NCBI RefSeq assembly: GCF_000004075.3
Contig: NC_026656.2
Location: 13,330,001-13,394,000, forward strand
DNA from: Cucumis sativus
Taxonomy: Eukaryota > Streptophyta > Magnoliopsida > Cucurbitales > Cucurbitaceae
Length of the DNA: 64,000 nt
Direction of reading: 5' to 3'
Part shown: piece after piece, positions 1 to 64,000 of the stretch
How the letters are laid out: the number at the start of each line of letters is the position of its first letter
How positions within the stretch are numbered: position 1 is the stretch's first letter
The notes under the pieces: generated by a model
The model's database searches: none
The model's input: the letters and a program-made list of their open reading frames with translations, nothing else
What the model was told of the DNA's origin: nothing
Position numbers and translations under genes: made by a program

Positions 1-103
1 ACGAGTTCCATACTACAGAATTATTCCAGCGTCTCTTTTATAGCGTGCTTTAATTATATTCTTCTCATGTTTCTATAGTTTAATATTTGAACTCTTCTTG
101 CAG

Positions 104-361
104 GGAGAGGAACTAAGAAAACTCATTGGTGCCCCAGTTTACATCGAATGCAGTTCGAAAACACAGCAAGTATGAAGAATCCATTTTCTTCTCTCTATAC
201 TTTCTCTAGTCCCTCACTCCTTACCAACTCCTTTTTGGTTTATGATCCGAATGCAGAATGTGAAAGCAGTTTTCGACGCAGCAATCAAAGTGGTTCTCCA
301 ACCTCCAAAGCGGAAGAAGCGAAAGAAGAGAAAGGCACAGAAGGCTTGTTCTATATTATGA
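104..361 (+). CDS. ROP: ROP/RAC small GTPase, C-terminal two exons (partial)
   Basis: Rho-of-plants GTPase, a plasma-membrane molecular switch for polarity and signalling. Only the last two coding exons are inside the window: 104-169 and 257-361, with a GT-AG intron between them in phase 0. The first encodes the end of the G domain, including the ECSSKTQQ segment (the SSK base-recognition loop, G5). The second begins [14 protein letters not shown], the last helix of the family, followed by a Lys/Arg-rich polybasic tail and the C-terminal tetrapeptide CSIL. CSIL is a CaaX box ending in Leu, so geranylgeranylation is expected, as in type I ROPs. The GTP-binding P-loop exons lie off the left edge. 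The family is very clear; which ROP it is cannot be decided from this tail. The following kinase and bZIP genes fit the neighbourhood of Arabidopsis ROP6 as I remember it. Confidence 0.93.
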
Positions 362-3309
362 TGCAAAATTAGGTGTATCCCGACCGGTTAGAATTCGAAG
401 ACCTAATAGTAAGCTACTCATCACATTTAGCCCCTAACGATCACTATATGAGTTATATTTTCACATTGTCCTTAACACAACCCTATAATCAAGCAGCACA
501 ACTCATCCTCTTTGCTTGCTTGCTTTCTGGGTTGTGCTATGATTTGTAAAAAAGTGGTTTAAAGTCATCTGCTTGTAATATGCATACGATAATATATGTT
601 TGAGTTTAGATATCTTTTGTGTAACTGATTCTCGAGTTAGTATTGATATAGTGCAGTATGTTGTCCTGCTTCAATATATTGTGATGTTCTTGTATGCTTT
701 TCATCTACCAGTTGGTTAGACTCATCTTTCCAGAGATTTGGGTGATTGTAGAAGAACAATCTGTATTTGGAGTAATGTTGACTCAACAATATTTATAGGC
801 TTGTAATATCATTTGAATTTCTACCATTAGTTTGTATGTAACTTTGGGACTTCATATATGCATGATTATGATATAATAAATCTTCTGAATTTAGTTTTCT
901 TGTTCTGTTCAAAAGGGTTATATCTTAATCCAAATGTTATGTTCAAGTTTGATTGCATATCTAACACAGTACTACTATTTCCCTTGTTCACCACTCTCTA
1001 AGGCTGATTTCGATATTGTATTAGTTAAAATGTTGATGTCAAAGGAAATGTTCGTCGATAACAAATTTTGTATGACACCTATGGTAATGCAAAAATGTCG
1101 ACGAAAATTTAATACCATGGTTTAACTATGAAAACACGATTTGAATTGTTTCCTTAGGTCCTTTATTATTTACAAAACCAAATAAAATTCAATAACATTT
1201 TTTCAAAAGTTGAAATATCATTTGGATGGAGCTTTTCATGCAATAAATTTATTGCTTTGAAGGACTTTTATTATGTTTGCATTATGGTGATATTGTGATT
1301 CTTCCTCTTTTTAATGAGTGTTAGGACTATTTCAATGTAGGGGTTCCATAGTTAACATAACTTTTGGGGGACTTATGAATTAATAATTAATAGTGGTTGG
1401 CATTATTCATATATATATATCAACCTCCCTCCCTCCATTTTATTATTATTTTTAAAATTCCTTTGTCTAGGAAGATGGGTTATATTTGAAATTATGTAGG
1501 GCATTTAATTGACCTATCACAAATTTGCCTCCCCCACAAAGATTTTGTAAAGATACTTGTGTGAGGGAATATACCTTATTTTCAACCTCTCAAATTAAAT
1601 CTTGCTAAATCATAAACTCATCCTCTATTTGATTCGAAGATATTTTTGATAAATGAAAAAACTCTAAGTGAAACACGTATTTTTTCCTTTTAGAAGTTCT
1701 CGGGTTGAAGTTTGTATTGTTGCATTATTTAAAATTTTATGTTTAGTTGGTAACCAAAAGGAAAACAAAACTCAAAAAGTTTACTCATATAGGCTTTTAA
1801 TTATGTTTTGTTAATCAAAATTAGAATATGACACTGTTAAATAAGTAAATTTCAAATAGTTATTGAATTAATAAACAATTAAATTCATTTGAAATCTATT
1901 ATGAATTGCATCATTAGTTATAAATATATGTAATAACCAATTTTTGGTATTTCCTCTGTGTTTATTCATGTATTAAATAAATCTTTAAATGGCAAAATAT
2001 GTGTAATACTAATAAGATTTTGTAAAACTCACTTTTCAACTTCACTTTCACAAATTGTCATTTTAAAAGTTGATGGTAAAATAAAGCTAAATAAATTTAT
2101 CTAATTCTAACAAAATATCATTGTTTTATGCATACATATATATATATATAGTTTGAATGATTTGAATAAACAAAGAAATTTATAGTTTCAATTAAATGAA
2201 ATCAAAGTCAAAATGGTAGCTGTAATACCTTCTTCTTCTTCTTCTTCATTCCATTCCATAAAATTGAATGAAAGGCTCAATCATGATTTATTAAGTAACA
2301 CTCAAAGTATTTAGCAACAAAATTAAAACAATACAAATAAAAAATTCCACCACTTATTATTATCATTATTGTTTCTTCTTTCAATACCCTCTTCATGTTT
2401 TTAATTTATTGATGGATTTAAGACTTCAATACTAACTTTCTTTTTTTATTTCGAAAATACAACAAATAAAAGACATTAAATACATAGAAGATTCTCATAT
2501 AAATCATTCTATATAAATTTATAATTTATTTAACAAAGAAAGAGATGAATCCATATGAGGTGTTACATCATATATTTGGTTGTATTAACACTTCTGACCA
2601 TTTTTCCATCTTTTCCATTACACTTAACAATTATTGAAAATTTAATTGGAGGCTCTTTTCCAAAAATTAAATAAATAATCAAAGATCAAATTGAGGCATT
2701 ATGACAAAGATGACTCAAAAGGCTTCAACTTTTGGTTAACTTTTAATTCCAAGTCTCTCCTAACGAAGGTAGGTTTCTTCGATGCTCTAACTTTCGTTAT
2801 CTTACTTTCTTTCGTATTATGATAAATAGCGAAGAAACCTACGTTCTTAATAAAATAAATGAATTATTTCTTTCATTATTAGTTAATTTTGAGGTAGAAT
2901 CTATAAAATTAAATATGATATTGAGTATGTAAAACAAAAATAAAGATTTAGTTCAAAAAACAAAAACTTGAGATCCAATCTAAGAATGATGAACCCAAAC
3001 AAACCCCGTTTGAGAAAACATGCTGAGTATCCCATGTTCGATGGATTACTCGCTACTCCTTACCAATTGGTTTTGAAATGAAATTCTATATAATCTAATA
3101 TTCTTGATTTTTAATATTTCAAAAAAATTTATCCCCTACGTGATCTTAAAAGTGTCAAAGTTAATGTAGCTCCGTAATTAATTGACATATACTGTTTTTT
3201 TAGATCGAAAGTTCAAATTTATATTTCCTAACAATTAGGAAAACAAAAAATTGATAAATTTTTTTATTGCGAGTCCATCCATCTTTTGAGATTTGAACCA
3301 AAATATTTA

Positions 3310-3480
3310 CGAATACAGTAAAATATCAATAACAGATGTTGATAGATACTGAAAAACTGTCACCATCTATATCACTGATAGACAATATAGATCTCTATCA
3401 TTGTTGATAACTAGTAAACTATCAAACTATCAAACATTGATATATTTTTAAATATTTTCTAACAGTTTTATCATTTAAAA
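3310..3480. repeat. Dispersed repeat with GATAGA/TATCA motifs (copy A)
   Basis: The block is rich in GATAGA, CTATCA and TGATAGAC words and ends in TATTTTTAAATATTTTCTAACAG-like sequence. The same style, including the hallmark TTTTGTTATATTT, recurs at 4268-4390, 8725-8775, 10137-10262, 23640-23765 and about 62330-62400. I recall an abundant cucurbit interspersed repeat of this kind. Copies here are diverged, so ends are approximate. Confidence 0.45.
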
Positions 3481-4267
3481 ATTTTCCTTAAAAAAGGATG
3501 ATGTTTTGCATTACGAGTCCACCAAAAACCATTGACTTTCATTACTCTTAATCTTGAATTTAATTTTGAATAATGGAACAATTATGGAGAAAAAAAACTA
3601 ACCAATAAAACCATTGAAAGTTATAAACAAAAATCCTCAAACTTAGGTATTAATTAGAATACTAATCTATGCCATAAGATTGGGTAGACAAAAAGAAGTC
3701 AAAACAAAGATTTTAAACCAACATTAAGAAGCCATCTCAATACAACTAGGCCCTAGGATAGGGTTTTTATTTAAGATCCAATTTTCAACCATACAAAAAG
3801 CAAAGTCAAATTTAGTTTTTGAATAATAGAACAATGGTGATTTAGGATGATTGTTATTAGGTCATTTCTATTGTTTAATTAGTATTTAATTTGTTTTTTT
3901 TAAATTTTCTTCTAAAGTTTACAAATTAATGACTTAAGTTGTAACATTTAGCATTTTTTTTGAAATTTTTGAAGAGTTTTTCTCGATTTTATGGATGAAA
4001 TTTTGTTATTTGGCCATGTATTTGACCTAATGTTTAATCTTATTAAGATTCATAATTATAATTAAAAAGCGATAAATCATTAAAAGCTAAATTATAAGTT
4101 TAATGATCAGTGAAATTTCAAATTTTTGTCTTTAATTTTTAATTTTGTATTTAATACTTTCATACCATATCTAAAAAATTAATAAATCTATCAACCACTT
4201 TTTAAAATTTAGAAAATAAATAAATGTAAACTTAAAGTTTAAAGTTTAAGTATTTGCTAAATACTTT

Positions 4268-4390
4268 TTAACAAGATATTACGATCTATTAATCAGAGTA
4301 GACTACTATTTATATTTATCGCAGTCAATTGTAGAAAAATCGTGATATTTTATAAATATTTTTGTTTATTTTGTTATATTTAAACATAGA
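4268..4390. repeat. Dispersed repeat (copy B)
   Basis: Second diverged member of the family described at 3310-3480. It has ATATTACGATCTATTAATC, then TTTTATAAATATTTTTG, then TTTTGTTATATTTAAAC, in the same order as the copy at 10137-10262. Confidence 0.45.
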
Positions 4391-5045
4391 CTATTTTTTT
4401 AAAATTTTTGGATGATTTTTTGAAAATCCAAAAAAGAGAAATAATTTGTATGTGTTTACTTTAAAAAGAAATAATGATAATAAAAAAGAGAGAGAGAGAG
4501 AGAAGCACACATTTCCTTAGACGATTTTGTTAGCATGTAGTACGGGCAACGGTCAGGTAAAAGGCAACCCGCAAGAGCCGGTAGAAAACTTGAAGTCCGC
4601 TTTAAAGGAACCACACAAAATTACCGGATACCATAGGTTTCCCGCGAAAACTTCCGGTTTCCCTTATTAACTTTTCTCAAACACTTAATAAATTTTTTTA
4701 AAAAAAAGTTGCAAAGAATCAAAATCTTCTCTTTCACTTCCTTCAAAACCAATTAAAATTCTCTGCAACTCTCTCTTGCCGACATTTCCTTTTCCCTAAC
4801 TCCATCTTCTTCTTCTTCTTCTTCTTCCCTTTTTCTTTTCCTCAACTAATTTATGCAATAAATCACTCAATCCCCATTTCTTTTCATCCATGTTTGACGT
4901 CACTCTACCTGAAATTATTGTCTTTTACGACAATTCTTCTGTCCTATTTTCCCTTCCTTTTCAAATTTCTTTATCCTCCCTTTGATTCTTCTCATTATTT
5001 AAGGGTTTTGATTTGATTAATCTGTTAAGTCGGTATTTAAAAACC

Positions 5046-5504
5046 ATGCTGAGTTTGGACGACGAACCGCTACAAGTTTTAGGTACAACCCATTTGTCGG
5101 TTTGCATTTATCTTCTACTTTATTTTGAGTATTATATTTGAAATTATTGTTCTAATTTCTCATTTGGGTTTCTTTTTCTTTTTCTTTTTTTTCCCTTTCT
5201 CTAAAAGAAAAAAGTGGTGGGGTTTTGATTTTCTGTTTAATGGTTTGCTTTTCTGGATGCGTTAATGGGTTGTTGTTGTTGTTGCTGCTGCTTGTTTTTA
5301 AATACTTGTAGTTAAATACTGGTTCTGTCTTTCTTTCTTTTATGGGTGGAATAAGGTTTCTGAATCGTTTGTTGGTTGATTTTGGTAGTAGAGAGTGAAA
5401 TGGTGGAGGGTTTTAAAAGTGGGGAGTCTCTTAATCAGAGGTTACCTGCTGAAGCCCCGGAAATTGAAGAAGATTCAAAATCTGTGGGTTTTGGGGGATT
5501 ATAG
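5046..5504 (+). CDS. Possible splice-dependent upstream ORF in kinase leader (50 codons)
   Basis: An ATG at 5046 opens 12 codons followed by a good donor (TTTTAG|GTACAA, exon end 5082). Joining to an acceptor at 5389 (TTTGGTAG|TAGAG) keeps the frame open for 38 more codons to a TAG at 5502-5504. That is 23 nt before the kinase ATG. The predicted 50-residue peptide is acidic (begins MLSLDDEPLQVL, then a Glu-rich stretch) with no recognised domain. If the intron is used, as the pyrimidine-rich leader suggests, every kinase mRNA would carry this uORF. It could equally be plain leader sequence. No homology support is available here. Confidence 0.35.
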
Positions 5505-5527
5505 GAGATTAATCTCGAGGAAACGAA

Positions 5528-8461
5528 ATGACGGTTGATCAGGAGGATTCTGAAGCTATTGAAGAGGAAAAGAAGAAGAAGACAAGGAAAAATGTTTTAG
5601 TGGGGATTAGGATGAATGGGGATAGCAGAGACCTGCTCAATTGGTCGATTGTTAAAGTTGCTGATCCTGGGGATTGTGTCATTGTAATCTATGTTTGTCA
5701 AAGTTCTGGTGCGTTTTTCTTTTCTTTTTCTTTCTTCAATCCCCAACCTTCGATTTTAGTTATTTTACATCGGATGGTTACTTTATGGTGTATAGTTTTG
5801 GAATGTGATTTTTCCCTCTTGCCAAACAGACCGTGCATCAAAAGATAAGCCCTTATTTGATGAATTCTTAGAAGGATACAGAAGCCTTTGTGATGTAAAC
5901 AAGGTTTGGTTTGGAATTTTTGCTCTATATGGATACAATGGATGAATTGAAGTTTTTGGTAATGTTTGTTATCTTTGGATTTGGGTGTTAGGTAACTTTC
6001 ATTGCTCACATGGTGACTGGAAGTTCGGTTAAGAAGACTCTAGTCAGGCAGGCAAAAATCTATGCTGCTGGGGCCGTGGTTTTGGGAACAAGCAAACCAT
6101 GTAATCTTGGGTAGGGAAATCACTGAAAAGTCAAGTTGTTTGGTAGATGGTAGTTGCCTCTTTTTTGCTTTGGTATTTGGTCCTAACAGACACCATTTGC
6201 AGGGGTTGGTCTTCAATAACCAGATATTTTGTTAAGCGTCTGCCTCCAACCACTAATATTTTGGTTCTCAACAATGGCAAAATTGTCTTCAGAAGATCCA
6301 CCAATGATCAACTAACAGGTTTGGTGTTCTTGGTCTATAAGTCCATTCATTATTTATTTACTTTTTTTTTTTGAGAAGAAAAAGTTGAGTTAGTTATATA
6401 TTTGATGTAATGTGGCAGGCTTGAGTCTAGACCCAAAACCAAGTTTTAGTCAGGCTAGTCAATCCGACTTTGATGGCTCTGAGACTGAGAAATCTGTTTC
6501 TTATGGGGTTGGTAGTGAAGACTTGAAGGATGAAGTTGATGGAGTTGTCCTAGAAAGTAAAAGAAATTGTTCCAAACCAGATTCTGCAATGATGATGGAG
6601 CATTCCGAGCCGGGGCTTGGTTGGCCATTGCTCCGAACGACTCCAAGGATTTCGCAAACCTCATCTGTACATAACATGTCTGTAGTGCAATGGGTGATGA
6701 ACTTACCTGATCGTTCCCCACATCGAAGTTTAAGCATAACAGTAAATGATCCATCGAAAAGTGAGATCCATCGAAAAGTGAGAGCTAAAGGAAATTTATC
6801 TTCCTTTTCTGAACTACCAGAAGACTTGGAGGATCTCCTGAAAACTAACTCAACTACTTATAAATGGTTTAGTCCTTACGTGTTGAAAACTTCAACTTCT
6901 CATTTCTCTTCAGGTTTAGAGTTCATTCTTGCTATGAATTGATGACTGCGTTCGTTTTCTTGCCCCACCCTTCTGAGTTTAAGTTTGTCTTTGGCACATG
7001 GCTCATGAATCTGTTTTCTCTGAACAGAAAACCTGATTGGGAAAGGTGGTTGCAATCTTGTTTACAAAGGAATACTCCCAAATGGGAAGCCAGTAGCCGT
7101 TAAAGTAATGAACTCGTCCAAACAGGCATGGGACGAATTTTTTCGGGAAGTTGACATTATGTCCTCATTACATCACAAAAACATAAGTCCCTTTCTCGGT
7201 ATCTGCATCGCAGACAATAAATTGATCTCTGTTTATGATTTCTTTTCCAAAGGAAGTTTAGAGGCAAATCTATATGGTAAGGCTTAAATGTCAAAATTTT
7301 CTTCTTCAAACAAAAACACTATCAGATCAAGGTTATGCTGATAATAAAATTATATGATATTTAGGTAGGAATAAAGAAAAGAACATACTTTCATGGGAGG
7401 TAAGATTCAGGTTGGCTATTGGAATTGCAGAAGCGCTGAACTACTTACATGACGAATGTCCCCGACCTGTTGTGCACCGAGATGTTAAGACTTCAAACAT
7501 TCTGCTCTCTGATGAACTCGAACCCAAGGTAATTTGTTAGAATATCCTCATTGGATGAGACTTTTAATTTTTTTCGTTTATTCCTAACATAGGGTGGTCT
7601 ATGTAACAGTTATCGGATTTTGGGCTTGCTATATGGGGACCAACAGAATCATCCTTTCAGATTGAAGCTGACGTGGTCGGAACATTTGGATATCTTGCTC
7701 CGGAATATTTCATGTATGGAAAAATGAGCAATAAGATTGATGTGTATGCCTTTGGTATAGTTCTACTTGAACTGTTATCGGGAAGGAAAGCAATCAGCGC
7801 TGAGACTTCTAAAGAGCAACAGAGCTTGGTTATGTGGGTAAGATTTCTACAAAGCTGCCTACAATTTAAATTTTCTTGATAATCTACATATTCAAGTATG
7901 ATTAACATTTATCACTGTACACCAGGCCAAGCCAATCACAGAGAGTGGCAATGTGAAGGACATAGTTGATCCAAATTTGGAGGGAAAATTTGACGAGGAA
8001 CAGTTGCAGAGAATGATTCTTGCAGCAACCCTTTGCATCACAAGAGCATCTCGAATCCGTCCTAGAATTAGTCAGGTATTGCTTTGAACATTATACTTCT
8101 TCCTTAAAACTCAACGACAAGATTGTAAAACTTACAGAACATATCCTGTTTAAGTAAAAGCTAGTGTGCACATTACTTGTATTAATCAAAGATGTTTATG
8201 AACCGTCTTTCGTTCTAGATATTGAAGATTCTAAGAGGAGAAAGCGATACCGAAACCCTCCCTGTGGAGGATTCACAAAGTGTAGAGAATGGAGATGATG
8301 AAGTTTATCCAAATTCAAGTTCTGAACTGCATTTAAACCTTGCATTGCTTGGTGTTGATGATGATGGTGGAGACTCATTTAACAGTATGGAACAAAAAAA
8401 AAAGCTTACATTGGAAAAATATTTCAAAGAAAGATGGAGCAGATCCTCAAGCTTCAACTAG
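5528..8461 (+). CDS. USP-domain receptor-like cytoplasmic protein kinase
   Basis: Predicted Ser/Thr kinase of 672 residues joined to a universal-stress-protein (adenine nucleotide alpha-hydrolase-like) domain, a known plant RLCK architecture. Ten in-frame GT-AG exons: 5528-5708, 5830-5903, 5992-6110, 6203-6318, 6419-6913, 7028-7276, 7365-7528, 7610-7837, 7926-8075, 8219-8461. The USP-like domain covers residues about 20-160 (begins [20 protein letters not shown]). A Ser-rich linker follows to residue 328. The kinase domain starts at ENLIGKGG and is catalytically complete: glycine loop G333-K-G-G, VAVK Lys354, HRD 449-451 followed by VKTSN, DFG 469-471, APEY downstream. The tail is acidic and Ser-rich. 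There is no signal peptide or membrane segment, so it is probably cytosolic. I recall orthologues near Arabidopsis At2g16750 and At4g35030. The ATG at 5528 is the first one in frame after a TAG. Confidence 0.93.
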
Positions 8462-11258
8462 CTTCTTCTTCAGAGATATGTATCAGTTTCCCCTTATCTT
8501 AGACTGTATATTAGTCAATAATCTATAGAACAAAAATTATACAAATTTAAACTGTACAATCATTAATATTCGTATGCACCCTTTTCTGAGGTGATCATTT
8601 CTTAAAGGCTTGTAAATATTTCAGTTTCTTTCTTTTCATTGTTTGTAAGGGCAATTAAATCAGTCCATGGGACCATATTTACCAAAATATCAATTAATTA
8701 GTGTTGTTGGATGGCAGACAATAACATTTTGTTATATTTGTAAATATTTTATTTCGTTCTGTTATATTTAAAAACAACATTCTTTGAATGGAAGTGACCT
8801 AAGTGATTATTTAGGATATTGTGTTACATTTGTATTCAATAACCCTCTCTCCATCTTTATCACCATATTATATTACTTTTGTTTTGCAGTACGATATTTA
8901 TATTATATTAATATATTCAATTTAAATTTATATTAAGACAAATTGTGTGCTATATGTATCAAACTGTATGATAGAACTCGAATATATAATGATAATATAC
9001 AAGTAATTCAAGGTATTTGAATTCTCCCTTCTTGAGATTGCTTGTGAGATTGCTCCCAAGCCTATGTTGAGATAAGTGTGAAGCCCTAATTCACTTACCA
9101 AATATTGCTTATCTTCTATCATTCTCCACTCCCTCTATTTACAAATATAACTAACTCCCTAACTAATATTATGCATTTTAATACCCTTATAGCCTCTAAT
9201 ACCAATCCTATAATTGTTATAAATTTGGGTACTTCTCGTTTATACTCTAATGGAGATAGTTGTTGTGTTGACAAGAATCCACTCCTTTGGGAACAATATA
9301 TGTTGTACCCTTAGATACCATCGTATCTTTGACGTGCACTTCTTAGAAAAATGATAGATTTCAAAACAACAATTACTCATAAATAATAGCAAAAATCAGG
9401 TAATAAAACAACTTTTTCAGATCCACAATCAATGAAGAAAATGAAACAAAAACTTTTTTGCTAAAAATATTTGAAGAGAAACTTTTGAGTTTTTTTTTTT
9501 TTAATTCTATTTGGACATAGAAAAATTCAATTTTTTTTTATTATATTTTCTTTTAAAATAAACCAAAAGATCTTCAAGTGAACCCAACTCAACACTAATT
9601 ATCACGATCTTTTCTATAAAAGTTGAAAATTCGATAATTTCTTTTATAATTGTTGTATTTAAAAATTCAACAAAACACTAACATGACTTTGCCCAGTTGC
9701 ATATTTTTCTTAATCCTAAACTATTAAATTAACTCGATTATTTATTTATTTATTTGTATAAGAAATACAATCATAGAAAGGTAGAATTTATTAATTTAAT
9801 TAAGTTATTCAATATTGAGAAGTCTAATTATTTTTTTTTTTAAAAAAAGTGTGTCAGCAAAATTTTAATTAGTTATGTAGATATAGAATTCATGAAATAA
9901 CTAAAAGGGCATGGTTTATGCTCATTACTCCAACTTTGACATCTTATCATAATATTAATTTATACTTCCAACTCAATTGACAAAATAAAATTATCATTTT
10001 AATGTAAATTTATATGATTTAATCGAGTTCAAGACACACCTACAAAAATTTAACGTGCATATGTCAATAATAATTAAATGATATTAAATAGTTTGCCTTA
10101 TTTTTCTACCTTTAAAAACACTTCTAAATTTTATAAAATATAACAAAATTTCAAAACTCATCAACGATAGACTTCTATCGGTGTCTGTCTATTATTGATT
10201 ATATTAAACTTTTACTATATTTTATAATTATTTTTGTTCATTTTGTTATATTTGAAAAGGAGCAAATCGTTCTTTCTATTCAATTCTAAAAAAACAAAAT
10301 TAAAGATGCTCATTCCCTTTAGTGGAAATGGGCCAGAAGAATGCCTCAAAGGAGGTGAAAAATGATTGAAAGAACTAGGAAAGAATTGTTCTAGTGAATG
10401 TGAAAGATGAGGAATATTGTGTGCATACGAAAAATTTGTACGTCACATCAGTGTATTTTTAAAAGTACGATAGAATTTACTTTTATCGATAAGATCTACT
10501 AGTATTTATAATGATATATCTATTGTACCAATTTTTCGTAGAAATGTGAAAGTCCAATGGATGATATAATTATCACTATGTCCAACCCCATCACATGAAA
10601 ATCTCTAACAAATCAAATAACTCATTCTTAGTCTTTCCAACTTGAGCATAAAATATATATTTTTCGACAGATTAGAGACCTTCCATGTTTATAGATTAAA
10701 AATATGTTAAAAATATTATTTCTAGCTTTCCTACTTTAAAACTAATAATTTTAATAAATCTTAAATTTAGTATCTCAAACTTAATTTTAAGTAAATTAAT
10801 TTAATGATAATAAATTTTGTCGTACGTGAATAAACCCTTAATATTTGCAGTAAAAATGCGGTTAAATATTAATTTTTTTTATAAAGAAAATTATTAAACA
10901 ATAAAAAAAATTTAATGTAAACAGGGAAACTCTTCAAAATATTTACAAAATATAATATTTATATTTAAAAAAATTAAAGATTGATTAGAGTTGTTATTAT
11001 AAAAAAAGAAAAATGTAGTTTGTAAATGAGGGTGAGGAGATGATGAATTTAGAATAGAAGAGCGTTTAAAGAAGCAAAAAAGATTTGATTTTGAAAAGGA
11101 AGAAGAAGATGATATGAAGAGAAAAAGAAAAAGGATGAGTTTTGGTGGGTTATGAACTATATTTGGACCCACAATGATAAATGGTCATAAAGAAACAAGC
11201 AGCAGCTAGATTCTCCCACAAACCTCTTCCATTTTTACATCTATGTCCTCCACATACC
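8462..11258. other. AT-rich intergenic region
   Basis: The start is the kinase 3' UTR. No gene is supported. At 8725-8775 and 10137-10262 there are remnants of the dispersed repeat described at 3310-3480. The stretch 8990-9310 has the texture of a decayed LTR in reverse (CTCCACTCCCTCTATTTAC and TAACTAACTCCCTAACTAA), but I could not define ends. The reverse-strand open frame at 10912-11172 is low complexity and has no family resemblance. Confidence 0.5.
10137..10262. repeat. Dispersed repeat (copy C)
   Basis: Contains CGATAGACTTCTATCGGTGTCTGTCTATTATTGAT-like sequence followed by TACTATATTTTATAATTATTTTTG and TTTTGTTATATTTGAAAAGG. It is the best-preserved copy in this window of the family noted at 3310-3480. 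Confidence 0.5.
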
Positions 11259-11265
11259 TATAAAT
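11259..11265 (+). promoter_or_regulatory. Candidate TATA box of the bZIP gene
   Basis: TATAAAT preceded by CACATACC. It sits about 130 nt upstream of an apparent leader donor (AAAG|GTTTTG, 11396) and about 625 nt upstream of the ATG. This fits a transcript with a spliced 5' leader of roughly 100 nt. Confidence 0.45.
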
Positions 11266-11884
11266 TCCTTCCATTTACACTCACATCCCCAATTCCTTGA
11301 CTTTTCAGGCAGCCAAAAGTTGTTCTTCACTCCTCTTCTGATATTCCCTATTCTCGTTTATGATCCAACTTTGAAATTCTGGCATCTCTCTTAAAGGTTT
11401 TGTATCCTATTCTCTTTCGCTTTCTTTCCGATTATTGATTCTCCCCAAGATTTTTTTTACCGTTTACTTGTCATTTCTTAATTGGGTTTTAGGTTTTGCT
11501 TGTTGGGTTTTCTTCCTTTTTCATGCTCTTTCATTGTTCTCTTCTTAATCATGAAATGAAATTCGCTTTTAGGTGTTTGATTCATTTGAGGGTTTTTTTT
11601 TTTTTTTCTTCTTTTGTCACTACTTGTTTTGTTAGCATGCTCTTCTTGATGTAGAGGAAATTAGTGTTCTTAAAGGGTGAGGAATTTTCCATGTGGGTGA
11701 CCTAGGAATCCCCATCTTAGCTGATAAATTGGTTCATGTTGGTTTTTGTTGTTGAATTGTGCTGAATCGTTGTTATGTTTATCTAATTGTTTAGGATCTT
11801 GGTTTGAGTTGTTTCTCCTTGGTGTTGCTGTATTGAAGTTGATTTTCAAGTGGTTTTCCAGCTGTCTTGGTTGAGATATCTATA

Positions 11885-13723
11885 ATGGAAGATGGGGAGC
11901 TTGAATCCTCGAACCCGGAAGTGTTTTCGAGTTCGAATGCCATTGAGCTTCCGAGTAGTTGCTCAATGGATAGCTTCTTTGATGAAATTCTGAAGGATAC
12001 TCATGCTTGTACACATGCTCATACTTGCAACCCTCCTGGCCCTGATTATTCACATACACATACCTGTTTTCATGTTCATACGAAAATTGTTTCTTCCCCC
12101 ACCGAAGAAAAGGTTTCCACTGATGATACAGCGGATTCTGTAGATAAAAAGAATAAGAAGCGCCCATTAGGTAATCGTGAAGCAGTTCGTAAATACCGGG
12201 AGAAGAAAAAGGCAAGAGCTGCCTCATTGGAAGATGAAGTTGTGAGATTGAGAGCCCTGAATCAGCAACTGTTGAAGAGGTTGCAAGGTCAGGCTGCATT
12301 GGAGGCTGAGATTTCTAGGCTCAAATGTTTGCTTGTGGATATTCGGGGAAGAATTGAAGGGGAGATTGGAAACTTTCCATATCAGAAACCAACCAATTCA
12401 AATCCGCCCAATCAGAATGTGTCTGGTAGTTACATGATAAATCCATGTAATGTGGAATGCAATGATCAGGCATATTGCCTTCATCCAGGGGATGATGGAA
12501 AAAGTGGAGAGAGCGCTTTGTTGAATGGGCAAAGTTTTAGTGCATGTGACTTTGAAAATCTTCAGTGCTTGGCAAATCAAAACACGGGAGCAAAGGAACC
12601 TCCTGACTGTGGACTGGGAAACACAATTGCTAACGTTAATTGTGCAGAACTAAATCCGAAGAAAGGTACAACAAGAACACTTTTAACTTTTAATCTTTCT
12701 AGTTTTATGATTTTGCAGTTTATGGTAGTTTGGTCGATCAATTATCAGTTTTTCTGACTTACTATACTTTGTAGCTTTTTTCATCTTTTCCTTATCAACT
12801 TGTTATGACATCTTACTTCGTTCTGAGGCTTGATCTAGATTATGCTCTTTATATTTTGAGAACTTACAAGAAATAGCATTGCAGTTTGTGAACATGGTCT
12901 ACTAGACACAGTTGATTTCAATTCCTTATTAGTAAAAAGTGAGAGAAAAATTTGCTCCATGGTCATTGTGCAGATGCATGAATTCCGTTGCATATTATTA
13001 TCATGTAGATGTCGTAAAGATCATGTTGTTTAGTTGATTGGTGCATGGCCCTGTTTTATGTTGGGATGCATAGATCTTGCAATAATATACATTTGATGAA
13101 CAATTGATTTTCTCATAATAGCTAGGATTTTCTCATAATAGCTAGGAGATCCGAGTATTGGACAATATATGTCCCGTAGTTTACTTTTTTTTTTACTCAA
13201 TGTATTATGTGTGTATATAATCACGTCTTAACCTCAGGTGTATATGAAAGACTCTATCCAAGTTATGTCTTATAAAAGTCTGAACTTGATGTTGCCTGTC
13301 GAAGCAAAATCTGACTGGCACAAGAAGATCTCTCTACCGTCTTAGGTTCTTTTCATATTTTTCTTGCAAGACTCATGCTGATTGGTTGTTGGGATTAAAT
13401 TTATTCATTTTCAGCTGTCAAACCATCTTCTTATCATCTGATATGAGATTTGTGAACTCTCATTTTCCTTTGGGGTGTAAAATTATATGCAAAATTTTCG
13501 TATATGTCTCGTAACCGTTTGTAAAATGATAATGAGTAATCTTCTCTTTCCTTCCTTTCCTTTGTTTTTTCCCTTCTTTACATTTATTCAAGTTTTTGAA
13601 GAGTTTGATACCGCACGAGGACTTGCCTCATTTTGTCTTCAGCTACTAACAACTCTTTATATGATGCTCACGGTTTAATTAGGAGGAGGGGTCTGTAAGG
13701 CAACGAAAAATGGGAAAAGCTGA
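11885..13723 (+). CDS. bZIP19/23: Group F bZIP transcription factor, zinc-deficiency regulator (bZIP19/23 type)
   Basis: Predicted nuclear activator of zinc-uptake genes, 273 residues in two coding exons: 11885-12665 and 13683-13723 (phase 1, intron about 1 kb). The N-terminus MEDGELESSN is diagnostic of the bZIP19/23 group. Residues 42-65 form the Cys/His-rich zinc-sensor region (C42, H44, H46, C48, then H57, H59, C61, H63, H65), known in the family to bind zinc and switch the factor off. The basic region (about 91-113) has the N-x7-R signature NREAVRKYR, followed by a leucine zipper to about 150. The short last exon encodes GGGVCKATKNGKS, comparable to the KGG-containing tail of homologues. 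Three AG acceptors at 13681-13688 are in the same frame, so the number of glycines is uncertain. The leader probably has an intron from about 11396 to 11860. Confidence 0.92.
13106..13145 (+). repeat. Perfect 20-bp tandem duplication in bZIP intron
   Basis: GATTTTCTCATAATAGCTAG occurs twice head to tail (13106-13125, 13126-13145). It lies inside the only coding-region intron, away from the splice sites, and has no obvious function. Confidence 0.95.
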
Positions 13724-16700
13724 TCTCAGATAGTATATGCATCTTTTTTGTGTATATAAAGCCTGCCACGTCAGTTCCTGTTCTGTTCAATGCAGCATCA
13801 ACATTGTCTTTCAGGTTTTCTCTTATGCAACACGTTCACCCTCTTCTAGGTTGTTTGAGATGGTTATTTATGTTGAATGAGAAAGCAAAGCAGATGCATA
13901 AGCATGCCTTTAAGAAGCTAGAAAACAACTATTTAGAATTATCAACCTTGATAGTTTAAGATAGCCACGACACGCCATGCATATATTTAGCTGTGAGTTT
14001 CTGGGATATTGTTAGTGGGTTAGCAAACTTTACCTCTTTCTAAGTCAAGAAATTTCATGGATTATTGGAATTACAGAACTAGGAAATGGTGGGATTTCAG
14101 TACCTGAGCCATATCAAAACACCTGAAGGAAACTTAGATCTGCCATTCAATGTGCTAGAGAAATTTGAGTAACATACAGTCTAAGAAGAAAAGTGACAAG
14201 GAATCAATGGAAACGGAGGACTTTTGTTTACTTCCATTCTGAGTAATCCATGTCGATCAAGTGGGGTTTCACCATCGTTGGTTAAAAATGCTTGTGGCTG
14301 TACTTTTGAGGTCTCTGATGAAGTAGGTAAGGTTTGAGAGGAGATATAATTCAGAAGATAAGGCTTTTAATTATGTTATTTTATTCTGAAATGTGAACCT
14401 TTTGTAATATCATGGGAGATTTTCAACATGCAAATTGCAAATGAAAAATTCTTGGAACTTCTGTCACATGTCTTGTATAACTAGCCATCTTAATGAAATA
14501 TGGAAGATGATCATAATCTTCCAGATCTTTTTTCGTCTTCGCTAAACTTTTAGGTTTGATTTATTTAAAGTTGCGTCGAGCTATAGAGTTCGAGTATGCA
14601 AACATCTATGAAGAATTTGCATGGTTTCTTCTACTTTTCAGTGGTTGTCATTTGTATCTTATTTATGATTATTAGTTTTGATAACTTCAGAATTTTATAT
14701 TTTAGGTATGGTGGAGGACTTTGTATTTGTAATGTTTGTCACCACCCCCTAAAAAAATGAAAATCAAAGCAAAAGCTGTTTGGATGAATGCTGTTTTAGC
14801 TTCTTCTTGGAAAGATCTGTTTAGAAAGTTCTGTAAGAAAAAGAATATTTCAAATGGTGGAGGAACTATTTTGAGGAATATAAGGAATAGATATATCATT
14901 TGCTTTGTAGTCTCCACTTTCTTTTCTAGAGATTTTCAAATTATTCTCTTTTTGTACTTCTACTTTCACAAATTATGTGACATTTTTATAATTCCTAAGG
15001 GCATATTTCCTATGTTCCTTCTATTATTTGTATTTTTTTCAAACACATGCATTTATTTTTTCACAGTGGTGTGACATTCCAAATATTTTCACATTAGTAT
15101 GATATTATCTACTTTTGGATATACACTCTCATTATTTTGTTTGTTCAAAAGGTCTTGCACAAATATAGATAGTCACCTTTACTTATATACCTATGATCAC
15201 TTTCTTTTTTAACGAATTTGAGTTTTTGTTTCTCTAACAATTTTGTCAATTGACCTACACAGAAAAATCACTTGCCACATCATTTAGACTTTGGACCGAT
15301 TTCGATTGTCAAATCTTCTAGAAGGATAAAATAACAAAATTTGAAAAATAAGTAAGGAGGTTAGAAATAACAACTTAATAATTATGGATTATATTTGTCT
15401 AGTGTGCTCATTTGACCAAAGAAGAAGAGAAGTGTGTGATTGGTTAAAAGTTGCTTAAATTTGTGCAACTTTTGTGACTTAAATGTGCTATTTTTTTTCT
15501 TTCTCCATAAAATACGCACCACTCTTTTTCCCTTCCTTTTCTTTCATTCATTATTTGAAGCTGTCTTTTAGTTGCATTATTTTGTATTGGTCTCCATTTT
15601 TGGCATGTAGAATATAGCTCTCAATATTATGTGATAATTTTTTTAAAAAATAAGACTTCATTAAACTCCAATCACGAGGAATTATAGGACGAAGATCGAC
15701 GATAATTACATCCTCAACTCAATTAAAAAAGCAAGAACAACGTCAAACATAAGCTTCTGAATTGAAAGAACAACAAGAAGAATTCAAGTAACGAGTAGCA
15801 TAACTAGTTATACTATGAGTAGTTTGATCACAAATACACCCAAAAAAAAAAAAAAGAGAAAGGGATAGTTTTTAGTAAAGTCTAACCAGTAGTTGTTAAT
15901 AAAAAAAGAAACTAATTCACTTGTTGGCATGAATGGAAATGCTCAAAATAATAAATAGTATAATATAAATTTGGCTAACACGTGTGCAAATTGACGAGAA
16001 CTTCAAAAGTAGTCAACTTTAGAATTCTATTTCCCTTTTCTCTGTGAATCGGTAGTTTTATGTATGGATTAACAAAAAAATATAAAAAACATGATATAAA
16101 TTATATTTGTCAAAAATAAGCATCAAAAGTGGTTTTCGCTAGAGTTGGCTATCAAAAGTCATTAGAGGTGGTCGTTGAAGTTGAAGTTGATGGATAGAGT
16201 TATTGAAACATTGAACGAATAAAAAGTTTATTTTAACAAGTAATTGTAAATATAATAGTTTCATTGTACTATAGAACACAAGAGGGTTAAAATAATCCTT
16301 ATACCTCATGAAATCCAATACACACCAAATATTTGTTAGTGAGTTCAATCCAACTCTAAGTTGAGTCTAAAAATTATTGTCCTAACAAATAAATTAAAAG
16401 TTAAAAATGTGTTTAAATCTCTCCTAGGATATATCATTTTCTATTCTATATAAATAGATGTTTATCACAATTATCGAGTACATACATATTAAATCATCCA
16501 ATAGATCCATACATATAAGATTTGATTCAAGATAAGAAGAAAACAAAGAGAAGGACAAAATTGATGGCGGATACATACTAATATCAATTCAATGAATTTC
16601 TCCATCATAGGCAATCAAAATCACCCAATATTGATATAGAGGCTGCTAAGCAAATGGAAACAAAAACAAAGGGAAAGGGGAAAAAAAAAGGCACAAAAGT

Positions 16701-18480
16701 TAAACGTTTTTAATAGTTTTCAAGAAAGCCAAGTGGACAAAAAGCATATGAAAAAGCTTATTAAAGAACACAAGCAATTGACAATTAATTAATTTTGCAT
16801 TAGGGCAAAGGCCTACTTATTTGGTGGGTTTGTCCTCAACAATGGGAACAAGATTTTGCCTCTCTCCCAAAGGTCTTTTAATAATTTCTTGGTTTAAACA
16901 TCACAACAAGTTTGGAAGCTGCCAAGAAATATACTTTCGGGAGCTTTTCTCAATCATATCATGACAAATAATATTTTTCTTTTATATATGTAACTGTTTG
17001 GACTAGCTTTCGCGACTAATCTCATGTGACAACCTGTTTGATCCTATAATATTTAGATGTCAAGAAAACATAATTAATTTCGAGATAGGTGGCTACCATG
17101 AATTGAACACATGACGGCCATTTAGTATGGGGTTAAATAATATATATAAATTTAGAAGTTGATCATTGTTTTATATAAATTTAAACATTGTAGACTTATA
17201 TTATACTTAGATTTGTCTTGTTATAATGGTTCTATTACAGTGGCGCGAGTACTCTGATGTAGATAAGCTTGAAAAATGAGACAAGGCCAAAGGAAGGAGC
17301 TAGCCAAGGGTCGACATAAAGGCTTGCAATGTTGGAGTGAAGCAAAGTGCAAAACACTTTCAACCAAGAAGAAAATAAGAAAAGGCTTGCAATGAACATT
17401 GTTTTGTAACGATGTAATTATAGCACTATAACAATTTAATCTTTGAATTTTAGAGGATAACATAAACAAAAAAGTTAAAAAGGAAAACAAACTAACAAAC
17501 TACATACAAAGAGAAGAATGATACTTTGCATAAAAATATCATCCTTTACAAGATTTACCTGCCATAGAAAAATCAAACTCCATAAAACCATCAAGCTTTT
17601 CTTAAAGGAAGGGGTAACTTTTAAACCAGCACGATCGACAGACGTAATGAGTAGCTTTTAAATTTGTTATTTTTGTAATTTAAAAAATGCAGTGACATGA
17701 GTTTTATTATTATAACTTTTTTTTTTTTGTATTTTCACAAACGCCTCAAAACTAAAGAGAATTTTTCAAATATTTTAAAATGAACTAAAATATTTATAAA
17801 ATTAGAAACATTTTAAAAAATAGCAAAAGAAATAAAACTGTTTACAAATCGTAACAAAATTATTAAATTCTTTTTTTTTTGCTATTAACAATAATTTCTC
17901 TACTTTTTATTAAAACTAAATTGTTATATATAAAAGTTAAAGAACTAAATTAACACAATCAAACTAACCACGTTACAAAGAAGAGTGTAGAGATCATTTA
18001 TTATTGGAATGTTTGCAAAAATATAAAAAACAATTACGATAAAAAGGTCTGTTACTATATTTTTTAAATTGTAAAAATAATCATTTTTAGAGTGAATAAC
18101 TTTATATGATAATTCTATAATAGTGGTCATATATATATATATAGTTACGCGTCATATCTGTGTGTATTTATATGTAAAACTGTTTTTTTTATAAAAAATA
18201 TTTGTCATCCAATTTCTGATGAAAATTCCCATTATTATTTTGATGAGACTTTATATTTGAAATGTAATTATTATTATTAAAGAAAAAAGAAAAAAGAAAA
18301 AAAAACTGTCCACTTTAAATATCTGACCCACCCGATTGTTTAATCACCAAATCTGCATGCACTCTCTCGGTGTTTACCGCCTCCCTTATTAAAACAAAAA
18401 CTCCCTTTTAGAGAGAGAAACCACCCCGTCCCCGCCCCCCTCTTCTTTCTCACTCTCCTTGGGGTTTCCATCATTACATT
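13724..18480. other. bZIP 3' region and AT-rich intergenic region
   Basis: Up to about 14500 this is probably bZIP 3' UTR or downstream transcript. An open frame from an ATG at 14757 (Lys-rich start, then hydrophobic) has no family resemblance and is treated as unproven. 16136-16198 holds GAGGTGGTCGTTGAAGTTGA-like repeats that recur near 20990-21180. A SINE-like element lies at 16991-17118. The rest is AT-rich with A/T runs. From 18350 the sequence turns into a CT-rich leader of the RING gene. Nothing in it looks like the MSI-type WD40 gene or heavy-metal-associated gene I recall between the Arabidopsis counterparts. Confidence 0.5.
16991..17118 (-). mobile_element. Degenerate tRNA-derived SINE (Au-like), reverse orientation
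   Basis: Read on the minus strand, the right end gives CATGTGTTCAATTCATGG, a decayed Pol III B box of the GGTTCAATCC type, followed by TAGCCACCTATCTCG. Farther on, minus-strand matches to a widespread plant SINE as I recall it include GACATCTAAATATTATAGG and a region matching GAGATTAGTCGCGAAAGC. The layout resembles Au-like SINEs. Ends are approximate and no target-site duplication was found. Confidence 0.45.
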
Positions 18481-18486
18481 ACACAG

Positions 18487-18528
18487 ATGGATTATTATTC
18501 TTCTTCGTCTATCAGTTTTCGTTTTTGA
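18487..18528 (+). CDS. Short uORF in RING gene leader (13 codons)
   Basis: An ATG at 18487 opens MDYYSSSSISFRF and stops at TGA about 70 nt before the RING ATG. It lies in the CT-rich leader and would be met first by scanning ribosomes. Whether the transcript includes it is not shown. Confidence 0.35.
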   Translation: MDYYSSSSISFRF

Positions 18529-18596
18529 AACCGGGAACGGCGCCTAATTTCCTTCTACTTTTCCCTTTTGCCGTTTTCATTTCTGTTCCAATCAAA

Positions 18597-19501
18597 ATGG
18601 CTATTCAATTGCAGTTACACCGCCGGAATTTTGGCCTCGATTCTACTCCTTCTTCTGATCATCAGTTTCATCAATTATTTCATCTTCTTAATCATCATCA
18701 TCATCTTCTTCTTCAACCACCAGATCATGCTGCTCAATCCGGTACTAATAATAATGATGATCATCTTCTACTATTGCAGCAGTACTACTCTTTGACTCAA
18801 TCTGATTTTCATCAATCTCTCACCTCTTTCCTCTCTGAAATGCCTGCCGATCACATCGATCGATTCATTCGATTACAGGTACTTTTTAATTAATTAACTT
18901 CGATTTTCAATTTGTTATACGTTGTCGTTTTTGTTGTTCTTGAGTCTTTCCATTTCTTTACTCTGTAAAACAGAGTGAGAGATTTAGATTACTTCTACAG
19001 CAAAAGATTAATCAACAAATCGGAGTGTTGTTGAACCAGATCGAAACAAGAACGCGGGTTCTGTTTCAGCAGAAGGATGAAGAGATCGCTTGTGCGAATA
19101 TGAGAAGAATGCATCTCGAACAATTATTGACGAGATTACAAATGGAGAATCAAGAACGGAAGAAATCCGTACAAGAGAATCAAGCAATGGTAGCTTCGCT
19201 TAGTCGCGCACTCAATCAAATCAGAGAAAAAGTTTCATTATGCGCGAACGACGCTGAGTCGAACAACAACAACAACAGTAACAACTACAGAAACGGAGAA
19301 GACGACGCCATTGATTACGGAAAAAAGAAGAAAAAGAAGAAGAAAATGATGATTTGTAAAATCTGCAACTCTCGAGTTTCGTGCGTTCTGTTGTTGCCTT
19401 GCAGGCACCTCTGTTCGTGTAAGCCATGCGAGAGTACTCTCGATTTTTGCCCCGTCTGCAACACGACGAAGAAAGCCAGCATCGAGGCTGTGATTTTCTA
19501 G
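18597..19501 (+). CDS. BOI-related RING-type E3 ubiquitin ligase (SBP/BRG family)
   Basis: Predicted E3 ligase of 269 residues in two exons, 18597-18878 and 18974-19501 (phase 0). The N-terminus is His/Leu/Gln-rich and low complexity (residues about 20-65). The conserved family region begins near SFLSEMPADHIDRFIRLQ. A helical coiled-coil-like stretch follows to about 180, then an Asn-rich and Lys-rich linker. The RING is at the extreme C-terminus: C222-x2-C225, C237-x-H239-x-C241, C246 and C253-x2-C256, followed by a short Thr/Lys tail ending EAVIF. This is the usual layout of BOI and S-ribonuclease-binding-protein-like ligases, which act in cell-death, stress and gibberellin signalling. The specific substrate is unknown. 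I recall At4g35070 as the positional counterpart. Confidence 0.92.
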
Positions 19502-21959
19502 GCAAATTTTCCGGGAAAAAACGTTTCAAGTTGAAAACGAAGATGAACAGATCAAACCGTCTCACTTTTTCGGTTGGATTTTCGAATTATATTCTCTCTT
19601 TTTTTCATCATCATCATCATCATCATGATTTTTCATTGAAGAACAAGTAATTGATTGATTTTTTTTCGGAAAATCAAACTACACAGAAAACCAAAATTAT
19701 TCATCCATTAATTTGTTACTTCTTTTACTTAGCTTACTTCATTTTTAGATTTTGCTACACCTCGGCTGATTTGACTCGATTCCATTGCTGTTTTCTCTTT
19801 ATGAATTTTCCTTTTATAATATATGAAAACTAATTCCAAATTAGATTTAAATTTTGTTTTCTTCCTTAAAATGTCTTCATTGATTATCATCAAATTTGTT
19901 TGTATATATCAGCAGAAATCTTAGGTCATTTTATAACAAATTTGATTATGGTAAATGTAAGAACAGAATTATTATTATTATTATTATTATTTTTTAAAAA
20001 AGTATATGATGTTGAATTTAAATATGGAAGGTTTTCTCATTAAAATATGATTTAAACTCATAACGAATCGTATCCTTATATTATTATATAATTCTTTTGT
20101 CTGATAGTAAGGTCAGCAACAAACTAACTACACCATAGTTCACAATTCACATGTAACTTCTTTCATCTCTACCTTTTTCTCCTCTAATTACAATATTTTT
20201 CTTCAAATATCATTTTTAAGTTTGTTTAACTTTAGTTAATGTACAATATTTCACCAAATCTTAATTAGGTTTCAAGTTTTGGAATCCATAATGCAATTTT
20301 GTGAAAGAAAGTTAATGGGGAAATTAGATAAACAAGTATAGTATGAGGCCTTAGAAGAATACGTTTAAGAGAAAATGTGGGCTAAAGTTTACACAAGTTT
20401 CTATTAATTAACGAGAGGTTTAAGCTAGATGGGATGGGATGACTAGAAAGGTACTTATGCATACAAGTAGTATTCATGGATGTGGGCCTAGGAAAAATTA
20501 ATGTGGAGAAGATATGTAATATCAATTTGAGGCAAGACACAAAGTCCTAGGTGCAAGGCAAAGGTAGTTTGTCCAATCACCCCAACAGTGTGTAACATTG
20601 AATCTAGTACCATTCTCGTACCATAGACTATAACAAAGTCGACCAATCAATTTTACTCGTTTACCTTCAAAAGAAAATGTTATATTGTAACTTGTTCGTT
20701 ACATTTGTAAATTAGTAAAGTATCATTTGAAATTTGATTGTTATAGTTAATAGAATAGTTGTATTACAGTCTACTTTGATTTTGTTTATAATAGACGGTT
20801 CATGAATGATGAATTATTATTTAAGTTTTTTTTATCATACATGGCTGCTTGGATATATTATTTTGTCAACCACGTCAAATAAACAATCTTATTTTTCTTA
20901 ATTTGTGTATAGTTCAATTACATAAATTATATATTTGTAAGCCAAAGATATAAATATTCTTACAACACTAACTTATATAATTGGGTGTTGAAGGCGGTAT
21001 TAGTTGGAGTTGACCGCTGAAGTGATTGTATAAGTTAGTTTGTTGGAGGTAGCACAAAGGTTTAATCATCGAAATTTGCACTTGAAGGTGGTCTCTTTGC
21101 TAGGGGTTGTTCGTTCAAAGTGGGTGTAGGAATCAATCATTGGATGAAGTTATTAGTAGCCGACCTTGATGGCCTAATACGCTTTTAAATTTTAAAAAAA
21201 TGTCAAATATATGTTGATCCAGATTACATAAAATTGAAAGTTTAAAGATTTATTAGATATACTATTAAAGTTTTAAGACTTATTGAAAACTTTGTACCAA
21301 CTTGAACATAGTCCAGTTTGCTAGTTCATGCATATATGATACACTCATTTAAAGATGATAAAAGTTTGCATCATTCGAGTGGTGTATATGTATATTTTGA
21401 AATTGTATCCACTTAAAAATAACCACCCAACCTAACATTAATTTTTTTAAAAGTAAAGTTATAAATACTACTTTGGACTAGGTTAAAATCACACCTAAAT
21501 TTTGTTATTTTGTTATAGTTATAATTATGTTGGTCATTTTGTCATACAGGGAAACAAGTCTATTAATGAAATTACCAAAACTTAGATTAGACTTTTAAGT
21601 AAAAACAACTTAATCAATAATTTACGTACTTTTGTAAAAAAATTATTCATAAAAAACATGGATGGAAATGGATATTTTATCCCTATATTCATGAATGATG
21701 CATGCAATTAACATCTCAAACCATGATTTCAACGTAAATACTTTAAATACTTTAACTTTTGAATGTGATCAAGTGGACTATTACAAACATATTAAATAGC
21801 AAAACAAAGTGAGAAAATTATCCCACCAATATTGAGATTTATAATCCACTTGGCACGATAGTTTGAGAATGTCAAATGTGGTGAAATTGAATTCAACGTT
21901 ACATCCTTGTTTACTCAATTATGGATGTTGTGGAAGTTAACACATACTCAATTACAAGC

Positions 21960-22640
21960 CCTCTTGTTAGAATTTGTAGTAGTTTGTAGTTTAAAATCAT
22001 AATTTATTCAATAAAATTGTTATTGAGGAATTATTTGTGAAATTGAATACTATAAACTTGATAAACTAAGGTCTCAAGGCTATCTTGAGTAAATTTGAAC
22101 TTTATGTAGAGACATAAACATAGGTCAAGTTCAAGTATATACAGTCTAAACAATCTATAGTATATGAATAAGAATGGATGTCTTATTATGAGGACACTAT
22201 GGTTGTAACTCGTTTTCTAGTTAGTACAAATAATGTGATCCTGAATCGTTCATGTGGAGACATGAAAGTTGAGCATTCTATGCAAAGAGTTTACATAAGA
22301 CTATAACTATGAAATAATTATTTTTACGTTATAACACTATTGACTGTATACAATTGACTATTCAATTATTGATAAGCTAACTATGAATTTTTGTTCATGT
22401 GAGATTATCCTTAGATCTACATAGTGAGAAAACCTCAACATCACTGACCCAATAAGCCTTCCATTTCAAGGGTAAAACTGGTGCATGCATAACTAAGGAC
22501 ATAGAGTGCAAGACAAAATTCACTCATGACATCATAAAGTTAGTATATAGGTTGTTCCCTTAAGGATTTAATCTAGGTCTTAAACAAGAGGGGTCATGCC
22601 CTCTTATTGGTTTGAGAGGAATTCCATCATTCTTTGCTTT
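21960..22640. mobile_element. Possible decayed retrotransposon-derived repeat
   Basis: The stretch contains phrases I associate with a dispersed plant element: GACATAAACATAGGTCAAG, then GAGGACACTATGGTTGTAAC, then CATGTGGAGACATGAAAG and GCAAAGAGTTTACATAAGAC, in a consistent order. There is no intact open frame, and the primer-binding site and terminal repeats were not located. The assignment rests on remembered resemblance. Confidence 0.3.
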
Positions 22641-23639
22641 TCTTTCTATCGTAAGTAACATCATAAAATAAAGCCAATGGCCCACCATTAAGTTTGTACT
22701 CATGTCCTCTTGTTCCTGATTTTCAAAGCAAAGTCCAAAATTAATTCAAGCAACACTCCAACTAAGTCATTTTTCCTATGAAAAATCACATGATTACACA
22801 ACTCCTAGAGACGCCACAACATCTCACGAGCAAGATCTCTAAACTTAGGATTTTTTATGCTATGATATCCCAATCAAGTAATCAATCTCTATCGAATTGT
22901 TCCTACCACACAAAACCAACCCATCGTTAGCATAAAAAAATGAAAGCAATAACTTTAAGTACCCAACAATTCCAAAACAAATGTCTTGTTGTCTTTGCCT
23001 CAAGTTCATTTTAGATCTTAACATAGTACATGTTTCCTAAATAACTCCTGAATTTCTATCAGAGCAACTCTTATATCCTAAAAATACCTCGCTAGAAATA
23101 TAAAAGATTTGAACCCAAATATGTTTAAAGAAGAAATCCACTCCAAAAAAGATATTGTCCCCTTAACACACCCTCGAGCAAGCTCTCAAAACTCCTAACG
23201 AGATGCCAACACGGTTAAGAAAATAAAGTACTTAAACATCTCTAGAACCCAAATAAACTAATCTTTCCCACCTCCTTGTCAAGGTGCATCCTTTTCCAAC
23301 TTAAAAAAAAAGAAGAACCAATTTAGATTCTTGTTGAAGATATCATTTGAAAAATTCTTTTTGCATCAATCCTAGTGGTCCATTTTGTTAATAACACTGT
23401 ATGCGCAAGAATAGCTCTTCGTATATTTTAATTAATCTTAATTCAAGTTTTTTAATTCAACAATTGTCGAGAAGATAGATAGAACATTTCACCTTTAATA
23501 TGAAAGATTATGCCAATTATCTTTGAACTAACCTCACTTTGACATTAGTTCAGAATTTTCATAATCTTATTTCAAACAACTCAAAGATTGTACTTACAAA
23601 TCAATGAGTTACTTTTCAATGTAACAAAATGAATCAAAA

Positions 23640-23765
23640 TATTTACAAAATATCACAATCTATCTACGATAAAATGAATATGTATATCATAATAGACACC
23701 TGCACTAATTTATATTGGTGATAAATACTATATTTGACTATATTTATAAATATTCATTTTAGAAA
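23640..23765. repeat. Dispersed repeat (copy D)
   Basis: Diverged copy of the family at 3310-3480: ATATCACAATCTATCTACGA, ATAATAGACACCTG, GGTGATAAATACTATATTTG and a closing TATTTATAAATATTCATTTT. Confidence 0.4.
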
Positions 23766-23936
23766 CTTTTTAATTTAAAATAATGTTTATAAGCAAATAT
23801 ATATTTTAAAAAAAGTAATGATAAAATAAAATTGGAAAGAATAAAAGAAAAGAAGAAGAATCAACAATAGCCCTAATTTTGAGTTTGATTTTAGTACTCA
23901 TCTTCTCTCTCTGGGTGTCAGATTCAAGCTTTTCAT

Positions 23937-24092
23937 ATGCAAGATTCCGCCATTGGAGCCCGACTTACTGACGTTCTCATCAAGTTGGTCTCCTCTATTT
24001 CTCAACCTCCATTTCCATCTCTCCATTCTCTCTTTTGCACCTTCTTTCCTTTCTCCTCTTCCGACTGGTACGATTCAACTTCTCTTCTCTAA
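23937..24092 (+). CDS. Possible uORF in PIS leader (51 codons)
   Basis: An ATG at 23937 opens a 51-codon frame (starts MQDSAIGARLTDVLIKL) ending in TAA at 24090-24092, about 515 nt before the phosphatidylinositol synthase ATG. The first 20 residues look codon-like and helical; the rest is Ser/Phe/Pro-rich, as expected from translated leader. It may be part of a 5' UTR exon, possibly cut by the donor-like CTG|GTACGA at 24067. There is no family assignment. Confidence 0.25.
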   Translation: MQDSAIGARLTDVLIKLVSSISQPPFPSLHSLFCTFFPFSSSDWYDSTSLL

Positions 24093-24606
24093 TTCCTTTG
24101 ATTTATGCCCTCATTCCTCATCATTCCCTCTTCTTCTTCTTCCTAATTTCACAACTTCCCTTCTGTTCCCGCCCCAGATTCCCAATCTTCATGGGCCCCA
24201 TTTGTTCCACGATCTTTCCTCAACCTTCGTTTTATTAAATGCTCTGACTTTGCTTTCTCATTGCAGTTATTCCGTTGCTTGCTCCACTGTTATGCAAAGA
24301 ATCCGAATAAATCATCCATAAAAGGGTAGCCAGCCAGTCAAGGGTTTTTTTCATCTGCGCACCCGGGTCAGCCTTTTCCTTTTCAGGTTCTTCTCTCAAC
24401 CCTTCTATCCATCCATCCTTTTTTTTCTTCCTTACTTCATTTTTCTTGAATGTTTTCTTGATTAATTTGATTAGTTGTGTTTCCACGTTTTTTTGTGGAT
24501 TTGGGTGTAATACTTAATCTTGGAAATGTGCGATGGATGCAGGAGTTATAAATTGGTTTCTAGAACAGTTCATTTGACTCAGTTTTGAAGTCTTTGAGAA
24601 ACTTCC

Positions 24607-27061
24607 ATGGCTGATAAGTTGGTGCGAAAACAAAGTAAATTGTCTGTGTACCTTTACGTTCCCAATATTATTGGTGGGTATTCAAGTTTCTCTTGTTGTT
24701 GTGTTTGTGTTCTGAAATTTCTCTCTTTAATGTCCTGCTCCTACTCAAGAAGTCAAGAAACCTACTTAATTGCTGAAGTTGGGACACTTTAATGGTTTCT
24801 TGAAATGATCTTTTAACTGAAATGCAGGTTATATAAGGGTTCTCATGAACATTGTTGCCTTTGCACTATGCTTCTCAAATAAAATAATTTTCTCAGTTCT
24901 CTATTTTGTCAGGTGAGTGCTTAACTTCCTAGATTCCCTTTTCTTTTCCAACAATATCTTAATTCAAAGGGGTGGAATTGGGAATGTTTTTTGATTGAAC
25001 TCATGTTTTCAGCTTTGTATGCGATGGTGTAGATGGGTGGTGTGCTCGCAAATTCAATCAAGGTACTTACTTACTCTATTTGTGCTTTTGCCTGCTATAT
25101 GTATACGATCAAATCCTTGTGAAAATGTACATATATTAGATGCAATTATCTGGTGCATATCATGGTTTCTGTCATTATTCTCTTTTATTATCTTTTCTTT
25201 CTGTTATTCGGTAATATGAAAGTTTTTAAGTTTGAACAGAAATAAATGTTTGTAATTTCGTGATACCCAATGTTGAGTACTTTAATTGAACTAAGTGAAA
25301 GAATAACCTGTGCTTGGTGACTTTGACTTATTATGGAATTGAACTGTTATTGCTTTTTTTTTTTTTTGGGAAAAGAAGTACATTAAAGGGCCCTTAAGTA
25401 GTTGCCTATGTAATTTTTTTATTGAAAGGATGGTTGAAGTGCTTTCAATAACTTAAACTATGATAGTCATTTAAAAACAAAAAGTCATTTAAATTGGACA
25501 ATTATCTGTAAATTGTAATGTTTTCTTTAATGATTCAGTTTCGACGTTTGGGGCTGTGCTGGACATGGTAACAGACAGGTAAAATTTTCTTTATCCTTTT
25601 CATCTATATTGCCGTATAAAATATGGAAATTCAGTATACTGCTGGATCTTTTGTGCTTGTTATTATAACTTTATATTGATATCAAGCCCTTCAGGGCATA
25701 CAACCTTGCCCTTGATTGGCAATTTTGATCAGAATCTGCTGTATCACAGGATTAGCACTGCTTGTCTACTAGTAATTCTATCCCAAGTGTACAGGTGAGG
25801 ATTTTATCTATATAATAAGTCTGCTAGTTCCAAGTGTTCTTTGAATGACTAAAAAGTAATTAATCATAAATATTTTAATGTACTCGATGGTTTTAATGCA
25901 GGCCTGGTTTGACTTTCGTATCATTGCTTGCTTTGGATATTGCTAGCCACTGGCTTCAAATGTACAGGTATCATATTTCTTTTCTTTTGCGCTTGATCAT
26001 GTGTTTATTTTTTACCTTCACTGTGCACAATTATATTTCTTAAATCACAAATTGACCTAAAAGCTTAAGCTGATAGGTGAAGTTGAATTTAATTATATCA
26101 TCTAATACTCCTCACTAGGGACATTGCTGCATCTCTGATTTTTTTTTTTGGGTTTACTATTACCTCAGTACCTTTTTGATAGGCAAAGCCAGTCATAAAG
26201 ATGTCAAAGACAGCACCAATTGGCTTTTTAAGGCATATTATGGAAATAGGACATTTATGGCTTACTGTTGTGTGTCATGCGAGGTAATCTTAAATTCTGT
26301 TCCATTAATCTAATTTAAAAATCATTGGTCAGCTGCCACCTATTCTCAATCCCCATTTTCCAATCTCCAGGTTCTTTACATTATTCTGTTTCTTCTGGCG
26401 GAGAAGCAAAATGAGAATTTGATGGATGTAAGTATAGTTTGTAGTTTAGTATATTCGTTTTATGTTGTTGGTTGGACAATTCTCAGTGGTTTGAACTTAC
26501 TACCTTTTTCAGGTTATATCACACTCCATACAACAAAAATCATTCCTCTCACTTTTGGTTGTAATTAGCTTGTTCGGATGGGCAGTGAAGCAAGCTGTTA
26601 ATGTCATACAGGTAACTCATCAAAATCTCTACCTCTTTGTCAATGGCTAGATTCAACAGTGCTCTGTAGGAATGCTTCCCGACATGACTGCCTAAGTTGT
26701 AGTTGAAACTTCAGAATTAATCTGCCTGATTTACACATCCTAGTTCTAGTAAATGATCATTGGGCTTCCATGATAAAAAAATATCATCTCAATGTAATAC
26801 CTAGTGCATCCCGCATCATCTTCTTATCATCATTCACATCAAACAAATAATTAAAATATTTCATAAAAAGAAGAAGAATTTGCCACATGTTCAGGATACG
26901 TTTGAGTATTTTTCTTATTCTCTGCTAGTAATTTGTCCAATTTTAAGTCGAGGGCTTGAATCATCTTCCACTTCTAATATCAACTGTCCTGCTTGTTTCA
27001 GATGAAGACGGCGGCAGATGTTTGTGTGCTTCACGATACCAACAAAAAACAGAAGCCATGA
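24607..27061 (+). CDS. PIS: Phosphatidylinositol synthase (CDP-diacylglycerol-inositol 3-phosphatidyltransferase)
   Basis: Makes phosphatidylinositol from CDP-diacylglycerol and myo-inositol, in ER/Golgi membranes. Ten exons, all GT-AG and in frame: 24607-24673, 24828-24912, 25013-25062, 25539-25578, 25750-25794, 25902-25967, 26169-26283, 26371-26427, 26513-26611, 27002-27061. They give 227 residues, the length I recall for Arabidopsis PIS1. The CDP-alcohol phosphatidyltransferase signature is complete: D58-G59-x2-A62-R63-x8-G72-x3-D76-x3-D80, the Mg2+ and CDP-lipid site. Hydrophobic segments at about 20-50, 80-100, 100-115, 150-170 and 185-205 fit a multi-pass membrane enzyme. A conserved AYYGNRTFMAYCCVSCEVLY block follows the catalytic region. 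The C-terminus ends KKQKP. Introns are short, as usual here. Confidence 0.95.
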
Positions 27062-27839
27062 TAATGAGACCTTTGTAAAATTTGTTTCAGTAAAGAACTA
27101 TTGTCTTGTTGCTCCCATGTCAAATAGTTTGTAGTTTTAAATCATATCTGTTTTGAAAATAATTGATGCAGTTTCTCCTCATACGTGATCTATAAACTTT
27201 TTGCGTTTTACTGTTTAAAAATTGTTCCCTCATGGTTGGTTGCTACCGTATATAGAAATTGGGAAGTTATACTTTGTAGAAATCTTGTATTTTATCCTCT
27301 CTAATATTGGCATTTCATTTCTTATTACTAACAATGAGTAGTCTAGTCTTAAGTAACGAAAATTAATTTAAGATTAAATTAGAAATTGTCCGGAAGAAGA
27401 AAAAGTTAGAAGTTAGGTCTTATGTTCAATAAAATTCTCAATAATAGAAAGCAAATTTATGATCTAATGTACTGTGTAACTTTGTAACTTCAATTTTGGA
27501 CTACAATCGAGAAAGCTTATGCAAAATTATTAATTTGATAATTAGAGTTGATTAAGATTTTATCATAAGATTCAAATCTCTTTGTGCTTAATTGTTTCAA
27601 AAAGCGTATTTAAACCAATGGATGCGCAAATTTAACTAATACAACTATTATAGAGTTTAAAGAAGGAAGTTACTAATTACTTGTTAACTTTTTGGCAACT
27701 GTGTAATTTGAGATATCAAAATATTGCAAGGTGCACTCGAAAGAAAATTTTGCTACAAGCATAATAAACAAACCTTTTATTACTAGCATATTCTTCTAAC
27801 AATGACAATGAAGCAAGAAAACTGTCAAAATGATGAAAA
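27062..27839. other. Convergent 3' flanks of PIS and the Ni/Co transporter
   Basis: The stretch between two convergent stop codons holds the two 3' UTRs and about 400 bases of AT-rich sequence. No open frame or structured element is recognised. Confidence 0.7.
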
Positions 27840-30800
27840 TTAGTAGAGGCTAAACCCAAAATACTGACTGATAAGAATGGCAAATCCAAGAGCAATTGCT
27901 ATAGAGGAAGCAGCCCAGGTGAGCTTCTCTGTAATCCTGGGCACTCTCTCCTTTAATGCTTGAGTACAAGAACCTATGAACACTGTATAACTTCCCATTG
28001 CAACTACAGTACCTACCAAAAACATCACAAGAAATGCAGCTCCAGCCACTCGAGATGGGAGTGCGAGTGCGGGTAATATCATCATCAAAGCATCTGGTTG
28101 TAGCCCGTGGACAATACCTGTCGCGAAAGTTGCAAAACCTATCTTCTTCTTGCCTTCAGATGGATTCTCTAATGCTTCATAAATACTAACATCACCCTCA
28201 CCATTGTCTAAGGCAACGCAAGGAGTAGGAACCTCCGTAGCCTCCCTAATACCCAAGGCACCGATTACAAGCAGAGTAATACCGACGACTCTTGTGCCCC
28301 AAGTACGAATAATTTCGATATGAAGCCGATCTTTCAATAGAAGAAATATGAGGCCGAAGATAACTTGGCCTGCATCATGGCCACAGCCCCAAAGAGCTCC
28401 AACAGCAGCACTTTCCATGCGAGTACGCCCAATGGAAAGGGGAGCCAAAGCAGCAAGATGGTCCGGCCCAGATAATGTGTGTAAACATCCAGCAAAGAAA
28501 CCAGTCCAAGCACTGCTCAATAGTTCAGATCGGAAAAATCTTCCTCCGAAGGTGGCAGCTGATGGACCCCCAGTTGTAGCTGCAGAGTACGCAAAAGCTG
28601 AAGGTGCAAAAACTGGTTGGATCAAGACCAGAATAGCAACACAGAGTGCCATAAATGTCTTGGTAATTTTTGCCTAAAATTTTGTAATATGTAAATTCAG
28701 TAAGTTTCCAAACCAAATGGAAATAATATTTGATAATTGACACATAAAAACAGTAACCAAGTCAAAACTCCTGAAACAAACTATCACAATTTAGCATGAT
28801 GCATTAGAATTAAGCTAGTGTTCCGCAAGCTAATAAAACAAAACAATAATAAGTTCCATGCACACAATAAAATATGGATGATGGAGCAAAACCAAATATG
28901 TAGTATAATTGGACTGGAAACCTGAATGGAAGAGTTTAATGGAATTAGACATGCTAAGCTTAATAAGCATCTCATGTCCACCATAAATTGATAATAAAAG
29001 TACAAGAGAATAAACCAAAAGATGGTAGACTTCAAATCCAGAAGACGTTGGTGTCTTCCTATCTAAATTATATCAGAAAATAATATCTATATTATATTTT
29101 TCATTGATCTACCTTTCAAAGGTACTACTAAAGAATCCATATGGACTTGTTCACTTGCATTATATAGGCTGCTTTGAGGAAAATAAGGGACAAAAGAATC
29201 TTCGATGAGAAATACAAAATATCAAAAGACAATCTTGAATCTGCCATTTTTATGTTTTTTTTTCTGGTGTAAAGATATATAGCTTTGAAAAGCCATAGTT
29301 TTTCTTTCCTTATTGTTAATTGGAAACATCTTTTGCATACAATTTGATTGTTTCCTTTTGTACCACTGAATATCTTTGGATTTTTCATTCTATTAGTGAA
29401 ATGGTCTCTTATCATGTAAATATATATACCAAATTTTTTTTAGTTGGGGGGTTGTGTTTGTAGTCCAGTAGAGGGAATGACGGAATAATAAGATTTAAGA
29501 TTTAAAATCCATCTACGAAATTTAAAAATAAAAAAGAATAATACAGCAGAACTCATACCTTTATGACACATTCCATGCAAAGAACACTAGTTGACAAGCT
29601 AGCTTATCAACAACCTTCACAAGCTAATAATCATAGCCTATCCCCATTAGTTCTAATCTTATTCTTAACTTACCAAAACTGCATCTGAAAATAGTTCCTG
29701 ATAATAACTAAATTTTTTTCATTTGGAGAACGCTACCAACATTTCAGAAATGTTGAGATCATTGATGAATGAATGAATTGAATACAGATCTGCTCCAGAT
29801 GAGATCTATACACATTCAAGATTTAGTAGTGACCCTTAAAGTGAAATTGAAGAGTATGGGGAGTTCCACACTTGGCTCTTGATTAGCCTTCACTTTGATC
29901 GGTTGTTCTTCCTCCTCCCCAGATTCCCATGCCATGTAAATTTTCCAAGAAATCACTCCATTTGAAGAAACTCCCGGAAAACTTATTTCTGAGGAAAATC
30001 TAATAAGATCCAGATTGCAGGTGAGTTTTTGTAGTTTTTCCCTATTCAATCACTCACAATTTTCTCCCTTTTCTTTTGCCTTCAACTGGCCAAGAAAGAG
30101 TGTATTATAAATTAGAATTGTTTCACTTTGATTCTGAACTTTGAGGAATACAAAATCTTCCACCTACAAAGGGATAATCCAGTCCCCAAATCTCTATGGT
30201 GGAGCAAATAGGTGATCCAGACTTTTCTTAGATTTACTACTCCTTCATGGAATACATTAACATTGTCAAGTTGAGGTATCTCCTAGTGAACTTTCTTTTG
30301 TAAGTATTTATTTACTAGAAGATCGTGGACCAATTGAAGAACAGGATTTCTTAGGTACGTTGGATTCCCAAATGAGCTTTAATTCACATAGCAAGGAGAC
30401 TCTCACTTTGGCACAGTTTATGATAGGATATCTCTTTTGGATTTGTTTTGTTGGTATCCATTTTCCACATTTCCAAATCAACCGTTTGCTTTAGCTATGA
30501 AGGAGATGTAGGGTCAAGTATTGAAAAAGAATTGCAAAAGAATTCATCTACTTCCAGCTTCAAAGCGCATAATCCAAGTTTGATCAAAGTTGCAGCTATA
30601 CCCAATTGATTCTTCCCATTTCAGTACTTCTCTATCGTTCATCAACCTTAAAAATTCAAGTTCTGAGGTTAAGACTAGCAAATGATTTTCTTGTGGGGCT
30701 AGAAGCAAGAGGGTGCACCAGTCCTACAAGTTTGGCTAGAAACTTAAAATTACCACTCCAACATGAACATACAGAATGATATCAATTTCAACGGCTCAAC

Positions 30801-31461
30801 AATAGCAGTACAACACAATCATATACCCCCAAAATCTAAGCTTATGCTAATCACATGATTAAAGATAAAAGTTAAGGGAAAGGGAATTTAAATCTCTCCA
30901 TATAATCATTAACCAAACTAGCAAGACACTTAGAATCACAAGAAAACTACTATAATCCCCATTCTCTTTTCCCCTTTCCTGTCCTCTTATAAGGAACAAA
31001 AATTACATTACTCATCAATCAGTGTGCAAACCAGCACTCCAAACACAGAGAATTCATCAAACAACACAGAAATGGAGCATATTGATTTCAATTAGAACAA
31101 AATGCTTCATAAACAACAATGTCCCGAAAACAACACCCACCAACCAAATTTCTCAACATACCTTTCGTTCACCTGAAGGAAAATCTTCAATCTGCTGATG
31201 AAACTGAGGTTTTGGCACCGACCCATCTCGAGAATCATTCAGAGATAGCAAAGTGTTGGAAGAAATAGGGAGAGAAGAAGAAGATAGAATTGGGTTTTCG
31301 TTTCTGGAAGAGAACGAATGAACTCCAGCAAACTCGGAACGAGTCGATGAAGGGAAATGGAGCTTTGATGGGTCAATGCGAGGGAGTCGAGGAAGATGAG
31401 GAAGACGGTTGAGATGGGGTTTTAAAGGGGTTGGAGAAGGAGAATACAGAAGCCTGTCCAT
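27840..31461 (-). CDS. Plastid high-affinity nickel/cobalt transporter-like protein (NiCoT/UreH family)
   Basis: Predicted membrane protein of 377 residues, possibly moving Ni2+/Co2+ or another transition metal; the substrate is not proven for plant members. Two exons on the minus strand: 31461-31162 (100 codons) and 28673-27840, joined in phase 0 across an intron of about 2.5 kb. Exon 1 is Ser/Pro/Arg-rich with few acidic residues in its first 40 positions, like a chloroplast transit peptide. Exon 2 starts KAKITKTFMALCVAIL and a membrane segment with an AFA-type cleavage-like site. Family motifs are HTLSGPDH in an early membrane segment, GHDAGQ, and HGLQPDA in the second half. Six to seven hydrophobic segments are visible. 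Bacterial NiCoTs usually have H-x4-DH; here it is H-x5-DH, as in UreH-like members. I recall At2g16800 and At4g35080 as counterparts. Confidence 0.9.
28674..31161 (-). other. Large intron of the transporter gene with probable repeat remnants
   Basis: Unusually long for this window. Its ends fit GT-AG on the minus strand (donor after 31162, acceptor TTTTAG before 28673). A 77-codon reverse-strand frame at 29816-30049 and coding-like but stop-broken sequence at 30200-30720 suggest an inserted, decayed element. I cannot name it. Confidence 0.55.
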
Positions 31462-33189
31462 GGCTTCTGCTGGAGTTTTTGGATTCTGGGTTGTGAGGTA
31501 AAGAAAGATTTAGCAAAGTGGAGAAGAGGATTTGAGAAGATAAAGTTTGTCGCTCACACTGTTAAAACTAGAAGAATTGGAGAAGATGATGATCCCATTA
31601 ATTCACTTCGTGTTTTATGTTTAATCATATTATCTAATCTTACCAAATTTCCTTTGTTTTCGTATGCCACTTTCATAGTTATGAACTTTCTTCAAATCAA
31701 TTTACCTAAACAAAAATTAGAAAGATTACCTTTTATTAAAATATATATATATATACACACATATTTTTTAAAAGAATTTTAAAAATAGTTTCGAAAACTT
31801 TTTTCTATAATATAATAACATATTATAAATGACACTAAGATTAAAATCCTATAATTATATATAATATATACACAATTACTAATTTTCAAAATTTTATAAT
31901 ATAAATTTTAAAGCTAGAAAATAAGAGTATAATATTTGGATTGAGTTTGGAATATTCTTAGAACAAAATAGAATTTGGTAAGGGCTAAGAACATAGATTA
32001 CTACATTTAAAGGGTTGTTTTGAAGTATTGCCTAACAACTCTATTTTCCTTATTAGATAAATAGACTAAAATGTCCTTTTTAACGGGTGTGATCATCCGT
32101 TTTAATAGTCGAAGTCAGTTTTTTTTTTTTACAAAACTCTCATCAAACTATAGTTGGTTTAGCAAATGTTTAAACTGGTCAATCAATCGATCGGTTTTTG
32201 TCAGGTCGGGATCAGTTTAACATTTAGAAATACTTTTTGAAAATTTTCGATTTGAAATTTTTTACCCTGACCAACACCTCTTGTTTTTCAACCAATCGAC
32301 TTCAATTAGGTTGGTCGGCTCAATTTTTCAGTCCATCATGTTTACTTCTTCTTTCTAAATACAACCAAATTCTAGATAATTGAAAATGGGTTCTAACATG
32401 GACGTTCGTAACTTAAAGATTATTTAATCAAATAACTTATGAATCTTATACACGTGTCTTTGTTAAGAATCTAAACCCTAAAGTAATCGTGATATATGAA
32501 GATATATTTCTATTATTAAAAAAAAGTGTCATCTTTATGAATTTAAGTAAGTAATACATTGTACTTCACTGTAATAAACCGATCGAATAACATCTTTAAT
32601 TTTACAATTTTGAAGTAACGACCTTGATTAGCGATATCGAAAGTTGGATCATTACAATTTATGTATTTACACGCATGACATAAAGTTTGTGTTCCTTTAA
32701 CACCTACTTCCAATTAGGTTGTTATCCACAAAAATATAACAATTGTTGGTATCATTAAACACATTAATTCCAAAACTCATAAAGCTTCTGCAAACAAAGC
32801 TTAATATATTTTAGCTCTAAAATAGTTCTTATGAAAATCAAATTGACCTTAATTATTTCACCAATTTTATCATTGGTTTTATCAGCGAGTGATTGATCTA
32901 AACGCCTACAGTTTTGCTCATTCATCCCATTAATTAGAACTCTCTAGTCAAGTTTCAAAAAATTATCGTTCATCATTTCAACCACGTACTCACAACAATA
33001 TACGAATAAGGAGAAGTGTTCGTTTAACTTACGACTAACTACTTTCATCAACCAAAGAAATCAATACTAGGGTGAAATAAATGTTCCCAAATATCATCAT
33101 CCTCCAACACAATTTGTAAGTTCTTGCTACAACCAAACATCTTCATGATTAACTTTTAACTATCTCCTCTTCTTCTTCTTTTATGTAAT

Positions 33190-33590
33190 GATGTAAATCT
33201 ACTAATGAAAATCGTATATCAATTAAAATCCTAAATTAATAATTATATTAATTTAATTTCTAATCTTTGGTTGTATCAATTTATATCCAAACTAATAGTT
33301 AAGTCAAATTAACCTTTGAACTTTCATAAATGTATCAATTTAAATCCTTCAATTATAAGACAGTAGAAGAAGAACAAGGAAAACCCAAAGAGAGTAGAAA
33401 GAGAAGACAAATCCTCTACTTCATTTGGATATACTTGTAAAAGTTCAAAGTCTAATTTAATATACTATAAGTTTTAAAGTTTAAATTGATATAACATTGA
33501 AGTTCAAGATTTAAATTTATACAAATTTTAGTCTATAGTTTAAATTGATACGATATTCCAAATATTAAGATTTAAATTTATATTTCTAGA
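33190..33590. repeat. Possible fold-back (MITE-like) repeat
   Basis: The left half has TGTATCAATTTATATCC and CCTTTGAACTTTCATAAA. The right half has GTTCAAAGTCTAATTTAATA and TTTAAATTGATATAAC, partly the reverse complement of the left. The inverted arms are imperfect and the boundaries are not defined. Confidence 0.35.
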
Positions 33591-34879
33591 AAAGTCTATT
33601 TCATCATATTTTGATTTTTTTTTTCACCTTTAAATTCCCTTGCATTATAAATTAAATTTGTTTTAAAGGGTCTAAAATTGCATCTTAAATTTGTATACAA
33701 GTTAACAAAATTAAGTATAAAAAGTTCAAATTTATATCTACACTCGAAATATATAGAAAGAACACAACATAATGATTTAAAGAAAGAAAACAAAAAAGTT
33801 CATAAAGCAAATTATTAGTATTACGCAACACTCTATTCATAAATTTGAAAATTGATATTACTGTAAAATTAGCTTTAGTTTTTCAACCTTGAGTAACCAA
33901 ATTAAAAAAAAACCACAACAAAGAAAGGTTTATATTTATAAAATCAATGATAACAAAGCTTGAGAGAGCACTAATGAAATCTCGTTAACTCGTATTTACT
34001 TGTCGTGAAAAAGATATCAATAAAAGCGGAGATATTTTCGAACTTTCTCTCCTCTAGAATCAAATGAGATAAAATTTAAAAGAGTATGAATAAAATCATG
34101 AACACTAATATGTATATGTATAGTTGATGAACAAATCATCTTTACTTATCTCTATGATAGGTATATAATTATATCTTTTCAACACTCTAACAAAATGGAA
34201 AATTTTAAATCTTAATCTATTTGGTCGAGAGTCTAACTAACTGATCTGACTTAACTAATTAAAACATATACTTTCAATTAATATCTAAAAGGGTTAAATC
34301 TTTTCACTTAGGTTGTTTAAATATTAAAATAAAATTAAACCTTAAATTCATTTAGTATTTAGTTTTTTAAATTTCAAAACAAACACTTGAATGTGCAATG
34401 GTCATTCAAAGTAAGTTTTTCGATGAAACCATAATTAAACCAATTATGATTGATTTAGTGAATGTTCAAATTGACTTCAATCATTCAAAAGTATAAGTCG
34501 ATTGATAGATCAATTTAAGGCATTAGAAACTTTTTTTAAATTGTCAGTTTGACTTCTTTTCAAATTGACGTTGAGCAAGCCCCTTCCCTTCTCCATCCGA
34601 CCATCAATAATTCTCTCGATTTTGTTCAGCCAACTTAATTTGCCTAGTTTCCAACTTTGGTTGATTTGATAATATTACTCCTATCTTATTCAATTACGTG
34701 TGAAATAAAACTTCAAAAAAAAAAAATTGCAAAGAAAAGAGAGTTTGGAAAAACAGGAATTTTAATATTAAAGAGGGCGGCAGAATGTGACACATGGGAA
34801 ACTTTGAAGTTATTGATTGTGATGTTTGAAAAAGAATGGATAGAGTTCTTTATTTAAAGGTAAAGGGTTAAGTTTGGTG

Positions 34880-34965
34880 GAGCCGCACCTTTCAATGCCC
34901 GCGCGCGCGCTGGCCCTCGCCCCGCCACGCTCCAACCTGCGCGCTCCACACGCATCCTCGCAATG
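34880..34965. other. GC-rich island with a CG-dinucleotide run
   Basis: Inside a strongly AT-rich gap, about 85 bases are mostly G and C, including GCCCGCGCGCGCGCTGG and GCCCTCGCCCCGCCACGCTC. It is open in one frame (34874-35068), but the product has no family resemblance. There are no promoter features or downstream gene. The origin is unknown. Confidence 0.8.
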
Positions 34966-36942
34966 GACAGCCCCAACCACTCTACACACTTTCTCCCACT
35001 CTCATTTTATTCCACATCCAATGGATTGGATTCTTTTCTTTTTCCTTCTTTTGACTCAACTATTCTAGATATTCTTCAAATTTAGACAAAGTTGATTTCA
35101 ATCCTATTCAACTAGGGAAAATTGAAAATTATGATAAAAAAAAATGTGTATAGATTGTTGTGATTTTATGAACTAATCTTCTGCACAATATACAACCCTC
35201 TGGATTTGTTAAAGATACCAAATGAAATTAATTATCTTTTAGCTTTAAACTTCTGTAATGAATTTTTGTTAGAAAGAGGGAGTTATTTTGTTTCAACAAA
35301 ATAACCAAGTTTTTTAACTATTGTAGCTTTAAAAGAGGAAACTTTAGTAGAAATAGAGGGAGAATAAAAAGACTGATTTGTTCTATTTTGAATCATTTCG
35401 TTGAATAAAAAAGGCTTGGAAACCTTGAAAAGTGGACGTAAGCAAATCTGCTGAATCACTATAATCCACACTTGCATAATCTTCTCATCTCTTCATCCTC
35501 CATAGCTAATTCGAGAGAGATCTTCTCTTGGAACTTTGTTTCCTTTTTTCTCTATCGTTGAGCATGCAAAAGTAAGACAAGCAATGAAGTGAAAAGGTGA
35601 GAAAAAGAGTAGAAGAAGATGAAAAAGGTAAGAGATAAATTTTTTACTTTTTGGAGCTCCATACACGTGTCCCAAGACTAATTTCAAAATACAAAGAATT
35701 CTACTTTTTCTTGAGAATATACAAAATCATATATTACATCATTATATCGTGGATTCATATAAATTGGTTGATGCAATTGCAATGCGGCCGCATAACTTAT
35801 TGCGGTGTATTTATGTGATGAAGCTTCATTTGAATCCCATTTCTTTATCATTTTGTATTTATTTTGTTGTTGAACAACATAAAACCACACATTTTTTTTA
35901 TTGGTTACCACTTGGCTTCCTTCGGAGAACTATTTCTTAAAAAGAATTGGATTGCATTAATAGTCTCATGGGAAATCAATACTTGTAATACTTTCATATT
36001 GTTACTTGCTGGCAATGTATACCTTCATTATAACTTGCATATTATGAATTATTTTTTATTAGTGTATATTTTGATCAGTGATGGAATGGAGGCTTTTTAA
36101 TTCAATAAAAGTGATTTGAAAAAAAAAATGAATGAAGTTTGAATGTGATAATCCTTTCAAAGTTCTTATTGTATACTAAATCATATACATAAAAATTGAT
36201 CATTTGAGAATGCCAATCAAATATACCAACCACTGAAGTTTCTAGTTTGATGAGTAGGACAATTCAAAGTAACATGTTCATTTCATCGAAACATGTAAAA
36301 ATGTTGATACTCTAGGAGAGTTATTTGTCAAAATCTTTGTTCAAACATTGAAAGAAAAATTTTCTTTGTTGGTACTTCAATATGAAGTATAAGGCAATTG
36401 ACAACTGAAGTCTAAGAACAACTTTGAATTTTTTTAAATTTTTTTTTATAACACAAGACTAATAACATGCTTGAGCTCACACTACTAAGGAGAAGAAAAA
36501 AGTTTCTCGTAATTGACTACATAAATCATTGGAAAGTCTCAAGTTTGAATTGCATAAACTTGAAACTTTTTTAAAAATTTCTTTTATAAAACAAAACTTA
36601 ACACGTGTTTAATACTAAGCAACAAAAAAGTTTCTCTTTGTTGACTACATAAACTAATGGAGAGCTCCAAATTTACTATGAAGACGTGTATTCAAAGATC
36701 ATCAAGGAATTTTATACCTCTTTCATGATATAAAGCTTCATATGGGTAGTGTTCAGTGGAAGAAGTTGGAAAATAAGAGTTGTGAATTTCATTCTTTGTT
36801 TGTCCAAAAGAGTTTTGAGTTTCAAAACTAGAAAATATTAATTTTATATCTTATCATAACTTTTTATACTATAGCCTCTAAGAATTCATATCTAAACTTT
36901 GCAACTTTTTACTATTACACTCTTTACTCCAAACATCAAAAA

Positions 36943-37096
36943 GATATCGTATCCACCCGATCAAAACTAAATACTTCATAAACAAATTTTAAAATTAATA
37001 ACAAAAAAACGAACATATTGATATCGTATCCACCCGATCAAAACTAAATACTTCATAAACAAATTTTAAAATTAATAACGAAAAAACGAACATATT
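36943..37096 (+). repeat. Two-copy 77-bp tandem duplication
   Basis: Units 36943-37019 and 37020-37096 start GATATCGTATCCACCCGATC and end GAACATATT. I see a single difference (an A/G in the poly-A-like part), so the duplication looks recent. It lies about 365 nt upstream of the HGSNAT-like start codon. Confidence 0.95.
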
Positions 37097-37361
37097 GATT
37101 AATTTCTTGGTTTTGTTAAGGCACATGATGGATAAAACTTTATGTTTCTGATGAGCTGTATAATCTTTTTTTTTTTTAAATACCATATCATCAAAAGAAT
37201 GCATGAAGAAAATTAATAATTTTCTAATTAATCATGAAATATAATATTCTATATAATAAAAAATAGTTATCAAAAATAAGAAATTAATTTTTAAAAAAAA
37301 GATCTAAAAAATAATATATATATTTTTGAATTACGCATTACATTTTTGTCGGATTTTCCAG

Positions 37362-37387
37362 CCAATGGAAAAAGAGCACTATATAAA
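37362..37387 (+). promoter_or_regulatory. CCAAT and TATA boxes of the HGSNAT-like gene
   Basis: CCAAT at 37362-37366 and TATATAAA at 37380-37387 lie 73-98 nt upstream of the ATG. A TSS near 37415 would leave a leader of about 45 nt. Confidence 0.6.
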
Positions 37388-37459
37388 CTACAAAATAAAT
37401 AATGACTTTCAGCGACGTTGATCGTTTTTCCCTTCTCTCAGCATTTCTCGCCGGAATCA

Positions 37460-40400
37460 ATGGCCGATTCTCGACCGCTACTCAAGAATCAACAGGAGCT
37501 ACCGGCGTCCTCTGGCAAGGCTCCCCGAGTTGTCTCACTCGACGTCTTTCGCGGCCTTAGCGTCTTTGTTAGTTCTCTCCTTTTCCCTCTCTGGATCTTT
37601 TGATTCACTGAATGCATCTCCTTGTTTGACTAGGTTTTTATTTGAGTTTGGATTGAGAATGCGAGAGCTGAAAAATAATCTAATTGAAGCTGAATCTTAC
37701 TCTTATGTTCAAACTAATGCATTTGATTTAGTTTGGAGCTCGCATGGAGAAATCATTAGTTTCTTGTAACTTATGTTAGTTCGGATTTTGAGTTTTACTT
37801 TGATGACGTTTTACTTCTGTAATGTATGGCATAAGATGAGAATATCATTTCTTCAGTTGTTCAGTTTAGCGAGCAGATTAGAATTTGTTACTGCCTGCTA
37901 AATTCTTGATGATTGATTATTTGATTGAATGTCCTGCTGTGTATAGATGATGATGCTTGTGGACTATGGTGGTTCTTTTTTACCAATTATTTCTCATTCA
38001 CCATGGATTGGACTTCATTTGGCTGATTTTGTGATGCCTTGGTTTCTATTTATCGCGGGAGTTTCGGTTGCTCTTGTTTATAAAGTAAGTGAATGGATTC
38101 AACCAAGAATTTTTATCCTCTTGTTGATTTCTTCGTTCAACGAGCTACTGACCTTTTCTATGAGTGGAAACAAAACTTGTCGAGACGAATCGTGGTTTCT
38201 TCTGTTTTTGTTAAATTTATCCGGATTTTTTCTAAGAGCAAGGATTGCTTAATATAGGAAGTAGAAAGTAAGGTGGCCGCTGCAAGGAACGCGGCATGCA
38301 GGGGCCTGTACCTCTTTCTTCTTGGAGTTTTTCTTCAAGGTGAAGTTATTGCTGTTTATTCTTGGACCAAATATTTTAATATTCATTAGATTATGGTGAC
38401 ATAATCGCATGTGAACTTAGAGTGTCAAATTGTAGTTAGTGACATACTGTGGTTTAGATTTTCTACATTGATTGCATTTGATTAAGATGAATCATCATGT
38501 TTCCAAATTATTTCAGGTGGTTACTTCCATGGAATAACGTCTTTGACATATGGTGTTGATTTGGAAAGCATTAGGTGGCTTGGCATTTTGCAGGTGTTGC
38601 AATTCGTAATCCTGTTTCTTTGTTCAATCGCTACAATTGATATGAACTGCTCATGGCCTTCAAATTATGATTCGCTTCTTATTTGAGTACTATTGTCATA
38701 TAATTGCTTTTTAATTTTACTGTTTCTCAAAGTACATTAGGGGCATTTTTCGTCCTTTCTTTTCTATTTGATGATGTGGCATTTATGGTTAGTTGGAAGG
38801 ATATCTAAACACTCACCATTAAGTTGTACCATAGATAACGACGACTAGAGTTTTAACCTTTATGCTTTTGCTTTCAAGTTGAGCCATGAGTTTTGATTTT
38901 GTTCTTGTTTTGAGTTCTATACCAAGAGGATTGATCATCTTATCTTGTAGAGTTTTCAAACCTTGAGCTAAGGAACTTGTTTTTTGTTTCAAGAGCTTTG
39001 ATCTTTGGACCATTCATGCCTAACTTAATCGTTAGAGTTGAAATCGTATAGATTTATTGGGTTTAGTGTTTGTAAATTTGAGTTTCACCGTTCACATATC
39101 TCAAAGGTTTCTAATTTCAAGCCACTAAGGTTTCATATCATGAAGCATATTCTATAACTATGGTCTAAGTTTATTCCCAGCAGAGCATATAATGATAGGG
39201 TGTCTACTACATAAACGGATGAAGGGAAGATGATTTGGATTTTGAACGATATGATTTCCTCTGCCACTAAATACTTGCCAGATAGCTCAAATGGCTTCCA
39301 AACTAGGATTTTAAGTTGACAAAATAACCTAACATTTAAACTTATAGGCAGGGATTTGGTCTAAATAACTTTTCTTCCTCCTTTCAACATATAAAATCAT
39401 GTTCTGTGTCTCTTTTGATTTATTGTAGAGAATATCCATTGGATACTTGATTGCTGCACTCTGTGAGATCTGGCTAACTCGTTGCACACGTGAAGAAGCT
39501 CAACATACTAAGAGTTTCAGCTGGCATTGGTAAGGATATGACTTTGGCACCATCGTTCATATTACATATGCATTATATCAAGAGTATGTAAATATCAATT
39601 TCATTCTTTTTTTAGGTGTATACTGTATAATGCTGTTAAGAATTTTTTTTTTAATATATTACTAGATATGACCTCTTTATGATATTTGTATACATGAGTT
39701 TAGTTGCAAATTTTTCCTATAGGGTTTAACAGACTTTCATATATTTGATGTTAATGGTTCATCAAATTATGTTATCAGAGTCATTGAAATGACCATTAAC
39801 AATAAGCGATTGCTTTTTATAAGAACTTCTCTATTTATCATGTTTTTTTTCACATTTAGCATTTTTAATTTGCAGGTGTATTATATTTTTTCTGTTGTCA
39901 TTGTATATGGGACTATCGTATGGTTTATATGTTCCGGATTGGGACTTTAAAATATCAGCCCCCAGCTCTTCACTTCCACTAAGTGGAAGCTACGTTTACA
40001 AGGTAGGGAAATTCTAAGTACCATATTCTCTTTCTTTTCTCTCTTAGCTTTACTTTTAATATCCAACATTTGCTATTTAGAAAAGGAGAGAGACCAATCT
40101 TCATGATTTGGTGTTAAAGAGGTGAGAATTAGTATTAAAAGGATGAAGTCCTTGCATTTCGAATGATGCTTGTCAAATCCAACGATGTACAATTGCTTTG
40201 GCCTCAAATCTATAGGCTGCCGAACAATATTGTCCTTTATTTGATGAAAGAGAGGAAGAGCTTTAGACTATAAGTTCCGCTGAAAATAAAACCATTCTTG
40301 TTGTAGGTGAATTGTTCTCTTCGAGGTGATCTGGGACCCGCATGTAATTCTGCCGGCATGATTGATCGTTATGTTCTTGGTATTCACCATTTGTATACTA

Positions 40401-43222
40401 AACCTGTCTACAGAAATCTAAAGGTATCAGTGAATCGTTTTTTTTTTTTCATCTTGTAATGTTCACCATTGTCGTGCATTTGGATCAGCCCTAATGAAGA
40501 ATGTGGTTTGAAGGAGTGCAATATTTCCTCCAGCGGTCAATTTCCTGAGACTTCACCTTCATGGTGTCGTGCTCCTTTTGAGCCAGAAGGTCTTTTAAGG
40601 TGAAGATCTATACTTCTTCTCAATAAACTGTATTTATAAAGATTTATGCATTCATTTTGATCCATGGGACTTTTTCAAGTGTGCTCTTTTTTCTTTTGAC
40701 GAGATGTTATGGGGAACGATTGGTGAGGAGAAAAGTGCTTTATAAAATGTGCAACCTTAGTTTTACGTTAGACCATTTGGTTAGAGAGAAATACATAGGA
40801 CAAATATTAACATCGAGATGTAGATGTATGCGATAAAGTTTAACCCCCCTACAAATTGTTTATTTTAAAGTTATGAAATCTTTAGATTGTGGCATTTCGT
40901 ATGCTTTATTGAATACAAGTTATATTTTTTTCCTTAAAAATTGCTATTATTACCTGATTTTTTATCTTCTCGCATCCTGTGTGTTTATTTTGTACTTATT
41001 AATATGTTTCTTTGTTTTCTCAAATAAAAGAGACAAAACTTGCAACCAGACCTTTAAAGACTTTACATGTCCTTAAAATTTCGTCTGCATAATGTTGAAC
41101 CAAGATTTTTATTTTTACAATCAAAATGCGCTAGTGAATGGAACACATGTATATCCGTTAGAAATAGTAGGCTTAGATCAGGTTGAAAGCTAGTTATGTA
41201 ATTTGTTTTGTCCTATTTTTTTATTCAGTTAACCTCGTGTTGCCTATAAATATTTTTCCGTTGTACCTTTATGAGTATTATTTATTACTTTTTTTATTGT
41301 ACTTTTATGAGTATTAGGAAATAATAAAATTATCACACCTTGGTTTTTCTCCCTCCCTTGATCTATAGTAAAGATAACAGACCAATAAACCACATTCACT
41401 TTGTTCCAGACTCAATTATCCCTTTTGATTGATCTTTCATCAGTTTTCTTTTTGTTTGTTTTCATTTCCCCATCTTTGAAATTTTTACAGCTCTTTAACT
41501 GCTACAGTGGCATGCATAATAGGACTTCAGTATGGTCACATTCTTGCCAGAGCACAGGTGAGATTGAGCAATAACTTTGCGTATCTCATTACTCTGATTA
41601 CAAAGTTCACATTTCACACAATTAACTTCTTTCAGTGGAAATTTTAGTATAATGGATATTTTGCTTCTAATATAAATCCACCTTAGAGAAAGCAGTCAGT
41701 TCATCCTTCGTGCTTTTCTTTGATTACCTTGTTTCGGTAAAATATTGTTTACTAATTGCATCGCTTCAACATTTTCCAGGATCACAAAACTCGCACCAAT
41801 GGCTGGTTCTTACTCTCGTTTAAGATTTTGGCTTTCGGAATATTCCTTGTCTTTATAGGTATAAACTTGATGGAAGATCCATTGTTCAATTAACACGTAT
41901 CTATCATCATATCAACTAGGCATGGTCACTCGTTATGGTTTACAATATCTGATTTTGAATTTGATTCTAGTTTTGAAATTATCCTTCAGGTATCCCTGTA
42001 AATAAATCTCTCTATACGGTCAGCTATATGTTGATTACTTCAGCGTCAGCGGGAATAATCTTTTGTGCTCTATATATCTTGGTGAGTTCATCCATTTTGA
42101 TATTTTGGATCGAAGATGAAACTATCATAATTGAAGAAAGACGCTCTCATTTTTCCCTCATTTGTCCGATTGTTATAGCAATTTTCTGATTCAAAATTTC
42201 GGTTAACTATAAAATCCCTACAAATCTCCAAATAAAAAATTTCCCACAAAACTTTGGAAACCGCCATTTTCTGAATTCTTTTTTGAAGGGTCAACCGTAT
42301 TAATAAAACTTTTGAAATTTTAGGAATATTCTTGAAAGAAAATACTAACTGTAGAGATATTTCGAAACCTTTAAAAATTTATAAAAATATTAGTGAAACT
42401 TTTAAAAGTTTAATGGTTGAAACAGTACCAATGATTTCTATAAAAAAGCTAATAGAAGAGTATTTTTAATTCTTTCTTCCAAGTTGAAGACTTTTTTTAA
42501 AACTTTTTTAAGTTTAAGAGTATTTGAAACAAGTGTTCTCTATGATTTAGTCTAAAAATAACAGTATCAGGGCGGCGTCTTATAAAGAACGACTCACTAC
42601 GCTTTTTCCTTGTGTTAAATTCCATCCTATGTAATTTGTGTAACCAAACTAAACGGACAACTAAGGACTTCTGCAGATTTTTCCATTCGAGATCTATGCT
42701 TAAATTTAAATGCCATATTTTTCAGCTTAATACTTATAGTGTTTGTATTTGCTCTTATTTGAACACTTATCCATTGTGTTTACTTTGGTTTGGTTGTTAT
42801 TGTATTTTTAGCATTAAGTCTCTTTTTACCAATTCAATGAAAAGAGTCATTTCCGTTTAGACAAAAAAAAAAAAAAAAAATTGTTCAAGTGAGGTTTGAA
42901 TATATTTTAATTTCTACAGGTTGATATCCACGGCTATCGACGACTGACATGTGCTCTGGAATGGATGGGGAAGCATTCTTTAAGTATTTATGTTTTAGTA
43001 ATCTCTAACATACTCGTTATTGGGCTCCAAGGATTCTACTGGAAATCTCCTAACAATAACATTGTAAGCACTAAACAATGGAGCTATTTATTTGTTTGTT
43101 TGTTCGGTGAGAAGGGGGGAGTCTTTTATTTCTCGCAATAATGGAGACTCATTTCAATCTTGTTTGGACTTGAATTCTTACAGGTGCGTTGGGTTGTTAG
43201 TCATGTCAAAGCTCGAAGTTGA
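37460..43222 (+). CDS. Heparan-alpha-glucosaminide N-acetyltransferase-like membrane protein
   Basis: Plant member of the HGSNAT/DUF5009 membrane acyltransferase family, 418 residues; the plant substrate is not established. Thirteen in-frame exons: 37460-37567, 37947-38084, 38258-38339, 38517-38593, 39429-39529, 39876-40002, 40307-40423, 40514-40599, 41491-41557, 41780-41858, 41990-42081, 42920-43063, 43184-43222. Family landmarks: RVVSLDVFRGLSVF at the N-terminus; MMLVDYGG and SHSPWIGLHLADFVMPWF, where H53 aligns with the acetyl-accepting His of animal HGSNAT; WLGILQRISIGYLIAAL; DPEGLL-like FEPEGLLR; the terminal WMGKHSLSIYVL helix. Many hydrophobic segments indicate a polytopic protein. The last exon encodes IVRWVVSHVKARS, which resembles the tail of other plant members. 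An alternative 3' end is possible (see findings). Confidence 0.92.
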
Positions 43223-45301
43223 AATAATTCTGAGTACCTTTGCAGAGTATTCAACATTTGGGATTTTGTTAACTTGCCATGATAATCTAGTGCATGTTGG
43301 GTGAGTGATTTGAAAATTATTCAAAATCATTTTTATCCTATTTAAAATTACTTTGAAACAGGTCTTGAATCACTCAAAATTAGTTTTGACTGACTAAAAG
43401 CATATTTCAAAGTAATTTTAAAAATATAAAAGATGGTTTTAATCATTTTAGAATCATTCCTAAACATACTCTTACTTATCAATAAACCCACAGTGCTCAG
43501 ATTTATCCACCATGTTCAAAATCACCTTGCAAATAATGAGCAAAGATTTGAAGTCGGTAAGAAGGCAATGGAGTCATCGGGACGATGATCATTACTTGAT
43601 TTGTAGTGTTGGTATGTATGTTATATATGTTTAACATTGATTAAAAAAAATTGTAGCTGTATTCACGTGTGCAACTCCTAGAACTGAGAATTCTTTTTAT
43701 TATTCCCTTTGAAGGGGAAAGCCTTTATTAGCCAACGAGGTTTTGACTTAGGAGCTTGAACATTTGATGGGGTGTTCTAATGTTTATAATTAATGAAAAT
43801 TTCACAATATTTACGAGAAAAACTGATTGTTTATTTTGATGTATGCAATGTATATTTATATTTTCTAGTACATTAACAATATATTCAACCCATACTTAAA
43901 ATCTCAGTGGGGAGGTGATCAATTTTCAACTTGGAATGTAAAGAATGAACTAAAACATTATAACAACAAAGAGTATAACAAAAAGAGATTTCTCCTCACA
44001 CTTGCAATAGTTTATTAACAGGAATTTAGTCCTTATGAAGTCTAAGAGACTCATGATTCAAAAGCTTAATCACTTCTAGATATTAATATCATCCTCAAGA
44101 AGTGGTATCGTAGAAAAAACCTCCAAGAATGGTCATAGCCTAGGATCTTGATCTCTTTTTTAAACTCTTTTGTAATTAATAAAAAAAAACCATTAAACAA
44201 AAACCTAGAAACCAACATGAAAAAAATTTAAAATTTAAAAATATAGTTTTCAAGGAGGGTGGACGAATGAACTTGACACATTATGTAAGGACCTAGTTAA
44301 CTTCAAATATATGACATGGAAGGATATATTTAACTACAAATATGCAATGTCGTGATAGCTCCTCCAATGAGAAATAAGCTCATGTTGATAATCGAACTTT
44401 CTGCTTACTACTACTATAAACACACAATACACAATGATAGCTACATGATCTACAAGTAATCTACCAAACTAGGAAGCATTTCTTTGTTGTCGTGGAAGCA
44501 CAGATTGACTTGGAAGGAAATCTAACTCGTACGAGATGGAACTGTTATCAGTAAGTCAAAATTACTCGTTCTTTACTATATTTGTTAAGAAGGGGGAGAA
44601 AAAATGATATCCTTTGTTTGGGTTAATTCGTACTTGTTGAAACAAAGGTATTCACAATGAAAGAAACACAATCAAAGTAAGTTGCTATTGTCAAATATAT
44701 TGCTACATGGTACATTGCAATCTAAGACATGTGACCTTACAATTTTCTCTTCACTTAAAAGGAGAATTATGTAGCTTTGCCAGAAATCTTTTACAGAAAT
44801 AACTTCTTTTCGAAACTAAAGAAGAAAGGCTTTAGATACTCCCAACTACTAGAATTCCGATCTTCCTTGAAAATCCTACACAAAACGAAAAAGAATATAA
44901 AATTCAATCAAGCAAAGGAAACCATGGTTAGAAATTAAAAAAAAAAACATAATTTCAGCCAAACAGATACACTTTGTTACAACAGAGAAAGGGGAGCAAG
45001 GGTAAAAAGGAGTAAAACACTTGGTTGCACCATCTTTTCGCAGCCCACCCACCCAAGTGCCTAATTCCAAGTTGCCACATCACAAAAATTTCTTTTTTAA
45101 AAGTACTTTTTCACTTTGAGATTGAAAGAGATACATGAATATGGGTGCATTTAGGTTGCACGTACGTAGAAGAACGTCTTCCTTAGCAGGGAGTAAAAAA
45201 CAATAAAAGGAGGAAAACATGCATCAAGCATATGGAGAGAGAAAAAGTTGCATGAAGGAACTAACTTGACTTATGAACCAGAGCCACTTCTAAACAATAC
45301 C
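43223..45301. other. Convergent 3' flanks of the HGSNAT-like and SYF2 genes
   Basis: Contains both 3' UTRs. A short palindromic region near 43310-43460 has GAATCACTCAAAATTAG and TTTTAAAATCATTTTAG-like phrases. Nothing coding is recognised; the reverse frame at 44876-45070 has no resemblance to any family. Confidence 0.6.
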
Positions 45302-47174
45302 TTAATCAGGTAAGGCAGTTCCTCGCTCAAGATTGTTTTTGATCTCCAGAGTGTATCTACCAAAGGCCCGCTCAATCTTTTTGTTGAAATGCTCATTACG
45401 GTCATTGATGGAATCGATATCCTTGTCTTCATGGAACTTCCTCCTACGGCTAAACGACTTTCGCTTCTCATCTCGGTCTTTGAGTTCTTTCACCATATTG
45501 TCAATCTTATCCTCTGAAATCTTAGGTGCCTGCAGTGTAGAGGGGAAAGCTACATCCTAAGAAATCTAGTAATTGCATCTACGGTCGAGACTGGAAATTA
45601 TACAGTGGAACTAATATTACCTTTCCATACTGAAGACTTGAAGCCTCACGGTAGAACTCAGGATCAGATTCTTTCATTTTATTATATTCCTCAAGGTCAA
45701 TATTTACATTCTTCGTCCTCTTTTTGTATGCATTATACAACGTTTTCTGGTTAAAGACTGTCAAAACAAACGTAGTTTAACCTTTTTGTAATACAAGTGT
45801 TAACATAGTGCAAGAAATAGGTCAAATACAACCAGTTAAGTAAACTTTATACCCAAGCCATCCCCCATCCCTAAAGAAAAGTAATTACATTGGAATATGA
45901 TACAAATCAAAATTAAACCATCAATTTAATTGGCTCTGTACCAGAGAGAAACATGGAGGACTATAGCTATGAAAAACCATACTACATGAATAAGAAAGAA
46001 GATATCAGCAATGGCAAGAGTTCACACCAATTAGTGCAGGAGTATGCATACGTATCCTAGACATCTCACCACATAATATCTATATCCTAGAATCAGATCA
46101 TGTTTCCATCATCAACCAGTATAATAGGGTTCCTTATCAAATTACTAAAAGATGCATCTGTCTATACACACAAAGCTAAAATCAGCATAGTATAATTTTA
46201 TGTCAAAGGGAATTATAGGTGCAGTTGCATGTATTCAAAAGAGCCCATGTGCACAAAAGAATAGAGACTCACCATCCCATCCATAGGGAGCTGGATCCTT
46301 CTCCCATTTCTTATATTTGTTTTCTGCTGCCTCTTGTGTATCTAACATATATGCTTTTGTCATATCCAAGCCATTTGCATCCAAAAGCTTCCCAATTTTC
46401 TTCTTCCGATCCTCAAGCCACTTTTGTTTAGAAATGCCTCTTGATTCTGATGGAGGTTCCATTTTCTTTTTCTCAGCAGCAATTGCTGTTTGATTAGCTT
46501 TCCGAGCCTCATTCTGCATCCACCATTCCTAAGTCAATGACTACTCAATAATAATTGATCGTTATTTTTTAAAAAAATTATAGAAAATTACCATCTTAAG
46601 CCTAATTTCAAACAATTTCTTCTTCCTCCCCGTGAGCTTTGTGAAGTCTCCTTCCACATTTTCCTCGCCACTAAATTTGTCAAGATCACCATCACTGTGC
46701 CCTTCTTCATCAGGCTTTTCATCATGAAGATCTTCATACTCATCAGGAGGCACAAAACTGGAAGAACCACTACTTCGACCAGCTTGTACAGTTTCTGATG
46801 AAGTGGGAACTGTGATCGCAATTCACAAGAAAAAATTAAATGAGAAGGAAAAGGTAACTAATGACATAATCAGAAAACTGAAGGGTGGAGGGAATCAAAG
46901 ACGATTAAGCAATTTATAGAGCCAATTTTGAAGAAGTAAGTAAATCGAAGAGGGCGTTAATAATTCGATAAAAGGGTAAGCAGTGATGACAATTAGAGAA
47001 AGTTATGATGCTCAAGGTAACTGCAAAGACATTGCAGTATGCTACAAAACCTGGCTCGTTTTTCTGACTCCGGGCTTTCAATTCAGCTATTACTTTAAAG
47101 CAGTACTCGCTACATTCATGATAAGGATTAGAAGCATTTCTACAATCAGGGTGTACTCTTCCTTCATCAGACAT
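45302..47174 (-). CDS. SYF2: Pre-mRNA-splicing factor SYF2
   Basis: Predicted component of the Prp19-associated spliceosome complex, nuclear, 315 residues. Five exons on the minus strand: 47174-47051, 46809-46592, 46513-46273, 45757-45621, 45529-45302, all GT-AG and in frame. The SYF2 domain runs from GRKKKLFEIRLKM through SKQKWLEDRKKKIGKLLD, KWEKDPAPYGWD, VFNQKTLYNAYKKRTK, YNKMKESDPEFY, to the basic FSRRRKFHEDKDIDSINDRN tail ending ALPD. Human SYF2 is shorter because it lacks the plant N-terminal extension. That extension starts MSDEGRVHPDC and carries a C11-x7-H19-x-C21-x3-C25 motif around SNPYH, shared with the PEARLI 4 neighbour. An acidic stretch (DEYEDLHDEKPDEEGHSDGD) follows. I recall At2g16860 as the counterpart. 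The leader is probably spliced (exon about 47930-47785). Confidence 0.95.
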
Positions 47175-47824
47175 CTCTGCAACAACTTATCTTACTCCAA
47201 TAATACACTGCAAATAGAGACACAATTAAATGGAGCTCAAAAATCTTATAAAAGGATTATGGGCTCTTAAACCCATAAACAAAACAACCGTAAAAGGGCA
47301 TCATTGAATGCAATGGTCGCATTACATGATCAATCAAACAAGAAAAAAAAAAAACATTCAAATTTCCAACTGAATCTTGTTAAATCAACCGAATTTATCG
47401 AACCAACGCAATTATTCGATGGAAAATTGATTCTTTTACATATGCCTTTATATGTTCCAAAATAAATTCCTGCACCAACTAGAACAATTCAACTTCCGGG
47501 GAAAAGAAGCGAAGAACAGCAACATAACACAGGATTGAGTCCACTAAAACATCCAGAAAAACAGACCCAAAAAGTGGGGGAAACAACAATCCTTTTTATT
47601 GTTCGTATTCCCGGAAAGCGAACAAGCAAGAAAAAAAAACAGAAATAGCAGCATGAAAACAATCGCTACTTCCAGTCAAATCTTGCGATGCAAAACAGAA
47701 ATTCAAGGAAAAGCAAGCATAGGAAACTATGAGAAAAGTAATAAAAGAACGAGTGGTGCTAAAAGAGAGCTACAGAACAGTACCTGAAGCCTAGGTTTTT
47801 CCGCTTGGGTTAGAACACGTAGAA

Positions 47825-47880
47825 GAGGAGGAGGAGGAGGAGGAAGAGGAAGAGGAAGAAGAAGAAGGAGAAGAAGGGAA
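47825..47880 (-). repeat. GAGGA/GAAGA purine tract in SYF2 5' leader
   Basis: About 55 bases of GAG, GAA and GGA triplets on the plus strand, i.e. a CTC/CTT pyrimidine tract in the SYF2 transcript close to its presumed start. CT-rich leaders are common in plant housekeeping genes; length polymorphism is likely. Confidence 0.8.
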
Positions 47881-48186
47881 TAGATTCCTCTTCGCGTTTT
47901 GGGAAGAAGGGAGAAGAATTGCACAAGATCCCTCCCAAAATTATAAATAATTATACTCTTTTCTCTACCACTTCCAAATTAAAGTTTAAGAAAAATCTAT
48001 CAATTTCTTCTCTTTTTCTTTTTTATTTCATGAGAAGAAAAAAAATATTCTTTTTAGTGGTATTATGATCATACCAAAATGAATCAAACTATAAACACAT
48101 CCATAAAAAAGTTATGACCATAGCAAAATGAATCAAACTATAAAAACATTCATATAAATAATTGGTATCTATCATTTTGATAGAAT

Positions 48187-48330
48187 TAGGGGTGCAAGAA
48201 TAAACTATCCAAACCACATTATATGAATGAGTTAGTTTATAACGTGGGTTTAGTTGGGTTTGATTGAAAATTTTGGTCTTTTTTAGGTTGGGTTTTGAAA
48301 AATTAAGTTTAACCCAACCCAAATTAATAT
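48187..48330. mobile_element. Possible hAT-type element terminus
   Basis: Begins AGGGGTGCAAGAAT, the kind of terminal inverted repeat found in plant hAT elements, followed by blocks GGGTTTAGTTGGGTTTG, GGTTGGGTTTTG and AACCCAACCC. A second CCAACCCAACCAACCCG block at 48757-48775 may mark the other end. No transposase is present. Confidence 0.35.
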
Positions 48331-48367
48331 ATATATATACATATACGGAGTTCATATGGAAAATTGG

Positions 48368-48690
48368 AATCTTGGGTCATCTAGTGCAATTAAGGCCATA
48401 GATTGAATAAAATAAAGACAGAATTCTTTTCATTCTAGGCCATCTCAGTATCACTAAGCCCGGAATCCAATAACTAAAGGAATAAGTTTTTCATTTCGAA
48501 CATCCCAAGGTGTCCAAGGTTGAATAAAATAAAGGCAAAATGTTTTCATCTCGATGCCACTAAGACCCGAGATCCTATAACTAAATGAAGAAGTCTTTCA
48601 TCTCGGAGGATTGCATACTCGAAATCAAATGACTTAAAAGGTGAATTCTTTCATCTCGGTGCAACTAAGGTTCGAGATCATGTATCATGA
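48368..48690 (+). repeat. Degenerate minisatellite, about six units of 51-60 bp
   Basis: Units begin near 48368, 48426, 48486, 48542, 48593 and 48646. The best-conserved core is TTTCATCTCGGTGCAACTAA followed by a GGTTCGAGATC-like part and an AACTAAA-like tail. Two units share TTGAATAAAATAAAGRCA. Unit divergence is high, so this is old. It has no open frame. Confidence 0.75.
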
Positions 48691-49846
48691 TCTAGACGAT
48701 CCTTTAAATTTGAAAGTCATCCTAGAAACACAATGCAATCCTACCACAGACCCAATCCAACCCAACCAACCCGAAAATATGAATTGGATTGAAACGAGAA
48801 TTTTTCTATTTTTTACTATTAATATATTGTTTTTTTTGTTAGACAAATTATATTTAAGGTTCATGTACTTGAACCTAAACTTCACCTTTGATAAAATAGT
48901 TTATTGTTGGGTTGTTTTAGAATTATTTTCTATTAACTATTATCATTTTCAAAATAAATTTTGTAAACATATCTATATATTGTGTTATGCATACATTTGG
49001 ACATGAGTGATGAAACCTAAACCAAAAATTCAAAATCTAGAACCCAATTGAGCACAAGGAGAAGAGAGGAAATTTTAACCAAAAGCCCAAAGCTAATATG
49101 CACTACCTAGTCAACCTCCCCATTTGATGAACGAGGCATGCATGGATCCATTTAGGCATACATATCTTAGACATCTCACCATTGGTCAAGCTCAGGTGGA
49201 GTGTTTTTCACTTATTATGTTAAATGGATGGCTTGACCTATTTAGATTAAGAATTAAACTAATATGATCTTAAAACGTTGATTCAAATATCTTAGCTGAA
49301 AATAAGTAAGGTGATGACTAGGTGATTCAAGACGCTTCGAGGTTGACACTAACAAATTGCTTTTCTTTTTGTGCAAAATTTCAAGTTCAAGTGGTTACTG
49401 CTCTCATTTTAAATGAAACGAGCATAGTTAATATAATTCATAATATCAAATGCTAAATTTTAGCCAAGGGTAAATGTGAACATCAATAAAGGAAAGCTTA
49501 TAAGGTAGAAGAAATCTTTCCATTTTGTAATTTCTATGTCTAAAAACCATTATTGATCAAGTTCCTAATATCTTTAAAAAAATCACTTATCTAATAGATA
49601 TTCAAAGTTAAGAGTCTCACCAGTTAAATTTCCAACTCTACACAGAAATAAAAGGAAAAATAGAATGGAAAAACGGCAAAAACAAAATATATGCAAGAAC
49701 TAACTGCCATGAAAGCTCAAAACTTGTTATTCGTTACATCTTTTTGTATGATAGTATTTCTGTTCTAGCTTCCCTAAGAGTTAGCCTCGTAGGAGGTTTC
49801 ATATGATCTTTAAATGACAGCAAATCATAAATCAGTACCACAAACT

Positions 49847-52800
49847 TTACAAAAGATCATCAGTCAAGTCGTTGCATTTTAAACCATTAACCTTAAACTG
49901 CAGAGATGAAATCTCCTTGTTCAGCTGTAAATATTTGGACTCAAGCTCACTCAAGCGAGCTCTGGTACCGGCAACTTTTGCCTTCGCATCATTCATTTCC
50001 TTTTCTTTTCTTGTCAAATCCTGTGTTTGAGATTCGAGTTCATTCTTGATGAGCTCCAACTCGTGGTCACAATTTGCCTTGGCCACCTCCAGAGTAAATT
50101 GTTGGCCACTGGATTCAACAGCTTCTGCAATATCATTTAGTATACTATGCAGCCAACCAACATTCATTCCTGAAGACACTACATCATTGAGAATGGCCAA
50201 GAGTTCTTTAACTTTGGACTTGGACACCTTCTGAGAGAATTTTGTGTGCTGCAATTCATGAATGATATAGCACACACACTCCAGATAATAAGAACGAATC
50301 GAAATTGATTCCAATTTACATGAAGCAGCTATATCTCCATGCTTATTGAAGATCGATTGCAGAATGGGAGCTAAACTTAATTTAACGTGGTACTTCCCCA
50401 CAGGTACATAGGGCTCAGATGATACAGATTTAACGTCGTTCTCGTCACTTCCTTTTTGATTAGGAGCCATTGTGGGGAAAGGAAAGCTAGTGATATTAGG
50501 TGAAGTAGTTTTATGATTACCTTCTTCCTCCTCATGAACTGAAGGATCTTCATCTTGTACTAATTCAGAAATTTCAGAACTTTTAGTGATGTGTTCTTTT
50601 GATTTCACAGAAGTAATTGAGTAAGTCTCAGTTTTGTGGAGCTTCTGGAGATTATTAGCCTCAACCTGCCATGTAAGACAAAGAAAATATGTAAAGTGGG
50701 ATTTAAATTAGTTATGAAAAAGGTAAACAAAGTTAAGTGTTGTCCTGTGTGTATGAAAAGCTAAGGGACCTTCAGGGCATTTGCAGAAACTAGAATCAAC
50801 TTAGAAAACTTATTTTGCTCCTCAATCGTCAAAGAGTCTTCAACAAAGTGAGTTCTTTCCTCTGGGGGAACAGATGTTTTAGAACTCTCTGGGGGAACAC
50901 ATGTTTTAGTTACTTGAGGTTTGGATGAAACAGCACTTGCCAAAGGATCACTGAGTTTTCGGGGCGATTTTGGCAGTGAATCCCTCCTTGCTCCACCTGA
51001 TCCTACAGCTGAAAAATGCATCAGCAGATTCAGATATAGACTGACATTCTTAAAATGTCGCCTAAAAATGCTACGTATTGTCATCATCGTCGATCTTAAT
51101 AGGTTTGAGTTTCGTTTCAATTTGGTCCCTAGGTTTTAAGATTTACAATTTTAACCTTGATTTTTTGCTAAAGACTGAAAGTGAGTATTTAGTGAAAATT
51201 TAAGGTTAAAAATGTAAATCTTGAACTTAGGGACCAAACTGAAACCTCAAGGGTAAAGTTCGTAATATTTTGAAACTTAGGAACTAAGTTGAAATCAAAC
51301 CCAAAACTTAAGGACTAAAAGTAGAAAATTCTAAATCCTAGAGACCAAAGAAATGTTTTTTTTTTTTTTCTATAATAACAGATCACTTTTGGTATTAGTG
51401 CCTTTGGAAGAAAAGCTAATTTGAAGTGTGTATAATATAACTTTTGTTAGTTAATTTTAGATAACTAAAACCACTTTTTAATCAAATCTAGATGCATAAA
51501 AGAACACTTGTAAAATAATTTCAGAACTCTTTTCAGAGAAACACAAGATGATTATCCAAAAATGACTTCTCAACGTGATTTACCAAATATCTTTAAAATA
51601 TGCAGTAAGAAAAAACATTTGTAGTTAAGAAAACCACTTTTGAATGTAATGTATCTAAACAAGTTTGCCACTAAAAGCACTGTTAAAAATATACAGCAAT
51701 TAAAAGATTTTTCTTAAAAGTACTTTAAGAAAAAATTCTTAAACCAGAGAGTATGCTAAACAGAACCTTAATCTCTCAAACTTCTATGACCAGTAAAAGA
51801 ATTGTTACTTGGCTATCAAATCTGCATTACTTTCCTACACTGTTTGTGATTATCATGATTTAACAAGGTTCTTTTTCTTAAGAAAAACATAGCTAAGCCA
51901 AGGAAAAATACCTGAACCCCTTTCTGCTTTTGGCCTACCAGATTGAGTGGTCATGTTGGAGCAGAATTCATCACAGTTATGGTAAGGATTAGATCCCCTA
52001 GTGCAATCTGAACGAACTGTCTTTTTACGTTCGCTACTAAATTTCCAAGCACTATCGCCTTCATAAATTGGGATGGAGACAAAGAAATAATATACACTTC
52101 AGTCATACTTGATGGAAATCAATTTACACAACGCATAAAAATGAATCTTTTAAGATATTCAATGATTAAGTCATTTGTCTTGGAACAAAATATGTTCAAA
52201 ATGTAGGAACAAGACATCTCGCGAAAATTCCAAGTCAAGTTGTCAGTTGATTTTAATGGTTGATATAAAAAAGATGGATAAAAGAAATCATATGTGAATA
52301 TTTGGTTAATAGCTTTAATATATATTACATTTATGCCAACCTAAGCTCAACCAATCCAAGAAAATACCCTCAACCAAGAGATCAACCACCCCAGATGTTG
52401 TTGAACTAAAAAAAAATATTCAGAAACCTAAGTTTGAATTATCTACATTTAGATTGCCAAAAAGTGAATGATAAAAGCTAGCATGTAAGATAAAAAATGA
52501 GCTCAAGAAGTTATGTAACTTAGGGGATTAGAAAATTTGTTGCTGCAATAAGCACTCATTTATCAAACACTGTGTCGACTTCTTAACAACTTAAATCTAA
52601 CCCAGCAGTCAAATGTTACAAGGGTCAGAAACAAAGCGAGACAGTTATAACTCATATTTGATGAAAATATGAGGAATCAGATGTCCCATTCATTGAAAAT
52701 CTGAACCAACCTACTTAGAAACCATCTTAAATCCCAATTTACCCAAATGCTTAAGTTTAATATAATTATACCATCTAACAGTTGACAAAGTCTAATGGAT

Positions 52801-53006
52801 ATCAGTTTTGGGAAAAGTTATCAACTCATATTTGAAAATTAGCCGACATTGCATGAATGAATGAAGAGTAAAGTTAAAGAACCTGAATCCTTCCTAACTA
52901 TCTGCTTCTTGCTTTCACCCTTCTTTTCAAAACAGTACTCAGAGCAAACATGGTAGGGATTGGAAGCATGTGAACAATCTAATCTTCCATTCCCTTTTCC
53001 AGCCAT
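49847..53006 (-). CDS. PEARLI 4 (phospholipase-like) family protein with two N-terminal Cys/His motifs
   Basis: Protein of 442 residues in four exons on the minus strand: 53006-52883, 52058-51912, 51008-50770, 50665-49847, all GT-AG and in frame. Exon 1 encodes C11-x7-H19-x-C21-x3-C25 (LDCSHASNPYHVCSEYC) and exon 2 a second copy at C60-x7-H68-x-C70-x3-C74 (SDCTRGSNPYHNCDEFC). A Ser/Pro-rich, low-complexity middle follows. The PEARLI 4 domain covers about 258-360, with VPVGKYHVKLSLAPILQSIF, HGDIAASCKLESISIRSYYL and GMNVGWLHSILNDIAEAV. A C-terminal coiled coil covers about 360-435. Despite the family name, no catalytic phospholipase motif is visible and the function is unknown. The spaced Cys/His residues suggest metal binding (inference). 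I recall At2g16900 and At4g35110 as positional counterparts. It is head-to-tail with SYF2 on the same strand. Confidence 0.88.
51099..51258. mobile_element. Fold-back MITE-like element in PEARLI 4 intron 2
   Basis: The left arm reads TTTCAATTTGGTCCCTAGG then AAGATTTACAATTTTAACCTT. The right arm contains AAGGTTAAAAATGTAAATCTT then TAGGGACCAAACTGAAACC, the near-exact reverse complement over about 50 bases. The short loop and lack of coding sequence fit a MITE. Confidence 0.75.
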
Positions 53007-56000
53007 TTAGAAAACCTGTGGAAGCCAAAGATTGATAAATTCTTAAGAGAGAGAAAAAACCATTTCTAGATAATTACTTTGACTTGAATAATAACATTCC
53101 ATTCACAGATTCTCAAACAAAAACCTAAAGACCTTCCCATGATATTCTAAACAAACAAATCATCAGAAGAGCAGACCACAACACAGAAAATCTAAAACCC
53201 TAGAACTTAAGCCAATCAATCAAACAGTAAGAAATACAGAACAGCAACAAACCTGTCCGTTGAATCAAAGTGTTTGTTCTTCTAACCTACCAACCCAATA
53301 GGGAGATTGTAGTAGGGTGTTGAAAATCTGACCCAATATAGAGAAGAAGAAGAAAAAGCAAAAAGCAAAAAGGGGTTTGTAGAGAGAACTTTGAGATGAA
53401 AAAGAAGAGGCGATGAAGGTGTCCAGTTGTGGAGGGTTGGTCGGAATTATGGGTGGAAAGTGGAAACCCCATTAAATTGAAAGCAAGTAACTTTAGTTCG
53501 CCTCCGATTTGGTTGTTGGTACAGTCTGATCATCAAAGTCAGTTCGGCGAAATTGTTTGACTTTCCCATTTCATTTTTTGAAATTTATTTTCTTTTTCAG
53601 TTTGACTCAAATTTGCCTTTTGTTATGGTGGAATGATCCATAGTTTGAGTCTATAAACTGTTTAGCACCTAACCTTCACGCCTCACTGCAAGAGAAAATT
53701 GTCATTTGTAACTGTCTTTTATGTATCACTCCATGTTAGAGAAAGAGTTTGGGAATAGAATTCAAAATAATCGTATGAATCTATAATAATATCCTCTATT
53801 TATAAGATAATTGATCTAGATTATTTCATCAGAGTTTCAAAGTCATTTTAATTTTAAAGAGTATTATATATCTTATGGAGCTATGTGAACATGTCCGGCA
53901 ATTTGTTTGATTAGGCTTGGCATCAATCTTAGTCTATGAGAGCATCTCCCTCTAGGCTCATTTTGCTCATTCGGCAATTCTTTAGGTTATAGTATTTATG
54001 ACGCATCATTCTTAACCTTGTTGTGTGCTATTTTTTTTAATCAAAATTTGTTACTTAATAATTTTCAATTTTGATTTTGATTTTTTTTGTAAATCATGGC
54101 ATAATTAAAAAAAATAAGAAAAACCATTTCAACGACTTAAAAAACTTTATGATTCTTTTTCAAAACTTTGTAGAAAATATTTTTCCCATGAATGGAATTT
54201 TGTGTTTCCCAAGATTAAGGTTGGCTAGTGGGGCTATGGCCAACTTTGGTTGAATTTAAGTTTTGTACTTTTAAATGTCATTTTAAAAACATATATATAT
54301 ATATATATATATCTTAAAAATCACCTACCAACTTCCAAAATTTGATATTATTTAGGTATATTTTTCAAAATAACACAATATTGAAATTATTCAAACTCTC
54401 TAAAAACTTATTTAATTATTTTTTACTATATTAGGTAAATAATTTTAATATTTTGTTATTTATGATAATCTCTATTAATTATTTTAACTGAATTATTTTT
54501 AAACAGAAAAAATGGTAAAAAAAATTAGTTGATTTATTAAATATAAGATTGAACTTGATGTTTAGCAAAAATTTACAATGCCTTTGGAAAATGTCAAAAA
54601 TTAAAATTTCAGATGTGTACTTTTAAATGTTGGTATATTTTCTACATAAATTCAATTTTTTTTTTAAGTTCAAACATGTAGAATATTGGATTAAGGGATA
54701 GCATACATTTTGAGTTATGTTTAAATTATCATTTTTGTTTTTAGATTTAGAAAGTTTCAATATAATTATTTACATTTAAAAAGACATTGTCATCAGTCTA
54801 ATTATTTGTAATAAAAAAGAATAATTTCTTACCAAACAAAAATTGACTCTTCTAACCTTTATATAGAATTATTTTTGACTTTTTATTTGTCTACACCAAT
54901 TGTGTAATTATATTAAAATATGAGGACCTAGAGGCTGAAATTTAATACTCAAACACCTTCTGTGCAAATATGAAAAGAAAAATGTATTTCCACTTAGATC
55001 ATTAGGGTATTGTATAAGTGTTTGACACAAAAGTATTAAGAAAATTGCCCTAAATACTCTATTTAAAATGATATGAAAGTTTGAGAAATGTATAATAAAT
55101 TATAAATCTAGAGATTAAAAATAAGTTTAAATGGCAAAATTTAAAGAAACAAATAAATGTAGTTTTTGTCCCTCGTTTTGAAATTTAAGAAATTTGTCTT
55201 TTTTTTATATCATTCAGCAACATTATCAAATACTCCATCGTAAACCTTTCTCGTCATCTTTCTTTTCTTTTTCTTTCTGATACATGTAACGATCCTAAAT
55301 AAAATTTGACTTTAGGATAATTGTTTAATGAAGATGAATGTATTGAAAATTATTATATTTAGTTTTGAAGAGTTTTTCAAAAATAGAAAAAAAATGACAA
55401 GCTATTTACCTTCTATAGAACAAAACTACTAAAAGACAAAATTAATTAAATTAAGGGTAAATATTTTTTGTTAAATATTCTATTTTTTAAAAATTCTCTT
55501 AGGTTTTTTTCTTTCTTATTAGAGTTCAAAAAATGATAAGGTGAAAATAGGAGTATTTGTCACGCTCTCTCTTATAACAAAATAAAATATCATTGCTAGA
55601 TATCGAAACTTTTTTCGTCATCTTTCTTTTCTTTTCGTCATCTTCCTCTATAAATGTTTTAATATCTCTTCATTAATGATTATCTCAAAGTCAAATTTCA
55701 TTTATGATACTTACATATTTCTTTTTCACTTTTAATTAATGTTCATTACTTTGTCAAAAAAAAAAAAAAGTTATTAATGCATCACTTCTCTAAAATTAGA
55801 GGAGAAGAAATTATTTTATATCTCTATAATTTTATTAAAAAAAACTGAAATGTAATCGAATTGAAATCTCATAATTAAAACTCACAAATTGTTATACTCA
55901 AAAAAATCAGACCAAAACAACTAACCCACTGTACCACACCCTTCAAGAAGATCATTTGGATGGATCTTTTCCTAACCCATAAAAGCCCAAGATTTTATTG

Positions 56001-58432
56001 ATGGACAATTTCTTATTTCCTAAGAACCTTGCAAAAGTGAAAGATATTTACATACGTAGAGATTGAGAGTCGTCTTTACTGAAAAAAGACCAACTCCAAA
56101 CATATTGATTCTCATTTAATAATTATTTGAGTTTTTAAAAATTAAGGCTATATTATCTTCATTTCGTACAACAATTTGCATTTTTCAAAGTACAAGTTAA
56201 TTTCTTAAAAACTCATTTCACGAGTTTTATGTAGAAGAAAACATAGTTTATCAGATTTTCCATCTAATATGACTGTTTTTTTTTTCTTCATCAATTTATG
56301 ATTGAAAAAAAAAGTTATTTAATGTACTCAAATCAAAAGGGTGCGATTTGACGAAACATTTCAAAAATGTTACCATGATAATATATATTATCATAGAAAA
56401 TGTTACCACGATAGGTGATTAATGTCACTAAATAATTATTGTTGATTGAATTTCAAAATCATGAAACAACCAACTGTGACACTTTTTCATGAGTTGTTTA
56501 TACACTTATCTTGACGGTGGATTAAAAGACTAAGAAAAGAGACATAGAAAGTGGTAGTGGCGTTTTTTAGAGTCATGTAAACCATTCTTTTAGAAGTAGC
56601 TACTTTTTTTAGTTATTAGAATTTGGCTCATTTTTTAAATCGTTGATAAAATGTAGAACACAAAGTAAGAAATTAAAGGTGTCAGTAGAGTCTACAACCT
56701 TAATTTAAAAAGAAAACAAAAACAAAAACAAAATTAAGCTTAAGCTTTTCATTTCGCTTCCCTATAAATGGAAACTATTAATTTTAATAAGGGAAGAAAA
56801 TAACATTAGAGAGGCTTAAAGACATGACTGATATCATCTTAAATTACAATTTGACTCAAAAGCTTAAGTTATTGAAGGAATCTGACTCAATCATTATTTT
56901 GTTAATCTCAATTAAGTCATCTAAACAACTTTAACTTCTAAGACCTTGATCCATTTCCAAAAAGTATTTTATGTTTGCTTCTCGAAATGATCTCTGATGA
57001 GCCAATCAATACGAACTAAAGTTTAAGAATTAAATTAGTAAATTAGTAAAAGTCTAGAAACTAGAAGTTGTTTTTTTATGGATGTTTTCCAAAATCAGAA
57101 TTGAATTTAATTTTAAAGAGGTTAAGAAGTGTATTTAATTTAAAAGGTCAACTCTATCATAGAGGTTCATTGATTGATTATTTCTTTTTTCTCTTAGCCA
57201 AATAATCATTTAATTAAAAAAAATAAGAAGAAGAATCATGCAAGTAAGTCCAAATATATAAATAAATGTGCAAGTTGAAGTTTGTTTCTTCCATTTTAGA
57301 TTGATAAAAATTATGGAATGTCAAATAGTTCTTGCTTCCACGACTTATTCTATAGTTTTAATTCAAAAGAGTTGTCCATATATTAATTTACTTATTATAT
57401 CCACTTTCACCCACTTGTTATTTTAATTTAAATTTTTTAAGATCTATCAATTTCCACTCATAAGATAATTAAAATAATCCTTATAGAGTTAACAAATATG
57501 TTTTAGTTTCTTTATCTTATATTCATCCCTAGTAACAAATTTAAACAACCTCTGACACAGTTAAGCCAAATATCATTCTTGTTTGACAGGTTAAATAACT
57601 TAAAAGTTTCAATCGATTCATTGATTGATGTAAACTATACTAATAAAATTTTGAAAACGAGTTTCGAGAGAGAAAAATATGATGCTAAGTAAGATTAGCA
57701 ATTGGTAAAAATATATTTGATTTCTTCTTTATTTATTTTGGAATAATAAATTTATAAGTCGCCTCAAAATCTACAAACCTCACAAGTGTAATACATGTGC
57801 TTTCTAAAAGATGAAGGTTGGTCTCGATTTGATAACTATTTAGTGTTTGGTTTTCATGTTTTTGAAAATTAAGGGTACAAACACCTTTTCTGCCTCCAAA
57901 TTTTTTTGGATGCAATATTTTCTTTCTACACATTTTAGAAATCAAGCGAAATTTTTAAGACCAAAAATTAGGTTTTAAAAAGATTGTTTTGTTTTGAAAT
58001 TTAGTTAAGAATACGATTCTTTTACTTCGAAAAGACGAGAGTGAGAAATTAAGATCATGAAACCTTCAATTTTCAAAAACTAAAAATCCTTCTAAACTAA
58101 TTTCATGTTTAGAAACCATTTGACTTTTTTCGCTTTTAGTTTTTAAATATAACTCTATAAATATTTTTTTTCATTTGATCAAAGTTTATTCCGCTATTAC
58201 CTACTTTTCCCCAATATTTTCAAAAACCAAGCTAGGTTTTAAAAACTAAAAAAATATTTTTTTAAAACTTTTTTTTCTCTTAAATTTGGTTAAAAATTCA
58301 ACTCTTTTACTCAAGAAAGATGAAAATCGTGGTAAGAAAATGATAGAAAATAGGCTTAACTTTTTTTAAAAAAAAAATTATCAAACAACAACTAAATAAT
58401 TACCAAACAAGACTTAACCCGAACATCAGATA
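53007..58432. other. PEARLI 4 leader and long AT-rich intergenic region
   Basis: The first 450 bases hold the PEARLI 4 5' UTR, probably with a leader intron (acceptor near 53015). No gene is supported beyond that. An (AT)n tract lies at 54291-54312. 57838-58415 contains two partial copies of an interspersed repeat. Other open frames are short and unlike any family I know. Confidence 0.55.
57838..58415 (+). repeat. Interspersed cucurbit-type repeat, partial copy plus near-complete copy
   Basis: The segment 58105-58415 runs ACCATTTGACTTTTTTCGC, TTTTCAAAAACCAAGC, TTTTAAAAACTAAAAAA, TTCAACTCTTTTACTCAAG, GATGAAAATCGTGGTAAG, AATAGGCTTAAC, ending near ATTACCAAACAAG. A truncated copy with TTTTCATGTTTTTGAAAATT and GATTCTTTTACTTCG precedes it at 57838-58060. 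I recall this order of phrases from an abundant cucurbit repeat. Confidence 0.5.
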
Positions 58433-59207
58433 TCAATAAAATAGAACATTAAAGGATAGAATGCAAATGAAAAAGGTCCACCACATAGGAAACCTTCCAC
58501 AACAAATAGAAGCATGGTTGGTGTTTGGAGGAGGAGATTGATCAATTGGATTAAGTGGAAGATGAGTAGAAGAATTGGATTCTTTAACCACAATTCCGAA
58601 CCTCATTCCACCCAAGCAATGACCAGCCACATTACAAATGAACCAATAATTTCTTGCTTCTTTGAGTTCAATTTTATCATTTCCACTATCATATTCACCC
58701 AATACTCCATTCTTTGCCTCACAAGATCTATATGTCTCTTCAATAACTTCATACACATTGTGTACATTCTTTGCATAATTGAAAACTACAAAATCAAAAC
58801 CAACCAATCTTAGTTGTAGTGTTAATGAAAGAGATTAAGCGGCTAGTACTTAAATATATTGTAAGATAACTATTTAGATACGCTAACTAACTTAAATAGA
58901 ATAAGAAAGTACTATCGACAACAAGATCAAAAAGTTTAAAACTGCTCGTTTTCAACACGAGCCTTATAAGGAAAGAGGAACAATTTGAATCCAAAGAAAA
59001 TAGTTGAGAGGGAAATTGGTGATGAATACCTAGAAAATCTCCTTTGGTGAAATTATGGGATTGAGACCAAGTAGCAAAATTGGTGCCAGAATTCCAGCCA
59101 TCTTCATCTCCAACAACAAAGACTTCACACATTGAAACTCCAAAAAAACTTAGAAACAGGAAGAAATAATGAATCAATCTGCAATTATGATATAACTTCA
59201 CCATCAT
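58433..59207 (-). CDS. Phytocyanin (blue copper protein, plantacyanin/uclacyanin-like), GPI-anchor candidate
   Basis: Predicted secreted type I copper protein of 176 residues, probably in cell-wall or plasma-membrane electron transfer. Two exons on the minus strand, 59207-59030 and 58785-58433 (phase 1). The signal peptide is residues 1-27 (hydrophobic YFFLFLSFFGVSMC), followed by EVFVVGDEDGW, the typical mature start. All four copper ligands are present: H68 (KNVHNVYEV), C110, H115 and M120 (ICNVAGHCLGGM). The axial Met makes it uclacyanin or plantacyanin-like rather than stellacyanin-like (Gln). C81 and C116 should form the disulfide. After the domain comes a short Ser/Pro linker and a hydrophobic C-terminus (WWTFFICILSFNVLFY), likely a GPI signal. 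Two adjacent ATGs start the frame; the first is used here. The donor is CTAG|GTATTC and the acceptor TTTTGTAG. Confidence 0.9.
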
Positions 59208-59864
59208 TAAGCTTTCTCTAAATCAGAGAGAGAGAAGAAGATGAAGAAGAGGATATATAAGTAAATTTAATCTTGAAGCAAAATAGTAATCACTATGTTT
59301 TTGGTGGATACAGCTATGAAATATTAATATATAACATATCAACTTTTTAAAACAAAAAATGTTGAATCTCAACTATATTTAGATAAAGACTTAACTTTGA
59401 TGACTAGTCAACAAAATTTTGTTAGCTGTTTAAAAAATAATTATCCTCACCCTCAAAAGATTATTGTACTAAAATAATGAACCATATCGGTTTAACGAAC
59501 ATGCAAGGGTCAACTCAATTCCAAACCCAAAAAAATTCGGGTTGAGCCGGAGTTGCTTTGGGTTTGAAAACAATACTGAGACCAAATATTCTTTTAACAA
59601 ACATAATGTTTTTAAAAAAATAATGTTATTTACATATATTGGTTTTACCTGATGGGCTTTAGGCCCATTAGCTGCGGCTGAGGACATGGGCTGTACCTAC
59701 GTTGAGTGGCCCATTGCATCTGATTCTGTTGACTTCTTTTCAATCAAAAGTGTGAATTTCAAAACCCTTTCTCCTGAAACTTGAAAACCCTAGCCTCAAC
59801 CCTCCACCGTCAAGCTCCGACACGCCGCCTCCCCTTCCCGGACCTCTTCCCTTCTCTTTCATTA
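59208..59864. promoter_or_regulatory. Divergent intergenic region between phytocyanin and the DUF1279 gene
   Basis: About 657 bp between two start codons pointing away from each other. On the minus strand, TTATATATCC at 59260-59251 is a good TATA box about 45-55 nt before the phytocyanin ATG. On the plus side there is only a CT-rich leader. An AG/GA-rich leader stretch lies at 59225-59250. Confidence 0.55.
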
Positions 59865-60302
59865 ATGTCTTTCTTCACTGGCGGCGGAAGATTCCGTGAG
59901 CTTCTTAAGAAGTACGGAAAAGTCGCAATTGGAGTTCATTTCTCAGTATCGGGGGCTTCGATCACTGGCCTCTATGTTGCCATCAAGAACAATGTCGATG
60001 TTGAATCACTACTCGATAAGCTACATATGGATCGATTCTTCTCTAAAGATCAGCCGCAGATAAATCCCTCGGAAGCCACATCGTCCGTAGACGACGGATT
60101 TATGAACGAAGAAAGATCCGCTTCGGAAATTCAACCGACAAGGAATCGTACCGCCGAACTTGCAGCGTCGACTGGCGGTGCGTTGGCTTTGGCTGTGCTT
60201 TGCAACAAAGCGTTACTGCCTATTCGGATCCCAATAACGATTGCATTAACGCCGCCGATTGCGAGGTTGCTGGCGAGGCGAGGGATTGTGAGAAGTGGTT
60301 GA
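59865..60302 (+). CDS. DUF1279 / FAM210-like small membrane protein
   Basis: Single-exon gene of 145 residues counting from the ATG at 59865 (MSFFTGGGRFRELLKKYGK). The DUF1279 region starts at RFRELLKKYGKVAIGVHFSV and continues through a predicted membrane segment (SGASITGLYVAI). A low-complexity acidic and Ser-rich loop (about 75-110) follows, then a second hydrophobic Ala/Leu segment (ALALAVLCNKALLPIRIPIT) and an Arg-rich end. Family members are found in mitochondria or plastids in animals and plants; the molecular function in plants is not known. The frame stays open for 28 codons upstream of this ATG, with an Arg-rich presequence-like composition but no ATG (see findings). The gene diverges from phytocyanin. 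Confidence 0.85.
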   Translation: MSFFTGGGRFRELLKKYGKVAIGVHFSVSGASITGLYVAIKNNVDVESLLDKLHMDRFFSKDQPQINPSEATSSVDDGFMNEERSASEIQPTRNRTAELAASTGGALALAVLCNKALLPIRIPITIALTPPIARLLARRGIVRSG

Positions 60303-61006
60303 GGAACTGAATCCATCTCATTTCTTCTTCTTCGTGGATTTGCTGCTTCTTGAGATCAACAGAGTACTGCGATTCATTTTCTACTTTTTCTTTCGAGAAT
60401 CAATTTTTTTTTTCAAGAAAGATTTACGACAGATTTTGAGAAGATAATTGTGTTCACATTGTCAAAATATAAATAAAAATCTCACCCTTAGTACTTGATC
60501 TTGATCTTGTTCTTCCGTTTTGTTTTTCATTCAATTGAATTTCAATGTACTTTGTTTGAAATTTTAGATCCTCTTATGAGAGATTGAGAGGAGCTCAACC
60601 TTGGAAATTATATTATATTAGAGAATACAAAATTAAAATGTTAAAAATTTTCTTTTGTAGTTTTTTAGTTCTAAACAAAGGGTTTATTATTTGGTTCCAA
60701 ATTTAGCTTAATCTTGAATTTGTAAGATTAATTATCATATTAATTTCTAAATTCTAATAACTTTTTACATTAGGGAACATGAAAATAAAAAAGATAGAAT
60801 TAGTAATAATTTGATAAAATTTCACCCCCTAACTATGAACAATATAATTTAATAATTACAAACTATGGAATTATTTTTTTTTTCTTTATCTCTCACAATT
60901 ATAGTATAGTTGTAGATTAATTTTTTCCTTTTTAGTGAAACTATACCATAAATTTTAATTAAAATTAATTGTTAATATAAGCTCGTCACTCAAGATTAGT
61001 TTAACT

Positions 61007-61116
61007 CAACCATCAATGATCAATATGGTTTGTTAATTTTTATTAAACGATAACTTCAACCGTCAAGGACCAGTCAAGGATCAGTATGGTTTGTTAGTTT
61101 TTATTAAACGATAACT
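61007..61116 (+). repeat. Imperfect direct duplication
   Basis: Copies 61007-61056 and 61057-61116 share ATCARTATGGTTTGTTA and TTTTTATTAAACGATAACT. The second has about 10 extra bases (GACCAGTCAAG-like). Both begin CAACC(A/G)TCAA. Confidence 0.85.
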
Positions 61117-62547
61117 AAAGTATGTGATAGATAAATACATGTGAATTATTTTTTGCATTCATATTCATTAACTAATTAGGAAAGAACAAAGATAGAAGCA
61201 CGTTGATAAGTATGCCTAAGAAATTAGACCCACATATGATATGCATATGCCCATCAAATTATCATAAAAAATGGGAAACCAAAATACATCATTACTTGAT
61301 ATGAAAACACAATGGGAATTGTAATAAACAAACAATAGAACCTATATATATATAAAAGAACAGAAAAAAAAGGATTTTGAAGTTGTGATTTGCATATAAT
61401 AGGAATAAAAATAAAACAAATAATTACATTAAAAACACAATTACTATATTTACAATTCTTTTAAATTATTGCTATATACCTAATTATAAAACATAACATT
61501 TTGACTAAATTTAATTCTCCCATCTCCCAATATTGTTTAGTGATGATCCTGCAAAACAAAAGCAAAATAAGAGATTTTTTTTCTTCTTATTATTAAAATT
61601 TGCTCATTTATTAATCAATATAAAAACTACTTCTATCATTTTTCTAGGAAAAATGAAAATCAACAAGGTATTATAGTTAAATTATGAACGTTTAAGCCAA
61701 TTTAAATCCTCTTTATTCATGTATCCGTATTGAAACCATAAGTAAATTTGATTACACGTGTTTAAAGCATGAACAATTTTCAAAATTAATCCCAACTAAT
61801 AATTTAAATTGATTCATTTATGATTTACTAAAATGATGGATCACACAAAGTTTATTCAAACAAAATTGGAATGTATAATTTGATGAAGCTACAAAACCTT
61901 CAAATTTAAATTGAGGAATAAATTAACATCCTCTCTAAAAAAAGATTCATAAATCTCACCCACTATTTTTTTAAAACAAATATTAAAAGTCTAGTAATAT
62001 TGCAAACTTCTAAAGATACGATAGTTTGAAGAAATTGGAAGATTATTTTTTGTAATTTGATCCATAGTTAAGGATGAATTTGAACACTCAAAGTAATTAA
62101 TAAAAATATTAATAAATAATAACAATGAGAATTAGAAGTAAATATTTTTTCTATAAAATGTTCAGATATAAAAATAAGACACATATTAGTTAACTTGTTT
62201 TTAGGACTAAATCAAGATATTTGAAAGTGTATTATTACAATAAAATAAAATCTAGTAGATATAATCCTAAAAAAAAAACATTCCATTTCATATAGTTCAT
62301 GTCAAATAATATCGAGAAACTATAGCAAAATAATAGTACTATATTAGTATGTCATAGTTCATCGTAGATAGATTTAAATATTTTATTATATTTAAAAATA
62401 ACTAAATAATGTATCCAACCATTAAAGTTTAAAATGATATTAAAATACTTCATCATGATATGCTCTATAGTTTCAATTTCAGGAATGATTTATAAATATT
62501 TTAGATGGGAAATGTTCATACCTGTGAAAGTGAATGTATAGTCAACA

Positions 62548-62660
62548 CAAGCATAGCTTAATTGATAAAAGTTTTATACTGTTCACTTTGAAATCGAAGA
62601 TTCGAATTCCCCAGCTCACATATTAAAGTAAGGGGAAAAATGTTATTGATCATATCCTCC
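62548..62660 (+). mobile_element. tRNA-derived SINE fragment
   Basis: Has an A-box-like TAGCTTAATTGATAAAAG (62554-62571) and a B-box-like AGATTCGAATTCC (62598-62610) at tRNA-like spacing, followed by a non-tRNA tail. It cannot form a proper acceptor stem with a CCA end, so it is a retroposed tRNA-like head rather than a tRNA gene. The right end is approximate. Confidence 0.45.
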
Positions 62661-63135
62661 TAACGTTACCATCAGTTTCTCACTAAGTCGCAACAAAAGC
62701 CTCGAATAAGAGGCCGCACAAAAATATCATACTTCTTTACTCTTCTTTGAGCAAAAATACTTGGAAGAAGTAAAAAAAAAACAAACAAATCATCAATGAA
62801 TTCCATTTTAGGCACAAACAAGCTAGAAAGAGCAAAAAAATCCTAACTTCGCTATGCAATATGACCTTTCTGTTGTTTTTTTTTTCCTAAAAAAATCGAT
62901 GACACGACCAAAAAGTTGTACCAAAAACCCAGATCCTAGAATTCTACTTTCAGAGAAATGAGGCCCCAGTTAATAACTTATAAACAAGGTGCATCGTTGA
63001 TCATAATGGGTAAAGTGAAAAAGGCTTCGACATGAATGGGAATTGAATTGAAGAAGGAAAAAAAATTACCTTGTCAGCTATATGTAAATGATGAAAGCTT
63101 GTCTTGGGAGTTTTTCCTTTTTTTTTTTTTTAATG

Positions 63136-63387
63136 CTACAACTGTTGAAAATGCTTAAAATCTTGACAATCAGCTCCGACTTCGTTCAATGACGAGAAGA
63201 GCTTTGGAACAATCTTAGCGAGCATAAGCTTAAATCCAACAGATGTCGAGTTGGGATCACTTTCTACTCTTACAGAAGCATCTTCCGTGAGAGAGCCAAT
63301 TAAGTGACCTTTCATGTATGCATCACAGGCTTTCAGGATGAAATATCCACGCCTCCTAAAATGTTCCTTGATGAGTTCTTCAAAGTC
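63136..63387 (-). CDS. PFU: UBE2O/PFU-type ubiquitin-conjugating enzyme E2, last exon (partial)
   Basis: Terminal coding exon on the minus strand: acceptor CATGAATAG|GAC at 63387, frame open for 83 residues to TAG at 63136. The sequence begins DFEELIKEHFRRRGYFILKA and continues CDAYMKGHLIGSL and VGFKLMLAKIVPKLFSSLNE, ending QDFKHFQQL. These phrases are typical of the C-terminal region of PHO2-family E2 enzymes (UBC23/25/26-type, UBE2O relatives), which lies after the UBC catalytic fold. The catalytic Cys exon lies beyond the right edge. I recall At2g16920 (PFU2) at the matching position in Arabidopsis, which supports the call. Confidence 0.8.
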   Translation of the reverse strand, partial: DFEELIKEHFRRRGYFILKACDAYMKGHLIGSLTEDASVRVESDPNSTSVGFKLMLAKIVPKLFSSLNEVGADCQDFKHFQQL

Positions 63388-64000
63388 CTATTCATGAACA
63401 AACTTCAAATAGTCAAACATAATATTTAAGTGAATATATCAATTGGAAAATAATTACATCATGAACTTCCTGAGTCAGCACAAATAAAATGTCAAAACAC
63501 AAAACAAAAACCATCATGATTGAGCAAGCATAAGGCAATGCAATATCTGAACCCATTTAGGAGGATAGTGGAAAAAAGGTAATCATATTTCCTACGGCAT
63601 GAAAATTAGAGAATTCAAATAAGCAACCCATTTGCTAAAAATATAGTATAACTAATTGGATTAAAAAATAGACCCATGGTCATATCCTGTCAAAGAGCTA
63701 ACATATATGCTCAAAATAAAATATTATGGAGCATGGAGAATAGTGACCGACTCAATGTGGAACTAACTATATGACAGGATGGATGCAAAATGTGTGAGAG
63801 AGAGTCATTTGAATATATAGAAAAACTACGTAGTTTAATGGGAACAAACAAACAATTAGCCCATGATGGCTTTCATCCCCTTTTGCAGTTTTCAGTTATT
63901 ATTTAAAAGTAAGTTTCCATCTGAAGGGGCAAAAGAAAGAAAGAAACTCGAGATACGTTCTAGACTTTTTAATGTATGTCATTGAGAGATTGTGGTCCAA
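63388..64000 (-). other. Intron of the PFU-type E2 gene
   Basis: The sequence upstream of the last E2 exon has no coding signal on either strand, so it is most simply the preceding intron running off the window. The donor is not visible. Confidence 0.55.

Follow-up and report, generated by a model that had tools for sequence, protein, structure and literature searches.

A shared exon-encoded Cys/His module at the start of the spliceosome factor SYF2 and the PEARLI-4 proteins of cucumber

The first coding exons of the cucumber SYF2 gene and of both cucumber PEARLI-4 genes encode the same small cysteine/histidine module, spaced C-x7-H-x-C-x3-C. Our preferred explanation, to which we give a probability of about 0.6, is that this is an old plant module, carried on a first coding exon, that heads these two families and is probably a small metal-held docking element. 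The module would consist of a core of about 16 residues, D-C-x3-S-N-P-[YF]-H-x-C-x-[DE]-[YF]-C, plus the helix predicted to follow it.

The module and the genes that carry it

The DNA analysed (the window) is a 64,000-nucleotide stretch of cucumber contig C2, and the genome searched comprises 226.6 Mb in 88 contigs. Gene models were spliced from the DNA letters, with splice sites as read from the sequence. Read along the minus strand, PEARLI4-A (53006-49847) comes first and SYF2 (47174-45302) next; the two are immediate neighbors in the same orientation, and about 2.7 kb separates the PEARLI4-A stop from the SYF2 ATG. The relevant features are as follows (window coordinates, except for the last):

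52883..53006, minus strand: PEARLI4-A first coding exon, 124 nt, ends in phase 1, then GT; module copy 1 (C11, H19, C21, C25)
51912..52058, minus strand: PEARLI4-A exon 2, 147 nt, AG/GT, phase 1-1; module copy 2 (C60, H68, C70, C74)
49847..51008, minus strand: PEARLI4-A exons 3 and 4 (51008-50770, 50665-49847), middle region, PEARLI-4 domain (PF05278) and C-terminal long helix
47051..47174, minus strand: SYF2 first coding exon, 124 nt, ends in phase 1, then GT; module C11-x7-H19-x-C21-x3-C25
45302..46809, minus strand: SYF2 exons 2-5 (46809-46592, 46513-46273, 45757-45621, 45529-45302), acidic linker and SYF2 domain (PF08231)
L012 8719-8596 (contig C7): PEARLI4-B first coding exon, 124 nt, ends in phase 1; module C11, H19, C21, C25

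The spliced SYF2 coding sequence (948 nt) is an open frame of 315 amino acids and that of PEARLI4-A an open frame of 442 amino acids. SYF2 belongs to PF08231 (E=3.3e-37; 128.6 bits, Pfam cut-off 23.5), and PEARLI4-A (E=4.4e-61; 206.9 bits) and PEARLI4-B (218.4 bits) belong to PF05278 (Pfam cut-off 29.9). No Pfam domain above cut-off is common to SYF2 and PEARLI4-A, and the best PF05278 stretch starts at residue 203 in PEARLI4-A and residue 191 in PEARLI4-B, far from the module.

The sequence-only reading had proposed that the two neighbouring genes open with a 124-nt, phase-1 coding exon, and this is borne out (47174-47051 and 53006-52883, each one base over whole codons and with GT after it). 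The pattern it gave for residues 10-26, D-C-x3-S-N-P-Y-H-x-C-S-E-Y-C-F, can be read in both translations, and the second copy that it placed on PEARLI4-A exon 2 is indeed there. First exons of 124 nt, ending in phase 1 and with identical residue numbers, are found in 3/3 carrier genes, as is expected of a shared exon module, and the fourth copy sits on the internal 147-nt exon of PEARLI4-A, a gene in which the module occurs twice, on consecutive exons. In all three carrier genes an AG resembling a splice acceptor also lies no more than about 35 nt 5' of the ATG, consistent with a 5'UTR intron and hence with a mobile exon. From an exon-shuffling viewpoint, PEARLI4-A exon 2 is symmetric (1-1), and each first exon is followed by a phase-1 intron and preceded by a likely 5'UTR intron, which is a prediction.

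How far has the module spread through the genome? Four protein queries (the modules of SYF2, PEARLI4-B and PEARLI4-A copy 2, plus the 25-residue core of the SYF2 module; E up to 10) all found the same four places in three genes and no others among the best candidates, which are the ones scored, so a strongly diverged copy may escape. The carriers are the single SYF2 gene and both PF05278 genes found in the genome, the second of which, PEARLI4-B, lies on contig C7, unlinked to the window. The possibility, raised in the sequence-only reading, that the motif is common in unlinked genes was thus checked in cucumber: it is not common, with four copies in three genes among the best-scoring candidates. 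No further copies rose above chance in the window or the C7 segment, and a module relative was confirmed in 0/61 pattern matches in viral contigs and 0/52 in prokaryotic contigs.

Several repeats lie in and between the two window genes. The second intron of PEARLI4-A contains an inverted repeat (51135-51225; arms of 42 nt, 83% complementary) that may be the remnant of a small mobile element. A 29-nt repeat (90% identical) occurs in a SYF2 intron (46043-46071) and in the spacer between the genes (49153-49181), and the spacer also holds degenerate short repeats at 48063-48158 and 48400-48684.

Comparison with known domains and a putative metal site

The module matched no model in Pfam or NCBIfam. 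The domain and C-terminus of cucumber SYF2 match the SYF2/NTC31/p29 Pfam model (PF08231) and solved spliceosomal SYF2 chains, and 6/6 solved SYF2-like chains (PDB, E up to 0.001) align from cucumber residue 75 or later, leaving the module uncovered: alignment begins at residue 101 or later in the five chains named SYF2 and at residue 75 in 8xi2_M, a cyclophilin-fused SYF2 chain. Because these chains, which we take to be from human, worm, fission yeast and a green alga, all align downstream of it, the module has so far been seen solely in plants. Both cucumber PEARLI-4 proteins match their own family model well over its cut-off, with the module outside the matched stretch.

The module resembles short zinc fingers in having few residues, four Cys/His ligand-like positions and, by prediction, probably one zinc. 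The spacing of CCHC zinc knuckles is C-x2-C-x4-H-x4-C and that of CCCH zinc fingers is C-x7-8-C-x5-C-x3-H, whereas 4/4 copies of the module have C-x7-H-x-C-x3-C and therefore fall into neither class; we know of no solved zinc finger with such spacing. Among the matches listed for SYF2 and PEARLI-4 in the literature, titles and abstract openings contained no description of the module, and the motif strings matched one paper, on a legume proteome. The motif at the N-terminus may be visible in a survey of plant SYF2 proteins (Tian et al. 2019, Planta 249:583, cited in PMC9479762). We class the segment as a small Cys/His module that is as yet uncatalogued.

Only D10, C11, S15, N16, P17, H19, C21 and C25 are invariant in the four cucumber copies, which otherwise diverge (29-49% identity to the first copy). 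In the one non-cucumber SYF2 compared, a legume protein printed in full in a mixed bean/soybean EST set (PMC4039509), the module is present at the same residue numbers and is identical to that of cucumber SYF2 at 32/41 positions (78%), compared with 21/59 (36%) in the acidic linker and 183/215 (85%) in the rest of the protein; this suggests that the module in SYF2 is under selection. The pattern of invariance is the one expected of a small fold that is built around a metal and presents a conserved contact surface. Most likely the four putative ligands bind a single metal ion, probably zinc, and so pin a loop onto the start of a helix, with C21 and C25 one helical turn apart and H19 and C11 closing the metal site; the resulting surface would be a docking patch, not an enzyme.

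AlphaFold2 gave a low-confidence model of the module (mean pLDDT 62.7, pTM 0.34, with 3 sequences in the alignment) that is mostly one helix (residues 17 to 38), preceded by a short one at residues 9-12. Foldseek found no fold match to this model, and PDB sequence and profile searches with the module returned nothing believable, the one weak match being an antifungal peptide (E=0.57). PEARLI4-A exon 4 modelled alone from its single sequence (mean pLDDT 54.8, pTM 0.30) had the long C-terminal helix as its sole confident part.

Could the segment have no metal site at all, and be redox-sensitive or purely peptide-binding, with its conserved residues touching a partner directly? The S-N-P core is as invariant as the Cys and His residues, and a model that is mostly one helix, though of low confidence, would suit such a segment; on the other hand, three Cys and one His retained in four copies as divergent as these are the usual mark of a metal site. 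We consider a metal-free segment unlikely, although it is an alternative to be taken seriously.

Age and origin of the shared exon

The likeness among the modules is far above chance. SYF2 exon 1 and PEARLI4-A exon 1 match with E=6.0e-6 genome-wide and E=2e-12 pairwise, genome-wide module E-values are as low as 5.9e-8, and 0/100,000 shuffles matched the observed score for each of four module pairs. Nucleotide identity across the module exons is 72/124 to 81/124. Over 41 aligned residues SYF2 and PEARLI4-B share 20 identities, SYF2 and PEARLI4-A 18, and PEARLI4-A and PEARLI4-B 18, and PEARLI4-A copy 2 shares 11 to 14 with the other three cucumber copies. The SYF2 module was nearer to PEARLI4-A than to PEARLI4-B in 23% of bootstraps, and PEARLI4-A was nearer to SYF2 than to PEARLI4-B in 44%, so these three modules are about equidistant. 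PEARLI4-A exon 2 was closest to PEARLI4-A exon 1 in 55% of bootstraps, so this second copy may have originated within PEARLI4-A or may have been present earlier and disappeared from PEARLI4-B.

The two PEARLI-4 genes themselves lie in colinear segments: a bZIP gene, a RING protein gene, a DsbD-like protein gene and PEARLI-4 occur in the same order and on the same strand in the window (11885-50449) and on C7 (904012-972885, within about 904 to 975 kb). This four-gene colinearity indicates that PEARLI4-A and PEARLI4-B are copies from a segmental duplication, which was probably a whole-genome duplication. No SYF2 relic, which would have placed the linkage before the duplication, was found in the C7 segment, where the best protein match (E=0.75) has a chance-like alignment; the single SYF2 gene was either lost from C7 or arrived on C2 later.

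Since the legume SYF2 has the module, SYF2 carried it before the cucumber line and the legumes split, and in bootstraps the cucumber SYF2 module was closer to that of the legume than to PEARLI4-A in 99.99%. The sharing is therefore old, given also that PEARLI4-B, although unlinked, carries this exon too and lies equally close to SYF2. A recent exon exchange between SYF2 and PEARLI4-A was considered and was rejected on the module distances and the legume sequence. One family would have acquired the module from the other through duplication or capture of the exon, earlier than the cucumber line/legume split and at or before the split between PEARLI4-A and PEARLI4-B; the mode is our reconstruction, and either family may have been the donor.

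Spread of the exon between adjacent genes had been proposed from the window alone. Of that proposal, a homologous and seemingly movable exon heading two otherwise unrelated families, with a second copy within one of them, holds up; spread specific to these neighbours is not supported, as the unlinked PEARLI4-B is equally close and legume SYF2 has the module. Put as a rival explanation, the proposal is that the exon was copied because SYF2 and PEARLI4-A are next to each other, either in cucumber or in an ancestor not long ago. Their position, adjacent on one strand and about 2.7 kb apart, favors it: with three carriers and what we take to be roughly 24,000 cucumber genes, we estimate (post hoc) that adjacency would arise by chance about 2 times in 10,000, so an ancient linkage is possible, and the 44% bootstrap value leaves PEARLI4-A nearly equidistant from SYF2 and its own duplicate. 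Against it are the 23% value for SYF2 being nearer to PEARLI4-A than to PEARLI4-B, the module already in legume SYF2, and the introns 1 and 5' flanks, where no similarity outside the module exons stood out (largest other match 26.8 bits). Nor do the locus numbers show adjacency in Arabidopsis, where SYF2 is At2g16860 and the PEARLI-4 genes are At2g20950, At2g20960 and At4g38550; assuming ten locus numbers per gene, they put the genes about 400 genes apart. Copying between neighbors is on balance rather unlikely. Separate origins in SYF2 and PEARLI-4 of a short motif, serving in nuclear targeting, as a redox switch or as a degron, are very improbable, for although the motif has few residues and convergence of cysteines and histidines around metals is frequent, exon length, phase and numbering are all identical and the nucleotide identities and E-values are those given above.

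Two other genes of these segments may be mentioned. The bZIP gene of the window (PF07716, 11843-12757, plus strand) encodes an N-terminus with two His/Cys-rich runs (HACTHAHTCNPPGPDYSHTHTCFHVHT), resembling those of the Arabidopsis F-group factors bZIP19/23, which sense zinc; the copy of this gene on C7 shows 85% identity to it across 171 residues. A gene named from its sequence as a PIP-type aquaporin (L012 1500-2730) lies about 3 kb from PEARLI4-B, and a counterpart is absent among the window matches listed.

Possible partners and function

An old module at the head of both families raises the possibility that they could dock, through it, on one nuclear partner. An Arabidopsis survey places SYF2 among spliceosome proteins as GCIP p29/Syf2, and PEARLI-4 proteins are entered as nuclear in two proteome tables (under the code NU, which we read in this sense, or as Nucleus). 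One of these tables is from a membrane phosphoproteome, which speaks against a role confined to the nucleus. PMC4202796 tabulates phosphopeptides of three PEARLI-4 proteins (AT4G38550, AT2G20960 and AT2G20950) following MAPK activation, and AT4G38550 phosphopeptides are listed in PMC5727051 as well. PEARLI-4, a poorly understood family of stress proteins, recurs in such phosphoproteome studies, although the passages of the literature consulted name no biochemical role for it; the homology of its module with that of a spliceosome factor is a concrete, testable lead to its binding partners. The module likewise suggests that the conserved N-terminus of SYF2 in plants, which is absent from the solved SYF2 chains, has a use.

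A more specific proposal would be that the module represents a plant docking domain, zinc-dependent and not described before, that exactly two families use, and that PEARLI-4 proteins, which are reported to be phosphoproteins responsive to MAP kinases, either recruit SYF2 or compete with it at a single receptor, linking stress signaling to the catalytic spliceosome. We regard this as quite improbable in its full form. The table in the MKK1/MKK2 proximity-labeling interactor section of PMC10951710 includes Arabidopsis SYF2, which fits such a link without testing it.

A passage in a paper on animal SYF2 describes plant SYF2 transcripts that give an N-terminally truncated protein (PMC9479762); if the truncation is at the start, these forms would lack the module, which may thus be dispensable in some forms. 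Finally, the rice cyclophilin OsCYP20-2 is reported to be bound by OsSYF2 (PMC7483694), and the PDB chain 8xi2_M, named a cyclophilin-type PPIase, contains a SYF2 domain. Together these make a cyclophilin one candidate partner, although any tie to the module would be conjectural.
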